DNA of 64,000 nucleotides from Tsukamurella sp. PLM1 (GTDB lineage: Bacteria; Actinomycetota; Actinomycetes; Mycobacteriales; Mycobacteriaceae): positions 930,001-994,000 of the forward strand of contig NZ_AP025688.1 of assembly GCF_023168325.1 (NCBI RefSeq), read 5' to 3'. Under the pieces are notes generated by a model. It saw only the letters and a list, made by a program, of their open reading frames with translations. It was not told the origin of the DNA and ran no database searches. Below, piece after piece: positions 1 to 64,000 of the stretch (its first letter is position 1; each line of letters starts with the position of its first letter). Both the position numbers and the translations under genes were made by a program.

Positions 1-337
1 CATCGGTTCGCCCCTGGGGTATGTCATCCGGATTTTCGTGCACGAAGGCGAGAACCGGCTTTCCGAGTTCCAGGGCGTAGTTGAATTCGGTCTCCGTATA
101 GCTAATCCCATCCGCGGTTCGGCTGCCGTATCTGCCTCCGACGATTAGCACGTAGTAGTCCGAAAGCTCGATGACCTCCTTGATCAGCTCCCATTGCGCT
201 GCATCCGACGCAACAAACATCTCCATTCCAGCTGGAATGCAGTCGAGTTCCAGGACGGCTTGCGTCACTTCCCTGCGTTCTTCGATGAGGTCCTCGTACG
301 TCGAACTCACGAACACCTGGTAGCGCTTGTCGGTCAT
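1..337 (-). CDS. DUF4062 domain protein, partial (runs off left edge)
   Basis: Reads leftward from an ATG at 335-337 and leaves the window, so only about 112 N-terminal residues are present. The translation begins [17 protein letters not shown] and continues with [13 protein letters not shown], a glycine turn in LIVGGRYGS and [18 protein letters not shown]. This is the DUF4062 fold, related to TIR and nucleoside deoxyribosyltransferase domains. DUF4062 usually sits at the N terminus of large STAND/NACHT or other NTPases, some implicated in phage defence; which C-terminal module follows cannot be seen. No good ribosome-binding site lies upstream. GC content is visibly lower than in its neighbours, and it lies on the 3' side of a tRNA gene, both suggesting acquisition. 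Domain call is confident; a defence role is inference. Confidence 0.8.
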
Positions 338-482
338 AAGGCGATCATCCCACGTGGCACCGACAGGTCTGGGTGTTCCGGCCCTACCGCGAGTGCCGCG
401 CTAGTTGGGTAGCACGGGGGCAGTACGGGCACGGCTAACGGGCGAGCGAAGGAGCTCGACAAGTCGCTTACCTGCGGATATC

Positions 483-559
483 TGGTGCCCCCAGTCGGAC
501 TCGAACCGACACTTGGCGGATTTTAAGTCCGCTGCCTCTGCCAATTGGGCTATGGGGGC
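483..559 (-). tRNA. tRNA-Leu (anticodon UAA)
   Basis: On the minus strand the 7-bp acceptor pairs 553-559 with 487-493, followed by discriminator A and an encoded CCA (483-485). The anticodon stem GCGGA/TCCGC closes loop CTTAAAA, giving anticodon TAA (leucine). The T arm has GTCGG/CCGAC around TTCGAGT. The variable region is only about five bases, so this is a class I shape, unusual because bacterial tRNA-Leu normally carries a long variable arm. Length is 77 nt with CCA. Confidence 0.9.
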
Positions 560-691
560 GCGGGCTGAAGCGTAACGCGGCCAGGCGTCGCCCGGGGGAG
601 CCGGCTGTGGGCGGGGATGCGGCCTCTGGTGCGGGAGAGTTGGCTCTCGGTGGGGGAGGCGGCTACGCGTGGGGCGGCGCACCGTCGGACC

Positions 692-742
692 TGTCAACGT
701 GTGTTGACAGCGCGACGGTGTCAACGTAGATTGACGGGTGTG
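692..742 (+). promoter_or_regulatory. Promoter with two overlapping inverted-repeat operators, leaderless start
   Basis: A perfect inverted repeat TGTCAAC-gtgt-GTTGACA covers 692-709. A second, imperfect copy (TGTCAAC-gtag-ATTGACG) covers 719-736. The right arm of the first supplies a consensus -35 TTGACA (704-709). Seventeen bases later, TAGATT (727-732) is a good -10. Transcription would begin at about the GTG at 740, giving a leaderless mRNA. Both repeats overlap promoter elements, so a bound repressor would block RNA polymerase. Confidence 0.7.
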
Positions 743-946
743 AGCTCACCACCCACTCTCGTCGGATCGGCGGTATCGGAGGACCCTGCGGAGGGGCTCC
801 GGGCCGTCGTCGCACTGCGGAAGCTGGCCGACCAACTCGAGGCCGTCCAGGTGGCCAACGCCCGGAACCTCGGCTGGTCCTGGCAGGACATCGCGGAACA
901 CCTCGTGGTCAGTCGTCAAGCGGTGCACAAGAAGTACGGCAAGTAA
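740..946 (+). CDS. Small helix-turn-helix regulator
   Basis: A 68-residue protein starting at GTG 740. The C-terminal half contains WSWQDIAEHLVVSRQAVHKKYGK, a clear helix-turn-helix whose recognition helix ends at the C terminus. The N-terminal part (about residues 10-40) is predicted helical and may dimerise. It lies 18 bases upstream of a Clp N-domain protein in the same direction; this HTH/Clp-N pairing is common in actinobacteria. The two inverted repeats in its own promoter suggest autoregulation, with the Clp-N partner possibly modulating DNA binding. That last point is inference; the HTH call is firm. Confidence 0.8.
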   Translation: MSSPPTLVGSAVSEDPAEGLRAVVALRKLADQLEAVQVANARNLGWSWQDIAEHLVVSRQAVHKKYGK

Positions 947-964
947 GCCGGGAACAGGACTGCT

Positions 965-1504
965 GTGTTCGAACGGTTCACCAAGAGCGCCCGCGTCGCG
1001 GTCGTGCTCGCTCAGGAGGAGGCGCGCGAGAACGGCGCCGACAGGATCACCCCCACCCATCTGCTGCTCGGGGTGCTCGGCACCGTCGACGGTCCGCTGC
1101 AGCATGAGCTGGCCGGCGTGGGCCTCACGCCGGATGTGGTGCGCGCGTCCGCCGCCGGCCGCGTGCTCACCGACAGCGACGCCGAAGCCCTGCGCGGCAT
1201 CGGCATCGACGTCGGGGCCGTCGCGGACGCGATCGAGAAGCGCTTCGGCTTCGACATCCTGCGGCCCATCCGCAAGAAGTTCCGCGCGGGACACATCCCC
1301 TTCGACCCCGCGTCGAAGAAGACGCTGCAGCTGGCCCTGCGGGAGGCCGCGCACCGCAAGGACCGGAACATCGACGGTGCCCACGTGCTCCTCGGGGTGC
1401 TGCGCGCCGATGACGCCGCATCCCTGGCGGCGGTGGAATCCGTCATCCCACGCGACGAGCTGCGGCAACGGCTCTACGCTCTGTTGGACAGGCCCGCGGC
1501 GTAA
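965..1504 (+). CDS. Clp N-terminal domain protein (ClpC-like, no ATPase)
   Basis: 179 residues from GTG 965. It opens with MFERFTKSARVAVVLAQEEA and THLLLGVLG, the first Clp_N repeat. A second repeat begins near residue 115 (FDPASKKTLQLALREA, then HVLLGVLRADD). There is no Walker A or AAA+ module, and the length fits the free-standing two-repeat Clp N-domain family. In ClpC these repeats bind adaptors and substrates. As a stand-alone protein co-transcribed with an HTH regulator it may sense misfolded protein or act as an adaptor; the sequence does not decide which. Confidence 0.85.
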   Translation: MFERFTKSARVAVVLAQEEARENGADRITPTHLLLGVLGTVDGPLQHELAGVGLTPDVVRASAAGRVLTDSDAEALRGIGIDVGAVADAIEKRFGFDILRPIRKKFRAGHIPFDPASKKTLQLALREAAHRKDRNIDGAHVLLGVLRADDAASLAAVESVIPRDELRQRLYALLDRPAA

Positions 1505-1564
1505 CCGTTTCTGCGCCGCCGTCCGGTCTTGGTTAAGCTGTTCGTAAAGAGCGTGCCGGAAGTG

Positions 1565-1593
1565 GGAACTCCCGGGTCTCCGCGTTCGTTGAA
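1565..1593 (+). promoter_or_regulatory. Possible ECF-sigma (SigE/SigH-type) promoter
   Basis: GGAACT at 1565-1570 is followed after 17 bases by GTTGAA at 1588-1593. This matches the GGAA-N17/18-GTT pattern of mycobacterial SigE/SigH promoters and sits about 40 bases before the start of the Bax1-like gene. The call rests on motif match only. Confidence 0.4.
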
Positions 1594-1631
1594 TAGCTAG
1601 TAGGTGCACGACCTCAGGAAAGGACCCAACG

Positions 1632-2540
1632 GTGCGCGAGAGCAGCAACCCGATCTTCCGCGGGCTGTCCAAGGAGAACCGCCAGGCCGGCGCGCCTGCG
1701 GGCTTCCCACAGCAGCAGGGATACGGACAGCAGGGCTTCAACCAGGCGACCAACTTCGGTATGGGCGCTGCCGGCGCTGCGCAGGGCTTCAACCAGTTCC
1801 AGCAGTACCAGCAGCCGCCGCAGGCCCCGTACCAGCAGGGTGCGGGCACGCGGTCCATGACCATCGACGACGTGGTGACCAAGACCGCGTCCACCCTCGG
1901 CGTGCTGATCGTGTTCGCGATCGCCGCCTTCTTCCTCGCCGACTCGAATCCGGGGCTGGCTGCGCCGCTCGCGATCGTCGGCGCGATCGGCGGCCTGGTG
2001 CTGGTGCTCGTCGCCAGCTTCGGCCGCAAGCAGGACAACCCGGCCATCGTGCTGTCGTACGCGGCTCTCGAGGGGCTGTTCGTCGGTGCGATCTCGTTCG
2101 TGTTCTCGTTCACCGTCCAGGGCGTCAGCGCCGGCGTTCTGATCAGCCAGGCGGTGCTCGGCACCGTCGGCGTGTTCATCGGCATGCTCGTGGTCTACAA
2201 GACCGGCGCGATCCGCGTGACCCCGCGCTTCACCCGCATGCTCTTCGGGGCCATGATCGGCGTGCTCGTGCTGGCGCTGGGCAACATGGTGATCGGCCTG
2301 TTCACCGGTAGCGTCGGCGTCCTCCGCGACGGTGGCCCGATCGCGATCATCTTCTCCTTGGTCTGCATCGCGATCGCGGCGTTCAGCTTCCTGCTGGACT
2401 TCGACCAGGCGGACCAGCTGATCCGGGCCGGTGCACCGTCGAAGGCGGCGTGGGGCGTGGCCCTGGGACTGACCGTGACCCTGGTCTGGCTGTACGTCGA
2501 GATCCTGCGCCTGCTGAGCTACTTCTACAGCAGCGACTAG
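1632..2540 (+). CDS. Bax inhibitor-1/YccA family membrane protein
   Basis: 302 residues from GTG 1632, preceded by an AGGAAAGGA ribosome-binding site. The first 75 residues are glutamine/glycine-rich and probably cytosolic and disordered. They are followed by seven hydrophobic segments from about residue 88 to the C terminus, ending in LGLTVTLVWLYVEILRLL. The order and the FDQADQLI loop fit the YccA/Bax inhibitor-1 family, whose bacterial members act as membrane leak channels or modulate FtsH proteolysis. It corresponds in position to M. tuberculosis Rv1072. A possible ECF promoter precedes it, suggesting envelope-stress control. Confidence 0.85.
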   Translation: MRESSNPIFRGLSKENRQAGAPAGFPQQQGYGQQGFNQATNFGMGAAGAAQGFNQFQQYQQPPQAPYQQGAGTRSMTIDDVVTKTASTLGVLIVFAIAAFFLADSNPGLAAPLAIVGAIGGLVLVLVASFGRKQDNPAIVLSYAALEGLFVGAISFVFSFTVQGVSAGVLISQAVLGTVGVFIGMLVVYKTGAIRVTPRFTRMLFGAMIGVLVLALGNMVIGLFTGSVGVLRDGGPIAIIFSLVCIAIAAFSFLLDFDQADQLIRAGAPSKAAWGVALGLTVTLVWLYVEILRLLSYFYSSD

Positions 2541-2557
2541 TAGGTACGCACACGTTC

Positions 2558-2581
2558 GCCCCGCAGCTCCGGCTGCGGGGC
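2558..2581. terminator. Hairpin terminator between convergent genes
   Basis: Perfect 10-bp arms GCCCCGCAGC/GCTGCGGGGC with a 4-nt loop lie between the stop of the Bax1-like gene and the end of the minus-strand lipase gene. No long T tract is present on either side, typical of actinobacterial terminators. It could serve both genes. Confidence 0.75.
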
Positions 2582-2600
2582 GTTCGTCGTCCCGGGCCGC

Positions 2601-3517
2601 TCACCCGCGCCGCAGGGCGCGGGTGAGCCGGGTGGTCAGGCCGTTCGCGTCGGCGGCCTCGGAGACCTCGGGCGGCGAGGGCAGCGGGCCGTGCCACTCG
2701 CCGAGCGCGGCGAGGACCTCGGGCAGCAGCAGTTTCGCCGCCAGCTCGTACCCCGCCGCCGACGGGTGGAAGTTGTCCGGCGAGAACATCCGCTCCGGCG
2801 CCTCGAGGAACTCGGGCGTCAGGGTGTCGGCGAACGGCACCGGATGCCCGCCCGCGGCGCGCACGTGCGCCCGCTGCCGCGCCGCTAGCTGCAGCCCGTA
2901 CCGCCGGATCACCGACCGCAGGGGTTGGGGGATCGCCTGCACCACCCCGATGTCCGGGCAGGTGCCCACGACCACCTCGGCGCCCGCGCCGCGCAACTGC
3001 GCGACCGCCGCGCCGAGCCGCCGTGCGGAGGACTCGATGCCGTTGAGCGCCGTCACGTCGTTGGCGCCCACGATGATGACCGCCACGTCGGGGACCTGCT
3101 TCGCGATGAACGCCGCCTCGATCTGCCCCGCGAGCCCTTCGACGTGGCGCCCACGATCGCCTTCACCGCGAGCCGCACGGTGCGGCCGGTCTCGGCCACG
3201 AGCCCGCGCGCGAGCAGCACGCCGGGGGTGTGCTCGGCATCGTCGACCCCGAGGCCGGCGGCCGTCGAATCTCCGAACACCATGAGGCTCACGTCGGCGG
3301 AGACGTGCGGCCCGGGCCGCTCCACCTGCGCCCGGCCGGGCGCGTAGATCCCGTCCTTCGACGGTGCCTTATCGGTGCGGTGGGGAATGACGGTGCGCGC
3401 GGTGCGCGCCTGTTTCGTCAGGAGTGCGTACGCGCCCCAGGTGGCGCCAGCGCCCCCGACCGCGGCGGCCGAGGTGTACAGGGCGTCGCGCGTGAGCCGG
3501 CTTCGGGAGTACCCCAT
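2601..3517 (-). CDS. SGNH/GDSL hydrolase (Rv1075c-like), frameshifted as given
   Basis: The N-terminal part (3517 leftward) has a membrane-anchoring segment followed by MVFGDSTAAGLG, the GDS block with the nucleophilic serine. The C-terminal part has IIVGANDVTAL (block III Asn) and DNFHPSAAGYELAA (catalytic Asp/His pair). The two parts lie in different frames that join near 3140. One missing G, making GTCGGAAGGG of GTCGAAGGG, restores a single protein of about 305 residues, and the 917-bp length is one short of a multiple of three. The family are secreted or membrane-anchored esterases; M. tuberculosis Rv1075c at this position is an esterase. It is divergent from cbs. The break is probably a sequencing error. 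Confidence 0.75.
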
Positions 3518-3587
3518 GACCCCAATCTAGACGTGCGGTCATGGACCGGGCGTGAGGCGTACCGGGCACTTCTGGGACCATGGACGC

Positions 3588-4969
3588 ATGCGTATCGCAG
3601 GACACGTCAGCGAGTTGATCGGCGACACCCCACTGGTGCGACTGAACTCCGTGGTGAAGCCCGATCCGGCCTGGTCGCGGCCAAGATCGAGTACCTCAAC
3701 CCCGGCGGGTCCAGCAAGGACCGGATCGCGGTGAAGATGATCGACGCCGCCGAGGCGTCGGGCGAGCTGAAGCCCGGCGGCACCATCGTCGAGCCCACCT
3801 CCGGCAACACGGGCGTCGGGCTCGCGATCGTCGCGCAGCAGCGCGGTTACAAGTGCGTGTTCGTCTGCCCGGACAAGGTCAGCGAGGACAAGCGCAACGT
3901 GCTCAAGGCGTACGGCGCCGAGGTGGTCGTGTGCCCGACGGCCGTCCCGCCGGAGCACCCGGACTCGTACTACAACGTCTCGGACCGGCTCACCCGCGAG
4001 ATCCCCGGCGCGTGGAAGCCGAACCAGTACTCCAACCCCAACGGCCCGGCGTCGCACTACGAGACCACCGGCCCCGAGATCTGGCGCGACACCGAGGGCA
4101 AGGTCACCCACTTCGTGGCGGGCGTGGGCACCGGCGGCACCATCACGGGCACCGGCCGGTACCTCAAGGAGGTCTCGGGCGGCGCGGTCAAGGTGGTCGG
4201 CGCCGATCCCGAGGGCTCGGTCTACTCGGGCGGCACGGGCCGCCCGTACCTCGTCGAGGGCGTGGGCGAGGACTTCTGGCCGACCGCGTACGACCCCGAC
4301 GTCCCCGACGAGATCATCGCGGTCTCGGACGCAGACTCCTTCGAGATGACGCGGCGCCTCGCGCGCGAGGAGGGGCTGCTGGTGGGCGGCTCGTGCGGCA
4401 TGGCGGTCGTCGCCGCGCTGCACGTCGCCGAGCGCGATCCGGATGCCGTCGTCGTCGTGCTCCTGCCCGACGGTGGCCGCGGCTACCTGTCGAAGATCTT
4501 CAACGACAAGTGGATGAGCAGCTACGGCTTCCTGCGCGCGCCGCTCGACCCGAACGAGCGGGAGGCCCTCGTCGGCGACATCTTGCGCGGTAAGAAGGGC
4601 GAGCTGCCCGACCTCGTGCACACGCACCCGTCGGAGACCATCCGCGACGCGATCGAGATCCTCGCCGAGTACAACGTCTCGCAGATGCCGGTGGTGGGCG
4701 CCGAGCCGCCGATCATGGCGGGCGAGGTCGCGGGCGCGGTCACCGAGCGCGAACTGCTCTCGGCCGTGTTCGAGGGCCGCGCCGAGCTCGCCGACCCGGT
4801 GAGCAAGCACATGGGGCCGGCGTTCCCGCTGATCGGTTCGGGCGAGCCGATCTCGGCCGCCAACAAGGCGCTCAGCGATTCCGACGCCCTGATGGTGATC
4901 GATGACGGCAAGCCCGTCGGCGTGATCACCCGGCACGACGTGCTGGGCTTCCTCTCCCACGGCAAGTAA
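3588..4969 (+). CDS. cbs: Cystathionine beta-synthase, frameshifted as given
   Basis: PLP enzyme condensing serine and homocysteine to cystathionine, the first step of transsulfuration. It starts at ATG 3588 with ELIGDTPLVRLN. The frame breaks near 3676 (CCGGCCTGG where CCGGGCCTGG is expected), then resumes with EYLNPGGSSKDRIAVKMI, which contains the PLP-binding lysine, and TSGNTGVGLA. A tandem CBS-domain pair follows from about residue 335 to the end. Restoring one G gives 460 residues, normal for the actinobacterial enzyme, and the 1,382-bp length is exactly one short. It lies 15 bases upstream of metB, so the two form a homocysteine-cysteine operon as at Rv1077-Rv1079 (here without pra). 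Confidence 0.9.
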
Positions 4970-4984
4970 AGAAAGGCTCCGACG

Positions 4985-6157
4985 ATGAGCGAGCAGAAGA
5001 GCGCTGTCGACAAGCACGCCGCCCAGGGTTTCTCGACCCGCGCGATCCACGCCGGCTACGAGCCCGACCCGCTGACCGGCGCCGTCAACGTGCCGATCTA
5101 CGCCAGCTCCACCTTCGCGCAGGACGGCGTCGGCGGCATGCGCGGCGGCTTCGAGTACGCCCGCACCGGCAACCCGACCCGGCGCGCGTACGAGGCCAAC
5201 CTCGCCGCGATCGAGGACGGCACGTTCGGCCGCGGCTTCGCCTCCGGCATGGCCGCCACCGACACCCTGCTGCGCGCCACCCTGCGCCCGGGCGATCACC
5301 TCGTGATCCCCGACGACGCCTACGGCGGCACCTTCCGCCTCATCGACAAGGTGTTCGCGCAGTGGGGGATCGAGCACACGCCGGCCGCCGTCAACGACGT
5401 CGACGCCGTCCGCGCCGCCCTCCGCCCCAACACCAAGCTGGTATGGATCGAGACCCCGACCAACCCGCTGCTCAACATCGGCGACATCGAGGCGCTCGCC
5501 GAGGTGGCGCACGCCGGCGGCGCGAAGCTGGTGGTGGACAACACCTTCGCCAGCCCCTACCTGCAGACACCGCTCACTCTCGGCGCCGACGTGGTGCTGC
5601 ACTCCGTGACCAAGTACCTGGGTGGGCATTCGGACACCGTCGGCGGGGCGCTGATCACGAACGACGAGCAGCTGGACACTGACTTCGCGTTCCTGCAGAA
5701 CGGCGCGGGCGCGGTCCCCGGCCCGTTCGACGTGTACCTCGCGCTGCGCGGCATCAAGACCCTCGGCGTGCGGATGGACCGGCACTGCGACAACGCGGAG
5801 CGGATCGTCGAGTTCCTCGCCGGCCGCCCCGAGGTGTCGACGGTGCTGTACCCGGGCCTCGAGGACCACCCGAACCACGCGGTGGCCGCGAAGCAGATGA
5901 AGCGCTTCGGCGGCATGATCTCCGTGCGCCTCGCCGGCGGCCGCGAGGCTGCGCAGCGCTTCTGCGCCCGGACCGAGATCTTCACCCTCGCGGAGTCTTT
6001 GGGCGGCATCGAGTCGCTCATCGAGCACCCGGCCGCGATGACCCACGCCTCCACCGCCGGCTCGCAGCTCGAGGTCCCCGAGGACCTGGTCCGCCTGTCG
6101 GTGGGCATCGAGGACATCGGCGACCTGATCGCCGACCTGGAGAACGCGTTCGGCTGA
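4985..6157 (+). CDS. metB: Cystathionine gamma-synthase
   Basis: 390 residues from ATG 4985, with GAAAGG upstream as ribosome-binding site. Cys/Met-metabolism PLP enzyme: STRAIHAGYEPDPLTGAV at the N terminus, ASGMAA near residue 90, and SVTKYLGGHSD containing the PLP Schiff-base lysine (Lys210). Full length for MetB. It joins O-acyl-homoserine with cysteine to make cystathionine; actinobacterial homologues can also have gamma-lyase activity, which the sequence cannot separate. It directly follows cbs in the same direction. Confidence 0.9.
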   Translation: MSEQKSAVDKHAAQGFSTRAIHAGYEPDPLTGAVNVPIYASSTFAQDGVGGMRGGFEYARTGNPTRRAYEANLAAIEDGTFGRGFASGMAATDTLLRATLRPGDHLVIPDDAYGGTFRLIDKVFAQWGIEHTPAAVNDVDAVRAALRPNTKLVWIETPTNPLLNIGDIEALAEVAHAGGAKLVVDNTFASPYLQTPLTLGADVVLHSVTKYLGGHSDTVGGALITNDEQLDTDFAFLQNGAGAVPGPFDVYLALRGIKTLGVRMDRHCDNAERIVEFLAGRPEVSTVLYPGLEDHPNHAVAAKQMKRFGGMISVRLAGGREAAQRFCARTEIFTLAESLGGIESLIEHPAAMTHASTAGSQLEVPEDLVRLSVGIEDIGDLIADLENAFG

Positions 6158-6529
6158 CCCGCCGGAGCGCGGGCGCCCCGGGTCGACTCCGGACCCGGTG
6201 GCGAACACGTGGCGTCGAATGGGGGATTCGGCGTCGCGCGGGGGACGTTCGGCCCCCTCACCTACGTCCGGCGTTCGATCGGGGAGCGAACGCCGGACCC
6301 GCGGATCGGTGCGGCGCGGGGGACGACATCGCCGCGCCCGCGGCGCTCGTCCGGGACGCGGCCATCCCCGCCTTGTGTGCGCCCACGTGCGCCCGCGTGC
6401 GTGCGTGCAATCGCGCCGGGCTGGAGTAACGACTCGGTCACCTTCCACTCGCCCGACTTTCGATTTGGGATTGTTGGGACTAATGTGGCGTCTGTTGTAG
6501 AAGATGACGCAAGTGGCTGGAGAGAGTTC
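6158..6529. other. Gene-free interval with one large inverted repeat
   Basis: 372 bases between metB and the NodB-like lipoprotein. The only strong structure is an inverted repeat with perfect 12-bp arms (GTCCGGCGTTCG at 6266-6277, its complement at 6287-6298, 9-nt loop). It may terminate metB, although it lies 110 bases past the stop and lacks a T tract. A TAATGT at 6481-6486 is a possible -10 for the next gene. I see no coding signal. Confidence 0.4.
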
Positions 6530-7589
6530 TTGAGGCCCAATCAGAGCCGAAAGGTCCGCAACTACGCGGTGGCGGGGAGCGCGCTGGTGATCGCCGCTGC
6601 CGTCGCCGTCGGCTGTGGCGTGACCGGCACCGACACGAACCGCGCCGGGTCGAGCCTCACGTTCGACCCGCTCCCGTCGTCGGCGCCGTCGGGCGCCTCC
6701 GCCGCGCCCGGGTCCGGCGTCAACCCGGGGGCGCTGCCGCCCGGGCAGACGACCGTTGCGCCCGCCCCGCCGGCTCCCGCCACCATGACCGTCGTCGTCC
6801 CGCCGCCTGCCGCGGCGTCGAAGCCGCAGGCGCCCGCGCCCGTGCCCACCGCGCAGGCCGCGGCGCCAAGCCGGACTCTGCGAACAACGCGAACAGGGGG
6901 AGCGGCGCACCGTCGGGCCAGGGCGACGGTGCCCGACCACCCCGGCCCCGCCGAGCACCGAGGCGAAGCCGGTGGCGAAGCCCGTGTACCTCGCGGACGG
7001 CACCGTCGACTGCGCGAAGAGTAAGTGCGTGGCCCTCACGTTCTCGGGCGGTCCCGGGCCGGTGACCAGGCAGTTCCTGCAGACCCTCGAAGCGCACGGC
7101 GGCAAGGGCACGTTCTTCGTGACGGGAGCGCAGGTGAGCCTCAACCCCGACATCATGACCGCGATCGCCGGCACGGGCAACGAGGTCGCGAACGGGACCT
7201 GGACCCAGCCCGATATGACCACGCTGTCCGAGGCGGACGGGACCGCGCAGCTGCAGCAGACCAACGATGCGATCCGCAGCTCGGTCGGCTCCGCGCCGAC
7301 GCTGTTCCGGCCGATGGGTGGCCACACGTCACCGTCGGTGGTGGAGGCGGGCAAGCGGCTCGGCCTGACCCAGATCCTGTGGGACCTGGACACCCGCGAC
7401 TACAACTACCAGGGCGATCCCGACGGCCTGACGCAGGTGCTGATGGGGATGCAGCCCGGCCAGATCGTGATGCTGCACGACACCTTCGTGGCGTCGGCGC
7501 AGGCGCTCGAGCGCGCGATGGCCGCGCTGTCGGACAAGGGGTACGCCTTCGTCACCGTCAGCCAGCTGCTCCGCACCCGCGCAGGATAG
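6530..7589 (+). CDS. NodB-like (polysaccharide deacetylase fold) lipoprotein with lost catalytic residues, frameshifted as given
   Basis: Starts at TTG 6530 behind GGAGAGAG. Arginine/lysine n-region, hydrophobic core and VAVGC give a lipobox, then a long Pro/Ala linker and a NodB-type domain from about 7030. Motif 1, normally TFDDGP, reads TFSGGP (7038-7055). Motif 2, normally NHTWTHP, reads NGTWTQP (7191-7211). The metal-binding Asp and both His are therefore absent, although MLHDTF near the end is retained. Two frame breaks in the linker (near 6867 and 6932) are each repaired by one C or G; the 1,060-bp length agrees with two losses. Likely a secreted carbohydrate-binding pseudoenzyme rather than a deacetylase. 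Confidence 0.7.
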
Positions 7590-7689
7590 CCACCGCCGGC
7601 GGGGCGCTGCACCGGCGCGAACCCGACCGACGCGAAGCGGGCCGCCCCATTCGAGGGGCGGCCCGCTTCGTACGTGGGTGCAGCGGAGG

Positions 7690-8184
7690 CTACGAGTGGT
7701 AGGGCTCCGCGCTGACCAGCGTGACCTTGACGACCGCACCGCTGGGGATCGTGTACTCGCGCGACTCGCCGATCTTCGCGTCGATCAGCGCCGCGCCCAG
7801 CGGGGAGCTGGGGGAGTAGACCTCGAGGCCGCCGTCCTGCGCGCCCTCCTCGCGGGTGGCGATGAGGAAGGTCTCGGTGTCCGACTCGTCGCCGTCGTAA
7901 TACACCTTCACGACCGAGCCGGGCAGTGCCACACCGGACTGCGTGGGGGCCTCGCCGACCTTCGCGTTGTTCAGCAGCTCCTGCAGCTGGCGGATGCGCG
8001 CCTCCTGCTGGCCCTGCTCCTCGCGCGCGGCGTGGTAACCGCCGTTCTCCTTGAGATCGCCCTCTTCGCGACGCTCGTTGATCTCGGCGGCGATGACGGG
8101 TCGGTTGGCGATCAACGCGTCCAACTCGTTCTTGAGGCGCTCGTGCGACTCGGGGGTCAGCCACGTCACCTGAGTGTCCGTCAT
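7690..8184 (-). CDS. greA: Transcription elongation factor GreA
   Basis: 164 residues. The start is taken at 8184 ([21 protein letters not shown]) because mycobacterial GreA begins there; an alternative in-frame ATG lies at 8193. N-terminal coiled coil with [22 protein letters not shown] carries the acidic tip residues that stimulate RNA polymerase transcript cleavage. The C-terminal FKBP-like domain has [14 protein letters not shown] and ends [11 protein letters not shown], as in M. tuberculosis Rv1080c. It rescues backtracked polymerase. Confidence 0.95.
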
Positions 8185-8280
8185 GTCATCCATCCTTCGT
8201 CGTTGTCGGCAGGGCCCGCCACGGCGTAGACGCCCCGCAACCGGGCCGGCCCCGGACGGTGCCGGGGCCCGAAATGCAGC

Positions 8281-8322
8281 AATACACGGCCCCAACGCGG
8301 AACCGTGTATCCGCGTATCCTA
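8281..8322 (-). promoter_or_regulatory. Candidate greA promoter and inverted repeat
   Basis: On the minus strand TGCTAGGAT (TAGGAT complementary to 8317-8322) is an extended -10. Downstream an inverted repeat ATACACGG/CCGTGTAT with a 13-nt spacer (about 8282-8310) lies in the 5' leader and could form an RNA hairpin or a regulator site. Confidence 0.4.
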
Positions 8323-8349
8323 GCACGGATCCACCCATCATGGTTCGGC

Positions 8350-9174
8350 TCACATCGCGAGCAGCGCGGCCTGATACGTGGGTTCGCGCCGCTTGAGGAA
8401 GGCGCACAGCGCGTAGCTCAGCGGCATGATCACGATCTCGACCAGCGTCTTCCATACGAACCCGAGGATCAGGTAGTTGAGGAACTGGCCGGGGCTGGTG
8501 AAACCGAGCGCGGGGGCGGCGATCGAGCAGAAGACCAGGGTGTCGAAGAACTCGCCGACCACGGTGGAGCCCAACAGGCGGGACCACAGGTGCTTCTCGC
8601 CCGTCCAGGCCTTCATCCGCACCAGGACCCAGGAGTTCATGAACTCGCCCACGAGGTAGCCCGCGAGGCCGGCGATGAGGAAGCGGGGGACGACGCCGGC
8701 GACGGTGCGGAAGGCCTCGTCGTTGGGCCAGCCGGGCGCGGCCGGCAGCGTCGTGGTGATCCAGAAGCACAGCGCCGCCAGCGCGAGGATCGCGAACCCG
8801 GTGACGATCACGCGGCGCATGGCGCGGAAACCGTAGACCTCGGAGATGACGTCGCCGAGGACGTAGGCGAGGGGGAAGAGGTAGAAGGCGCCGTCGGTGG
8901 CGATGCCGTCGATCTGCAGGCCGAGGATCTCGACGTGCAGCGACGGCGCGAACAGCACGGCCTTGGTGCCGGTGATGTTGCTGATGATCATCACGCCCAC
9001 GAACAGGCCGACGATCGGGGGGAAGTAGGGGGACGAGACGGTCGCGAAGGCCGGCTTCGGGCGGGAGTGGTCGCGTGGCCGGCGGAGGCGCTGGGAAACG
9101 GTGGCGAACGCCGGCCGCGCGCGGACGCGGGCCGGCCGCCCAGACTTCGGGGTGGGGGAGTTGTCAGTGCTCAC
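8350..9174 (-). CDS. Queuosine precursor transporter (YhhQ/VUT family)
   Basis: 274 residues from GTG 9174, overlapping the upstream DUF4307 stop by four bases (GTGA). Six hydrophobic segments from about residue 50. Typical family blocks are NITGTKA, FPLAYVLGDVISEVYGF, FLIAGLAGYLVGEFMNS and LLGSTVVGEFFDTLVF. The family imports preQ0/preQ1 for queuosine tRNA modification. The cytosolic N terminus contains a near-duplicate, RPAFATVS followed 18 residues later by KPAFATVS. Confidence 0.85.
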   Translation of the reverse strand: MSTDNSPTPKSGRPARVRARPAFATVSQRLRRPRDHSRPKPAFATVSSPYFPPIVGLFVGVMIISNITGTKAVLFAPSLHVEILGLQIDGIATDGAFYLFPLAYVLGDVISEVYGFRAMRRVIVTGFAILALAALCFWITTTLPAAPGWPNDEAFRTVAGVVPRFLIAGLAGYLVGEFMNSWVLVRMKAWTGEKHLWSRLLGSTVVGEFFDTLVFCSIAAPALGFTSPGQFLNYLILGFVWKTLVEIVIMPLSYALCAFLKRREPTYQAALLAM

Positions 9175-9599
9175 GCACGGTCAAGATACGCGGGCACGTC
9201 GGTTCCGCAACCGAACACGTCGCCCACGGCGGGCGGCTCGGTGGTGCGGACCTCGCTGGTGACCACGACGACGGGGTCCGCGGAGGGCGCCACGTAGAAC
9301 TCGCGGCGGCCGATCTCGTTGGCGGCCTTGTCCTTGGCGTAGACGATGCAGCTGACCGGCGTGGACGGGTCGGTCCGGGTGACGGTGACCTGCACCTCCA
9401 CCGTGGAATCCGAGACCACCTGGTAGCCCGCGACGGTGCCGGTGACCGGCTGGCGGGAGAACTTCTGGAACCCGAGCCACGCCAGACCCACGCCGAGAAC
9501 CACGACCACGACGAGCCCGATGATCCCGATGCGCCGCATCCGGGCGGGATCGCGCTCGTCGGGATAGCGATCGGACGGGCGGGCGGGGGCGGTCGACAT
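9171..9599 (-). CDS. DUF4307 membrane protein (Rv1081c-like)
   Basis: 142 residues from ATG 9599 (MSTAPARPSDRYPDE). One transmembrane helix near residues 25-45 (IGIIGLVVVVVLGVGLAWLGF), then an extracytoplasmic beta-rich domain with VTVTRTDPSTPVSCIVYAKDK and a second cysteine in GDVFGCGTDV. This is the DUF4307 pattern; function is unknown. It is divergent from mca and co-transcribed with the YhhQ gene, as between greA and mca in mycobacteria. Confidence 0.85.
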   Translation of the reverse strand: MSTAPARPSDRYPDERDPARMRRIGIIGLVVVVVLGVGLAWLGFQKFSRQPVTGTVAGYQVVSDSTVEVQVTVTRTDPSTPVSCIVYAKDKAANEIGRREFYVAPSADPVVVVTSEVRTTEPPAVGDVFGCGTDVPAYLDRA

Positions 9600-9659
9600 G
9601 GCTCCATGGAAGCACACCCGATTCGGCGGCCCGTCGGCTGATCGTGGACACTGGACCCC

Positions 9660-10526
9660 ATGACCGGATACCGCCTACTCGCCGTCCACGCGCACCCGGA
9701 CGACGAGTCGAGCAAGGGCGCCGCCACCATGGCGCGATACGCGGCCGAGGGGAACGACGTGCTGGTGGCGACGTTCACCGGTGGCGAGCGGGGCGACATC
9801 CTCAATCCTGCGATGGACGTCGCCGGGGTGAAGGACCGCCTGCCCGAGGTGCGCCGCGAGGAGATGGCCAAGGCCGCAGCGATCCTCGGGGTGGAGCACC
9901 GCTGGCTCGGCTACGTGGACTCGGGCCTGCCCGAGGGTGACCCGCTGCCCCCGCTCCCGGAGGGCTGCTTCGCGCTGGAGCCCGTCGAGGGCCCCACGGA
10001 GACGCTGGTGCGCCTGATCCGCGAGTTCCGCCCGCACGTGATGATCACGTACGACGAGAACGGCGGCTACCCGCACCCGGACCACATCATGACCCACACC
10101 GTCTCGATGGCGGCGTACGAGGCGGCGGCGGACCCGGAGCGGTTCCCCGACGCGGGCGAGCCCTGGCAGATCTCCAAGGTCTATTACAGCCACGGCTTCC
10201 TGCGCGGCAAGTTCCAGTCGTTCGCGGACGAGTTCGAGAAGAACGGCCTGGAGAACCCGTACACCGAGTGGCTCGCGCGCTGGAAGGACGAGAAGAACGA
10301 CATGATGGCCCGCGTGACCACGCAGGTCGAGTGCGGCGAGTACTTCCCGGTGCGCGACGATGCGCTGCGCGCCCACGCCACCCAGATCGACCCGAACGGC
10401 CCGTTCTTCGTGGTCCCGATGGAGTGGCAGCAGCGGCTGTGGCCCACCGAGGAGTACGAGCTGGCGAAGACCACGGTGAGCAGCAGGATGCCCGAGAAGG
10501 ACCTGTTCAGCGGGATCGAGAAGTGA
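9660..10526 (+). CDS. mca: Mycothiol S-conjugate amidase
   Basis: 288 residues from ATG 9660. LmbE/PIG-L fold zinc amidase: AHPDDE at residues 11-16 (zinc ligands His12, Asp15; general base Asp14) and HPDH at residues 139-142. Length and the C-terminal [22 protein letters not shown] match Mca rather than the deacetylase MshB. It cleaves mycothiol conjugates to mercapturates for export, so this organism makes mycothiol. The stop overlaps the next start by one base. Confidence 0.93.
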
Positions 10527-10855
10527 TGGGACCACTACTGCAGCTCGCCACCGATGTCGCGATCCTGGCGCAGGACCCGCAGAAGCCCAAGGGGCCCGAG
10601 TTCGGCAAGTCGGGCCCGCTCGGCCTCGCCGTGATCGTCGCGCTTCTTGCCGTGACCTTCTTCCTGATCCGTTCGATGAACAAGCACGTCAAGAACCTCC
10701 CCGAGTCCTTCGACGACGAGGCGCCCGGCGAGGGTGACGAGGCCGGCGGCACCGACCGCGACGGGATCGACCCGGCGCTGCGGCCGGGCGGCGCACCGTC
10801 GGGCGAGGCCGACGGTGCCCGGGGCGATCGGCCCGGGGGCGACGGGCCCCGGTAG
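10526..10855 (+). CDS. Small single-pass membrane protein (Rv1083-like)
   Basis: 109 residues from ATG 10526, overlapping the mca stop (TGATG). One transmembrane helix at about residues 33-50 (LGLAVIVALLAVTFFLIRSM), followed by a basic KHVKNLPESF segment and an acidic, glycine-rich disordered tail. It is the conserved partner of mca in Mycobacteriales. No enzymatic motif. The tail DNA (10793-10828) contains an inverted pair of the GCACCGTC/GACGGTGC octamer. Confidence 0.75.
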   Translation: MGPLLQLATDVAILAQDPQKPKGPEFGKSGPLGLAVIVALLAVTFFLIRSMNKHVKNLPESFDDEAPGEGDEAGGTDRDGIDPALRPGGAPSGEADGARGDRPGGDGPR

Positions 10856-10929
10856 GACCTCACAGCGACCTCCCAGGCCCACGGCCGGGCCCACCCAGTT
10901 CCGCCCGCGAGGGTGGCGTCCGTGAAGTC

Positions 10930-11193
10930 ATGGCCGCACGGCGCTGCGCCGTGACCGTACTGCTCGCCGGCCCGGCGCTGCTGTACCGCTGGAACCTCTC
11001 GATCAGCGGCTCCGATCCCGCGCAGACCCTCGCGCAGTTCCAGCAGTGCGTCGAGGACGGGAAGATCGCGTACTACGTTGCCTTCGGCGGCTTCGGACCG
11101 CGCGGCGGGACGTCCGAGATCCAGGGCTGGGTGGAGAAGAAACTCACCGCGACGACGGTCGGGAGCGCGACGGTCCACAAGCTGGCGGGCTAG
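10930..11193 (+). pseudogene. C-terminal fragment of ArnT/GT39-type membrane glycosyltransferase
   Basis: About 87 residues. The stretch SGSDPAQTLAQFQQCVEDGKIAYYV, then GPRGGTSEIQGWVEKKLTATTVG and VHKLAG resembles the periplasmic C terminus of actinobacterial ArnT-like mannosyl/arabinosyl transferases. Those proteins are 500 residues or longer with many membrane helices; all of that is missing. The ATG at 10930 may be fortuitous. Beside another C-terminal fragment downstream, it looks like a deletion or insertion scar rather than a sequencing error. Confidence 0.6.
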
Positions 11194-11263
11194 CCCGACA
11201 TGTCGATTCTCCTGACGGATCCCGTTGATATGTTAAAATAATCGTGAAACCTTAACGCTTTGC

Positions 11264-11482
11264 GTGGACCTGTTCAAGGATGCGCAGTTCCTGTCACTTC
11301 TGTTCGAGCAGCCGTATTGCCGGATCAACAGTGTTGTTGAGAGGTGCGGGGTTTCGCGTCAGACAGCATCGACGTGGCTGCACGCGCTCGTCGAAGCCGG
11401 GCTCCTGAGCGACGTCAAGTCAGGACGCGAACTGCTCTTCGTCAATCACGACTTCCTGGCTGTGCTGACGCGCCCCGAGTGA
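11264..11482 (+). pseudogene. C-terminal winged-helix fragment of a Fic family protein
   Basis: 72 residues beginning at a GTG. DAQFLSLLFEQPYCRINS and CGVSRQTASTWLHALVEAG, then SGRELLFVNHDFLAVL, match the winged-helix domain that ends many Fic/DOC AMP-transferases. The Fic core (HPFxxGNGR) is absent. The preceding 60 bases are markedly AT-rich (around 11225-11262), unlike the rest of the window, suggesting transferred DNA. It could still be translated as a small DNA-binding protein, but a remnant is more likely. Confidence 0.6.
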
Positions 11483-11654
11483 ACATCACGAACGGCGCCT
11501 GCTCGATGCGCCAGTAGGGGTTCTGACCCGCGCGTACGGGGCGGTCTTGACCGCGCGGTCCGAAACGCAGCGCGCATTCGGGCACCGAGGCGGGGCGGGC
11601 CCAGACTGGCCGCCCCAACCCGATCGGCCCCGGCGCGGGCGGCACCCCGTCGGG

Positions 11655-12050
11655 CTAGCCGACGGCGGTGCCCTCCAGCTCGACCTTCTGGCCCGGAATC
11701 GCCAGCCGGGTCACGCCGAGCATCGTGGTGGTGGGGGCGACGCCTGCGGCGCCGAGCCGCGCTGCGAGGACGCCGTAGTGCGGGAACAGCTCGTCCACGT
11801 CCGTGGTGTAGACATTCAGACGGACGAGATTCGCCAGCGACATCCCCGCCGCGTCGAGCACGGCCTCGAGGTTGTCGACAGCGAGCGCGAGCTGGGCCGC
11901 GACGTCGCCGTCGTGCTCCGGCCGGCCGTCGGTGCCCGTCGCGGTCTGCCCGGACACGTACAGGGTCCGGGTGTGCCCGGTGACCAGTTCGCCCTGGTTG
12001 AAGCCGAGCTCCTGGGACCAGGTCACTGGGTTCACTGCGGTGCGTTCCAT
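11655..12050 (-). CDS. RidA family protein
   Basis: 131 residues from ATG 12050 (MERTAVNPVTWSQ). YjgF/RidA fold: FNQGELVTGHTRTLYVSGQTA, DNLEAVLDAAGMSLANLVRLNVYTTD, and a final VTRLAIPGQKVELEGTA. RidA proteins deaminate reactive enamine/imine intermediates; the canonical arginine and IPGQKVELE are present in form, but subfamily specificity is open. It is divergent from the WYL regulator, with an inverted repeat between them, so it may be its target. Confidence 0.85.
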   Translation of the reverse strand: MERTAVNPVTWSQELGFNQGELVTGHTRTLYVSGQTATGTDGRPEHDGDVAAQLALAVDNLEAVLDAAGMSLANLVRLNVYTTDVDELFPHYGVLAARLGAAGVAPTTTMLGVTRLAIPGQKVELEGTAVG

Positions 12051-12128
12051 CGTCGTCTCCGTTCGTCGAGCGGGCGTCCGGTGGTCCCGTGACCACCTGT
12101 CGACACCCGCATGACCAGGCTCGCAGCG

Positions 12129-12153
12129 AATCACGTCACCCTATGTCGTGATT
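12129..12153. promoter_or_regulatory. Inverted repeat in the ridA-like/WYL divergent region
   Basis: Perfect 7-bp arms AATCACG-N11-CGTGATT. It lies 18 bases before the WYL regulator start and about 80 bases from the RidA start, the expected place for an operator controlling one or both genes. Confidence 0.5.
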
Positions 12154-12171
12154 TTCGGCGACAATCGACAC

Positions 12172-13140
12172 ATGCGCGCCGATCGGCTGGTCTCGCTGGT
12201 GCTCCTCCTGCGCCGGCGCGGTCGGATGACGGCCGACGAGCTGGCCGCGGAGTTGGAGGTGTCGCCGCGCACGGTGCAGCGCGACATCGACGCGCTCTCG
12301 ACCGCGGGCGTCCCCGTCTACGCCGACCGCGGCCGGCGCGGCGGCTACTCCCTCCTTCCGGGCTTCCGCACCGAGCTGACGGGCCTGAGCCACGACGAGG
12401 CCCTCGCGCTGCTCACCGCCGGATCGGGCCCCGGCCGGAAGGTCTTCGGCCTCAGCGCCGCCCTCGCCTCCGCCATGCGCAAGGTCGTCGACGCTCTGCC
12501 CGAGGGGAACCGAGTGAACCTGGACCGGGCCGCCGCGCGGTTCCTGGTCGAGCCCGAGATCGACCTGCTGTCCCGGCGGACCGGCGCCGAGGCCGTCGAT
12601 CCGCAGGTGATGGGTGAGGTCCGCCGCGCCGTGCTCGCGGGGCGGGTGCTCCGGTTCGAGTACGCCGCGCCGGAGAAGGAGCCGCGGTGGCACACCGTCG
12701 ACCCGATCGGCCTCGTCACTGTGCGCGACCGCACGTACCTGCTCGCTGCGAAGGCAGGCGCCGACCGCACTTACCGGTTGTCGCGGATGCTCGTGGCCGA
12801 GGTGCTCGCGGACGTCGCGCAGCGCCCGGCGCAGGTCGACCTCGACCGCATCTGGGCGGAGCGCAGCGCGCAGTTCCTCGCGGAGAACCACCTCGCGGTC
12901 GCGGTCCGTGTCGAGGCGGCGCGGCGCGACGAACTGCTCAACCACGCGCGTGCCGTGCGCGCCGAGGTCACCGAGCCCGACGGGCGGGTCCGCCTCGACG
13001 TCTCCTTCGAGGACCTGCGCCATGCGGTCTGGGCCCTCTGGCAGCTCGACACCGCCGCTGAGGCGCTCGCCCCCGAGGAGTTGCGGGCCGCCCTGCGTGC
13101 TCGAGCGGAGGTCCTCGCGGACCGGTACCGGGGCACCTGA
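12172..13140 (+). CDS. WYL-domain (YafY-type) transcriptional regulator
   Basis: 322 residues from ATG 12172. Residues 1-55 are a DeoR/HTH-11 winged helix (RADRLVSLVLLLRRRGRMTADELAAEL, then SPRTVQRDIDALSTAGVP). A WYL domain follows from about residue 140 (RRAVLAGRVLRFEYAAP, VDPIGLV, RTYLLA) and a WCX C-terminal extension. WYL domains bind ligands, often nucleotides or nucleic acid. It is divergent from the RidA gene, with an inverted repeat in its promoter. Confidence 0.88.
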   Translation: MRADRLVSLVLLLRRRGRMTADELAAELEVSPRTVQRDIDALSTAGVPVYADRGRRGGYSLLPGFRTELTGLSHDEALALLTAGSGPGRKVFGLSAALASAMRKVVDALPEGNRVNLDRAAARFLVEPEIDLLSRRTGAEAVDPQVMGEVRRAVLAGRVLRFEYAAPEKEPRWHTVDPIGLVTVRDRTYLLAAKAGADRTYRLSRMLVAEVLADVAQRPAQVDLDRIWAERSAQFLAENHLAVAVRVEAARRDELLNHARAVRAEVTEPDGRVRLDVSFEDLRHAVWALWQLDTAAEALAPEELRAALRARAEVLADRYRGT

Positions 13141-13143
13141 CGA

Positions 13144-13635
13144 TCAGGGCCCGTGGTCGCGGACGTCCGTCCCCTGCTCGGCGAAGGCCTTGAAGTCCTC
13201 CATGTGCTGCAGCTGCTGTTCGCGGAGGACCCCGGGCATCAGGAGCGCCATGAGACGCATCAGCGGATTGCGGAAGCGGTACTCGTTCTCGCTCTCCCAC
13301 CGCGTCCGGTCCGGGCCGGCCGCCGAGAGCCGCTCGCGCGCGGCGTTCCACATGCCCGCGCCCTCGATCTCGCGCTCGAACCGCACGACGGTGCCGGGCG
13401 CGATCACCTGCAGGTCCGCCGGCTCGCGGCGGGTGACGGTCTCGGTGAGCTCCATCGTCTGCTTCCCCGACCGGAGAACGACGCGCGAGACGGTGCCGAG
13501 TTCTCCGTGCTTCCCGCTCACCGGCTCGTGGACCTCCATGCCCCGCAGCCACATCGGCAGGTGCGCGGGGTCGGAGAGCAGCAGCGCGACGCGCTCGAGA
13601 GGCAGCGCGATCTCGATGGACGTCGTGCACTTCAC
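13144..13635 (-). CDS. SRPBCC (polyketide cyclase-like) protein
   Basis: 163 residues from GTG 13635. Starts VKCTTSIEIALPLERVALLLSD, followed by MWLRGMEV and later RTRWESENEYRF, the helix-grip SRPBCC/START pattern with a hydrophobic ligand pocket. Its start overlaps the predicted stop of the upstream DHFR-like gene (GTGA), so the two form an operon. Ligand unknown. Confidence 0.75.
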   Translation of the reverse strand: MKCTTSIEIALPLERVALLLSDPAHLPMWLRGMEVHEPVSGKHGELGTVSRVVLRSGKQTMELTETVTRREPADLQVIAPGTVVRFEREIEGAGMWNAARERLSAAGPDRTRWESENEYRFRNPLMRLMALLMPGVLREQQLQHMEDFKAFAEQGTDVRDHGP

Positions 13636-14208
13636 CGCGCGCCCCGGCTGCGTCGTCGGCCCTGCGGTAGCGCAGGGCGACGGTGCCGTTGCGCAGCGAC
13701 TCCGACGAAACCAGCTCGACGCGCCGGTGGCCGGGCAGCCCCGCGCGTACAGCGTGGGGCCATGGCCGGCGATGACGGGGTGGAGGAGGAACAGGTACTC
13801 GTCGATCAGGTCCAGTCGGTCCAGCTCGGTGGCGAGCGCCTCACTGCCGACGAGCACCCCTGCCGGGTACTGATTCGTCAGGTCCCGCACCGCCGCGGCG
13901 AGGTCGCCGGTGAGGTGATGGCTGTTCGTCCACGGGAACTCGCTCCGCGTGGTGGAGGCGACGTACTTCGGCTTGGTCTCCAGCTTCTCCGCCCACGTGC
14001 GGATCGCCGGCGGCGCCTCGACCTCGCCGCGGGCGACGAGCGGCCAGTAGCTCGCCATCATCTCGTAGGTCGTGCGGCCCCACAGCATGGCGCCGTTGGC
14101 GTCCATCAGGCGCGTGAACAGGGCGTGGGTCTCGTCGTCGGCGATGCCGGCCTCGTGGTCGATGCACCCGTCCAGGGGCACGTTGAGGCTGAACGTCACT
14201 TTGCCCAT
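13632..14208 (-). CDS. Dihydrofolate reductase/RibD C-terminal family protein, frameshifted as given
   Basis: Starts at ATG 14208 with GKVTFSLNVPLDGCIDHEAG, then MLWGRTTYEMMASYWP and GVLVGSEALATELDRLDLIDEY, the RibD_C/DHFR-like NADPH-binding fold. The frame breaks near 13743 (GGGG for GGGGG) and again near 13652. With both bases restored the protein ends AARG-type and its TGA overlaps the next start. The 577-bp length agrees with two missing bases. About 192 residues, normal for this family of uncharacterised reductases. Confidence 0.75.
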
Positions 14209-14336
14209 GCGGCTGTCCCTCGTGTCGGCGGCGACGCCGATGTGTACGGCGTGCACATCGACGCTACGGTGCGGTGGATTCCCGCGTCAAGACGCGCGTC
14301 GGTGCCCGCGCCGCTGTACTGAGGCAGGATGGGGAC

Positions 14337-16305
14337 ATGAACCGTCTCGGCGCGTCCACCAGCCCCTACCTGCGCCAGCACGCGGACAACCCGGTGCACT
14401 GGCAGGAGTGGAGCGAGGCCGCGCTGGCGGAGGCGGCCGAGCGCGACGTGCCGATCCTGCTGTCCATCGGCTACGCCGCGTGCCACTGGTGCCATGTCAT
14501 GGCGCACGAGTCCTTCGAGGACGAGGCAATCGCGGCGCAGATGAACGCCGGCTTCGTCTGCATCAAGGTCGACCGCGAGGAGCGCCCCGACCTCGACGCG
14601 ATCTACATGAACGCCACCGTGGCCATGACCGGGCAGGGCGGCTGGCCCATGACCTGCTTCCTCACCTCGTCCGGCGAACCCTTCTACTGCGGAACCTACT
14701 ACCCGCCCGAGCCGCGGGGCGGGCAGGCGAGCTTCCCACAGCTCCTCGAGGCCATCACGGACACCTGGCGCGAGCGCCGCGGGGATGTCACCCGCGTTGC
14801 GGGGCAGGTGGTCGCGCACCTGCGCCAGGCCTCCGCCGGCCTGCCCGACGGTGCCGCCCCCTCCACCGAGGACCTGGCCGGGGCGGTGCGCGCGATCTGC
14901 GCCGACGAGGACCCGTCGGGCGGCTTCGGCCGCGCGCCGAAGTTCCCTCCGTCGGCCACCGTCGAAGCCCTGCTGCGGCACCACGAGCGCACCGGCGACG
15001 CGGCCTCGTACGGCGTGGCCTTCCGGTGCGCGGAGGCGATGGCCCGCGGGGGCGTGTACGACCAGTTGGGCGGCGGCTTCGCCCGCTACGCGGTGGACGC
15101 CGACTGGGTGGTGCCGCACTTCGAGAAGATGTTGTACGACAACGCCCTTCTGCTCCGCTTCTACGCCCACCTGGGCCGGCGCACCGGCTCGCCGCTGGCG
15201 CTGCGAGTGGCCGACGAGACCGCGGACTTCCTGATCCGCGACCTCGGCGTCGCCGGCGGCGGTCTCGCGTCCTCGCTCGATGCGGACACCGTCGTCGATG
15301 GGCACGGCGTCGAGGGCGCCACCTACGTTTGGACACCCGCGCAACTCGTCGACGTGCTCGGCGAGGCCGACGGTGCCTGGGCCGCCGAGGTTTTCGCGGT
15401 GACGGAGCGCGGCACCTTCGAGCACGGCACGTCGACGCTGCAGATGCGGGGCGAGCCCGATCCGGTTCGACTGGCGGACGTGCGGCGAAAACTGTTCGAG
15501 GTGAGGGCCGCCCGGCCGCAGCCCGGCCGCGACGACAAGGTGGTCACCGCCTGGAACGGGCTCGCGATCACCGCGCTCGCGGAGGCGGGCCGGGTAGGTG
15601 CCGCGGAGGACGTCGCCCGGTTCGTGCTCGAGAACCATTGGGACGGTGAGCGGCTGCGCCGGAGTTCGCTGGGTGGTGCCGTCGGCGAGGCCGACGGCAT
15701 GCTCGAGGACTACGCGGCGCTCGTCACGGGCCTGCTGGCGCTCGTGCAGCGATCGGACCGATCCGATTGGGCCGCTTCTGCGGCCGCGATCCTCGACGCC
15801 GCGATCACCCGCTTCGCGGATACCGCGGCGGACGGAAGTTGGTACGACGCACCGTCGGACGGCGAACCGCTCCTGACCCGCCCGCGCGACCCCGCGGACG
15901 GCGCGACCCTGCCGGAGCCAGCCTGATCGCCGAGGCCCTGTCCTACGCTGAGGCGCTGCTCGGTGAGCGATACGCGGCGCTCGCCGCGGCCACCCGGGCG
16001 CGGTCGGGCGAGCTGATCCGGAAGGTCCCCGCGGCGCGGGACACCACCTGGCCGTCGCGGAACAGGCCGCCGCCGGGCTGCAGATCGCCGTCGCCGACGG
16101 TGCCGGCGCTGCGGCCCTGGTGGCCGAAGCGCGGCGGCTCGCGCCGGGCGGCGCCGTCGTCGTGACCGGTGAGAAGGACTCCCACCCGCTGCTCGAGGGG
16201 CGCGGCCCCGTCGACGGGCGGGCCGCGGCGTACGTGTGCCGCGGCACCGTCTGCTCCCTGCCCGTGACCGACGGTGAGACGCTCGCCACAGAGATCGCGC
16301 CATAG
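14337..16305 (+). CDS. DUF255 thioredoxin-domain protein (YyaL-like), frameshifted as given
   Basis: Starts at ATG 14337 with NRLGASTSPYLRQHADNPVHW, then GYAACHWCHVMAHESFEDE (thioredoxin-like CHWC) and GGWPMTCFLT, followed by a six-hairpin glycosidase-like helical barrel. It resembles spermatogenesis-associated SSP411/YyaL and M. tuberculosis Rv1084. Frame breaks near 15907 (CCC for CCCC) and 16033 (GGG for GGGG) split the C-terminal 130 residues. Restoring both gives about 656 residues, and the 1,969-bp length is exactly two short. Function in bacteria is unknown. Confidence 0.85.
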
Positions 16306-16331
16306 GGTGTGCTAACGTCTCTCCCGTGGGT

Positions 16332-16400
16332 ATGAACGCGTATTGGCGCTTTATCGAGGCTCCGGGTGGAGCCGTCGGTGTTGCGCGCATGCGCGGATAA
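16332..16400 (+). CDS. Aromatic leader peptide
   Basis: 22 codons from ATG 16332 to TAA 16400, starting Met-Asn-Ala-Tyr-Trp-Arg-Phe. All three aromatic amino acids occur within four codons, an improbable composition for so short a reading frame. An in-frame GTG at 16326, about eight bases past the putative -10, could be a leaderless start. The predicted role is to stall ribosomes when charged Tyr-, Trp- or Phe-tRNA is scarce and so prevent termination before DAHP synthase. Confidence 0.75.
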   Translation: MNAYWRFIEAPGGAVGVARMRG

Positions 16401-16426
16401 CTAGACCGCACGAACCCGGAGCCGAA

Positions 16427-16451
16427 GGCAGCGAATTCTCGCTGCCTTTTT
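16427..16451 (+). terminator. Rho-independent attenuator terminator
   Basis: Perfect 8-bp arms GGCAGCGA/TCGCTGCC with loop ATTC, followed directly by TTTTT. It is one of the few T-tailed hairpins in the window and lies inside the DAHP synthase 5' leader rather than after a gene. Confidence 0.85.
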
Positions 16452-16501
16452 CTATAGGCACCGGACGTTCCCCACTGGTGCCGCCACCAGGAAGGTTTCT
16501 C

Positions 16502-17559
16502 ATGACCATCGAACTCGATACACCGGCGTCGACATCGAATCGTCGGGTCTCGGCGTTCCACGCGATCCCGTCGCCCGCGGAGCTGCGCGACGAGCTGCCG
16601 CTCGCGCCCCGTCTGGCCGCCCAGGTCGAGGCCGACCGGGCTGCGATCGCCGACGTGATCGCCGGACGCGACCATCGGCTGCTCGTCGTGGTCGGACCGT
16701 GCTCGGTGCACGACCCGGCCGCCGCGATCGACTACGCGCGGCGGCTCAAGCCGATCGCCGATGAGCTCGCCGATCAGTTGCTGATCGTGATGCGCGTGTA
16801 CTTCGAGAAGCCGCGCACCACCGTCGGGTGGAAGGGCCTGATCAACGATCCCGGCATGGACGAGTCGTACGACGTGCCCCGCGGCCTGCGCACCGCCCGT
16901 GAGCTGCTGCTCGACGTCCTGGAGATCGGCCTGCCCGTGGGCTGCGAGTTCCTCGAGCCGACCAGCCCGCAGTACATCGCCGACACGGTGGCCTGGGGCG
17001 CGATCGGCGCCCGCACCACCGAGTCGCAGGTGCACCGCCAGCTCGCGTCCGGGCTCTCGATGCCGATCGGCTTCAAGAACGCCACCGACGGCAACGTCTC
17101 CGTCGCGATCGACGGGGTGCAGGCCGCCGCGTCCCGGCACGTGTTCTTCGGCACCGACGACGAAGGTGCCGCCGCCGTGGTGGAGACCGTCGGCAACGAC
17201 AACTGCCACATCATCCTCCGCGGCGGCCGGGGCGGGCCGAACTTCGACTCCGCGTCCGTCGACACCGCCGTGGCCGCGCTGGAGAAGGCCGGCCTGGCTC
17301 CGTCGGTGATGGTGGACTGCTCGCACGCCAATTCAGGCAAGGACCACGTCCGGCAGGCCGAGGTCGCGCGGGAGATCGCGGCCCGCCTCGCGGCGGGGAG
17401 AAGGGGATCTCCGGCGTGATGCTCGAGTCGTTCCTCGTCGCCGGCGCGCAGCAGCCCGGCCCCGGCCCGCTGGTGTACGGCCAGTCCGTCACCGACAAGT
17501 GCATGGACTTCGGCACCACCGACTCCGTGCTGCACGACCTCGCCGTCGCGCTGCGCTGA
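16502..17559 (+). CDS. Class I 3-deoxy-7-phosphoheptulonate (DAHP) synthase, frameshifted as given
   Basis: First enzyme of the shikimate pathway, condensing PEP and erythrose 4-phosphate. From ATG 16502: VVGPCSVHD (PEP site), RVYFEKPRTTVGWKGLINDP, GARTTESQVHRQLASGL, and LRGG with VDCSHANSGKDH. This is the AroF/G/H class I type, not the class II type that serves as the main enzyme in mycobacteria. One G is missing near 17399 (GGGG for GGGGG); the true end LESFLVAGAQQ to HDLAVALR follows in the other frame. 352 residues when repaired. The upstream attenuator implies repression by aromatic amino acid sufficiency. Confidence 0.92.
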
Positions 17560-17616
17560 GGCGGGTGCCGGAACGGTCGACGCGGTTCAGGATTTCGGGT
17601 TCTGCCGGGGTACACG

Positions 17617-17632
17617 TGCGCCGGCCGGCGCA
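17617..17632. repeat. 16-bp perfect palindrome
   Basis: TGCGCCGGCCGGCGCA lies between DAHP synthase and the DinB gene. It could terminate the former, though there is no T tract; as a palindrome without a loop it could also be a protein site. Confidence 0.35.
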
Positions 17633-17691
17633 GGTGTGAACACGCTCAACCCGGAATCGTGAGCGGCGCGGCTCGCAGTAGATTCGTGGGC

Positions 17692-18225
17692 GTGGCGATC
17701 ACACCGGACACCAAGGATTGGACCTGGGTCATCGAGCGGCCGTGCCCGGCCTGCGGATTCGACCCGTCGACGGTGCGCCGCACGGACGTCGCCGACCGCA
17801 TCGCGCGATCGGCGTCGGGCTGGGACACCGCGCTGGCCCGGCCCGACGCGGCGGTGCGCCCGGACGAGAACACCTGGTCGGTCCTCGAATACGGCTGCCA
17901 CGTGCGCGATGTGCACCTGATCATGCGCGAGCGGTTGCAGCTGATGCTCACCCGCGACGGCGCCGCGTTCGCCAACTGGGACCAGGACGCGGCCGCGATC
18001 GAGAACGACTACGGTGCACAGGATCCGGAGGTGGTCGCCCAGGAACTCGCGGACGCCGCGCTGACCTTCGCGCAGGCGTACAGCATCGTCGAGGACGGCG
18101 ACTGGGGACGAACCGGGTTGCGGTCCAATGGCTCCGCGTTCACCATCGAGTCGTTCGCGGTGTACGCCCTGCACGATCTGGAACATCACCGCATCGACGT
18201 GGGAATGGAGAACACACATGGCTGA
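17692..18225 (+). CDS. DinB family protein
   Basis: 177 residues from GTG 17692 (VAITPDTKDWTWVIERPCPACGFD). A TAGATT at 17679-17684 is a fitting -10 for a leaderless start here. DinB four-helix fold with WSVLEYGCHVRDVH and a C-terminal ALHDLEHHRIDV; the conserved histidines (in CHVRDVH and HDLEHH) would bind a metal. Members are putative metal- or thiol-dependent enzymes such as mycothiol transferases. The stop overlaps the next gene by eight bases. Confidence 0.8.
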   Translation: MAITPDTKDWTWVIERPCPACGFDPSTVRRTDVADRIARSASGWDTALARPDAAVRPDENTWSVLEYGCHVRDVHLIMRERLQLMLTRDGAAFANWDQDAAAIENDYGAQDPEVVAQELADAALTFAQAYSIVEDGDWGRTGLRSNGSAFTIESFAVYALHDLEHHRIDVGMENTHG

Positions 18226-18970
18226 AGTCGCCGTCGTCACCGGAGCGAGCAGCGGGATCGGGGCGGCCACCGCCCGGCACCTGGTGCGTGCGGGCTTCGA
18301 GGTGGTGATCGGGGCCCGCCGCGTGGATCGGCTGGAGGCCCTGAAGGCCGACCTTCAGGCCCAGCATCCCGAGCGGATCGTCACCGCACTGCCGCTCGAC
18401 GTCTCCGACGTCGACTCGGTGAAGGCGTTCACCGACGCGATCGACAAGGTCGACGTGCTGGTGAACAACGCCGGCGGCGCGCTGGGCGTCGACCGCTTCG
18501 AGACCGCCGACGAGGCGGACTGGTCGCGCATGTACGACATCAACGTGCTGTCGATCCTGCGGGTCACGCAGGCGCTCCTGCCCAAGCTGCGGGCGTCCCC
18601 GGCCGCCACCGTCGTGACCATCGGCTCCGTCGCCTCGTTCGAGGCGTACGAGACCGGCGCCGGATACAACGCCGCGAAGTTCGGCGCCCGCGCCGTGACC
18701 CGCGTGCTCCGCCTCGAGCTGAAGGGCGAGCCGATCCGCGTCATAGAGATCGACCCGGGTCTGGTGGAGACCGAGTTCTCGGTGGTCCGGCTCGGCGGCG
18801 ACAGGGAAGCGGCCGACAAGATCTACGAGGGCGTCGACAACCTCACCGCCGACGACGTCGCCGACGCCGTGACCTGGGCGGTCACCCGCCCGCCGCACGT
18901 GAACATCGACCAGATCCACATCATGCCGCGAGATCAGGTCGCCGCGCGCAACGTGCACCGGCGCACCTAA
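18218..18970 (+). CDS. SDR family NADP-dependent oxidoreductase
   Basis: 250 residues from ATG 18218. Rossmann TGASSGIGAATARHL (residues 8-22), NNAGGALG near 88, and the catalytic Ser, YNAAK (Tyr-x-x-x-Lys). C-terminal NIDQIHIMPRDQVAA resembles serine/3-hydroxy acid dehydrogenases of the YdfG type. Translationally coupled to the DinB gene. Substrate not determinable here. Confidence 0.88.
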   Translation: MAEVAVVTGASSGIGAATARHLVRAGFEVVIGARRVDRLEALKADLQAQHPERIVTALPLDVSDVDSVKAFTDAIDKVDVLVNNAGGALGVDRFETADEADWSRMYDINVLSILRVTQALLPKLRASPAATVVTIGSVASFEAYETGAGYNAAKFGARAVTRVLRLELKGEPIRVIEIDPGLVETEFSVVRLGGDREAADKIYEGVDNLTADDVADAVTWAVTRPPHVNIDQIHIMPRDQVAARNVHRRT

Positions 18971-19060
18971 CGATCACCGGGATTCGAACGGTTCCGCTGC
19001 ACCGCGCCGCCTGACAGAGTTTCCTGTTCGTGTGCCCGACCGGGTGCCGGAGAGGACTCC

Positions 19061-19920
19061 ATGGCCGGAGAACCCCGCTGCTGCGGGTCAAGAACGCGGT
19101 GATCGAGCCGCTGCCCGAGGTGGTGCGGGCGTGGCTGGTGCGCCTGATCGCCCTCATCGCGTTCGTGGCGGTGTGGTGGCTCGTGAGCGGCCTGCACCTG
19201 ATCGACGAGAAGTTCCTCCCCACGCCGAGGGCGGTCTGGGACGCCGCGGTGCGCGCGAGCACCTGGCACCAGGTGGCGCCCGGCGTGCCGCGCGAGGTGC
19301 TCGGCGAGCAGAACTACTTCCTCTGGGAGCACCTCGTCGCCAGCCTGCAGCGGATCTTCGCGGGCGTCGGCGCCGCGATCGTCATCGGCCCGCTGCTCGG
19401 TTTCGCGATGGGCACGTCGAAGACGATCAACACGATCATCGAGCCATACCTGAACTTCCTGCGCGCGCTGCCGCCGCTCGGCTACATCGGGCTGCTCATC
19501 GTGTGGTTCGGCATCGGGGACACGTCGAAGATCTGGCTGCTGTTCCTCGCAGCGTTCCCGGCGATCGCCATCTCCACCGTCAACGGCGTGCAGGGCGTCA
19601 GCGTCGACCAGATCAACGCCGCCCGCGCGCTCGGCGCGAATCGGCTGCAGACCATCCGCGGCGTGATCGTCCCGGCCACGCTGCCGGAGGTCATCAACGG
19701 CATCCGCATCGCCGTCGGGTTCGCCTGGACCACGGTAGTCGCGGCCGAGCTCAACAACGGCATCCCCGGCATCGGCGGCCTCGCCTACCTCGCCGGCCAG
19801 CAGCTCAACACGCCGCTGACGATCGCCTGCATCGTGGTCATCGGCATCACCGCGCTGCTGCTCGATTCGCTCATCAAGTGGGTCGGCCTGCTGGCCGTCC
19901 CGTGGAAGGGAAAGGCATGA
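19061..19920 (+). CDS. ABC transporter permease (taurine/nitrate/sulfonate type), frameshifted as given
   Basis: Starts at ATG 19061 behind GGAGAGGA. One C appears missing in the run at 19072-19075 (MAGEP then LLRVKNAVIEPLPEVV in the next frame); the 860-bp length is one short. Six membrane segments follow, with the EAA loop near INAARALGANRLQTIRGVIVPATLPEV and the typical WTTVVAAELNNGIPGIG. This is the TauC/SsuC permease family. Its ATGA overlap with the binding protein gene shows an operon order of permease, binding protein, ATPase. Confidence 0.85.
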
Positions 19921-20972
19921 ACCGCGCCCGCCTCGCGCTCAAGGCCGCAGCGCTGGTCACCGTCGGCCTCACCCTGTCCGGGTGCATCGTCGAGTCCGGC
20001 AGGGCCGAACAGTCCCGCTCGATCGGCGGGAGCACGCCGTGCCCTGTCGAACCGGATCCGACGGTGCGCGGCACCGTCCGGATCGGCTGGCAGGAGATCC
20101 CCAACGGGGACCTGGTCGTCAAGGACACGGGCCTGCTGGGGACCTGCCTGCCGAACGTGAACGTGGTCTGGAGCAAGTTCGCCTCAGGGGGCGACGTGAT
20201 CCAGGCGTTCGGGGCGAACAGCCTCGACGTGGGCCTGCTCGGCAGCGCACCCGCCGCGAAGGCCCTGAGCGCGCCGCTGAACATCGACATGAAGGTGATC
20301 TGGATCCAGGACCGGATCGGCGCCGCCGAATCGCTGGTCGCGAAGGACCCGTCCATCAAGACGGTCGCCGATCTCAAGGACAAGCGCATCGCCGTGCCGT
20401 TCGCGTCGACCGCGCACTACAGCCTGCTCACCGCGCTCGCCAAGGCCGGCGTCACCGACGCGCAGGTGATCAACCTGGCCCCGGACGCGATCCGCGGCGC
20501 CTGGGGCGGCGGCCAGATCGACGCCACGTACATCTGGGAACCCACACTCAGCCAGCTGAAGGGCACCGTGCTCACCGACAGCGCGCAGGTCGCCGAGCAG
20601 GGCGCGCCCACCTACGATCTCGAGGGCGCGCGGGCCGATTTCGTGCGGGACAACCCGGCGTTCCTCAGGGTCTGGACCGCGGTGCAGGGCTGGGCGGCGA
20701 ATCTCATCAACACCGATCCGAACAAGGCCGCCGAGCACATCGCCGGCCAGCTGGGTGTGCCGCTCGAGCAGATCCTCACGCAGATAAAGGGGTACGCCTA
20801 CTTCGACGCGAAGACCCAGGCGGGCCCCGAGTACCTGGGCGGACAGCTGGGCGCCGACATCCGGCGGACCGCCGAGTTCCTGCTCCAGCAGGGGCAGGTC
20901 CAGGGCGTCGGGCCGGCGCAGCACTACACCGACGGGGTCTTCTCCGCGGGAACCCCGGGAGGCACGAAATGA
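19917..20972 (+). CDS. ABC transporter substrate-binding lipoprotein (TauA/SsuA-like)
   Basis: 351 residues from ATG 19917. Signal peptide with lipobox TLSGC (Cys near residue 23), then GTVRIGWQEIPNGDLVVKDTGLL and GLLGSAPAAKALSAPLNIDMKVIW, the NMT1/SsuA-like periplasmic fold. Overlaps the genes on both sides by four bases. Likely substrates are taurine, aliphatic sulfonates or nitrate; taurine-type proteins look closest, but this is inference. Confidence 0.85.
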   Translation: MNRARLALKAAALVTVGLTLSGCIVESGRAEQSRSIGGSTPCPVEPDPTVRGTVRIGWQEIPNGDLVVKDTGLLGTCLPNVNVVWSKFASGGDVIQAFGANSLDVGLLGSAPAAKALSAPLNIDMKVIWIQDRIGAAESLVAKDPSIKTVADLKDKRIAVPFASTAHYSLLTALAKAGVTDAQVINLAPDAIRGAWGGGQIDATYIWEPTLSQLKGTVLTDSAQVAEQGAPTYDLEGARADFVRDNPAFLRVWTAVQGWAANLINTDPNKAAEHIAGQLGVPLEQILTQIKGYAYFDAKTQAGPEYLGGQLGADIRRTAEFLLQQGQVQGVGPAQHYTDGVFSAGTPGGTK

Positions 20973-21754
20973 CCGGCACGGAACGCGTCGAGCTGACGGG
21001 CGTCGGCAAGACCTACGACACGGCGAGCGGGCAGACCATCGCCCTGCAGCCCACCGACCTCACCATCGAGCCGGGCGAGTTCGTGTCCATCGTCGGGCCG
21101 TCGGGGTGCGGTAAGACCACCCTGCTGCGGCTCGTCGCCGGCTTCGAGGAGCCCACCGAGGGCGTCGTCGAGGTGGGCGGGGCGAGGGTGACGGCACCGT
21201 CGGCCGACCGGGGCGTGGTCTTCCAGGCCCCCACCCTGTACCCCTGGCTGACGGTGCGCGGCAACGTCGAGTTCGGGCCCAAGGTCTCGGGCGTCGGTAA
21301 GGCCGAGCGGCGCGAGCGGGCGCAGAAGCTGCTCGATCTCGTCGGCCTCGGCGACTTCGGCGACAAGCGGCCGTACGAGCTGTCCGGCGGCATGCAACAG
21401 CGGGCGCAGATCGCGCGGGTGCTGGTCAACGATCCCGCGATCGTGCTCATGGACGAGCCGTACGGCGCGCTCGACGCGCTGACCCGCGAGCGGTTGCAGG
21501 TGGACCTGCTGAAGATCTGGCGGGAGGCGGGCAAGACCATCGTCTTCATCACCCACGCCGTGGAGGAGGCCGTCTTCCTCAGCACCCGCGTCCTGGTGAT
21601 GAGCGCCCGCCCCGGCCGCGTGGTGATCGACCGGAAGGTCGAGCTGCCGGGCGACGGTCCCGATGTCGTGCGGGATCCCGCGGTGACCGCAACGCCCGAA
21701 TTCCAGGCCCTGCGCACGGAGCTGGCCGAGGCGATCTACGCGGCGCACGGCTGA
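20969..21754 (+). CDS. ABC transporter ATP-binding protein (TauB/SsuB-like)
   Basis: 261 residues from ATG 20969. Walker A GPSGCGKTT near residues 43-51, Q-loop FQAPTLYPWLTV, signature LSGGMQQRAQIARVL, Walker B IVLMDEPYGALD and switch His in FITHAVEEAVFL. This is the nitrate/sulfonate/taurine importer class. Last gene of the three-gene importer operon. Confidence 0.9.
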   Translation: MTGTERVELTGVGKTYDTASGQTIALQPTDLTIEPGEFVSIVGPSGCGKTTLLRLVAGFEEPTEGVVEVGGARVTAPSADRGVVFQAPTLYPWLTVRGNVEFGPKVSGVGKAERRERAQKLLDLVGLGDFGDKRPYELSGGMQQRAQIARVLVNDPAIVLMDEPYGALDALTRERLQVDLLKIWREAGKTIVFITHAVEEAVFLSTRVLVMSARPGRVVIDRKVELPGDGPDVVRDPAVTATPEFQALRTELAEAIYAAHG

Positions 21755-21796
21755 ACCTCAGCAGTCCCACAGGACCCGCGGCGTAGTGTTGCCAGC

Positions 21797-22627
21797 GTGG
21801 TGAGTGTCCCCAAACTGCCCGTCTCCCTGCCCACCGGGCAGGCCCGCAAGCTCGTCGGACCCGCGTACGCGTTGTACGAGCGCAGGCTGGTCGGCGAGCT
21901 CACGGCGGCGTACCGCAACGGCGCGCAGCGTCCGCGGCACGTCGCGGTGCTCTGCGACGGCAACCGGCGGTGGGCCCGCGCGGCGGGGTTCACGGACGTG
22001 AGCCACGGCTACCGCATGGGCGCGAAGAAGATCGCGGAGATGCTGGAGTGGTGCGACGAGGCGGGCGTCGAGCTCGCCACGATCTATCTGCTGTCCACGG
22101 AGAACCTGCGGCGCGATCCCGACGAACTGTCGGCGCTGCTGGAGATCATCACGGACGTCGTCGAGGAGATCTCCGGGCCGGACAAGAACTGGTCCGTGAA
22201 GATCGTGGGCGCGATGGACCTGCTGCCGGCCGACGCGGCCCGGCGCCTCACGGCGGCCGCCGAGGGCACCGAGGGGCGCACCGGCACCCACGTGAACGTG
22301 GCGGTCGGTTACGGCGGGCGCAAGGAGATCGTGGACGCGGTGCAGTCGCTCCTGCGCGATCGTCTGGACGAGGGACTGTCCGGGCGGGAACTGGTGGACG
22401 CGGTCACCGTCGAGGGGATCGATCAGCACCTCTACACCAAAGGTCAGCCCGACCCCGACCTGGTGATCCGCACGTCGGGGGAGCAGCGACTCTCCGGGTT
22501 CCTGCTGTGGCAGAGCGCGTACAGCGAGATCTGGTTCACCGAGGCCTACTGGCCCGAGTTCCGGCGCGTCGACTTCCTGCGCGCGCTGCGCGACTACGCC
22601 GCTCGGCACCGTCGGTTCGGGGCCTGA
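21797..22627 (+). CDS. Short-chain Z-isoprenyl diphosphate synthase (Rv1086-like)
   Basis: 276 residues from GTG 21797. Cis-prenyltransferase: VLCDGNRRWA (catalytic Asp54) and HGYRMGAKKIAEML, then STENLRRD and C-terminal DLVIRTSGEQRLSGFLLWQSAYSE. Position and length match Rv1086, which makes (2Z,6E)-farnesyl diphosphate, the precursor of decaprenyl phosphate for arabinogalactan. The exact chain length is inferred from synteny. Confidence 0.88.
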   Translation: MVSVPKLPVSLPTGQARKLVGPAYALYERRLVGELTAAYRNGAQRPRHVAVLCDGNRRWARAAGFTDVSHGYRMGAKKIAEMLEWCDEAGVELATIYLLSTENLRRDPDELSALLEIITDVVEEISGPDKNWSVKIVGAMDLLPADAARRLTAAAEGTEGRTGTHVNVAVGYGGRKEIVDAVQSLLRDRLDEGLSGRELVDAVTVEGIDQHLYTKGQPDPDLVIRTSGEQRLSGFLLWQSAYSEIWFTEAYWPEFRRVDFLRALRDYAARHRRFGA

Positions 22628-22661
22628 GCGCCGCGCGGTCCCGACGGTCCGCCCCGCTCCG

Positions 22662-23585
22662 TCAGAGCTTGCGCAGCCGCACGCGGTTGATGGAGTGGTC
22701 GGAGTCCTTGCGCAGCACCAGCGTCGCGCGGGGGCGGGTGGGCAGGATGTTCTGCACCAGGTTCGGGCGGTTGATGCCGGCCCAGATGCCCTCGGCGCGA
22801 TCGCGGGCCTCGGTGTCGGAGAGGCCTGCGTAGTGGTGGAAGTGCGACAAGGGGTCCGCGAACGAGGTGGTCCGCATCGAGAGGAACCGGTCGACGTACC
22901 AGCGCTCGATGTCCTCGATCCGCGCGTCCACGTACACGGAGAAGTCGAACAGGTCCGAGACCATCAGGCGCGGCCCCGTCTGCAGCACGTTGAGCCCCTC
23001 GACGATGAGGATGTCGGGCCGGCGCACGTGGATGAACTCCCCGGGCACGATGTCGTAGAGCTGGTGCGAGTACATCGGCGCGGTCGCGTCCTCGGCGCCC
23101 GACTTCACCGCGGTCACGAAGCGCAGCAGCGCCCGCCGGTCGTACGACTCGGGGAATCCCTTGCGGTGCATGATGCCGCGCCGCTCCAGCTCGGCCGTCG
23201 GGTGCAGGAACCCGTCGGTGGTCACCAGGTCCACCCGCGGATGCGAGTCCCACCGCGCCAGCAGGGCCTGCAGCACACGCGCGGTCGTCGACTTGCCGAC
23301 CGCGACCGAACCGGCGACGCCGATGACGAACGGCACCTGCGCATCGTGCCGCTGCTCGCCGAGGAACGTCGCGGTCGCGGCGTAGAGCCGCTGCCGCGCG
23401 GCCACCTGCAGGTGGATCAGTCGCGAGACGGGGAGGTAGACCTCGGCCACCTCGGCCAGGTCGATCTGCTCGCCGAGGCCGCGCAGCGAGGACAGGTCCT
23501 CCTCGGTCAGCGAGAGTGGTGTCGACTGCCGGAGCTCGCGCCACTGCGCGCGGTCGAGCTCGATGTACGGGCTCGGTTCGCTCAC
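22662..23585 (-). CDS. coaA: Pantothenate kinase (type I)
   Basis: 307 residues from GTG 23585 ([19 protein letters not shown]). P-loop [18 protein letters not shown] near residue 92, TTDGFLHP, and [22 protein letters not shown], with the C-terminal [22 protein letters not shown] characteristic of bacterial CoaA. Catalyses the committed step of coenzyme A synthesis. Convergent with the prenyl synthase, as in Rv1086-Rv1092c. Confidence 0.95.
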
Positions 23586-23635
23586 GCGCACACTCCGCAC
23601 CGCGCCGGGGCTGACATGTCCCTAGTCTGGCACGC

Positions 23636-24846
23636 ATGACCGAACTGAGCGTCACCGACCGCTACCTGCGCCTGGGCCTGCGCTTCGACCGCATCGAATC
23701 CGGATTCGTGGACGCGTACTTCGGTGACCCGGGGCACCGTCGGGCGGTGGAGGCGGAGGACGCCCCCGAACCGGCCCGGCTCGCCGCGCAGGCGCGTGAG
23801 CTGGCGCGCGACGTGGCGGCCGATGCGGCGCTGAGCCCGCAGCGGCGCGAGTTCCTGGCCGGTCACGTCGCGGCCCTCGAGTGCTCGGCGCGCAAGTTCG
23901 ACGGTGCGCCGATCGGCTTCGTCGACGAGGTCAAGGCGTACTTCGACGTGGACATCGCGATGGGCGATCGGGCCGAGTACGACGTGGCCCACGCCCGGCT
24001 GGACGAACTACTGCCGGGGACGGGGCCGTTGCAGCCGCGCATGCAGGCCCAGCGCGAGCGGTTCGCGGTGCCGGCCGAGCGTGTCCCGGAGGTGGTCGAC
24101 GCCCTGGCCGGTGCGCTGCGCGACGTCGTGCGCGAGCGGTATCCGCTGCCCGAGGCGGAGACCGTGGCGTTCGAGATCGAGCACGACAAGCCCTGGTCGG
24201 GCTTCAACTACTACGTCGGCGACTACCGATCGCGGGTCGCGGTCAACGGCGACCTGCCGCAGTACCTCTCGTCGCTGCCGCACCTCATCGCGCACGAGGC
24301 GTACCCCGGGCACCACACCGAGCACTGTCGCAAGGAACAGCTCCTGGTTCGTGGCGAGCAGCAGCCCGAACAGACCGTCTTCCTGGTCAACACGCCGCAG
24401 TGCCTCATGGCGGAGGGACTGGCGGACCACGCGCTGGGCGCCGCGATCGGCCCGGCTGGGGCCGCTGGGCGCAGGAGATCTACGCCGACCTCGGCCTCGC
24501 GTTCGACGGGGAACTCGCCGAGCGCATCGCGGCGGCATCGTCGGGCCTGCTCGGCGTGCGGCAGGACGCGGCCCTGCTGCTACACGATCGCGGCGCGAGC
24601 GAGGACGACGTGGCGGCGTACCTGCAGCGCTGGGGCCTGATCGCCGAGCGCAGCGCCCGGCAGTCGCTGCGGTTCGTCGGCTCGCCGCTGTGGCGCGCGT
24701 ACATCTCGACCTACGTCGAGGGATACCGGCTGCTGGGGCAGTGGCTCGACCGCGCCGAGTCCCGGCCCGCCCGGCTGGACCGGTTCGGACGCCTGCTCGA
24801 CGAGCCGCTCACCCCGTCTGCGCTGCGTCGTGAGCTCGCCGCTTAG
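23636..24846 (+). CDS. DUF885-type metallopeptidase-like protein, frameshifted as given
   Basis: Starts at ATG 23636. Largely helical, with LPHLIAHEAYPGHHTEH at about residues 213-229, a HExxxGH-type zinc motif, and a partner glutamate in MAEGLADHALG downstream. One G is missing near 24452 (CCCGGCTGG for CCCGGGCTGG); the C-terminal third continues as WAQEIYADLGLAF in the next frame. Repaired length about 403 residues, and the 1,211-bp length is one short. The family includes putative secreted or cytosolic carboxypeptidases. It ends ten bases before glyA. Confidence 0.75.
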
Positions 24847-24855
24847 GATGAGCGC

Positions 24856-26154
24856 ATGAGCGACAACAGCGTGAACACCGCGTCCCTCGCCGAACTCGAT
24901 CCCGAGGTCGCGGCCGCCATGAACGGCGAGCTGGCGCGCCAGCGGGACACGCTGGAGATGATCGCCTCGGAGAACTTCGTGCCGCGTGCCGTGCTGCAGG
25001 CCCAGGGCTCGGTGCTCACCAACAAGTACGCCGAGGGCTACCCGGGCCGCCGCTACTACGGCGGCTGCGAGTACGTCGACGTGGTCGAGGATCTGGCGCG
25101 CAGCCGCGCGAAGGAGCTGTTCGGCGCCGAGTTCGCCAATGTCCAGCCGCACGCCGGCGCGCAGGCCAATGCGGCGGTCCTGCAGGCGCTCATGGAGCCC
25201 GGCGAGACCCTGATGGGCCTGGACCTGGCGCACGGTGGCCACCTCACGCACGGCATGCGCCTGAACTTCTCGGGCAAGCTCTACGAGAACGTCTTCTACG
25301 GGGTGTCCAAGGAGGACCACCGGGTCGACATGGACGAGGTGCGCAAGATCGCCCTCGATTCCAAGCCGAAGGTCATCGTCGCCGGCTGGTCCGCGTACCC
25401 GCGGCACCTCGATTTCGCCGCGTTCCGGTCCATCGCCGACGAGGTGGGCGCCCACCTCTGGGTCGACATGGCGCACTTCGCCGGCCTCGTCGCCGCGGGC
25501 CTGCACCCGAGCCCGGTCCCGCACGCCGACGTCGTGTCGAGCACTGTGCACAAGACCCTCGGCGGCCCCCGGTCGGGCATCATCCTGGCGAAGCAGGAGT
25601 GGGCCAAGAAGCTCAACTCCGCCGTCTTCCCCGGTCAGCAGGGCGGCCCGCTCATGCACGTGATCGCAGCCAAGGCCGTCGCGCTCAAGGTCGCGGGCAC
25701 GGACGAGTTCCGCGAGAAGCAGCAGCGCACGCTCGACGGTGCCAAGATCCTCGCCGAGCGCCTGAACGGCAAGGACGTCGCCGACGCCGGCGTCACCGTG
25801 CTCACCGGCGGCACCGACGTCCACCTCGTGCTCGTCGACCTGCGCAACAGCGACCTCGACGGCCAGCAGGCCGAGGACCTCCTGCACGAGGTCGGCATCA
25901 CCGTCAACCGCAACGCCGTGCCGTTCGACCCGCGCCCGCCGATGGTCACGTCGGGTCTGCGCATCGGCACCGCCGCGCTCGCCAGCCGCGGCTTCGGTGA
26001 GAAGGAGTTCACCGAGGTCGCCGATATCATCGGCACCGCCCTCGCGCAGGGCAAGGCCGCCGATACCGCCGCGCTGCGCGCTCGCGTCTCCGCGCTCGCG
26101 CTCGAGGTTCCGCTGTACGAGGGCCTTGAGGACTGGGGCCTGCTCTCGCGCTGA
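24856..26154 (+). CDS. glyA: Serine hydroxymethyltransferase
   Basis: 432 residues from ATG 24856. [30 protein letters not shown], and [14 protein letters not shown] with PLP lysine Lys233; [22 protein letters not shown] near the C terminus. Full length. Interconverts serine and glycine with tetrahydrofolate, supplying one-carbon units. Confidence 0.97.
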
Positions 26155-26259
26155 ACCAGGACGGGCCGGCGCACCGTCGTGGTGAACCCGGGTTCCGGGT
26201 TCGTCGCGCCCGCCACCAGGGATTTGAGTGCCGGGCGGCCGCTGCCTTACAGTGTCCCG

Positions 26260-27090
26260 GTGACTTCCAGCACTTCCGAGGACGACCTGACTCTCGCCAT
26301 CTACAAGGCGCTGCCGGACATCCGCGCCGAGTACGTCGAGGCGGGCGACCCCTGGCAGCCCCAGGACTACGTGCCGTGGGACAACGGCCGCAATTACGCC
26401 TTCCTCGGCGGCGAGGACTTCGTCCCCGAGGACGTGACGGTCGATCCCGTCGTCGCGCACGGCCTCGTGCTGGGCCTGCTGACGAAGGACCACCTGCCGT
26501 CGTTCCACCGCCTGCTGGCGCAGCACCATCTGATCGATTCGGACTGGGGCAAGTTCGTCGGTCACTGGACCGCCGAGGAGAACCGCCACGGGATCGCCCT
26601 GCGCGACCACGTCGTGGTCAGCCGCACCTTCGACGTGCAGCAGCTGGAGATGTGGCGCCTCGAGGCCGTCACCCGCGGCTACCGTCAGTACGAGGGCACC
26701 CGGGACGAGCTGCACATCGCCGAGCAGATCGCCATGGTGATCGTGCACGAGGCGCTGTCGGCCGACTACTTCGACCGCCTCGCCGACTTCGCCGAGAAGG
26801 CGGAGGGCACCCCGGACGGCCTCGTCACCACCCTGCGCAAGGTGGCCAACGACGACCGCAACCAGCAGCACTACTGGACCGAACTGCTCACCGTCGCGCT
26901 GGACGTCAACGAGGGCCACGTCAAGGACGCCCTGCTGGGCCAGGCGCGCCTCGCGTCGCCGATCGGCGCTGAGACGGCCGAGGGGCTCGACGAGTCGCGG
27001 CGCATCGTCACCGCCGCGGGCATCAGCTCGCCCGAGCGCGACCGCGAGATCCTCGACCAGCTCCTGTCGCGCTGGGGTCTCGCGCTCTAA
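26260..27090 (+). CDS. Acyl-ACP desaturase-like protein (DesA2 type) with altered di-iron ligands
   Basis: 276 residues from GTG 26260. WDNGRNYAFLGGEDFVPED and WTAEENRHGIALRDHVVVSR place it in the soluble acyl-ACP desaturase family, at the position of M. tuberculosis desA2 between glyA and phoH2. The first ExxH (Glu107/His110) is present. However, the helix-1 glutamate is Lys76 (LLTKDHLPSF), and the second ExxH appears as DxxQ (Asp199/Gln202 in NDDRNQQHYW). A normal oxygen-activating di-iron site seems unlikely. No frame break is visible here. Confidence 0.82.
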   Translation: MTSSTSEDDLTLAIYKALPDIRAEYVEAGDPWQPQDYVPWDNGRNYAFLGGEDFVPEDVTVDPVVAHGLVLGLLTKDHLPSFHRLLAQHHLIDSDWGKFVGHWTAEENRHGIALRDHVVVSRTFDVQQLEMWRLEAVTRGYRQYEGTRDELHIAEQIAMVIVHEALSADYFDRLADFAEKAEGTPDGLVTTLRKVANDDRNQQHYWTELLTVALDVNEGHVKDALLGQARLASPIGAETAEGLDESRRIVTAAGISSPERDREILDQLLSRWGLAL

Positions 27091-27110
27091 GTCGTCACGC
27101 ACTGTTAACG

Positions 27111-27146
27111 AACGCGCCGCACGGGGTCCCGCTCCTGCGGCGCGTT
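27111..27146. terminator. Hairpin terminator after the desaturase-like gene
   Basis: Perfect 11-bp arms AACGCGCCGCA/TGCGGCGCGTT with a 14-nt loop, 20 bases past the stop codon at 27090. Followed by TTCGGCGTTAGTTT rather than a pure T run. Confidence 0.65.
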
Positions 27147-27338
27147 CGGCGTTAGTTTGGCGGTGACGGGTTGCGGGGAAGCTTCCCGTTCCGGGAGGTA
27201 CCAACCGTGAGTGCAGCACACACGAGAGGGCCGGCCCGGTCCTCGCCGAACGGGCGTAACAGCGCACCGTCGACGTTTGGACCTACCGGCCGGAGCAACA
27301 CGCCCAGCGTGGGCGCCACGCGGGCTAGGAGCGTCACC

Positions 27339-28643
27339 GTGACTACTCGGAACACCCGCACCTACGTTCTCGACACCTCCGTCCTGCTGTCCGATCCCTG
27401 GGCCGTCACCCGCTTCGCCGAGCACGACGTCGTGCTCCCGCTCGTGGTGATCAGCGAACTCGAGGGCAAACGCCACCACGCCGAACTCGGCTGGTTCGCC
27501 CGCGAATCGCTGCGGATGCTCGACGACATGAGGCTCGAGTACGGCCGTTTGGACCAGCCGATCCCCACGCCCGGGGGCGGCACGGTGCAGGTGGAGCTCA
27601 ACCACATCGACCCGACGGTGCTGCCCGTCGGCTTCCGCACGGAGACCAACGACTCCCGCATCCTCGCCTGCGCCCTCAACCTGAGCGCCGAGGGCCGCGA
27701 CGTGGTGCTGGTGTCCAAGGACATCCCGCTGCGCGTCAAGGCGGGCGCCGTGGGCCTGCCCGCCGACGAGTACCGCGCGCACGACGTCGTGACCTCCGGC
27801 TGGACCGGCATGGAGGAGCTCGAGGTGGGCAAGCACCAGGTGGACGCGCTGTTCGCCGACGGTGTGGTGGACCTCGACGACGCCCGCGACCTGCCCTGCA
27901 ACACCGGGGTGCGGCTGCTCGGCGGCACGTCCAGCGCGCTCGGCCGCGTGACCGCCGACAAGCAGGTGCAGCTGGTCCGCGGCGACCGCGAGGCGTTCGG
28001 CCTGCACGGCCGCAGCGCGGAGCAGCGGGTCGCGCTGGACCTGCTGCTCGACGAGTCGGTGGGCATCGTCTCGCTCGGCGGCAAGGCCGGCACCGGCAAG
28101 TCCGCGCTGGCCCTGTGCGCCGGCCTGGAGGCCGTGCTGGAGAAGCGCACGCAGCGCAAGGTCGTGGTGTTCCGCCCGCTGTACGCCGTCGGCGGTCAGG
28201 AACTGGGTTACCTGCCGGGGTCGGAGAGCGAGAAGATGGGCCCGTGGGCGCAGGCCGTGTTCGACACGCTCGACGGGCTGGCTTCGCCCGAGGTGATGGA
28301 CGAGGTGATGTCCCGCGGGATGCTCGAGGTGCTGCCGCTCACGCACATCCGCGGCCGCTCGCTGCACGACTCCTTCGTCATCGTCGACGAGGCGCAGTCG
28401 CTCGAGCGGAACGTGCTCCTGACGGTGCTCTCGCGGCTCGGTTCCGGCTCGCGGGTGGTGCTCACGCACGACGTCGCGCAGCGCGACAACCTGCGCGTCG
28501 GCCGGCACGACGGCGTCGCCGCGGTGATCGAGAAGCTCAAGGGGCACCCGCTGTTCGCGCACGTCACGCTCACCCGGTCCGAGCGCTCGCCGATCGCGGC
28601 GCTGGTCACCGAGATGCTCGAGGAGTTCGCCCCGGGCGCCTGA
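27339..28643 (+). CDS. phoH2: PhoH2-type protein: PIN ribonuclease fused to PhoH ATPase
   Basis: 434 residues from GTG 27339, behind AGGAG. N-terminal PIN domain with [13 protein letters not shown] (acidic Asp12) and [12 protein letters not shown]-terminal PhoH helicase with Walker [14 protein letters not shown] near residues 247-258 and Walker [14 protein letters not shown]. Mycobacterial PhoH2 unwinds and cleaves RNA, and is described as a toxin paired with a small upstream PhoAT antitoxin. Here the upstream open frame (from GTG 27208) is continuous with phoH2, so it would add an N-terminal extension instead of a separate antitoxin. I prefer the 27339 start for its ribosome-binding site. 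Confidence 0.88.
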
Positions 28644-28657
28644 TCCGCGCCTCGTTG

Positions 28658-28707
28658 CCATACCTAGAACCGCAAGGTATATCTATACCTAATAGTTCTA
28701 GGTATGG
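28658..28707. promoter_or_regulatory. 50-bp palindromic operator of the PadR gene
   Basis: Two dyads ATACCT-N9-AGGTAT (28660-28680 and 28685-28705) are arranged symmetrically about 28682/28683. The outer arms CCATACCTAGAAC and GTTCTAGGTATGG are perfect complements (13 bp), and the centre AGGTATA-tc-TATACCT adds 7 bp. It ends just before the PadR ribosome-binding site (GGAGG), ideal for autorepression. Confidence 0.8.
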
Positions 28708-28714
28708 AGGGCTG

Positions 28715-29064
28715 ATGCATATCGACAAGGATCTGGTCGCCGCGTCGGCGACCCGCTGGTGCTGAGCATCCTGAGCCGCGGAGACAGTTACGGCTACGCG
28801 ATCCTCACGCGCGTCCGGGAGCTCTCGGGTGGGCGGCTGGAGTGGTCCGACGGCATGCTGTACCCCCTGTTGCACCGCCTCGAGCGGCTCGGGCACGTCG
28901 AATCGTGGTGGGGCGTGGCCGACACCGGCCGCAAGCGCAAGCACTACGCGATCACGCCCGCCGGGCGGGAGGCGCTGGCGGACCGTCGGGATCAGTGGCG
29001 GGCCGTCAGCGCGGCCCTCGACGTCCTCTGGTCCGACGGTGCGCCGCAGCCGGGGCTCGCATGA
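28715..29064 (+). CDS. PadR family transcriptional regulator, frameshifted as given
   Basis: Starts at ATG 28715 (MHIDKDLVAASAT). One C is missing near 28752 (ACCCG for ACCCCG); the next frame continues LVLSILSRGDSYGYAILTRVRELSG, then LEWSDGMLYPLLHRLERLGHVESWW and RKHYAITPAGREAL, a complete PadR winged helix. The 350-bp length is one short; about 116 residues when repaired. ATGA overlap with the membrane protein downstream is the usual PadR-permease-prefix pairing. A large operator lies at its promoter. Confidence 0.88.
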
Positions 29065-30389
29065 CCGGCCCGGTCGACGCGCAGATCCGGCAGTGGCGCG
29101 GCTACCTGGAGGGCCGGCGTCGGATGCGGGCCGAGGAGGTCGACGAGCTCGAGTCGCACTTGCGCGAGTCGATCGACGACCTGCAGGCGCGCGGTCTCGA
29201 CGGCGACGAATCCTTCCTCGTCGCCGTCAAGCGCATGGGCGCCGCCGACGCGGTGGCCCACGAGTTCGCGCGCGAGCACTCGGACCGGCTGTGGAAGCAG
29301 CTCGTGCTGGGTGCCTCCGAGGATGCGGCGGTGCGGCGGGGTGAGCTGCCGGTGGTGCTCGCGCTGGGCGCTGGTGCGGGACTGTCGCTGCTCGCCGTGC
29401 TGCATCTGCTCGGCGAGTCGGCGCCGCGGTTCTTCGGTTTCGCGATCGCGCCGTTCCTGGTGGGGTACTTCGCGTGGAAGCGGGCAATGCCCCGGCGCGG
29501 CGCGGCGGTGGTGCTCGGTGGGTTCGCGGTGCTCGCGGGGCTGCTCGCGGTGTACCCGTTCGAGTCCGGCGGCTCGACCGAGGTCCTCGCCGCCGTCGCC
29601 GCGCCGGTCGTGCTGTGGTTCGGCGTCGGAATCGCCTACACGGGCGGGGCGTGGCGCTCGGGGCCGAGGCGGATGGACTTCGTGCGGTTCACCGGCGAGT
29701 TCGCCATCTACTTCCTGCTCATCGCCCTCGGTGGCGGCGCGATCACGGGCCTGACGATCGGCGCACTGGGGGCCGTCGGGCTCGATGCGGAGGTGCCCGT
29801 CACCGAGTGGGCGCTACCCGTCTGCGTCGGCGGCGCCGTGCTGGTGGCGGCGTGGCTGGTGGAGGCGAAGCAGGAGGTGATCGAGAACATCGCGCCGGTC
29901 CTCACGCGGATCTTCACACCGATCACGCTGGTGATGCTGCTCGTGGTGCTGGGCGCGTTCGCCGCTCGTCCGGGCCTGGTGGGCGCGGACCGCGACCTCC
30001 TGGTGCTGATGACGGTGGTCCTGGTGCTCGTCGTCGGGTTGCTGCTGTACGCGGTCTCGGCCCGCGATCCGCGGCGCCGGCCGGACGTGTTCGATCGGCT
30101 GCAGGTGGGTCTCGTGGTCGCGGCGATCGCCGTCGACCTGGTGGTGCTGGTCGCGATGGTCACCCGCACCGCGGAGTTCGGCACATCGCCGAACAAGGCC
30201 GCGGTGCTGGGCCTGAATCTGATCCTGCTGGTGATCCTGGCGGGCGCGGCACGACTGGGCGTCAGCTTCGTTCGGGAGAGCCGGGACTTCGCCGCGATCG
30301 AGCGCTGGCAGACGGGCACCCTGCCCGGATACGTGGCGTGGGCGGCGATCGTCGCCGTGGCCTTCCCGCCCCTGTTCGGGTTCGCGTGA
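29061..30389 (+). CDS. Permease-prefix-domain multi-pass membrane protein
   Basis: 442 residues from ATG 29061. Residues 1-75 form the permease prefix (HAAS-like) domain: QIRQWRGYLEGRRRMRAEEVDELESHLRE is quoted in part as RRRMRAEEVDELESHLRE, followed by FLVAVKRMGAADAVAHEFARE. About ten hydrophobic segments follow. Such proteins are coupled to PadR regulators and are thought to sense envelope state or act with ABC exporters. No catalytic motif. Translationally coupled to the PadR gene. Confidence 0.75.
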   Translation: MTGPVDAQIRQWRGYLEGRRRMRAEEVDELESHLRESIDDLQARGLDGDESFLVAVKRMGAADAVAHEFAREHSDRLWKQLVLGASEDAAVRRGELPVVLALGAGAGLSLLAVLHLLGESAPRFFGFAIAPFLVGYFAWKRAMPRRGAAVVLGGFAVLAGLLAVYPFESGGSTEVLAAVAAPVVLWFGVGIAYTGGAWRSGPRRMDFVRFTGEFAIYFLLIALGGGAITGLTIGALGAVGLDAEVPVTEWALPVCVGGAVLVAAWLVEAKQEVIENIAPVLTRIFTPITLVMLLVVLGAFAARPGLVGADRDLLVLMTVVLVLVVGLLLYAVSARDPRRRPDVFDRLQVGLVVAAIAVDLVVLVAMVTRTAEFGTSPNKAAVLGLNLILLVILAGAARLGVSFVRESRDFAAIERWQTGTLPGYVAWAAIVAVAFPPLFGFA

Positions 30390-30398
30390 GGGGCCTGC

Positions 30399-30423
30399 CC
30401 GACGGTGCGCGGCGCACCGTCGG
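30399..30423. repeat. 25-bp perfect palindrome of the GACGGTGC motif
   Basis: CCGACGGTGCGC, one G, then GCGCACCGTCGG. Located ten bases after the membrane protein stop and before the fumarase leader, so it could act as a terminator hairpin. It is also the most complete dyad of the octamer repeated across the window. Confidence 0.7.
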
Positions 30424-30434
30424 ACCTGGGGGCG

Positions 30435-30454
30435 CAGGTAGGGCAACCTAACCT
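30435..30454 (+). promoter_or_regulatory. Possible iron-box-like dyad upstream of the Fe-S fumarase
   Basis: AGGTAGG-GCAA-CCTAACCT resembles the DtxR/IdeR box (TTAGGTTAGGCTAACCTAA) with one arm a base short. It sits about 35 bases before the fumarase GTG. Iron control of an Fe-S enzyme would make sense, but the match is weak. Confidence 0.3.
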
Positions 30455-30488
30455 GAAGTGCGGAAACGTCGAGGAATACCCTCGATGT

Positions 30489-32183
<1,695 letters not shown>

Positions 32184-32197
32184 CTCCACGTGTATGC

Positions 32198-32237
32198 GGA
32201 AACCGCGGCGAGCCTCTGGGGGTGCGTCGCGGTTTCC
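32198..32237. terminator. Bidirectional hairpin between fumarase and methyltransferase genes
   Basis: Perfect 10-bp arms GGAAACCGCG/CGCGGTTTCC with a 20-nt loop, between two convergent genes. Confidence 0.65.
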
Positions 32238-32277
32238 GTCTACAGGTCCTCGGTTCGACGGTGCGCGCCCGGGTGGC

Positions 32278-32871
32278 TCAGGCCGGGCGCAGGATCGTGA
32301 CGGCGAAGTCGGCGCCGTCGTGCCAGGGCTTGACGTCCCAGGTGGCGAGACGCAGATCCGTGCGCAGGCCCGCGTCCGCGGCGTAGGCGTCCAGTTGATC
32401 CGGTGTGAGCCCGCGGTTCACGTGGAAGCCCACGGCGGCGAAGCCGTCCGGTGCGAGGCGCTCGCGGAAGTTGCGCAGGACTGCGGTCTCGGTGCCCTCG
32501 GCCACGAACACCAGCACGTTGCCTGCGCACACGATCGCGTCGAACGGCTCGGCGTCCGCCAGCGCCGGAAGGCCCGGCTCGGCGAGGTCCTGGACCAGCC
32601 AGCGCGGGCCGGGGTGGTCCTGCTGCGCCGCCTCGATCAGCTTCGGGTCCACGTCGACGCCGACCACGTCATGGCCCACGGCGTGCAGGTAGCCGCCGAG
32701 ACGGCCCGGTCCACAGCCGGCGTCCAGGATCCGCGAACCCCGGCCCACCATCGCATCGATCAGCCGCGCCTCACCGGCGAGGTCGTTCTCCCGCGCCATG
32801 GTCCGGAAGCGCTCGATGTACCACTCGCTGTGGCCTTCCTTGGTCTCGGTGAACCAGCGCGGTGTGCTCAT
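32278..32871 (-). CDS. Class I SAM-dependent methyltransferase
   Basis: 197 residues from ATG 32871, behind GGAGG. Motif I ILDAGCGPGRLGGYL, motif II VVGVDVDPKLI, and FDAIVCAGNVLVFV (motif IV region). Small Methyltransf_11/25-type enzyme; substrate unknown. Convergent with the class I fumarase gene. Confidence 0.85.
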   Translation of the reverse strand: MSTPRWFTETKEGHSEWYIERFRTMARENDLAGEARLIDAMVGRGSRILDAGCGPGRLGGYLHAVGHDVVGVDVDPKLIEAAQQDHPGPRWLVQDLAEPGLPALADAEPFDAIVCAGNVLVFVAEGTETAVLRNFRERLAPDGFAAVGFHVNRGLTPDQLDAYAADAGLRTDLRLATWDVKPWHDGADFAVTILRPA

Positions 32872-32884
32872 ACCTCCGAAACTA

Positions 32885-34405
32885 CTACTGACACGGGTTT
32901 GTACCGGGAGTGGTGGTGTTGCTGAGGACGCGGACGTAAGCGCCGCGGTGCTGCAGGCCGTTGCATGCCGCGGCGCGACTCGTGCCGTAGTCGACGTATG
33001 GCGTGTAGAACGGCTCCCCGTTGTCATCGACCGCCCGCACGGAGCTGCAGTTCAGTGCACTGCTGTAGAAGTACTCGGCCCCAGGATTCGACGTGAGGTG
33101 GCCGCTTACGAGAGTCTTGATCTCGGGGTTCGATCGCTCGATCGACGCGAGTACAAGAATGTACCGGCCATCGCACGGCGGCGTGCTCACGGGCCGTGCG
33201 AGGCCGAGGTCGCCGCTGGCACGGATCGGCGGAGGGGTGGCATTCGTTGGCGCGGCCAGCGTCCCGGCGGCGGGCGGAATGGTCATCGACGCAGTCGGAT
33301 TCGTACCCGGCGTGGAGATACCGGCTGATGCAGTGCCGACGGATGAGGTGCTGACCGACGGGGTACTGGCAGTCTCCGACGTGCCGGAACGAGTGACCAT
33401 CACAGCGCCCCCGGCTACGAGGCCGCCGACGACCAGTGCGGCACCGATCGCGGTGGGGAGTATCCACCGCGATCGGCGGGCGTCCGTGGATCGCACCCCA
33501 GACGGCGACGCGGCCGTAGGTACGAGGATCGTGTCGTCGTAGTGGCCAGCCGAGACGTGCGGTGGCGCGATGTGCGTCGCGGAGGAAGGCGCCGCGGTCA
33601 ACTCCGCGGCGAAATCGCTGGCAGTCGCAGGACGCTGGGTTCTGTCGCGCGACATCGCTCGTGCGATCGCAGTGTCGACTGTGGGCGGAAGATCGTTGCG
33701 AGAAACGGAGATCGGAGTGTAGGCGCCGTCGAGCGCGGCAGCGACGACCGCGGCGGGGTTGCTGCGCTCGAACGGTCTTGAGCCGGTGAGCAGTGCATAG
33801 GTCGTCGCCGCCAACGAGTACACATCGGCGCGCGCATCGATCGGGTCGCCGCGGAGTTGTTCCGGCGCCGCGTAGGCGACGGACCCGATGGTGGTGCCGG
33901 TCGCGGTCAAATCGGAGTCATCACCGGCCGCGCGGGCGATGCCGAAATCAGTGAGGAGCGACTGCGATCCGTCGAGCAGGATGTTCGCGGGTTTGACGTC
34001 TCGATGAAGTACGCCGCGCTGGTGCGCGTAATCGAGAGCCGCTGCGGTGTCCTGGACGATCGCGATGACCTCGTCGAGCGGCAATCCCCGCGGAGACCGT
34101 CCGAGCCGCGCGGCTCCGTCGATACCGTCGACGAACGGCATCGACAGCCACAATCTGCCGTTCTCCTCGCCGCGGTCGAGGACACTGACGATGTTCGGGT
34201 GACGGAGCCCCGCTGCGAGATCAGCCTCGCGGAGGAATCGCAGCCTGAAAGCGTCATCAGAGGCGAGGTGGGGCGGTAGTACCTTGATCGCGTCCTGCCG
34301 GGGAAGCCGCGGATGTTGTGCGAGGTACACCTCGCCCATACCACCTGCCCCGAGTTGCCGAACGATCGTGTAGCCGGCGAACACCTCGCCCTGTTCCAGT
34401 GCCAT
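32885..34405 (-). CDS. Transmembrane Ser/Thr protein kinase (Pkn family)
   Basis: 506 residues from ATG 34405. Cytosolic kinase domain: LGAGGMGEVYLA (Gly19-Gly24 loop), AIKVLPPHL (Lys), LHRDVKPANILL (catalytic loop near residue 135), LTDFGIAR, and GSVAYAAPEQLRG. A single membrane helix lies near residues 318-340 (WILPTAIGAALVVGGLVAGG). The extracellular part is a Thr/Ser-rich linker and a small four-cysteine domain with CDGRYILVLASI and CNGLQHRGAYVRVL, a putative ligand sensor resembling PknA/B-family kinases with unusual sensors. GC content is slightly below its neighbours. Confidence 0.9.
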   Translation of the reverse strand: MALEQGEVFAGYTIVRQLGAGGMGEVYLAQHPRLPRQDAIKVLPPHLASDDAFRLRFLREADLAAGLRHPNIVSVLDRGEENGRLWLSMPFVDGIDGAARLGRSPRGLPLDEVIAIVQDTAAALDYAHQRGVLHRDVKPANILLDGSQSLLTDFGIARAAGDDSDLTATGTTIGSVAYAAPEQLRGDPIDARADVYSLAATTYALLTGSRPFERSNPAAVVAAALDGAYTPISVSRNDLPPTVDTAIARAMSRDRTQRPATASDFAAELTAAPSSATHIAPPHVSAGHYDDTILVPTAASPSGVRSTDARRSRWILPTAIGAALVVGGLVAGGAVMVTRSGTSETASTPSVSTSSVGTASAGISTPGTNPTASMTIPPAAGTLAAPTNATPPPIRASGDLGLARPVSTPPCDGRYILVLASIERSNPEIKTLVSGHLTSNPGAEYFYSSALNCSSVRAVDDNGEPFYTPYVDYGTSRAAACNGLQHRGAYVRVLSNTTTPGTNPCQ

Positions 34406-34540
34406 GCTGACCTCCCCGCGAAGAACCTACCGCGACAGGCTCCAACCGGAGTGATTTGTCCTGCTGCGAGGCCTCGATCGGTTGCTGCCAACCGCTCCCG
34501 ACGCCGATCTACTACATGGGGTAGTGGGTAGGCTCGGGGG

Positions 34541-34852
34541 ATGACGAACATCATCGACCGGATCGGGACCGCGCCGATCGCCGCGGCGGGTCTCGTGGGC
34601 GGCTACGCCGTGGCGCGGGGCACCGGGATCAGGCCGCTCGGCGGTGCGGTGCTGGCGGCGGCCGGGGCAGCGGCGGCGCAGGGCTGGTACGCGAAGGGCG
34701 GCGCCGGCACGGCGGCCGCTCTGGGCGCGGTCTACCTGGGTGGATTCGGCGCTTCGCACCCGCTGGCGAAGAAGGTCGGGGCGTGGCCGGCGGTCCTGGG
34801 CGTCGCCGCGGCGGCGGCGGGCGCGTCGTACGTCCTGGTCGATCGGCACTGA
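34541..34852 (+). CDS. Small hydrophobic membrane protein
   Basis: 103 residues from ATG 34541, almost entirely Ala/Gly-rich hydrophobic segments (GTAPIAAAGLVGGYAVARG, then LGGAVLAAAGAAAAQGWYAKGG, ASHPLAKKVGAWPAVLGVAA). Three or four short membrane helices. It is not recognised. It is divergent from the kinase; an imperfect dyad CTACTAC/GTAGTGG (34509-34527) lies between. Confidence 0.55.
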   Translation: MTNIIDRIGTAPIAAAGLVGGYAVARGTGIRPLGGAVLAAAGAAAAQGWYAKGGAGTAAALGAVYLGGFGASHPLAKKVGAWPAVLGVAAAAAGASYVLVDRH

Positions 34853-34892
34853 CCGAGGCCCGCGGCGGGCGGCCGCGGGCTACTCTCGTCCG

Positions 34893-35459
34893 GTGGGATG
34901 GAGAACAAGTTTCACGGCGGCCGTCTGTGCCTGCGCGGCGGTGTCCGCCTGTAGCGGGCAGGCACCGGCCGCGGACGAGGCACGCCCCGGCGCGCTCGGC
35001 GTCGAGGCCCGCGAGGTGGCCGCCGGCGGCGCGACGCCCACTCAGACGACACCCATCGGGACCCCGCTGTACACGCGGCTCACGACGTCGAGCGCGGGCG
35101 GGGCGACCGGCCACGCTCTGACGGCGTCCCTGGGCGGCACGACGTATCTCAGCGCGACCGGGGTGTGGGTGGGGTGCGAGGGCACCGCGGCCACCGCCGT
35201 CTACCGCCTCCGCGGCGAATTCACCAAGCTCACCGGCGTCCTCGGCCTGCAGCCGCACACCCCGCGGTCGCTGCAGGTGAAGTTCGGTGTCGTCGTCGAC
35301 GGGGAGACCCGGTACACCACGACAATGGTGCGCGGTGACCGGCCCCAGATCATCTCCGTCCCGCTCGACGGTGCGCGGTCGGTCACCGTCACCGCCCTGG
35401 CGACGGCGGGGAGTGCGCGCCCGCACCGGCGCCCTACGGCGCCATCGGTGCCGCGAGCC

Positions 35460-35467
<8 letters not shown>
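34893..35467 (+). CDS. NPCBM-like lipoprotein, frameshifted as given
   Basis: From GTG 34893: signal peptide with lipobox AVSAC (Cys near residue 20), then a beta-rich domain ([22 protein letters not shown], split here as [18 protein letters not shown], and [21 protein letters not shown]) resembling NPCBM/NEW2 carbohydrate-binding modules. One G is missing near 35412 (GGGG for GGGGG); the repaired end reads [18 protein letters not shown] with TGA at 35465-35467. The 575-bp length is one short. It overlaps the convergent fumC by eight bases. Probably a cell-wall glycan-binding lipoprotein. Confidence 0.65.
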
Positions 35468-36878
<1,411 letters not shown>

Positions 36879-36892
36879 ACCTTAGAAACGTA

Positions 36893-36924
36893 CTCGGGCC
36901 CCGGGATGATTCCCAGGGCCCGAG
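36893..36924 (-). terminator. Terminator after glpX
   Basis: Perfect 9-bp arms CTCGGGCCC/GGGCCCGAG, with an inner GGGA/TCCC pairing in the loop. Lies between the glpX stop and the fumC start, both on the minus strand. Confidence 0.6.
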
Positions 36925-36940
36925 GGCAAGATCACCGTGA

Positions 36941-37948
36941 TCAGTCGAAGATCTGCGCGTACGTCTTCAGCTTGGTCAGCCGGTGCGTCGCGTCCACCAT
37001 CCGGACGGTGCCGGACTTGCTGCGCATCACGATCGACTGCGTGGTCGCACCGTCCGCGCGGTACCGGACGCCGCGCAGCAGGTCGCCGTCGGTCACGCCG
37101 GTCGCGGCGAAGTACACGTGCTCGCCCTTGACCAGGTCCATCGTGCCGAGCACTTCGTTCGGGTCGATGCCCAGGTCGGCGAGGCGGGCGTGCTCCGCGT
37201 CGTTCGACGGTGCCAGGGTCGCCTGGATCTCGCCGCCCATGCAGCGGAGCGCGGCGGCGGCGATGATGCCCTCGGGGGTGCCGCCGATGCCGACGAGGAT
37301 GTCGGTCTTCGCTTCGGGCCGCGCGGCGGCGATGGCGCCGGCCACGTCCCCGTCGGAGATGAGGCGCACGATGGCGCCGGTCGCGCGGATGTCGGCGATC
37401 AGCTGCTCGTGCCGGGGCCGGTCGAGCACCGTCAGCGTGACGTCCGAGACCTTGATGCCCTTGGCCTTGGCCACCTTCGCGATGTTGTCGGCGATCGGGG
37501 CCTGGATGTCGATGGCGCCGGCGGCCTCGGGGCCCACGGCGATCTTGTTCATGTAGAACACGGCGGACGGGTCGTACATGGCGCCGCGCTCGGAGACGGC
37601 GAGCACCGCGATCGAGCCGGGCATGCCCTTGGCCATCAGCGTGGTGCCGTCGACGGGGTCCACGGCGACGTCGGTCGACGGGCCGAAGCCGTTGCCCACC
37701 TCTTCGCCGTTGTAGAGCATGGGCGCCTCGTCCTTCTCGCCCTCGCCGATCACGACCACGCCGCTCATCGACACGGTCGAGACCAGTTGGCGCATGGCGT
37801 CCACGGCCGCGCCGTCGCCCGACTCCTTCTGCCCGCGTCCGACCCAACGACCCGCGGCCAGGGCGCCTGCCTCGGTCACCCGCACCAGCTCCATCGCGAG
37901 GTTGCGGTCGGGCGCGATCGGGTTCGATTCGGCCTGCGGATCGGACAT
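36941..37948 (-). CDS. glpX: Class II fructose-1,6-bisphosphatase
   Basis: 335 residues from ATG 37948, behind GGAGG. GlpX motifs: [18 protein letters not shown] (metal site), [13 protein letters not shown], and [18 protein letters not shown]. Lithium-insensitive type; ortholog of the sole gluconeogenic FBPase Rv1099c in M. tuberculosis. An alternative start four codons upstream is possible. Confidence 0.95.
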
Positions 37949-38065
37949 GGGTGCCTCCAATGGTTCGACGGTGCGCCAGCTCGAGCCGATTGTTTCATGC
38001 CGGGTCGCGCGTGTTCGCGGATGCCGCCTACCCCGTCCGGTCCGGGCTTCGGGATACTGGAGTTC

Positions 38066-38653
38066 GTGGCTGATAAACCCCGGATCCTGCAGAACCGCCG
38101 CGACATGGTGCTCACGATGGTGCCGCTGCTGGCGCTGTGCCTGCTGGCACTCTTCGCGTCGGGCAACTTCCGGTTGGGCTTCGGAGCCGATCCGAAGGAC
38201 GAGACGGTCGACCCGATCAACCCCAAGGGCGTCTACGAGGTGTCGGCGGGCAAGCTCGGCTTCCCCGTCCGGATGCCGGGTGGTCCCGGCGTCGTCGACG
38301 GTGTGCCCGACGGCTGGAAGGCCACTGCCACCCGCGACGAGCAGATCGAGGGCGGCACCGTCTTCTCCGTGAATTACGTTACGCCCGAGAAGAACTCGAT
38401 GCAGCTCGCCCAGTCGGGCGCCCCACTCGCCGAGGTCGTGCGGTCGGTCTTCGGCGCGCGTACGGAGCCTTCCGGGTCGATTCCGGTGGAGGGCCGCACC
38501 TGGCAGGTGTTCGGGCCGAACGAGAGGAACCGGAGCGCGTGGGCGATCGACCTCGACGGCGCGGTCGTCGTCGTCTACGGCAGCGCGCCGGTGCCGCGGT
38601 TCACCGAGCTCGCCACCGCGGTCCAGTCGCAGCCGCCGCTGCCGAAGGCGTAG
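38066..38653 (+). CDS. DUF4245 membrane-anchored protein (Rv1100-like)
   Basis: 195 residues from GTG 38066; GATACT at 38052-38057 is a plausible -10 for a leaderless transcript. One N-terminal helix ([20 protein letters not shown]), then an extracytoplasmic domain with [25 protein letters not shown] and [21 protein letters not shown]4245 is actinobacterial and uncharacterised. Divergent from glpX and convergent with xseB, as in mycobacteria. Confidence 0.82.
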
Positions 38654-38654
38654 A

Positions 38655-38864
38655 TCACTCCTCGGCGGAGATCGCCTTCTCGATGCGTTCGCGCGCGCCG
38701 GCGAGGTGCTCCTCGCAGCGCTTGGCGAGGGCCTCGCCGCGCTCCCACAGGTTCAGCGACTCGTCGAGGTCGATCCCGCCCTGCTCCAACAGCTTCACCA
38801 CGACCGCCAGTTCGTCGCGGGCCTGCTCGTACCCCAGCTCGGCCACGGGTGTCTCGTCGCTCAC
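38655..38864 (-). CDS. xseB: Exodeoxyribonuclease VII small subunit
   Basis: 69 residues from the start at 38864. [41 protein letters not shown] is recognised through its core [20 protein letters not shown], the XseB helical hairpin. Overlaps the xseA stop by four bases, so translation is coupled and subunit ratio linked. Confidence 0.95.
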
Positions 38865-40150
38865 GACGCCTCCTCGGTTCGTACGGTGATCCTGGTGACG
38901 CCCATCACGGCCGCGGCAGCGGCACCGTCGGGCAGCCGGACGCGCAGCTGCGAGCCGGGCGCGAGCTCCTCGATGCTCCGGACCACGGGGTTCTCCCCGT
39001 CAGGAGTCACCTTCTGCACCACGGCGTAGCCGCGCGCCATCGTCGCGGCGGGGCCCAGCGACGTCAACCGTGCCGCCAGGTGCCGGACGCCGTCGGATTC
39101 GCGCTCGACGGTGCGCCGCACGTCCCGCCGGGCGTCCCGCAGGAGCCGTGCCACGTCGTCGGCCCGGTCGTCGACGATCCGCATCGGATGGGCGAACACG
39201 GGCCGCGAGCGCAGCGCCTCCAGGGCGTGCGACTCACGGGCGACCCAGCCGCGCAGCGCGGTGGCGGCGCGGGCCCGCAACTCGGCGATCCGCTCCCGTT
39301 CGGCGAGCACGTCGGGCACGACGCGCTTCGCGGCGTCGGTGGGGGTCGCGGCGCGCATGTCGGCGGCGTGGTCGCACAGCGGGTTGTCGGGTTCGTGGCC
39401 GATCGCGGACACGATCGGGGTGCGGGCGGCGTGCACGGCGCGGCACAGGGCCTCGTCGGAGAACGGCAGCAGGTCCTCCACGCTGCCGCCGCCGCGCGCG
39501 AGGATGATGACGTCGACCTCGGGATCCGCGTCGAGCGCCCGCAGCGCGGTGATCAGCTGCGGCACCGCGGTCGGGCCCTGCACGGTGGCGTACTCGGCCC
39601 GGATCCGTACGTCGGGCCAGCGGCCCTCGGCGATGGAGCGCACGTCGCGCTCGGCGGCGCTGGCCCGCGCCGTGACCAGCCCGACGGTGCGCGGGAGGAA
39701 CGGCAGGGGCCGCTTCAGGCGCGGCTCGAACAGTCCCTCGGCGTGCAGCAGCTGGCGCAGGCGCTTGATGCGCGCCAGCAACTCGCCGATGCCGACGGCC
39801 CGGATCTCCGTGATCCGCAGCGACAGGCTGCCCCGCCCGGCCCAGTAGGTGAACTTGCCGCGGACGATCACCTGGGTGCCCTCCTGCAGCGGCACCTCGG
39901 AGCGGTCGAGCACCGCGGGCAGGCACGTGACCTGCAGCGACACGTTCGCCGACGGGTCGCGCAGTGTGAGGAACGCGGTGCCGCCGCCGCGCCGGTTCAG
40001 CTGGGTGATCTGGCCCTCGACCCAGACCTCGCCCAGGCGGTCGATCCACTGCGCGACCTTCATCGAGACCACGCGCACGGGCCACGGGTGCTCGGCCGTG
40101 GGCGGTCCCGCAGAGGCGCCCGACGGCGCGCCGTTCGCCGGTCCGGTCAC
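38861..40150 (-). CDS. xseA: Exodeoxyribonuclease VII large subunit
   Basis: 429 residues from GTG 40150, overlapping the upstream stop (GTGA). N-terminal OB fold ([24 protein letters not shown]), catalytic core [40 protein letters not shown] and [20 protein letters not shown], then a long coiled coil. Degrades single-stranded DNA to oligonucleotides with XseB. Confidence 0.95.
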
Positions 40151-40796
40151 CGCGTGATGCGGTTCTCGAGCATCGTGAGGAACGGCGGCCGCGCCTTGTG
40201 GCCGCGCTCGAACTCGACGAGCGATTCCACCTCGGCCGTGGTCAGGCCGGGCAGCCGGCCGCGCAGCTGCGCCAGCGTCAGCTCCGGGTAGTCGATCCGT
40301 GCCGCGGCCGCGGGCAGGTCGTCGGACGTCTCCGCCGGGGCCGTGTCGCCCGACGGTGCCGGTGCGGGCGAGCTGTACAGGGCGTACCGTCCGGCCCCCG
40401 ATGGTGACGCGGCCTCGGCGGCCGGTGCGGCGGCGGTCGCCTCGGTGGGCTCGGCCTCGGCGGGCTGCACCGGGGTCGCGGGCTCGGCGGCGGGCCGGAC
40501 CTCGCCGAAGGCGGGCTTCGGTGGAACGGGGAGGTCGATGTCGACGTCCTCGTCGTCGTCGAACGTCGCCCATGCGGCCTGCTCCTCCTCCTTGGCGGGG
40601 AAGACGGTCTCGATCGCCCGGTCGCCGCGGACGGCCAGGTCGGCGAGGTCCTGCTGGACGTGGATGAACGCCTGGGCGGACTTGCTGCCCAGCGTGAGGG
40701 TGCGCTGACGGCCCCCGTCACGATCTCCTGGCCCTTCTCGGCGGCGAAGGCGACGGCGCCCACCGCGACGCGGACCACGAACGGTAAACGGCTCAT
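40147..40796 (-). CDS. Lipid droplet-associated-type protein (Rv1109c-like), frameshifted as given
   Basis: Starts at ATG 40796 with [23 protein letters not shown]. One G is missing in the run at 40713-40717 (GGGGG for six G); the next frame reads [23 protein letters not shown], then an acidic linker, proline/alanine-rich stretch and a C-terminal helical domain [22 protein letters not shown] with [19 protein letters not shown]. The 650-bp length is one short. The family is annotated as lipid droplet-associated in actinobacteria. Coupled to xseA. Confidence 0.72.
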
Positions 40797-40855
40797 GCCT
40801 CCAGGGTGCCTCATCGCGGAAGCGGCCGCGTCGTCAGGTGCCGTAGCCTGGAGGC

Positions 40856-41806
40856 ATGAGTTCTGGCAAGCGAGTCCTGCTGGCCGAGCCGCGTGGGTAC
40901 TGCGCGGGCGTCGACCGTGCGGTGGAAACGGTCGAGAAGGCCCTCGAGAAGCACGGCGCCCCGGTGTACGTGCGCAAGGAGATCGTGCACAACCGGCACG
41001 TCGTGGAGACGCTGCAGGACAAGGGCGTGATCTTCGTGGACGAGACCGACGAGGTGCCCGAGGGCTCGCTCCTGGTGTTCTCCGCGCACGGCGTCTCGCC
41101 CGCGGTGCACGAGGGCGCCGCGCAGCGCAGCCTGCGCACGATCGACGCGACGTGCCCGCTGGTCACCAAGGTGCACCAGGAGGCCAAGCGCTTCGCGCGC
41201 GACGATTACGACATCCTGCTGATCGGCCACGAGGGCCACGAGGAGGTCGAGGGCACGGCGGGCGAGGCGCCGCAGCACGTGCAATTGGTCGACGGGCCCG
41301 ACGCGGTGGACCACGTCACGGTGCGGGACGAGGACAAGCTGGTCTGGCTCTCGCAGACCACGCTCTCGGTCGACGAGACGATGGAGACGGTGCGCCGGTT
41401 GCGGGAGAGGTTCCCCAAGCTGCAGGACCCACCCAGCGACGACATCTGCTATGCCACGCAGAACCGGCAGGTCGCAGTGAAGGCGATGGCCCCGGAATGT
41501 GACCTGGTGATCGTTGTGGGCTCGCGGAACTCGTCGAACTCGGTGCGCCTGGTGGAGGTCGCGCTGCAGGCGGGCGCCCGCGCCGCGCACCTCATCGACT
41601 TCGCCCGCGAGATCGATCCGACGTGGCTCGACGGCGTGGAGACCGTCGGGATCACCTCCGGCGCGTCGGTGCCCGAGATCCTGGTCAAGGGTGTCGTCGA
41701 GTACCTCGACGGGGAGGGGTTCCACGACGTCAAACCCGTCACCACGGCGAACGAGACGCTGGTCTTCGCACTGCCGCGCGAGCTTCGGCCCCGCGCCAAG
41801 GCCTGA
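40856..41806 (+). CDS. ispH: 4-hydroxy-3-methylbut-2-enyl diphosphate reductase
   Basis: 316 residues from ATG 40856. Fe-S cluster cysteines Cys16 ([11 protein letters not shown]), Cys100 ([11 protein letters not shown]) and Cys198 ([10 protein letters not shown]), with the active-site EGTAGEAP and SGASVPE. Last step of the MEP pathway, producing IPP and DMAPP. Divergent from the xseA cluster as at Rv1108c-Rv1110. Confidence 0.96.
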
Positions 41807-41845
41807 CCGAAGGCGATACCGTCGCCTCTGCGCGGCGCTGGCGCA

Positions 41846-43379
41846 TCAGTCCTTGTAACGATGCCGCCGGATCGAGCGTGGTTCGGCGGGCTCGGCGAAA
41901 TCGTCCCGGAAGTTGGTCTCCACCGGCGTCTGCTCGCTCTGCGGCTGGTAGCGCGGTGCCCGGTAGTGCTCGTACCGGCCGGGTGCGGCGGGCGAGTCCG
42001 CGCGCCCGGAGAGGCGTTCGGGGTCGCGGGGCAGGCTCGGAAGGTCGGGCTGCACCGGGCGGGTGCCCGAGATGCGGGGAGCGAGCCGAAGTCGTCGCGC
42101 GGGATGCGCGAACGCTCCCGTTCGGGGCGCGGGCGTGGCGCTCCACCGCCGCGGGCACGGTCGATGTCGCGGGCCTCGCGCCGGTAATCGCGGGAATCGG
42201 GGCGCGGGACAGCTCGTCGGGGGCCCGACGGTGCGTCCGGCCGCGGTTCGGGATCGCGCGCGCCGCGCCACCGGGGCGGCTGCTCGATCCCGCGGCGCTC
42301 GGCGTCGCGCCGCAGCTCACGGGAATCGTGCTGGACGGGCCGCGGGCGGTCGCCCTGCGCGACGGCGGGCCGGGGCCGGGCGCCCCGCGGAACGTCGCGG
42401 CGTTCGTCGTCGACGCCGCGCCGCGGCGGCTGACCGCGCCGGATCTGGCCGGAATCAGGGCGCACGACCCGGTTGATGCGGGTGGCGGGTGCGCCCTCGT
42501 CCCGGCGTGCGACCTCCTCGCGGGTGAGGCGGCGGCGCGGCTCGTCCGTGCGTGCCGCCGAGCTGCGGCCCGCAGGGCGTGATTCGGGCTTGCCCACGGC
42601 GGGTGCCTCGGGTCGGTCTCGCCGCGTCCCGCGGTCGGTGGTGGACGGGCTCGTGGGCCGGGAACTGCTCTGGTGGCGCTCGGACGTTCCGGCGGACCCG
42701 ACGAGGGCCGCCGCGCCGGCGGACGCCGCCGAGCCGGCGGGTTCGGGCCGCATGCGCGATAGCGCCCCCGGATCCGCTCGCCGATCGGCAGGCCCGTCGA
42801 TGCGGGAGTCTTCTTGCCGGAACCCGGCTCGGAGCCGGTCCCGGCCTTCGAGCCGGTCCCGGCCTTCGAGCCGGCCCCGGACCTGGCGGGGCACCGGCCT
42901 TGGCCGCCTGCTTCGTCGCGGCGTTACTGCGCTGCGCGCTCCGGGCGGTGGCGGTCAACCGCCGGTAGAGCACGAGGCGGGCCCCGCCGATCACCAGCAC
43001 GATGACGGTGATCCAGAACATCCACGGGAACAGCGAGATCATCGGGAACAGGACGTCGGTCAGGATCGCGCTGGTCTTGCGCGGGCTGGGCATCGTGAAC
43101 CACTTGTAGACGGGGATCGCGGTCGCGATCACCAGCGGGTTGCACCATGGCTGTGAACAGCGCGCGATTGCGGACAGCGAGCACCGCGACGATCGCCCCG
43201 ACCGCCATCGCCAGGACGCCCGCGTTGACGCCGGTGTATTCGCCCGCCACGAGGGCGCCGACCGCGGTGAACGCCAACAGCGTGATGACGGCGCCCCACC
43301 ACGGCAGACCGGGGACCGTCGCGAGCACTGAGCGCTCGTCGACCGGCACCTGGGAGCGGGAGGGTTGGAACTTCGACAC
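41846..43379 (-). CDS. DUF6542 membrane protein with arginine-rich tail (Rv1111c-like), several frame breaks as given
   Basis: Starts at ATG 43379 (MSKFQPSRSQVPVDERSVLA). Four membrane segments (WWGAVITLLAFTAVGALVAG; VLAMAVGAIVAVLAVRNRAL; NPLVIATAIPVYKWF; WMFWITVIVLVIGGARLVLY), then a 330-residue Arg/Pro/Glu-rich disordered cytosolic tail ending PRSIRRHRYKD. Reading it through needs frame changes near 43140, 42890, 42775 and 42080. The net of one gained and three lost bases matches the 1,534-bp length. Function unknown; the tail could bind RNA or acidic lipids. Confidence 0.6.
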
Positions 43380-43395
43380 AGGTGAACCGTACCGG

Positions 43396-44479
43396 TTAAG
43401 GCTGTGAGAACCGAGAATGTACAGCCGTGGGTACCGCGCGCGGCGCGACGTTCACCTCGTGCGGATCGTCCCGCGCACCGTCCGGCATCGATGCGAGATC
43501 CGACAGCCGTCGCGCCGTGACGCCGACCCGCGCGTTGTACGACCCGACGGTGGCGTTGAACGCCTCGACCGTCTTACCCAGGGCGGAACCGAGCGACGTG
43601 AAGTGGCTGTTCAGGACGTCGAACCGCTCGCTGAGCTCGCGGCCGAGCGCGTGGATCCGCGCTGCATCCTCTCCGAGGGCGTGCTGACGCCAGGCGAGCG
43701 CGACCGCGCGGAGCATCGCCACGAGGGTCGTGGGTGTGGCCAGGACCACATTCCGGTCCAGTGCGAACTCGAGCAGCTCTGGATCAGCCTGGAGAGCCGC
43801 GTCGAGGAAGGCCTCGGCCGGCACGAACATCACCACCAACTCCGGGGAGCCCACGGCCTCCCAGTACCGCTTGCCCGACAGTTGCACGACGTGCGAGCGG
43901 AACCGCCGGGCGTGATCGGACAGCAGCGCGGTGTGCTCCGACGGCGGGGCCTCAAGGAGCTGGAGGTACGAATCCAGCGGGACCTTCGCGTCGACCGCGA
44001 GGTTCCGGCCGCCCGCCAGGTGGACCACCACGTCCGGCCGAACCCGGGCGTCGCCGACGGCGGACGCCACCTGGGTGGAGAAGTCGCAGTGCCGGCTCAG
44101 CCCGGCCAGTTCCACCACCCGCTCGAGCTGCAACTCGCCCCACCGCCCGCGCACGGTGGACGACTTCATCGCCGAGCGCAGCGTGGCCGTCTCGGCGCGC
44201 AGCGCCTCACTGGTCCGGGCGACGGTGCCGATCTGCTCGCGGAGCCCCGCGAACGCCGCGACGCGGCTTCGCTCCGCCACCGCGAACTCGTGCCCGAGCG
44301 CATCCAGGGCCTGCCGGAGCGGGGCCGAGCGCGCTCACCGGCCCCGCCACCGCATCGGGTGCGGGGACGGCACCGTCGGGCAGTGCGGACGGCGGCGGCA
44401 CCGCCCTGGCGAGGATCACCCCGACGGCGGCGCCGACCAGTAGCGCGAGGAGCGCCACGATCAGGTGCGAGAGGTCCAT
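43396..44479 (-). CDS. rmuC: DNA recombination protein RmuC, frameshifted as given
   Basis: From ATG 44479: N-terminal membrane anchor (LSHLIVALLALLVGAAVGVI), short coiled coil, then the RmuC nuclease-like core with RGRWGELQLERVVELAGL, RPDVVVHLAGGRNLAVDAKVPLDSYL (Asp, then AK) and VVMFVPAEAFLDAAL. The frame breaks near 44325, repaired by removing one C from CCCC; the 1,084-bp length is one over, in agreement. RmuC limits recombination between inverted repeats. Downstream of the AI-2E gene. Confidence 0.85.
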
Positions 44480-44516
44480 GGGGCCAGGATGGTCGATCCC
44501 ACTGACAATTTTCGGC

Positions 44517-45718
44517 CTACGCGGGCTCGGGCTCGTTCTCGTCCGCGGTGGTGGCCGGGGACGGCTTACGGCGCAGCCGGTCCCAGAAGGTCGGCTTCGC
44601 CGGTTCGTCGTCCGGGGTGGGGTCTCGCCGGTCTTCGCGTCGACGAGCTCGCCCAGGTACCGGAAGAGCACTGCGAAGGCGGCGGCGACGGGCACCGCGA
44701 GGAAGGCGCCGATGATGCCCCACGCGGTGGTGCCGAACGCGATCGACAGCAGCACGATCGCCGGGTGCAGCTGCATCGACCGGGACTGCAGGATGGGGGA
44801 GAGCACGTTGCCCTCGAGCTGCTGCACCGCGATCACGATCGCGAGCACGGCGAGCGCGGTGCCGAACCCGTTCGTGACCAGCGCCACGACCACGGCCAGG
44901 GCCCCGGCCACGAACGCGCCGACGATGGGGATGAACCCGCCGAGGAACGTGATCACGGCGAGGGCGCCGGCGAGCGGCACGTTGAGGAGCACCAGTCCCA
45001 GGCCGATGAAGAACGCGTCGATCAGGCTGACCACGGCCTGCGTGCGGATGAAGCCGCCCAGGGTGGCCCAGACCCGGCTGAGCAGCTCCGCGAAGTGCTC
45101 CGCGACGGGCGTACCCGAGTGCCGGCGCAGCCACGGCATGAACTTGTCGCCGTCCTTGAGGAAGAAGAACACCAGCATGGCGACCATCACGATCGCGACC
45201 ACGAACGACCCCGCCGCGCTGACGCCGGTGAACACGCCGGACGCGATGGTCTCGGCGCTCTCCTGCAGCTTGCCGGTGATGGACGTGACGAACTTGCTGA
45301 TCTGTTCGTCCTGCAGGTTCAGCGGTGGGCCCTGCGCCCACTTCTGCACCTTGGCGACGCCCTGCACCGCCTTGTCGGCGATGTCGCGCGACTGGCTACC
45401 GATGGACGGCGCGATCGCGCCGATGATCCCGCCCAGGATCCCGGCGGACAGCAGCAGGACCAGGGCCGTCGCGAGGGCGGGTGGCAAGCCCCGCTTGCGG
45501 AGCCAGCTCACGGGCGGCCACAGCACCGTGCAGATCAGCAGCGCGAGCAGGACCGGCAGGATCACCGTCCACAACTCGCCGATGAGCCAGCTGAACACGA
45601 ACAGCATCGCCGCGACGGCGACGACGCGGATGCTCCACGAGGCCAGCCAGCGACCGGCCCTGCCGTACACGTCGCTGCGGGTGGGGGCGCCCGCCGGTTT
45701 CGTTACGTCATCGCTCAC
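44517..45718 (-). CDS. AI-2E family transporter, frameshifted as given
   Basis: From GTG 45718, overlapping the ogt stop (GTGA). PerM/AI-2E family: eight hydrophobic segments with VILPVLLALLICTVLWPPV, GGFIPIVGAFVAGALAV and VQQLEGNVLSPILQSRSMQLHP. One C is missing near 44625 (GACCCCACCCC for GACCCCCACCCC); the true end is DDEPAKPTFWDRLRRKP to EPEPA. 1,202 bp, one short. Substrate in actinobacteria unknown. Confidence 0.82.
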
Positions 45719-46230
45719 GCCGCGATCGTATGTGCCTCGTGCGCGAGCAGCCACTCTTTGACGTCCAGGCCCCACCGGAAGCCGCCCAGGGAACCGTCGG
45801 TCCGCAGGATCCGGTGGCACGGGACGAACAGCGCGGCGGCGTTGCGGGCGCAGGCCATGGCGGCCGCGCGCACGGCCGCGGGCCGCCCGGAGAGCGCGGC
45901 GTACTGCGTGTAGGTCAGGGGACGTCCCGGTTCGACGGTGCGCAGCACGTCCCAGGCGTGCTCGACGAAGCCGCCCGAGCGCTGGCGCACCGGGACGTCG
46001 TCGATGGCGGCCGGGTCGCCCGCGTGGAACGCGGTGACGGCCGCGGTCACGGCGCCCAGCTCGGTCCGGGGCTCGACGGTGCGCGGCCGCAACGAGGCGT
46101 GGATCACCGGCAGCAGCGCGCCCAGGTCCGCGGTCCAGCCGGAGGCGAGCACGGCACCGTCGGTATCGACGACCGCGGTGAACGGCCCGATCGGGGTCGT
46201 GACGGTGGCGCTGAGCGCGGTGTCGGGCAT
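45715..46230 (-). CDS. ogt: Methylated-DNA-protein cysteine methyltransferase
   Basis: 171 residues from ATG 46230. C-terminal ATase domain with GRPLTYTQYAALSGRPAAVRA (helix-turn-helix, Arg finger), and active-site FVPCHRILRTDGSLGGFRWG (PCHR acceptor cysteine). Suicide repair of O6-alkylguanine. One base after the Ada/AlkA gene, so co-transcribed. Confidence 0.94.
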   Translation of the reverse strand: MPDTALSATVTTPIGPFTAVVDTDGAVLASGWTADLGALLPVIHASLRPRTVEPRTELGAVTAAVTAFHAGDPAAIDDVPVRQRSGGFVEHAWDVLRTVEPGRPLTYTQYAALSGRPAAVRAAAMACARNAAALFVPCHRILRTDGSLGGFRWGLDVKEWLLAHEAHTIAA

Positions 46231-46231
46231 G

Positions 46232-47695
46232 TCATTTCCTCCGGTCGGTGGTGAGGGCGTGGTTCCACAGGTGCAGCGAGACGTAGCTGCCCCACGGGCT
46301 CCAGCGGTTGGCGGCGATGTCGAGGCCGATCCGCTCCGCGCCCTTGGCGACTACGAGGTCGGACGCGAGGAGAGTGTCGGGGTCGGCGAGCAGCCGCATC
46401 GCGACGTAGTCGGCGGTCCACGGACCGACGCCTTTGAGACGCAACAGCTCCGCGCGGGCATCGGCGCGGGTCAGGCCCGCATGCAGGTGCAGCCGACCCT
46501 CCGCGAGTTCCGCGGCGGCGCCCCGGATCGCCGCGATCCGGCTCCGCGGCCCGGTGAGCACCTCGCCGCCCCGCTCGGCCACCGCAGCGGGCGTGGGGAA
46601 CGCGCGGCTCACCCGGCCGGCCGGGTCGCTCACCTCGTCGCCCAGCGCGGCCACCAGGCGCGCCTGGTGGGTGGCGGCGGCCGCGATCGAGATCTGCTGC
46701 CCGATCATGGTGCGCAGCAGCAGTTCCGCGGGGTCGACGCAACCGAACAGCCGGATCCCGGGGGTGCCTGCGACCAGCGGGGCCAGGTGCGGGTCGGCGG
46801 CGAGGGCCTCGTCGATGGCGAGCGGATCCGCGTCCAGGTCCAGCAGGTGCCGCAGCCGCGCGACCGCTGCCGACAGGTCGCTCATCGAGGCGAGCGACAG
46901 GGTGGTACGGACGTACCCGTCGGGGACGGATCCCAGGTCGACGGTGGCGATCCCGTTGCCGCCCGGCAAGTTCAGCACGCGGGTGTAGCGGTCACCGTCG
47001 GCGTGCTCGAGTCCGGGCACCGCGTGTGCGGCGAGGAACCACCGCACCCATCCCGTGTCGTACGGTCCGCGTAGTGCCAGCCGCAGTGTCAGCTCGCCCG
47101 TGCCGTTCGACGGTGCCGCCCGCCCGCCGGACCGGAGCTGCGAGGGGGTGCGCGCGAAGACCTCGCGGATCGTGTCGTTGAACTGGCGGATCGAGGTGAA
47201 TCCGGCGGCGAAGGCGATGTCGGAGAACGGCATCGCGGTGCCCAGGATGAGCATCCGCGCGGTCGCGGCGCGGTGCGCCCGGGCCAGCGCGAGCGGTCCC
47301 GCGCCGAGTTCCGCGGTGAGCACGCGGGTGAGCTGGCGCGGGCTGTAGCCGAGTCGCTCGGCGAGGCCCGTCACGCCGGACCGGTCCACCGCACCGTCGG
47401 CGATGAGGCGCATGGCGCGCGCCGCGAGGTCGGACTCGAGGTTCCACCGCGGCGATCCGGGCACGGCGTCGGGCAGGCAGCGCCGGCACGCCCGGTAGCC
47501 CGCTGCCTGCGCGGCGGCCGCCGTGACGTGGAACGAGACGTTCTCGGCCCGGGGTGTCGTCGCCGGACACGACGGGCGGCAGTAGATCCCCGTGCTGGCC
47601 ACTGCGGTGAAGAACTGCCCGTCGAACCGCGCGTCGCGCGCGGCGATCGCCCGGTAGCACCGGTCGAAGTCGAGGTGGGGTGAGCTGGTGGTCAC
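46232..47695 (-). CDS. Ada-AlkA fusion: AdaA regulator plus 3-methyladenine DNA glycosylase
   Basis: 487 residues from ATG 47695. Residues 1-75 are the Ada zinc domain (Cys39 and Cys43 in YCRPSCPA; Cys70 and Cys73 in CRRC), where Cys39 accepts methyl from phosphotriesters. An AraC helix-turn-helix follows to about residue 185 (FAAGFTSIRQFNDTIREVF). The remainder is AlkA with the helix-hairpin-helix LLRLKGVGPWTADYVAMR and catalytic Asp in TLLASDLVVAKG. It senses methylation, activates transcription and excises alkyl bases; with ogt it forms an adaptive-response operon. Confidence 0.93.
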   Translation of the reverse strand: MTTSSPHLDFDRCYRAIAARDARFDGQFFTAVASTGIYCRPSCPATTPRAENVSFHVTAAAAQAAGYRACRRCLPDAVPGSPRWNLESDLAARAMRLIADGAVDRSGVTGLAERLGYSPRQLTRVLTAELGAGPLALARAHRAATARMLILGTAMPFSDIAFAAGFTSIRQFNDTIREVFARTPSQLRSGGRAAPSNGTGELTLRLALRGPYDTGWVRWFLAAHAVPGLEHADGDRYTRVLNLPGGNGIATVDLGSVPDGYVRTTLSLASMSDLSAAVARLRHLLDLDADPLAIDEALAADPHLAPLVAGTPGIRLFGCVDPAELLLRTMIGQQISIAAAATHQARLVAALGDEVSDPAGRVSRAFPTPAAVAERGGEVLTGPRSRIAAIRGAAAELAEGRLHLHAGLTRADARAELLRLKGVGPWTADYVAMRLLADPDTLLASDLVVAKGAERIGLDIAANRWSPWGSYVSLHLWNHALTTDRRK

Positions 47696-47758
47696 GCCTT
47701 CGACTCTGGCATCCGGGCGCGCGCCGCGCTAGCGGCTTTCAGACACCACCGTCGGCGG

Positions 47759-47959
47759 TCAGCAGCAGCGCACCGCCACGCCGGCCCCGTCGTGCCGCGC
47801 CTTCCAGTACTGCCGTTCCGTCAGGATCGGCTCGCCCGGATGGGTGGCCCGACGGTGCTCGACGTACCGCTGGTAGTGGTTGTCGCCCATTACCGAGCCC
47901 ACGTACCAGCGGATCGCCTTCAGTGCCCGGATGATCGGGGCACGCCCAGTGCGTCCCAC
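47759..47959 (-). CDS. YbdD/YjiX family small protein
   Basis: 66 residues from GTG 47959, overlapping the end of cstA by 40 bases in another frame. Core RWYVGSVMGDNHYQRYVEHRRATHPGEP and WKARHD are typical of YbdD, quoted here as VGSVMGDNHYQRYVEHR. It is required for CstA-type pyruvate/peptide uptake in enterobacteria. The overlapping order cstA-ybdD is the usual arrangement. Confidence 0.88.
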   Translation of the reverse strand: MGRTGRAPIIRALKAIRWYVGSVMGDNHYQRYVEHRRATHPGEPILTERQYWKARHDGAGVAVRCC

Positions 47960-50190
47960 TGCGCCTGCACCTCCCGTTCGTGCTCGGTGGGGATGAGGCC
48001 CGCCGGGGCGAAGCGGTGGCTGAGCACCGGTTCCTCCTCGGTGAGCGGGCGGCCGTTGCCGGACACGGTGCGGTAGATCGTCCACAGGCCCATCACGAAC
48101 ACGATGAGCACCATCACGGCGAATACGATCGACAGCGTGCCCTGGATGAAGGTGTTGCGCACCACCGCGTCGATCGCCTCCGGCGTCTTGGCGGAGCCGT
48201 AACTCTGCAGTCCCTGCTCGGCGGCGGCCTTGAAGTTGCTGTGCTGCTTCCAGTACCCGACCGCGGGGTCGGCGCTGAAGATCTTCTGCCAGGACGCGGT
48301 CATGGTGACGATCAGATCCCAGACGAGCGGTATCGCGGGTATCCACACCCACTTGTAGTAGCCCTTCTTCACCACGACGACCACCACCACGGTGAGCGCC
48401 ATCGCGGCGAGCAGCTGGTTGGCGATGCCGAACAGCGGGAAGAGGGTGTTGATGCCGCCCAGCGGGTCGGTCACGCCCATGAGCAGGATGCTGCCCCAGG
48501 CGGCGACCACGAGCAGCGACGCGACCCAGGCGCCGACGCGCCAGCTGGGGTCCTTAAGCCGCCGGAACGGGCCGCCCAGGTTGCTCAGGGCGTCGGAGAC
48601 CAGGAACCGGGCGACGCGGGTGCCCGCGTCCACGGTGGTGAGGATGAACAGGGCCTCGAACATGATCGCGAAGTGGTACCAGAACGACTTCATCGACGAG
48701 CCGCCGAACACCTGGTGCAGGACCTCGGACATGCCGAAGGCGAGGGTGGGGGCGCCGCCGGTGCGGGAGACGATCGACTCCTCGCCGACGTCCTTCGCCG
48801 CCTGCGCGATCTCCGCGCCGGTGACCGGATCACCGCCCAGGCCGAGCGAGTTGACGTACGTGGCCGCGGTCTCCGCGGTGCCGCCGGTCTTGGCCATCGG
48901 CGCGTTCATCGCGAAGTAGAAGTGCTGGTTGATGATCGAGGCGGTAATCAGGGCCATGATCGCGACGAACGACTCGGTGAGCATGCCGCCGTAGCCGATC
49001 AGCCGCATCTGCCCTTCCTTCTCCAGTAGCTTCGGGGTGGTCCCCGAGCTGACCAGCGCGTGGAAGCCGGAGAGCGCGCCGCAGGCGATGGTGATGAACA
49101 GGAACGGGAACAGCGAGCCGGCGAACACGGGGCCGGTGCCGTCCTTGGCGAAGTCGGAGACGGCGGGCGCCTCCATGAGCGGCCGGGCGATCAGGATGCC
49201 GACCGCGAGCAACACGATGGTGCCGACCTTCATGAACGTCGACAGGTAGTCGCGCGGCGCCAGCAGTAGCCACACCGGCAGGACCGACGCGGCGAAGCCG
49301 TAGATGATGATGGCCCAGCTCAGCTGGACCGGAGTGAGGGTGAACAGCTCCTGGCCCCAGGACGTCTCGGCGACGGGGCGGCCACCGATCACCGCGGCCA
49401 GCAGCAGCACGCAGCCGATGAGCGAGACCTCGGAGACCCGGCCGGGCCGCAGGTAGCGCAGGTAGACGCCCATGAACAGCGCGATCGGGATGGTGCAGGC
49501 GATGGAGAACACGCCCCACGGGCTGTGGCCGAGCGCCTGCACGACGACCAGCGCGAGAACGGCGATGAGGATCGTCATGATCGCCGCGATGCCGATGATC
49601 GCGGCGGCGCCGCCGACGGGGCCGAGCTCGTCGCGGATCATCTGCCCCAGCGACCGGCCGCGGCGCCGGGTGGCGACCCACAGCACCAGGTAGTCCTGCA
49701 CGCAGCCGGCCACGAGGGCGCCGACGATGATCCAGATCGTGCCAGGCAGGTAGCCCATCTGGGCGGCGAGCACGGGGCCCACCAGCGGCCCGGCGCCCGC
49801 GATGGCGGCGAAGTGGTGGCCGAACAGCACGCGCCGGTCCGTCGGCATGTAGTCGGTGCCGTTGTCGAGGATCTCGGCGGGCGTCGCGTGATCGTCGCGC
49901 GGGCGCACCACCTTGAGTTCGATCAGGCGCGCGTAGAAGCGGTAGCCCACGACGTAGGTGCACACCGCGGCGAGCACGAACCACACGGAGTTCACCGTCT
50001 CGCCGCGGGCGAGGGCGATCATCGCCCAGGCGACCGCGCCCAGGACGGCGACGGCGCCGAAGATCAGCTTGTGCTTCGTGGTGATCGGGCTGCGGTCGAT
50101 GATCGCCACCGGCGGTTGCGCCGGGTCCGTGCGGACGTAGGTGATGTCGCCGTCGGTCTCCGAGACCGGTTCTGCGGTCGGAGCGGACAC
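47920..50190 (-). CDS. cstA: CstA family carbon starvation/pyruvate transporter
   Basis: 756 residues from the start at 50190. About 16-18 membrane segments; family blocks VFGHHFAAIAGAGPLVGPVLAAQMGYLPG are visible as LFGHHFAAIAGAGPLVGP, ALSGFHALVSSGTTPK, and GIANQLLAAMAL. CstA proteins import pyruvate or peptides under carbon limitation, often under CRP control. Divergent from ychF; partner ybdD overlaps its 3' end. Confidence 0.94.
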   Translation of the reverse strand: MSAPTAEPVSETDGDITYVRTDPAQPPVAIIDRSPITTKHKLIFGAVAVLGAVAWAMIALARGETVNSVWFVLAAVCTYVVGYRFYARLIELKVVRPRDDHATPAEILDNGTDYMPTDRRVLFGHHFAAIAGAGPLVGPVLAAQMGYLPGTIWIIVGALVAGCVQDYLVLWVATRRRGRSLGQMIRDELGPVGGAAAIIGIAAIMTILIAVLALVVVQALGHSPWGVFSIACTIPIALFMGVYLRYLRPGRVSEVSLIGCVLLLAAVIGGRPVAETSWGQELFTLTPVQLSWAIIIYGFAASVLPVWLLLAPRDYLSTFMKVGTIVLLAVGILIARPLMEAPAVSDFAKDGTGPVFAGSLFPFLFITIACGALSGFHALVSSGTTPKLLEKEGQMRLIGYGGMLTESFVAIMALITASIINQHFYFAMNAPMAKTGGTAETAATYVNSLGLGGDPVTGAEIAQAAKDVGEESIVSRTGGAPTLAFGMSEVLHQVFGGSSMKSFWYHFAIMFEALFILTTVDAGTRVARFLVSDALSNLGGPFRRLKDPSWRVGAWVASLLVVAAWGSILLMGVTDPLGGINTLFPLFGIANQLLAAMALTVVVVVVVKKGYYKWVWIPAIPLVWDLIVTMTASWQKIFSADPAVGYWKQHSNFKAAAEQGLQSYGSAKTPEAIDAVVRNTFIQGTLSIVFAVMVLIVFVMGLWTIYRTVSGNGRPLTEEEPVLSHRFAPAGLIPTEHEREVQAQWDALGVPRSSGH

Positions 50191-50291
50191 ATGGCCTCCT
50201 GATGGGAGTGAGGGGTGTGCTGGTTCGCAAGGGTCATCGTCGCACCAGTGGGCGTCGGGTGCGGGCGATTCGGCACGTAGAATCAGGCCCC

Positions 50292-51365
<1,074 letters not shown>

Positions 51366-51422
51366 ATCACGCGAAACCGCAGTTCAGAGTGGATGTAGGC
51401 CGCCTGCACTGAAGGGGAGTCG

Positions 51423-52574
51423 TCAGGCCATGGACATGGTTTGCTGTCGCAGGATCTCCATGTAGGGGCGCTCGGTGTCCTTCATGGCCCACGCACCCTT
51501 GATGAACTCGGTCAGCCTCGGCAGGTCTTCCTTCACCGTGCTCGGCCAGAGGTTCGGGTTGTACGAGACGACCCGCATCAGGTTGTCCACATCGAAGATC
51601 GGGTTGGTGCCGATCGCTTTGACGAGCACGGTCGGCTTCTTCTCCGCGATGCGTAGGCCCAGCTCGAACAGGACGTTGGGGTTGTGCTCCGTTAGGTCAA
51701 CGAGCGCGAGGTCGGCGTCCAGCAACCCGTTGACGATTGTGGAGTGGATAACGTCGGAACCCTGGCCCTTGGCAGTCTTGGCCTCGAACCCCGCCGCCTC
51801 AATCGCGGGCTCGAACAACGAGGCGTAGACCTCCGTGAAGAACCGGGGCGGGTACGCCTCGGTCTTCTCCGTGAAGGGCATGGCCACGAAGCACACCGGC
51901 TTGCCGCTGCCGGAGCCGTTCGGCGCGGCGGGTGCTGCAGGCGTCGTGACAGCTCTTGTCGGGACACCGTTCGTGGCGGGGGCGGTCGGCGATGTTGCCT
52001 GAGCCTGCTGGCCGGGGGTCCACTCGGCTCCGATGCCGAGATAGCGGCAGTTCTTCTGGAAGACGTCGAGGAACGTGTCGTGCGTGCGCGGGTCCAGGCC
52101 GAACTTTGTCTCCAGGACGTTGCGGACGAACTCGTCAGCCGGGAGCTTGCTGCCCTTATAGTGCTCCACGACCCCCTTGAACTTGTCGACGTTCAAGAAC
52201 GCCTGCAGTTTCGCCGTGTAGGCGTCGGCGTCGGACGCCGGGTAGACGGCCTGCTTGCCGAGCGCCGTCAGCGAGATCTCCGAGGAGTCCCGGGTGCCGT
52301 CCGTGAATCCGTAGTCGCGAGAGGCGGTCGTCAGGTAGAAGAAGTTTCCGGTCTTGCCGCCCACGTTGAGCGCCTTCGCGATCTCCTGCGGGTCGAAGGG
52401 CTCGCCGCCGTTGTTGGTGCGAATCGCCGTGGGGACACGCAGGGCGTCCTCCACGGTCTTCCGGGGGAACGGGTACTGCGCCCTGCCGCCCTGGGTCGCA
52501 GGCTTGTCGGCGGGCCTCTCTCCGGCGTCGACGGACGCGGCTTCCACCTTCTGCTCGGGCGTCTCTTCAGTCAT
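51423..52574 (-). CDS. Winged-helix-like domain plus TIR/deoxyribosyltransferase-like C-terminal domain
   Basis: 383 residues; the start at 52574 is chosen for the GGGGGAGA ribosome-binding site. The N-terminal half (YPFPRKTVEDALRVPTAI, then EIAKALNVGGKTGNFFYL, DSSEISLTALGKQAVYP) looks like a winged-helix/DUF5343-type module. A Pro/Ala/Thr linker follows. The C-terminal domain (about residues 228-350) reads KPVCFVAMPF, then ADLALVDLTEHNPNVLFELGLRIA, the TIR-like/nucleoside 2-deoxyribosyltransferase fold with a conserved glutamate. Such domains hydrolyse NAD or nucleotides in several antiphage systems. It lies just past ychF, beside a decayed integrase, in a lower-GC segment. Defence function is inference. 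Confidence 0.7.
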   Translation of the reverse strand: MTEETPEQKVEAASVDAGERPADKPATQGGRAQYPFPRKTVEDALRVPTAIRTNNGGEPFDPQEIAKALNVGGKTGNFFYLTTASRDYGFTDGTRDSSEISLTALGKQAVYPASDADAYTAKLQAFLNVDKFKGVVEHYKGSKLPADEFVRNVLETKFGLDPRTHDTFLDVFQKNCRYLGIGAEWTPGQQAQATSPTAPATNGVPTRAVTTPAAPAAPNGSGSGKPVCFVAMPFTEKTEAYPPRFFTEVYASLFEPAIEAAGFEAKTAKGQGSDVIHSTIVNGLLDADLALVDLTEHNPNVLFELGLRIAEKKPTVLVKAIGTNPIFDVDNLMRVVSYNPNLWPSTVKEDLPRLTEFIKGAWAMKDTERPYMEILRQQTMSMA

Positions 52575-52859
52575 CGTTCTCCCCCTTGGGCCCCGGACTG
52601 CCAAGGGTACGCGTACCCGCCGACAGCTGGGAGTCGTTCAGCACAGCCACCCTCCGCGCCGAGCCGTGACGAGTTGTCAACCTCGGCGGCAGCCTGCACC
52701 CGAACGAGTTCCACTCAGTCCGCGCCACAGCTATGAAGACCTCGAAGGCAGCGTGGCGTCGCGGATCCCCGGGGCGTTGTGATGCACGTCCGAACCGCGC
52801 CGGAGGTCCGAGATATAAAGCCTCACCGCCGGCGGTCGCCGATGGTGGCCCACTGCTGT

Positions 52860-53400
52860 TCCGATGTCGTGGGGGCTGACCGAGCGACGCGGACATGATC
52901 GACTCGGCAGTCTTCCGTGTGCGGTCCTCGGGGGAGGCCAGAGGCCGGGCGTAGGTGTTGAGGGTCGTCGCCTTCGCATGGCCGAGCGAGCGCTGGCCGG
53001 TCACGACCTCGCCCCCGGCGGCAATGAGGCCGGAGGCGTAGAAGTGCCGTGGGTCGTGGAGCTTGATTCCGGAGAGCCCGGCGTCGCGCAGTGCTTGCGC
53101 CACCAGTAGCCGACGGTGTTCTGGTGCGGTGGGTTGTCAGCCTCCCCGGCGAAGAGTCACCGGTCCTTGCCGATGGTGCCGTGGGCGGGCGACGTGCTCG
53201 GCGAGCACCTTGACGAGGCTATCCGCGAGGTAGACGATGTGCTCTGATCCGCATGGCAGACGCGCAGATCGCCGCGTTCTGGCTGGTACAAGGGGCGATC
53301 TGCGCGACGCGGAGCGTCAAGGACTTTGCGCATACCGGCGTCGAACTGGTCGACCCGTGGAGCGTCGGGGGGATGACGACTTCGGAAGATAGTCCTACGT
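52860..53400 (-). pseudogene. Decayed tyrosine recombinase (phage integrase), C-terminal part
   Basis: The C-terminal catalytic part is readable: GIKLHDPRHFYASGLIAAGGEVVTGQRSLGHAKATTLNTYARPL, recognised through KLHDPRHFYASGLIAAGG (HxxR box) and LGHAKATTLNTYA (His and Tyr nucleophile). Upstream fragments EHIVYLADSLVKVLAEHV and HGTIGKDR are interrupted by TGA where tryptophan is expected (GKDRW) and by frame changes; the N-terminal arm-binding domain is missing. Stop plus truncation indicate real decay. It marks past integration of a mobile element between ychF and 55.2 kb. Confidence 0.78.
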
Positions 53401-53469
53401 GCGGCGACGTGGTGGAGTGGAGATTCTCGCGCTAACGTCTGGCGCTCACAGCAGCCCGCGATCGGGCCG

Positions 53470-54930
53470 TCAGCCCCTGCCTGGTGACGTCCGGGCAGGG
53501 GCTGCGGCAGCATGACCTTCGGCGTTCACCCTCCGGTTGAGCGTGAGCAGCGCCCACCAGCTTCGCGGCGAGCAGGACGCCAGCGCCGACCACGAGGGCT
53601 GTGCTGTGCCCGGTCGCCAGCACCTGCGGGCCGGAGTCGTTGGAACCGGCGGTGACGGTGGCGGCGACGCCGGCCAGGACGGCGAGGCCGAGCGCGACGC
53701 CGATCTGCTGCGCGGAGTTGAGCAGGGCTGAGGCGATGCCCGCCTTGTCGGGCTCGACGCGGTAGACCGCGGCATGGGTCAGCGCCATGACGCCGAAACC
53801 GAAGCCAAGAGCGACGACGAGGAAGCCGGGCGCGATGTACGGCCACCCGCCGTGCTGGGAGATGGCCCAGGCGATCCACAGTGCGCCGGCTGTGCCCAGG
53901 AGTCCGCCGATCGCGGTGATCCAGTGCGGTGCGACCTTGAGCATGAGCTTCGGCGCGGATCCTGCGCCGAAGATGATGCCGGCGGCGAACGGCAGCATGG
54001 CTAGCCCGTCGGCAGTGGCGCGTAGTGCTGGACTTGCTGCAGGTACAGGGTGACGACGTAGCCGATGCCCATCGGCCCGATCGCCAGCCCCAGCATCGTC
54101 AGGTACGCGCCTGAGCGGTTGCGGTCCTTGAATAGCACCAGCGGCCCAGGGGGCTTTTGATGCGGCGCTGGAGGAGGATGAAGACCACCAGCAGCACCGC
54201 TCCTGTAGTGACCAGCCCGTAGGCGACGGGATCGGCGAAGCCGTCTTCGCCGAAGCGCGTGATCGCGTAGACGAGTGAGACCATGCCGGCGGTGCCGAGG
54301 ACGCCGTCGAGGAAGCCCAGCCGCCCGGTGTGGCGCTCGGGTGCGGCGAGGGTACGGCTGCCGATCAGGACGAGCAGGCCGATGGGGACGTTGATGAAGA
54401 ACACCCAGCGCCAGTCGAGCAGCTCGGTGAGCGCTCCGCCGAGCAGGAGCCCGACGACGATGCCGATGCCGGACATCGCGCCATAGAGCGACAGCGCGGT
54501 GTCGCGGGTCTTCCGGTCCTGGAAGGTGGTCGCGATCAGGGCCAGGACGTTGGGTGCGGTCAGGGCTGCGCCGATGCCCTGGATGGCGCGGGCGGCGATG
54601 AGCATCTCGGCGCTCTGGCCGAGCCCGCCGGCCAGCGAGCCGAGGGCGAAGACGACGAGCCCGACCTGCAGGTTCCGCTTTCGCCCCCAGAGATCACCGA
54701 TGCGCCCGCCCAGGAGGAGGAGCGCACCAAAGGCGAGGATGTAGCCGTTGACGATGCACGGCAGGTGGACCGGGTCCACCGTCAGCTGTGACTGGATGCT
54801 GGGCAGGGCGATGTTGACGATCGTGTCGTCGAGCACGATCATCAGCTGGGCGGTGGCGATCACCAGGAGTGGCGATCACCAGGAGGGGTATGAGCCCGCC
54901 ACGGGCATTCGTCTCCTTCTGTGCGAGCAC
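53470..54930 (-). pseudogene. MFS multidrug exporter (DHA2/EmrB type), disrupted
   Basis: From GTG 54930 (MLAQKETNARGGLIPLLVIAT). A 16-bp tandem duplication (54854-54885) shifts the frame inside helix 1. The next frame continues QLMIVLDDTIVNIALPSIQ, GRIGDLWGRKRNLQVGL (motif A), and IVVGLLLGGALTELLDWRWVFFINVP (motif C region). Further frame changes near 54135 and 54020 and a final one near 53500 precede the end RVNAEGHAAAAPARTSPG. Some breaks may be sequencing errors, but the duplication is not of the homopolymer type. Twin inverted-repeat operators precede it. Confidence 0.75.
54854..54885. repeat. 16-bp tandem duplication in the MFS gene
   Basis: TGGCGATCACCAGGAG occurs twice back to back (54854-54869 and 54870-54885). 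Removing one copy restores the reading frame from the GTG start into the first membrane helix. Confidence 0.9.
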
Positions 54931-54937
54931 GCATGGA

Positions 54938-54988
54938 TGCCAGATACCTCTATGGGGTATCTGGCATCAGAATACCTAGGTGGGGTAT
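54938..54988 (-). promoter_or_regulatory. Twin CsoR-like operators upstream of the MFS gene
   Basis: Two 17-bp sites ATACC-N7-GGTAT, at 54944-54960 and 54972-54988. The first is embedded in an 11-bp perfect inverted repeat (TGCCAGATACC/GGTATCTGGCA, 54938-54966). The G/C-run palindrome flanked by AT resembles CsoR/FrmR-family metal- or aldehyde-sensor operators. No such regulator is in the window. Confidence 0.6.
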
Positions 54989-54989
54989 G

Positions 54990-55242
54990 CGACTCAAGCT
55001 GGACCGCATCCGCCGCACGCCAAGAGATCCGCAAGCTTCCGCGTCGCGGTCAGGAGCGAGTCGCGGCCGTGCTCGTTCTTCTGGCTGACGAGCCTCGGCC
55101 ACCAGCGTCGAAGAAGCTCACGGGCCGAGATGCCTGGCGGGTGCGCACGGGCGACTGGCGAAAGGTCTACGAGATCCACGATGACGAACTCCTCGTCATG
55201 GCCGTCGCGGCGGGAGACCGGCGTGACGTGCACCGGCGCTGA
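54990..55242 (+). pseudogene. RelE/ParE-type toxin, 5'-truncated
   Basis: The frame ending at 55242 reads SWTASAARQEIRKLPRRGQE, then LADEPRPPASKKLTGRDAWRVRTGDWRKVYEIHDDELLVMAV and RRDVHRR, a near-complete RelE toxin (KKLTG, WRVR, YEI, HRR landmarks). No start codon lies where homologues begin: the preceding in-frame triplets run into the MFS operators, and there is no antitoxin gene beside it. It could be expressed from an upstream ATG at about 54934 with an artificial N terminus. I take it as a remnant. Confidence 0.6.
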
Positions 55243-55331
55243 TGCAGACGGTCCCCGTCGGTGCCCTCGGCCCTGGCGGGCTCGAGAATCCGCCGGTACA
55301 GTCGATGGCCCCTCGACGATCCAGGAGTCGC

Positions 55332-55967
55332 GTGAGCTCTATCCGAACCGTTCCGGCCCTGCCCGTCCTCGCCGAACAGGCGGAACGTCTCATCGACCTC
55401 GGCGTCCCCGCGCTTGCGGGCATCGGTGCCGACGTGATTCGTTCCTACGCAGCCGAACACGACGCCTCGGGACTACTCGCGGTTCACCCGGACCGCCTGC
55501 CGGGCTCGGCGATCGCGCACCTCATGCGCCGTGGTGACAAAGCCGGCTTCATCGTCACGGACATGCCGGACGTCGACGAGTTCTCGCCCATCGTCGACGT
55601 TCCGGACGCTCCGCTGTACGTGGTCTCGGACCCCGACCGCGGCGATCACCTGGCCAACTGGAGCCCCGCCGAGGCGCTGCCGGAACTGACCGGCGTGGGG
55701 CGCACCCCGCTGCTCCTCACCGAGGGCATCGGCTGGGTGCTGCAGCAGCCGGAAGCGTTGGAGCGCAACAGGTGCTTCATGACGATCGGATCCCGGTTGC
55801 GCAAGCCCGACGGTGCCTTCGACTCCCGCACCCCGGCGATCTGGATCAGCAACGGTACGGGCCGGGACGGGAAGGACCGCCGTGACGCGCCCAAGGTCGG
55901 CTGGTGCTGGTGGGGCAACCGGCATACCTGGCTGGGCTTCGCCTCCGGGGCGGCTCGGTCCGCCTGA
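55332..55967 (+). CDS. DUF5701 family protein
   Basis: 211 residues from GTG 55332 (VSSIRTVPALPVLAEQAERLIDLGVP), behind CAGGAG. Conserved blocks DKAGFIVTDMPDVDEFSPI, PLYVVSDPDRGDHLANWSPAEALP, and NRCFMTIGSRLRKPDGAFDSRTPAIWISNGTG identify DUF5701, read here as CFMTIGSRLRKPDGAFDSR. Length is normal. The function is unknown. It begins the intact region right of the accessory segment. Confidence 0.8.
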   Translation: MSSIRTVPALPVLAEQAERLIDLGVPALAGIGADVIRSYAAEHDASGLLAVHPDRLPGSAIAHLMRRGDKAGFIVTDMPDVDEFSPIVDVPDAPLYVVSDPDRGDHLANWSPAEALPELTGVGRTPLLLTEGIGWVLQQPEALERNRCFMTIGSRLRKPDGAFDSRTPAIWISNGTGRDGKDRRDAPKVGWCWWGNRHTWLGFASGAARSA

Positions 55968-56015
55968 CGGTGCCGGCGTCGGCCCTACACCGGGCGCAGC
56001 CGCTACGGTGCGAAC

Positions 56016-56603
56016 ATGCGGAAACTCGTCTACCTCGTCGCCAGCACCCTCGACGGTTTCATCGCCGGCCCCGACGGGAAGGATCCGACGGGGCCGGGCG
56101 GATTCTGGCCCGTTCCAGAGGATTATCTCGCACATCTGATCTCCGAGTACCCGGAGGCGTTGCCGGTGCAGGCGCGTGAGGCGTTGTCGATCTCGGGCGA
56201 GGGGAGGCACTTCGACACCGTCGTGGAGGGGCGACGGAGCTACGAGCTCGGCCTCGCGGTCGGGGTGGCGGATGCGTTCCCGCACCTGCGCCACCTCGTC
56301 TTCTCGCGCACTCTCAGTGACCTGCCGCCCTCCGCTGTCGAGGTCGTTCCCGCCGACCCCGTATCGACGGTGCGCGAACTGAAGAACCAGCGGGGAAAGG
56401 ACATCTGGCTGGTGGGAGGTGGCACGCTCGCGGGTGCGCTGTACACCGAGATCGACCGGATCGTCCTCAAACTCGCGCCACTCACCATCGGTTCCGGCGT
56501 CCCGATGTTCTCGGCCGACGCCGAATTCGACCCGCGCGCCTGGACGCTCACCGATCGGACGGTGCTGCCCAGCGGCGCGATGTTCCTCACCTACGATCGG
56601 TAG
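56016..56603 (+). CDS. Dihydrofolate reductase/RibD C-terminal family protein
   Basis: 195 residues from ATG 56016. MRKLVYLVASTLDGFIAGPDG (start of the RibD_C fold, quoted as LVYLVASTLDGFIAGPDG), TVVEGRRSYELGLAVG and DIWLVGGGTLAGALYTEIDRI (NADPH loop). A full-length uncharacterised reductase, unlike the broken paralogue at 13.6-14.2 kb. Confidence 0.85.
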   Translation: MRKLVYLVASTLDGFIAGPDGKDPTGPGGFWPVPEDYLAHLISEYPEALPVQAREALSISGEGRHFDTVVEGRRSYELGLAVGVADAFPHLRHLVFSRTLSDLPPSAVEVVPADPVSTVRELKNQRGKDIWLVGGGTLAGALYTEIDRIVLKLAPLTIGSGVPMFSADAEFDPRAWTLTDRTVLPSGAMFLTYDR

Positions 56604-56691
56604 GTCGATTGATGATCTGGACGCGCTCGTCCTCGACGATGCGCAGCGGTTCGCGGTCGCGGTGGACGCGTGCGGGCATAAGCTGCTGCGC

Positions 56692-57063
56692 ATGAGTGAT
56701 CATGAGCTGCCGCCGTGCCCGGAGTGCGCCGAGGCGTACACGTACGAGCAGGGCCCGCTGCTCGTCTGCCCGATGTGCGGCCACGAGTGGAACGCGGGCG
56801 ACGGCGCACCGTCGGACAGCACGGACGGGACGGGCGTGATCACCGACGCCGTGGGCAACTCGCTCGCCGACGGCGACACCGTTTCGATCACCAAGACCGT
56901 GAAGGTGAAGGGCGGCGGTGGCGGCGTCATCAAGGTGGGTACCAAGGTGCGCGGCATCCGCCTCATCTCCGACGGCGTCGGCGACCACGACATCGACGCC
57001 ACAGTGCCGGGTTTCGGGCGGATGCAGCTCAAGTCGAGCGTCGTCAAGAAGGTCGCGCCCTGA
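56692..57063 (+). CDS. Zinc ribbon protein YjdM/PhnA
   Basis: 123 residues from ATG 56692. N-terminal zinc ribbon LPPCPECAEAYTYEQGPLLVCPMCGHEW (CPEC and CPMC pairs; here CPECAEAYTYEQGPLLVCP), and C-terminal PhnA domain VITDAVGNSLADGDTVSITKTVKVKG with KVGTKVRGIRL. Unrelated to phosphonoacetate hydrolase proper. It ends one base before the next start. Confidence 0.9.
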   Translation: MSDHELPPCPECAEAYTYEQGPLLVCPMCGHEWNAGDGAPSDSTDGTGVITDAVGNSLADGDTVSITKTVKVKGGGGGVIKVGTKVRGIRLISDGVGDHDIDATVPGFGRMQLKSSVVKKVAP

Positions 57064-57064
57064 C

Positions 57065-57964
57065 ATGCCGGCGCGCACTCACCTGCCAGGCGTGGGGCCG
57101 CTGCAGTTCGACGAGTCCACGTCCTGGTACCGCACCGAACCGCTGCGGGTCGACGCCCTCGGCGGCGAGTGTGAGTTCACGTTCGAGGAGTTCGAAGAAG
57201 GAGCGGAAGCCGCTCTCGCCCAGTGCATCCGGAACTTCTGCGCGCTCGATCCGTCGGTCCTCACGGCGGCGACGCCCGCCCTCTTCGCCTACTACACCTC
57301 CGTCGCCGAGGCGCTCGACTACTGCGAGGACGAGGTGCCCCTCCTGACCGAGGACGAGGTCTGGGCGAACGTCACCTTCAACCGGACGCCGCACGTCGAG
57401 TTCCACGACGGCCGCTGGTACGTGATCAGCGAGGACGAGTGCGCCTGGGAACCCGAGCACGGCCTGCAGCTCGTGTTCGCCGACGGTGCCGCGCTCACGC
57501 GCATCAGTTCCTACGACGGCCACCCCACCCACCGGGGCCCGTGGCCCGCGGCGGAACCGGGAGTCCTCGAACTGCCGTCCGGCCGGCGGATCCGGGGTCG
57601 GTCGTTGCGGCGGGACATCGCGGACGAACGGCCGGACTTCGGCGTGTACATCGGGCGGCACGCGACCCCGGTGGAGTGGGATCACACGGTTCTCGAGTGG
57701 CCCGACTTCCGCCTACCCCGCGATCGGAACGCGTTCGCCGCCGCGGTCGAGACCGCCTGGGAACGTGCGGGATCCGAGCGTGTCGAGGTGGCGTGCACGG
57801 GCGGGCGCGGACGCACCGGCGTCACACTCGCCTGCATCGCGATCGTCGACGGCGTCGATCCCGCCGAGGCCGTCCGCTTCGTCCGCGAGAACTACGACCC
57901 GCGCGCTGTCGAGACGCCCTGGCAGAAGACCTTCGTCGCGAAGTTCCGTCCACCCCGCAGGTGA
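57065..57964 (+). CDS. DUF6985-like domain fused to protein tyrosine phosphatase-like domain
   Basis: 299 residues from ATG 57065 with no frame break. The first 170 residues (FTFEEFEEGAEAALAQCIRNFCALDPSVL, then TFNRTPHVEFHDGRWYVISEDECAWEPEHGLQLVF) resemble DUF6985. The last 125 (FGVYIGRHATPVEWDH, then VEVACTGGRGRTGVTLACIAIVDGVDP) form a phosphatase-like domain with a CxxGxxRTG loop (ACTGGRGRTG), the usual preceding His replaced by Ala, and WQKTFVAKF at the end. Phosphatase chemistry is plausible but not certain. Confidence 0.7.
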   Translation: MPARTHLPGVGPLQFDESTSWYRTEPLRVDALGGECEFTFEEFEEGAEAALAQCIRNFCALDPSVLTAATPALFAYYTSVAEALDYCEDEVPLLTEDEVWANVTFNRTPHVEFHDGRWYVISEDECAWEPEHGLQLVFADGAALTRISSYDGHPTHRGPWPAAEPGVLELPSGRRIRGRSLRRDIADERPDFGVYIGRHATPVEWDHTVLEWPDFRLPRDRNAFAAAVETAWERAGSERVEVACTGGRGRTGVTLACIAIVDGVDPAEAVRFVRENYDPRAVETPWQKTFVAKFRPPRR

Positions 57965-58044
57965 ATCCTCGTCTGTAGCGCCACAGAAGGCCAGATCCGG
58001 TTCCCATGCCCGCAGGGCCGCGGATTCACCCGAGCATGGCCATG

Positions 58045-58869
58045 TCACGCAGCGGTTCCACGGTGTCCCAGCGTCGCGAGCGTGACGTACTCCATCGTGA
58101 ACGAGCCTCCGCGCGCGTCGATCGCAGCGCCGACGGCGTGGAGCACCTGCACCTTCTGGTCGACCGCGAGCGGCGCGACGCCGCCGGTCGTCGCGAGGAG
58201 TGCCAGCCACTCGTCGCGCTGGTACTCCCTCGTCCAGTCGAACCGCAGGACGTCGACGTGGGCGAACCGGCCCGATTCCCGCAGGACGTCCGCGATCCGC
58301 TCGTACCCCGCGAGGTAGGCCTCGACGGGGCGCCGACCGGCACCGTCGAACGGGGAATCCGGCACCGCGCGCCGGAACGCCTCCCCGAAGGCCCGAGCGA
58401 TGTCGTCCGGCGGCTCGAAGACGTGCCCGAAGATCGCGAGCAGCCCGCCGGGGCGGAGCAGACCGGCGGCCTTGCCGATCCCCACCGCGGGGTCGACCCA
58501 GTGCCATGACTGCGCGGCAGTGATCACGTCGAACGTTCGGCCCGCGGCGTCCCACGACTCGAAGGTGCCCTCCTCGACGGTGACTCCGTGCGCCCGCGCG
58601 AACTGCGCCATGCGCGCGTCGGGCTCGACGCCCATGACGTCGGCGCCGGCCTCCCGCAGTTGCCGCGCCGCGATGCCGGTGCCGCAGCCGACGTCGAGGA
58701 CGCTCGGCGTGCGCCGGCGGTCGAGGATCTGCGCGAGGAGCGGATCGGGGTAGCGCGGGCGGGCGTCGTCGTAGCCCTGCGCGTCGGCACCGAACGATTC
58801 GGCCAACGCGCGGGCCTGATGTGAGTCGAGTGGGGCGAAACCCGCCCGCCCGCCGGGTGAATCGGGCAT
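58045..58869 (-). CDS. Class I SAM-dependent methyltransferase
   Basis: 274 residues from ATG 58869. Motif I VLDVGCGTGIAARQLREAG, motif II VMGVEPDARM, then FDVITAAQSWHWVDP and LLRPGGLLAIFG. The QSWHWVDP signature and length fit the Methyltransf_11 group often annotated as SAM-dependent methyltransferase of unknown substrate. The minus-strand gene has only its own promoter. Confidence 0.88.
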   Translation of the reverse strand: MPDSPGGRAGFAPLDSHQARALAESFGADAQGYDDARPRYPDPLLAQILDRRRTPSVLDVGCGTGIAARQLREAGADVMGVEPDARMAQFARAHGVTVEEGTFESWDAAGRTFDVITAAQSWHWVDPAVGIGKAAGLLRPGGLLAIFGHVFEPPDDIARAFGEAFRRAVPDSPFDGAGRRPVEAYLAGYERIADVLRESGRFAHVDVLRFDWTREYQRDEWLALLATTGGVAPLAVDQKVQVLHAVGAAIDARGGSFTMEYVTLATLGHRGTAA

Positions 58870-58931
58870 GCCTTCACAGTAGGTCGGGTTCGACGTTCTC
58901 GGTTTCGCCGACTGCGAACACGGACCGAGCG

Positions 58932-59540
58932 TCACCGCTCGACGGTGCGCGGGCCGGGATCCAGGAGCGCGTCCAGGGTCGCCTTCGGCCGCGACAGGCC
59001 GACCTCGCGGACCCAGTTCCGCACGGTCAGGTACACACCGGCGTCGGAATCCGCCTCCGCACCCACGGCGTCGATGCCCTGCGACCGGCACAGCGCGACG
59101 GCCCGCCGCAGGTGGAAGTCCTGCGTCACGAGCACGGCACCGTCGATCCCGAAGACGGTGCGCGCGCGGGCGCAGGTGTTGTAGGTGGTCACGCCGAATC
59201 GGTCGTCGGTGATGGCGGCGGCGTCGACGCCGCGCTCGAGCAGGTACTGCCGCATCGCGGCCACCTCGTCGCCCTTCGTCGACGCCGCGTGTCCCGAGAT
59301 CAGGACGCGCTGGGCGCGCCCGTCGCGCAGCACGGTCAGCGCCGTGTCGAGCCGCTCGCGCAGGTAGACCGACGGTGCGCCGTCGCGCACCCGATCGCCG
59401 AGCACGATCACCCACTGTCGAGACGCGTTCGGATCGATCCGCGAGCGGCTCTCCCACTGCACCCAGACGCTCGATGCCGCCATCACGACGACCGCCACGA
59501 TCACGGCATACCGGATCAGCCGGCGCACTACTGCGAACAC
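58932..59540 (-). CDS. SanA/YdcF-type DUF218 membrane protein
   Basis: 202 residues from ATG 59540. One N-terminal helix (LIRYAVIVAVVVMAASSVWV), then WVIVLGDRVRDGAPSVYLRERLD, RVLISGHAASTKGDEVAAM and TTYNTCARARTVF with LVTQDFHLRRAVALCRSQG, the DUF218 pattern of vancomycin-sensitivity protein SanA. Probably affects the cell envelope; enzymatic activity unproven. Confidence 0.85.
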   Translation of the reverse strand: MFAVVRRLIRYAVIVAVVVMAASSVWVQWESRSRIDPNASRQWVIVLGDRVRDGAPSVYLRERLDTALTVLRDGRAQRVLISGHAASTKGDEVAAMRQYLLERGVDAAAITDDRFGVTTYNTCARARTVFGIDGAVLVTQDFHLRRAVALCRSQGIDAVGAEADSDAGVYLTVRNWVREVGLSRPKATLDALLDPGPRTVER

Positions 59541-59600
59541 TGGACCCAGCGTACCGATGGCGCGGCCGCCGGCGCCTCGGCGGCACCGGCGCGACTCCGC

Positions 59601-60065
59601 TTACCGCGGAGTGAGGACGAAGACGCGTGCGCCGCCCTCGAACGCCCGATGCAGGTCCTCGGGCGATGGGGAGCCGTCGGCGGTGAAACCGATGTTGTTG
59701 AACGAGGCGAAGTTCTTATTGTCGGCGGCGATCACGCCGTACAGTTCGACGACCCCGGCCTCGTCGGAGACGACCCGCACGTCGGCGGTGCGGCGGCGAC
59801 CCGCGAGTTGGATGTCGATCGGCTCGCCGGTGCGCAGGTTCTTCCCCCACCCGAACGGCGAGCCCACGAGCAGCTTCCCGTCCCGCTTGGTGTAGGCGAC
59901 GGGGATCTCGAAGAGCTTGCCCGACTTCCGCCCCACGACGTACAGCGTGAGCAGGCGCTCGCCGAGGAATCTCGAGATCCCGGGTGCCTTGAGCAGGGTT
60001 CGCATCAGGGCGTTCATGGCGCCCTGCAGCGGCATGGTGCTGGCGGTTCCCGCACTCCGGCTCAT
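59601..60065 (-). CDS. Nitroreductase/quinone reductase family protein (F420-type split barrel)
   Basis: 154 residues from ATG 60065. LLTLYVVGRKSGKLFEIPVAYTKRDGKLLVGSPFGW read as VVGRKSGKLFEIPVAYT, then NLRTGEPIDIQLAGRRRTADVRVV, the Ddn/FDOR-A pattern of deazaflavin (F420)-dependent reductases. Length is standard. F420 dependence is inferred from family membership. Confidence 0.82.
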   Translation of the reverse strand: MSRSAGTASTMPLQGAMNALMRTLLKAPGISRFLGERLLTLYVVGRKSGKLFEIPVAYTKRDGKLLVGSPFGWGKNLRTGEPIDIQLAGRRRTADVRVVSDEAGVVELYGVIAADNKNFASFNNIGFTADGSPSPEDLHRAFEGGARVFVLTPR

Positions 60066-60181
60066 GCCTCAACGGTAGACCCGTTCGCCCGGCGGTGTCG
60101 AAACCTCGGGCCTGTGTTCGTCGTACTCATGACGGCGGTGATCGGCAGGGGTCACCGGAAAACGACTACGAGGAACGGGCC

Positions 60182-61681
60182 ATGACCACGCACACTGAAC
60201 AGGTGAATCAACCACCCACCGATCTGACGAAGCCCGCCGGCGCAGCATCGAGCGCGCGCACGGAGCAGGCCGGGCGCACGCCGCTGGTGATCAAACTGCT
60301 GGTGGCGGCCACCTTCGTCGTGATCCTCAACGAGACGATCATGATCAACGCCATCCCGCGGCTGATGGCGGACTTCCACATCGACGCCCGCGCGGCGCAG
60401 TGGCTCTCCACCGTGTTCATGCTGACGATGGCGGCGGTGATCCCGGTGACCGGCTGGTTCCTGCACCGCGTCAGCACCCGCACCGCCTACGCGGTCGCGA
60501 TGACCACGTTCAGCGTCGGCACCGCGCTCGCGGCGGCGGCACCGTCGTTCGAGGTGCTCCTCGCGGCCCGCGTGGTCCAGGCCGGCGGCACCGCGGTGAT
60601 GATGCCGCTGCTGATGACCACCCTGATGACCGTCGTCCCCGAGAACGACCGTGGCCGCGTCATGGGGCAGGTCACGCTCGCCATGTCGTGCGCGCCGGCG
60701 CTCGGGCCCGCAGTGTCCGGGATGATCCTGCACCTGGGCTCGTGGCGGTTGATCTTCGCGTTCGTCCTCCCGATCGCCGTGCTGGTCGGCATGGCCGGCA
60801 TGCGGCAGCTGGAGAACGTGGGGGAGACGGAGACCACCCCGATCAGCTGGATCAGCGTGATGCTCGCCGCGGGCGGCTTCGGCAGCCTCGTGTACGGCCT
60901 CAGCGAGATCGGTTCCGGCGGCTGGACCGGCCCCGCGCTCACCGTGACCGCCGGCGTGCTCCTCATCGCCGCCTTCGCGGCGTACCAGCTCCGGCTGCAG
61001 CAGCGCGACATGCCGCTGCTCGACCTGCGCACCCTCCGCCACCGCACCTTCGCCGTCTCGCTCCTGCTCATGACGGCCGGCTTCATGGCCTTCCTGGGCT
61101 CGATGATCCTGCTGCCGCTGTATCTGCAGGACCTGCGCGGCCTCTCCGAACTGGAGACCGGCCTGCTCGTGATGCCCGGCGGGTTGGCGATGGGCCTGCT
61201 CGGCCCGCAGGTCGGCAAGCTCTACGACCGCGTCGGCGCGCGGCCGCTGGTGATCCCCGGGGCCATCGGCATGGTGGTCGCGCTCGCCGCGCTCAGTCGG
61301 ATCGGCTCCACCACCCCGTACCCGGTGATCGTGGCCTTCCATGTGGCGCTGATGATCTGCCTCGCCGCGATCTTCACCCCCGTCTTCACGGTCGGCCTCG
61401 GCGATCTGCCGTCGGAGCTGTACTCGCACGGCTCCTCGCTGCTCGGCACGCTGCAGCAGGTGGCCGGCGCGATCGGCACCGCCGCGCTGATCGTGGTGCT
61501 GGAGAACCGCTCTGCGCATCTCGTATCCGCCGGCGCCACGCAGCCCGACGGCTTCCTCGGCGGACTGCAGTGGGCCTTCGCCCTCGCCGCCCTCATGGGC
61601 GTCGCGGTGGTCGCCTCCGCCCTGCTGCTCCCCGCCCACAAGCCCGACGGTGCCGCCGCCTCCGGCCCGGCACACCACTGA
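60182..61681 (+). CDS. DHA2 family MFS drug exporter
   Basis: 499 residues from ATG 60182. Fourteen predicted membrane helices; MINAIPRLMADFHIDARAAQWLSTVFML in helix 1-2 (here ARAAQWLSTVFMLTMAAVIP), LLAARVVQAGGTAVMMPLLM, and motif C in LAMSCAPALGPAVSGMIL. Typical EmrB/LfrA-like proton antiporter. It is intact, unlike the MFS gene at 53.5-54.9 kb. It ends 23 bases before the VOC gene. Confidence 0.9.
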   Translation: MTTHTEQVNQPPTDLTKPAGAASSARTEQAGRTPLVIKLLVAATFVVILNETIMINAIPRLMADFHIDARAAQWLSTVFMLTMAAVIPVTGWFLHRVSTRTAYAVAMTTFSVGTALAAAAPSFEVLLAARVVQAGGTAVMMPLLMTTLMTVVPENDRGRVMGQVTLAMSCAPALGPAVSGMILHLGSWRLIFAFVLPIAVLVGMAGMRQLENVGETETTPISWISVMLAAGGFGSLVYGLSEIGSGGWTGPALTVTAGVLLIAAFAAYQLRLQQRDMPLLDLRTLRHRTFAVSLLLMTAGFMAFLGSMILLPLYLQDLRGLSELETGLLVMPGGLAMGLLGPQVGKLYDRVGARPLVIPGAIGMVVALAALSRIGSTTPYPVIVAFHVALMICLAAIFTPVFTVGLGDLPSELYSHGSSLLGTLQQVAGAIGTAALIVVLENRSAHLVSAGATQPDGFLGGLQWAFALAALMGVAVVASALLLPAHKPDGAAASGPAHH

Positions 61682-61703
61682 CGGACGAGCGGTCGGAGTG
61701 ACC

Positions 61704-62045
61704 ATGGATCTGTTCGCACGCCTCGCCGTGACCGACCTGCCGCGCGCGATCGCCTGGGGTGAACGTCTTTTCGGCCCGGTGGAGACGTTCGCGCCGAACG
61801 ACACCGAGCACGTCTGGACGCTGCAGGAACACTGCCACGTCTATGCGGAGGTGCTCCCGCAGCACGCGGGCCACGCGGCGGTCACGGTGTTCGTCGACGA
61901 CTACACCGGCTTCCTCGCCGCGGCCGCCGAACGCGGCGTGCGGCCGGAGTCGGAAGAGGTGTACGAGAACGGCGTCCGCAAGGCACTGTTCCGTGACCCC
62001 GACGGCAACGAGGTCGGGGTGGGTGGCGCGCCGGCGGCGGACTGA
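61704..62045 (+). CDS. VOC (glyoxalase/bleomycin-resistance fold) protein
   Basis: 113 residues from ATG 61704 (a GTG at 61698 is also possible). LFARLAVTDLPRAIAWGERLFG, HVYAEVLPQHAGHAAVTVFVDD and KALFRDPDGNEVGVGG show the single-domain VOC fold with the terminal Glu metal ligand. Probably co-transcribed with the exporter and could be an antibiotic- or metabolite-binding partner. Confidence 0.85.
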   Translation: MDLFARLAVTDLPRAIAWGERLFGPVETFAPNDTEHVWTLQEHCHVYAEVLPQHAGHAAVTVFVDDYTGFLAAAAERGVRPESEEVYENGVRKALFRDPDGNEVGVGGAPAAD

Positions 62046-62053
62046 ACCGGGGG

Positions 62054-62668
62054 CTACGCGTCCGAGCCCGGGTGGAACCGCTTCACGCGCCGCAGCGTGT
62101 TCTCGTCGGTGTGGTCCATCTCGGCGCCGGTGGCCGCGAGACGCAGCCTGAGCGAGGACGTGTAGCTGAACGTCTCGTCGTCGATGATCGTGAAAGTACT
62201 GGTGAAGTCGCGGATCTCGGCGCGCTCCATGAGGTAGCGGTTCTGCAGGATCCCGTACGACGGATCGCCCGGCTTGGCGTCGAAATGCAGCTCGCGGTCG
62301 TGCGGGCCGGCGTCGCTGCCGGCCAGGATCGCGATGCCGCGGCCGAACACCACGTTCCGGATGACCTGGCCGTTCGCCTTGTCCCACAGGAGGAATCCGA
62401 TCTCGTCGTGGAACGGGTCCATCGCCTCCTCGCCGTGCCGCCAGGCGGTCATCGAGTAGTTCAGGCCCCACAGCGTCTGCTGGCCGTTCTCCTGGATCGG
62501 GATCGGCTTGAACATCGCCTTCTCGAAGTACGAGGTGTGCCCGGTGATGTCGTCGGTGTTGTGGTACGAGAGGTCGACGCCCACGTCGCCTTCCCATTCG
62601 CCGACCAGCGGGGTCAGGGGGCCGAGCTTCTGCGGTCCGCGGATGTCGGCGATCGCCGGGGTGGTCAT
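62054..62668 (-). CDS. FABP-like/nitrobindin-type heme-binding beta-barrel protein
   Basis: 204 residues from ATG 62668. LGPLTPLVGEWEGDVGVDLSY at the N terminus is the family's GxWxG opening; later MERAEIRDFTSTFTIIDDETFSYTSSLRLRL forms the last strands (quoted as DDETFSYTSSLRLRL). The family forms a 10-stranded barrel; some bind heme and isomerise peroxynitrite. The heme-coordinating His near the C terminus is not obvious. Its promoter carries a GTCTTGC inverted repeat. Confidence 0.65.
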   Translation of the reverse strand: MTTPAIADIRGPQKLGPLTPLVGEWEGDVGVDLSYHNTDDITGHTSYFEKAMFKPIPIQENGQQTLWGLNYSMTAWRHGEEAMDPFHDEIGFLLWDKANGQVIRNVVFGRGIAILAGSDAGPHDRELHFDAKPGDPSYGILQNRYLMERAEIRDFTSTFTIIDDETFSYTSSLRLRLAATGAEMDHTDENTLRRVKRFHPGSDA

Positions 62669-62693
62669 GGCTGCTCCAATCGCGAGGGCTGAG

Positions 62694-62728
62694 GTCTTGC
62701 GCACCACAAGTCTTGCACAACGCAAGAC
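62694..62728 (-). promoter_or_regulatory. Operator-like repeats before the beta-barrel gene
   Basis: GTCTTGC-acaac-GCAAGAC (62710-62728) is a perfect 7-bp inverted repeat. A third GTCTTGC copy lies at 62694-62700. They sit directly upstream of the start at 62668 and downstream of the MarR gene, a likely MarR or TetR site. Confidence 0.6.
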
Positions 62729-62764
62729 CGTTATCGCCCGGTATCCGCGGATCGAGAACGTCGG

Positions 62765-63223
62765 TCAGATCGGGATCTGTCGCGGCCGGTCGCCGGTGTC
62801 GAGGGTGTCGTGCAGTGCGCGCAGGGCCGCGCTGCACGCGGCCCGCGCCGCGGGGTCGAGGTGGGCGAGCGCCGCGCGCAACTCCCGTCGACGGTGCTCG
62901 GTGACGGTCCGCACGACCTTCCGTCCGGCGGGCGTGACCTGCAGCTCGACCATGCTCCTGTTCGACGGATCCGCGCGCCGTTCGAGGTGACCCGAAGCGT
63001 GCAGCCGGTCCGCGAGGCGGGTCACCGTCGAACCGACCACGCCGAGCGCGACGGCGCATTGGATGGCGCTCGACGGCCCCTGTTCCACCAGCACCTGGAG
63101 CAGCCGGAACTGCGGGAGCGACAGATCGATCTGCTCCACGCTCCGCAGCGCCAGGCCGACCAGGTCGCGGGTCGCGGTCTCGAACGCCCGCACCTCGTCG
63201 AGGGGGACGGTGCGATCACTCAT
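62765..63223 (-). CDS. MarR family transcriptional regulator
   Basis: 152 residues from ATG 63223. Winged helix LSLPQFRLLQVLVEQGPSSAIQCAVALGV, GSTVTRLADRLHASGHLERRADPSNRSMVELQVTPAG (recognition helix and wing, DPSNRS). Overlaps the TetR stop by eight bases, so both are in one transcript, with the beta-barrel protein downstream. Confidence 0.88.
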   Translation of the reverse strand: MSDRTVPLDEVRAFETATRDLVGLALRSVEQIDLSLPQFRLLQVLVEQGPSSAIQCAVALGVVGSTVTRLADRLHASGHLERRADPSNRSMVELQVTPAGRKVVRTVTEHRRRELRAALAHLDPAARAACSAALRALHDTLDTGDRPRQIPI

Positions 63224-63800
63224 TCCGCGAGTATTCCAGCAGCCCGGCGACCACGGCGCGCCAGTCCGCCGCTCCGCCTTCGGTCCACGCGCGCAGCGCG
63301 ATCGCCACCACGGCGTAGCCGAGGTGCTCGGCCGACGCGCCCGCGCCCGGCCCGTCCGCCTCGGACCGGCCGGTCTCGGCCGCGAGTCGGTCGGCGACGG
63401 CCCGCGTCACCCCGGCGAAGCCGGTGCTCTCGGCGCCGAGGGATTCGGCGGCCGGCGCGAGCAGGTCGGGCCTGGCGGCGAGCAGGCGGGCCAGCGTCGT
63501 CACTGCGGGGCGGGGCAGTGCCTCGAGGGCCTCGCACACCGCGTCCGCCGCGGGTCGACGGTCCGCCGGGCCCAGCGCCGCCGAGGCCTCGGCGGTGAGC
63601 GCGAAGCTGCGATCGATGACGTACGCCACGAGGAACCGGTCGAAGTCGCCGAAGTGCGCGTGCAGCAGCCCCGTGGCGACCCCCGCCTCGGCGGTGACCG
63701 CCCGCCCGCGCAGGCCGGCGACCCCGTCGCGCAGCACGACGCCCTCGGCCGCGGCGAACATCCGCTGCCGGGCTCCGTCGATGGGGACTCCGCGTGGCAT
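63216..63800 (-). CDS. TetR family transcriptional regulator
   Basis: 194 residues from ATG 63800. N-terminal helix-turn-helix: GARQRMFAAAEGVVLRDGVAGLRGRAVTAEAGVATGLLHAHFGDFDRFLVAYV, recognised by AEAGVATGLLHAHFGDFDRF. Variable ligand domain follows. Divergent from the flavin monooxygenase gene, whose promoter holds a TTTGA/TCAAA repeat. Confidence 0.87.
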   Translation of the reverse strand: MPRGVPIDGARQRMFAAAEGVVLRDGVAGLRGRAVTAEAGVATGLLHAHFGDFDRFLVAYVIDRSFALTAEASAALGPADRRPAADAVCEALEALPRPAVTTLARLLAARPDLLAPAAESLGAESTGFAGVTRAVADRLAAETGRSEADGPGAGASAEHLGYAVVAIALRAWTEGGAADWRAVVAGLLEYSRNE

Positions 63801-63862
63801 GACCCTGATCCTACGAGGTCGGCTGCGCTTGCGGTCGGAATGGTCAGTCGTTCATACTTTAC

Positions 63863-63880
63863 TTTGAACAGTCGCTCAAA
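63863..63880. promoter_or_regulatory. Putative TetR operator in the divergent promoter
   Basis: TTTGAACAGTCGCTCAAA is an interrupted dyad (TTTGA-N8-TCAAA), 15 bases before the monooxygenase start in an AT-rich stretch. Its position fits repression by the divergent TetR protein. Confidence 0.5.
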
Positions 63881-63895
63881 TAACGAGGAGGGCAC

Positions 63896-64000
63896 ATGGC
63901 CGACGGCCGGGTACTGATCGCCGGTGCGGGAATCGCGGGGCTCGCGGCGGCGCTGCGTCTGCACCGAGACGGCTACGAGGTCGTGGTGGTCGAGCGCGCC
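63896..64000 (+). CDS. FAD-dependent oxidoreductase/monooxygenase, partial (runs off right edge)
   Basis: Starts at ATG 63896 behind GAGGAGG; 35 residues are visible: ADGRVLIAGAGIAGLAAALRL with the GxGxxG dinucleotide fold and a terminal EVVVVERA (acidic residue binding ribose). This opening is typical of class A flavoprotein monooxygenases. It is probably regulated by the divergent TetR gene. Confidence 0.78.
   Translation, partial: MADGRVLIAGAGIAGLAAALRLHRDGYEVVVVERA

Follow-up and report, generated by a model that had tools for sequence, protein, structure and literature searches.

A leaderless leader with Tyr, Trp and Phe codons upstream of class I DAHP synthase in Tsukamurella and its relatives, and its possible relay to the aroF ribosome-binding site

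Introduction

DAHP synthase sets the entry of carbon into aromatic biosynthesis. In Tsukamurella sp. PLM1 the class I enzyme is encoded by a gene, aroF, preceded by a short reading frame with codons for Tyr, Trp and Phe and by hairpin-forming sequence. The locus lies in the 64,000-nucleotide stretch of DNA analysed here (the window, to which all positions refer; all features are on its forward strand). Does this frame sense aromatic amino acids, and by what route would it act on the gene? The best overall explanation, to which we assign a probability of roughly 0.58, is a ribosome-sensing leader of aroF whose RNA pairings relay the state of the ribosome to the ribosome-binding site (RBS) of the gene. 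That the aromatic leader is real and a sensor is very probable. The relay appears well supported as a structure over the family, and weakly so in the last helix of the window; as a mechanism we give it an even chance. If the explanation is true, one leader reads all three end products and links transcription with translation in a compact switch.

The aroF gene and its leader

The product of aroF (16502-17419) matches PF00793 (268.9 bits) and TIGR00034 (443 bits) in profile searches, which bears out the initial annotation of an aromatic amino acid leader before a class I DAHP synthase. Its closest named relatives, among the best 80 of 575 confirmed stretches, belong to Tsukamurella and are 88-92% identical; the same genome also encodes a class II DAHP synthase. 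The Shine-Dalgarno sequence of aroF, AGGAAGG, stands at 16489-16495. The aroF frame is broken near 17405, and the conserved C-terminal part runs on past this point in another frame (17400-17560); the aroF of a relative (L082) is intact at 352 aa. Because the genome is merely 83.9% complete, an assembly indel is likely. The upstream gene (14274-16305), of the thioredoxin-domain type by eye, also appears to be divided between two frames, 14274-15926 and 16120-16305, perhaps through the same kind of indel. A Tsukamurella-like aroF (87%) with its leader also occurs on a contig filed as Acidobacteriaceae BOG_194 (L005), which is probably misbinned.

The leader ORF, MGMNAYWRFIEAPGGAVGVARMRG, runs from GTG to TAA at 16326-16400, has 24 codons and leaves 101 nt between TAA16400 and the start of aroF. 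Its candidate -10 box, TAACGT (16313-16318), stands 7 nt upstream of the GTG, and a TG at 16310-16311 would turn it into an extended -10 by sequence. The frame first described, MNAYWRFIEAPGGAVGVARMRG, has 22 codons from ATG16332 with Tyr, Trp and Phe at positions 4, 5 and 7, and reads as reported; ATG16332 was nonetheless rejected as the leader start, since the -10 spacing favours GTG16326, which is more likely the true one. Among the 75 non-redundant leaders described below, 74 have TANNNT 6-8 nt before an in-frame ATG or GTG, the spacing being exactly 7 nt in 57 of the 74. As controls, other spacings yield 0-7 of 75 and out-of-frame starts 0/25 and 0/24. Among the 75 representatives examined, a Shine-Dalgarno-like motif precedes just one of the 74 starts. 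The earlier suspicion that the peptide may itself be leaderless is strengthened by the recurrent -10 spacing.

Leader types and their distribution

Protein searches find class I DAHP synthase in 48 of the 61 genomes of the family, and the leader stands upstream of aroF in all 48. Of 60 upstream regions taken from the order, 18 belong to these 48 family genomes, leaving 42 further ones, and 41 of them carry the leader as judged by eye from their ORFs. The exception (L205) shows, by eye, a GAGCCG..CGGCTC hairpin before aroF and no aromatic leader, the sole such case among the 60 regions; its leader has perhaps been lost. Over the order, 246 of 397 genomes have class I DAHP synthase, and a covariance model built from 30 leaders (R1) has matches in 55 of the 397 at an E-value of 0.01. 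A sense-strand match at or below 5.3e-5 occurs in 45 genomes, in every one of them directly upstream of class I aroF; the weaker matches, among those with both coordinates listed, fall at that site on the opposite strand or elsewhere. The f16 genomes, which have weaker DAHP synthase matches, were left out of the sampled regions.

Altogether 117 leaders were collected and 114 used, with L011, L121 and L099 removed over start-codon doubts; filtering to an 8-mer Jaccard index below 0.30 retained 75 representatives, namely 37 T-type, 30 N-type and 8 others. The T-type, YWRF(I/T/M).APGG, comprises the window's own leader together with those of Tsukamurella, Mycobacterium lepraemurium and others, and the N-type reads YFWFS.PA.GG (genus names given to types beyond the named loci are our own reading). 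Other forms are WYQRFT.APGG, SYRWFRQPA and SFYWFGWPA. Two corynebacterium-like loci, L099 and L144, have a WRFYF leader with the same segments P1 and P3 and the same hairpin T as described below.

Conserved sensor codons

In the window the sensor codons TAT TGG CGC TTT (Tyr Trp Arg Phe) occupy 16341-16352. Conservation of the three aromatic codons together, which the initial annotation had put forward as a check, is found in 72 of the 75 leaders, where the stretch of seven codons closed by the last Phe includes Tyr, Trp and Phe. In shuffled leader sequences the three residues are expected within seven residues of a short ORF in 1.5 of 75, so that the leader ORF has the clustered pathway-product codons characteristic of an attenuator. 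Tallies taken over 117 and 75 leaders reveal a preference in codon choice as well: TTT encodes the last Phe (-8) in 72 of 75, and TAT encodes the Tyr at -17 in 62 of 65. The aroF coding regions of 37 representatives contain TTT in 8 of 316 and TAT in 6 of 189 cases. Both codons are thus rare in aroF, yet nearly fixed at the two leader positions. Wobble codons as a general rule were rejected: of the 23 representatives with a Phe at -14, 19 encode it by TTC, so the retention of rare codons is limited to Tyr -17 and Phe -8.

Alternative pairings from the leader to the ribosome-binding site

Segment P1, GGCTCCGGGT (16358-16367), begins 8 nt after the initial T of the last Phe codon, a distance kept in all 58 T-type leaders under search patterns that permitted 6-9 nt. 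It can pair with the adjacent GGAGCC (16368-16373), which together with a lower-stem strand forms P2 (16368-16395), or with P3, ACCCGGAGCC (16414-16423), 46 nt further on. In the minimum free energy structure P2 makes hairpin a with P1 and the sensor codons, and the pairing of P1 with P3 constitutes helix b. The alternative partner of P3 is P4, GGCACCGG (16457-16464), a near-copy of P1 that leaves one A-A mismatch in helix c. P4 in turn can pair with P5, CTGGTGCC (16475-16482), in helix d, and P5 in the window can by eye form helix e with CACCAG at 16485-16490, beside the aroF Shine-Dalgarno sequence. The folding check suggested for the leader region gave -65.6 kcal/mol for 16326-16460 (z -4.12), with none of 200 shuffles as good. 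Searches of Rfam returned no match at gathering score in the window leader, nor at an E-value of 1 in 16280-16520, and a T-box or known riboswitch was rejected on this account.

We assessed the helices by a swap test, in which helix partners are exchanged among representatives within a type and compared with the native pairing; owing to the relatedness of the sequences, permutation counts should not be read as probabilities. Within type, helices b, c and d reach z -4.3, -4.5 and -5.5, with P3 misassigned in several N-type leaders in these three tests, and helix e reaches z -6.7 over all 75 leaders. An alternative helix at the RBS, as a translation attenuator would have, is therefore present over the 75 leaders and weak in the window itself, whose own helix e scores weakly, lies at another place and has no overlap with its P4 partner; the partners in d and e overlap in 48 of the 75. 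Helix b has at least 9 pairs in every leader (mean 11.6), and the majority of its offsets show GC, CG, UA or AU alternatives; its pairs were picked by best duplex, for which the swap test serves as the control. Hairpin a as a whole attains just z -1.8 within type, an effect of its nearly invariant upper stem (z 0), which is uninformative in swaps; the lower stem gives z -6.6 in the T-type and -2.9 in the N-type. Null controls of the ORF tail and the leader codons against the downstream region remain at z +0.4 and -0.1. Another intended null, the leader 5' codons against the P3 region, gives z -2.9 within type (T-type -4.5, N-type -0.6), which we read as an extension of hairpin a. The covarying stems that had been proposed as a test in Mycobacteriales alongside the conserved codons are recovered in helices b to e and in hairpin T.

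Related leaders outside the order

Across 394 genomes of the class, R1 matches 53 at 0.001. Among 24 loci from outside the order, the leader is followed by class I aroF in 14 and by another DAHP synthase-like gene in 9, and one (L244) is a chance match; a leader was recovered in 13 of the 23 class loci. Several class I aroF leaders outside the order, such as RRYRYFAQAPGG, have no Trp in the cluster, and the same applies to several in family f34. The same leader architecture stands before a divergent DAHP synthase-like gene at L231, L232, L233, L235, L236, L241, L242, L246 and L247, the frame displayed for the downstream gene being another one at L233 and L236. Three of these nine genes were checked against profiles: all match PF00793, two (L231 and L232) also match chorismate mutase PF01817, and the third is cut by the end of its stretch. 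The sister leaders before the DAHP synthase-like gene carry Phe or Phe/Tyr and no Trp in all seven recovered cases. This suggests that the choice of sensor codons goes with the enzyme encoded behind them: Tyr/Trp/Phe before DAHP synthase and Phe/Tyr before a fusion with chorismate mutase. Exceptions are the family f34 leaders that precede class I aroF and have no Trp.

Non-actinobacterial class I DAHP synthase genes were planned as a negative control, and 39 of 59 have Tyr, Trp and Phe within seven residues of a short ORF upstream, compared with 2.9 in shuffles. By their sequences, most of the 39 look like real leaders of Burkholderiales (F.YFWFS.PGG). Loci L013-L076, mostly Burkholderiales by title, display F.YFWFS.PGGRE leaders and a CGGCGG-U terminator upstream of class I aroF, and T-runs of at least 6 occur in 32 of 33 Burkholderiales-type loci. 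In 28 of the 33, a copy of at least 6 nt from the terminator 3' arm stands in the segment that follows the sensor codons, and P1:P3 would be a true antiterminator in the Burkholderiales leaders. No published description of these multi-aromatic leaders was found in the literature searched.

The terminator hairpin and ordinary attenuation

Hairpin T (16424-16451) lies directly 3' of P3, the gap being 0-4 nt in every one of the 37 T-type leaders. The perfect hairpin noted before the gene is there, as GGCAGCGA..TCGCTGCC within 16424-16449, with TTTTT at 16447-16451. The arms of T served as the positive control of the swap test and reach z -12.4 over the T-type. A simple terminator scan of the window did not list T, an omission probably due to additional pairing between its 3' T's and the 5' GAA of the stem. 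An intrinsic terminator between leader and gene is accordingly found in the window, with its T-run of 5, and is less clear across the family. Of the 37 T-type leaders, 8 have at least 5 T's and 12 at least 4, whereas 21 have exactly 3 T's and 4 have fewer; among 26 N-type leaders with a recognised arm a single one has at least 4.

Such a hairpin could belong to an ordinary transcription attenuator of the trp or C. glutamicum aroR kind, in which an antiterminator replaces T and the RBS helices are secondary. We regard this as a tentative alternative, less likely than the relay. The strong covarying hairpin with its U5 in the window agrees with it, as do attenuator transcripts reported at C. glutamicum aroF (accessible text of PMC4046766), a weak signal between the lower strand of P2 and the T 3' arm (z -3.05, T-type), and the expectation that P1:P3 would exclude the P3:P4 hairpin in Burkholderiales and N-type leaders. 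The sparse T-runs just given count against it, and so does the search for a competitor: T-type swap tests find no upstream partner for the T 5' arm (z +1.9 to +3.1). Equilibrium folding with the ribosome at different positions, run on all 37 T-type leaders and 26 of the 30 N-type with the 8 others set aside, leaves T in the T-type at a mean probability of 0.95-0.98 throughout the seven ribosome conditions modelled. Neither approach finds an antiterminator excluding T in the T-type, and P1:P3 was rejected as a classical antiterminator of T, its 5' arm having no partner and its probability being unmoved by the ribosome. In the N-type, P3:P4 is itself the hairpin, and its probability decreases from 0.96 with the ribosome at the stop codon to 0.74 at -14 and 0.68 at -17, with a drop exceeding 0.3 in just 7 of 26 leaders. 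Of the earlier proposal that P1 has two alternative pairings competing with the terminator, the pairings themselves (with GGAGCC and with P3) stand, and the competition falls away for T-type leaders, including that of the window.

Predicted opening of the aroF ribosome-binding site

In our model of the RBS the ribosome is masked with its A site at -14, the reference being a ribosome at the stop codon. The predicted cost of opening is lower at -14 by more than 0.2 kcal/mol in 64 of 75 leaders, and in the window it is 2.5 versus 5.1 kcal/mol; the mean decrease is 1.9 in the T-type, 3.8 in the N-type and 2.7 in the others. Opening is strongest with the ribosome front edge 8 to 2 nt ahead of P1, partial with the ribosome further upstream and gone when the ribosome covers P1; in the 8 other leaders the effect is small. 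Placed on the last Phe codon, which is the most constant of the sensors, the modelled ribosome causes little opening. Because the effect depends on the position of the front edge relative to P1, a response to Tyr and Trp is predicted and hardly any to the last Phe, provided that the footprint is not shorter. The corynebacterium-like loci have their first Phe at -14, which would fit, post hoc, the Phe response of C. glutamicum. Chimeras that join the leader half of one species to the downstream half of another within one type keep most of the effect (T-type 1.86 vs 1.31, p 0.04; N-type 3.75 vs 3.46, p 0.33) and cross-type chimeras about half, which in the model supports the architecture rather than each sequence. 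The modelling suggests that a ribosome stalled on Tyr or Trp opens the aroF RBS, the chimera control being only partly convincing.

Should regulation run entirely through the RBS hairpin, T would be constitutive or a spacer. The helix e signal, the leaders with a poor T-run or none and the opening model all speak for translational control alone. Real-time RT-PCR on C. glutamicum aroF, reportedly performed by Neshat 2014, is a point against it. In the available portion of PMC11802643 the same gene is described as transcriptionally regulated, and we consider control by translation alone improbable.

Proposed mechanism

Comparison across the family shows, at the level of sequence, a leader with a leaderless start and rare aromatic codons, together with hairpin T and helices b, c, d and e; from these we infer the order of events, their direction and the aromatic response in this organism. 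Under the relay to the RBS, transcription would start at GTG16326 and the ribosome would initiate right at the 5' end. As long as charged tRNA-Tyr, -Trp and -Phe abound, it would reach the stop codon; behind it P1 would refold with P2 into hairpin a, P3 would be free and T would form. Any read-through RNA would adopt P3:P4 (c) and hairpin e at the aroF RBS, the OFF state. With uncharged aromatic tRNA the ribosome would halt on TAT-TGG-CGC-TTT and break the lower stem of a, whereupon P3 would take P1 (b), P4 would be left for P5 (d) and e would open, giving more DAHP synthase. Pairing does not account for the overcoming of T, since no upstream competitor for its 5' arm was found. Our guess is that helix b, with both the sensor codons and T at one end, docks the stalled ribosome against the polymerase and so overcomes T. 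The most extended form of the proposal joins a five-helix relay (a to e) from a leaderless tri-aromatic leader to an RBS about 140 nt downstream, docking that defeats T, and an old module occurring in several families of the class and, with no Trp codon, before a DAHP synthase-like/chorismate mutase gene; all of this together is doubtful.

A functional small peptide acting in trans, with the RNA incidental, would agree with the conserved YWRF..APGG of T-type leaders and is very improbable: the conserved residues past Phe are those encoded by P1, nucleotides are retained beyond codon synonymy and the C-terminal part varies. GC-rich intergenic DNA easily makes hairpins, but a chance ORF with chance hairpins is contradicted by conservation, swap tests, -10 spacing and the 1.5 of 75 in shuffles, and deserves practically no weight, since by sequence relatives have the leader, helix b and the hairpin before their aroF as well.

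Comparison with known systems

The C. glutamicum aroR leader is reportedly leaderless (Neshat 2014), and the leader of the window likewise is a leaderless aromatic leader before class I aroF. The two systems are alike in the class of gene and in having an aromatic leader peptide, and the corynebacterium-like L099 and L144 share P1, P3 and T. They differ in the peptide, with Phe-Tyr-Phe in C. glutamicum, as given in the accessible parts of PMC4046766 and PMC11802643, versus Tyr-Trp-Arg-Phe here; these parts contain no mention of helices b to e or of an RBS link for aroR. According to the latter source, as far as available, C. glutamicum aroF rises on Phe, not Tyr, limitation. A leader sensing three aromatic amino acids at DAHP synthase, initially considered unusual, is less so in view of the Phe-Tyr-Phe leader of aroR-aroF. 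In the literature searched we found no description of such aroF control outside C. glutamicum.

In the trp and pheA leaders of Escherichia coli the antiterminator takes the 5' arm of the terminator, for which we found no competitor here, and the leader has a Shine-Dalgarno sequence. Each of these leaders senses one amino acid, whereas that of the window carries Tyr, Trp and Phe; the likeness lies in cognate codons in a leader peptide and a downstream terminator (PMC11802643, accessible text). The ilvB leaders of corynebacteria and mycobacteria are similar in combining a leader ORF with a terminator and contain branched-chain codons (excerpts of PMC11857589, PMC13236596 and PMC5784534). That of C. 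diphtheriae is leaderless in the available text of PMC5784534. Terminator and antiterminator overlap in the ilvB leaders (PMC11857589, in part), unlike in the window, and other amino acids are involved. The leaderless cysteine uORFs of mycobacteria (Canestrari 2020, as cited in the accessible part of PMC13236596) resemble the window in that a leaderless short ORF controls downstream genes, and are described there as translation attenuation; they concern cysteine and different genes, in contrast to aromatic codons before aroF.

A 2005 survey of Actinobacteria, in its available text, reports no conserved RNA regulatory structures upstream of phenylalanine/tyrosine operons (PMC1262725), and PMC2965389 has no occurrence of aroF, aroG, DAHP and related terms. 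The accessible parts of PMC4633059, PMC4974804, PMC2659441, PMC7356990 and PMC12125101 hold no Tyr-Trp-Phe leader, P1-P5 relay or chorismate mutase version, nor were these found elsewhere in the literature searched, from which subscription papers were mostly out of reach. Such sensing was already known in one relative; the family looks far wider than this single case, with an RNA switch that appears to extend to the RBS of aroF itself.
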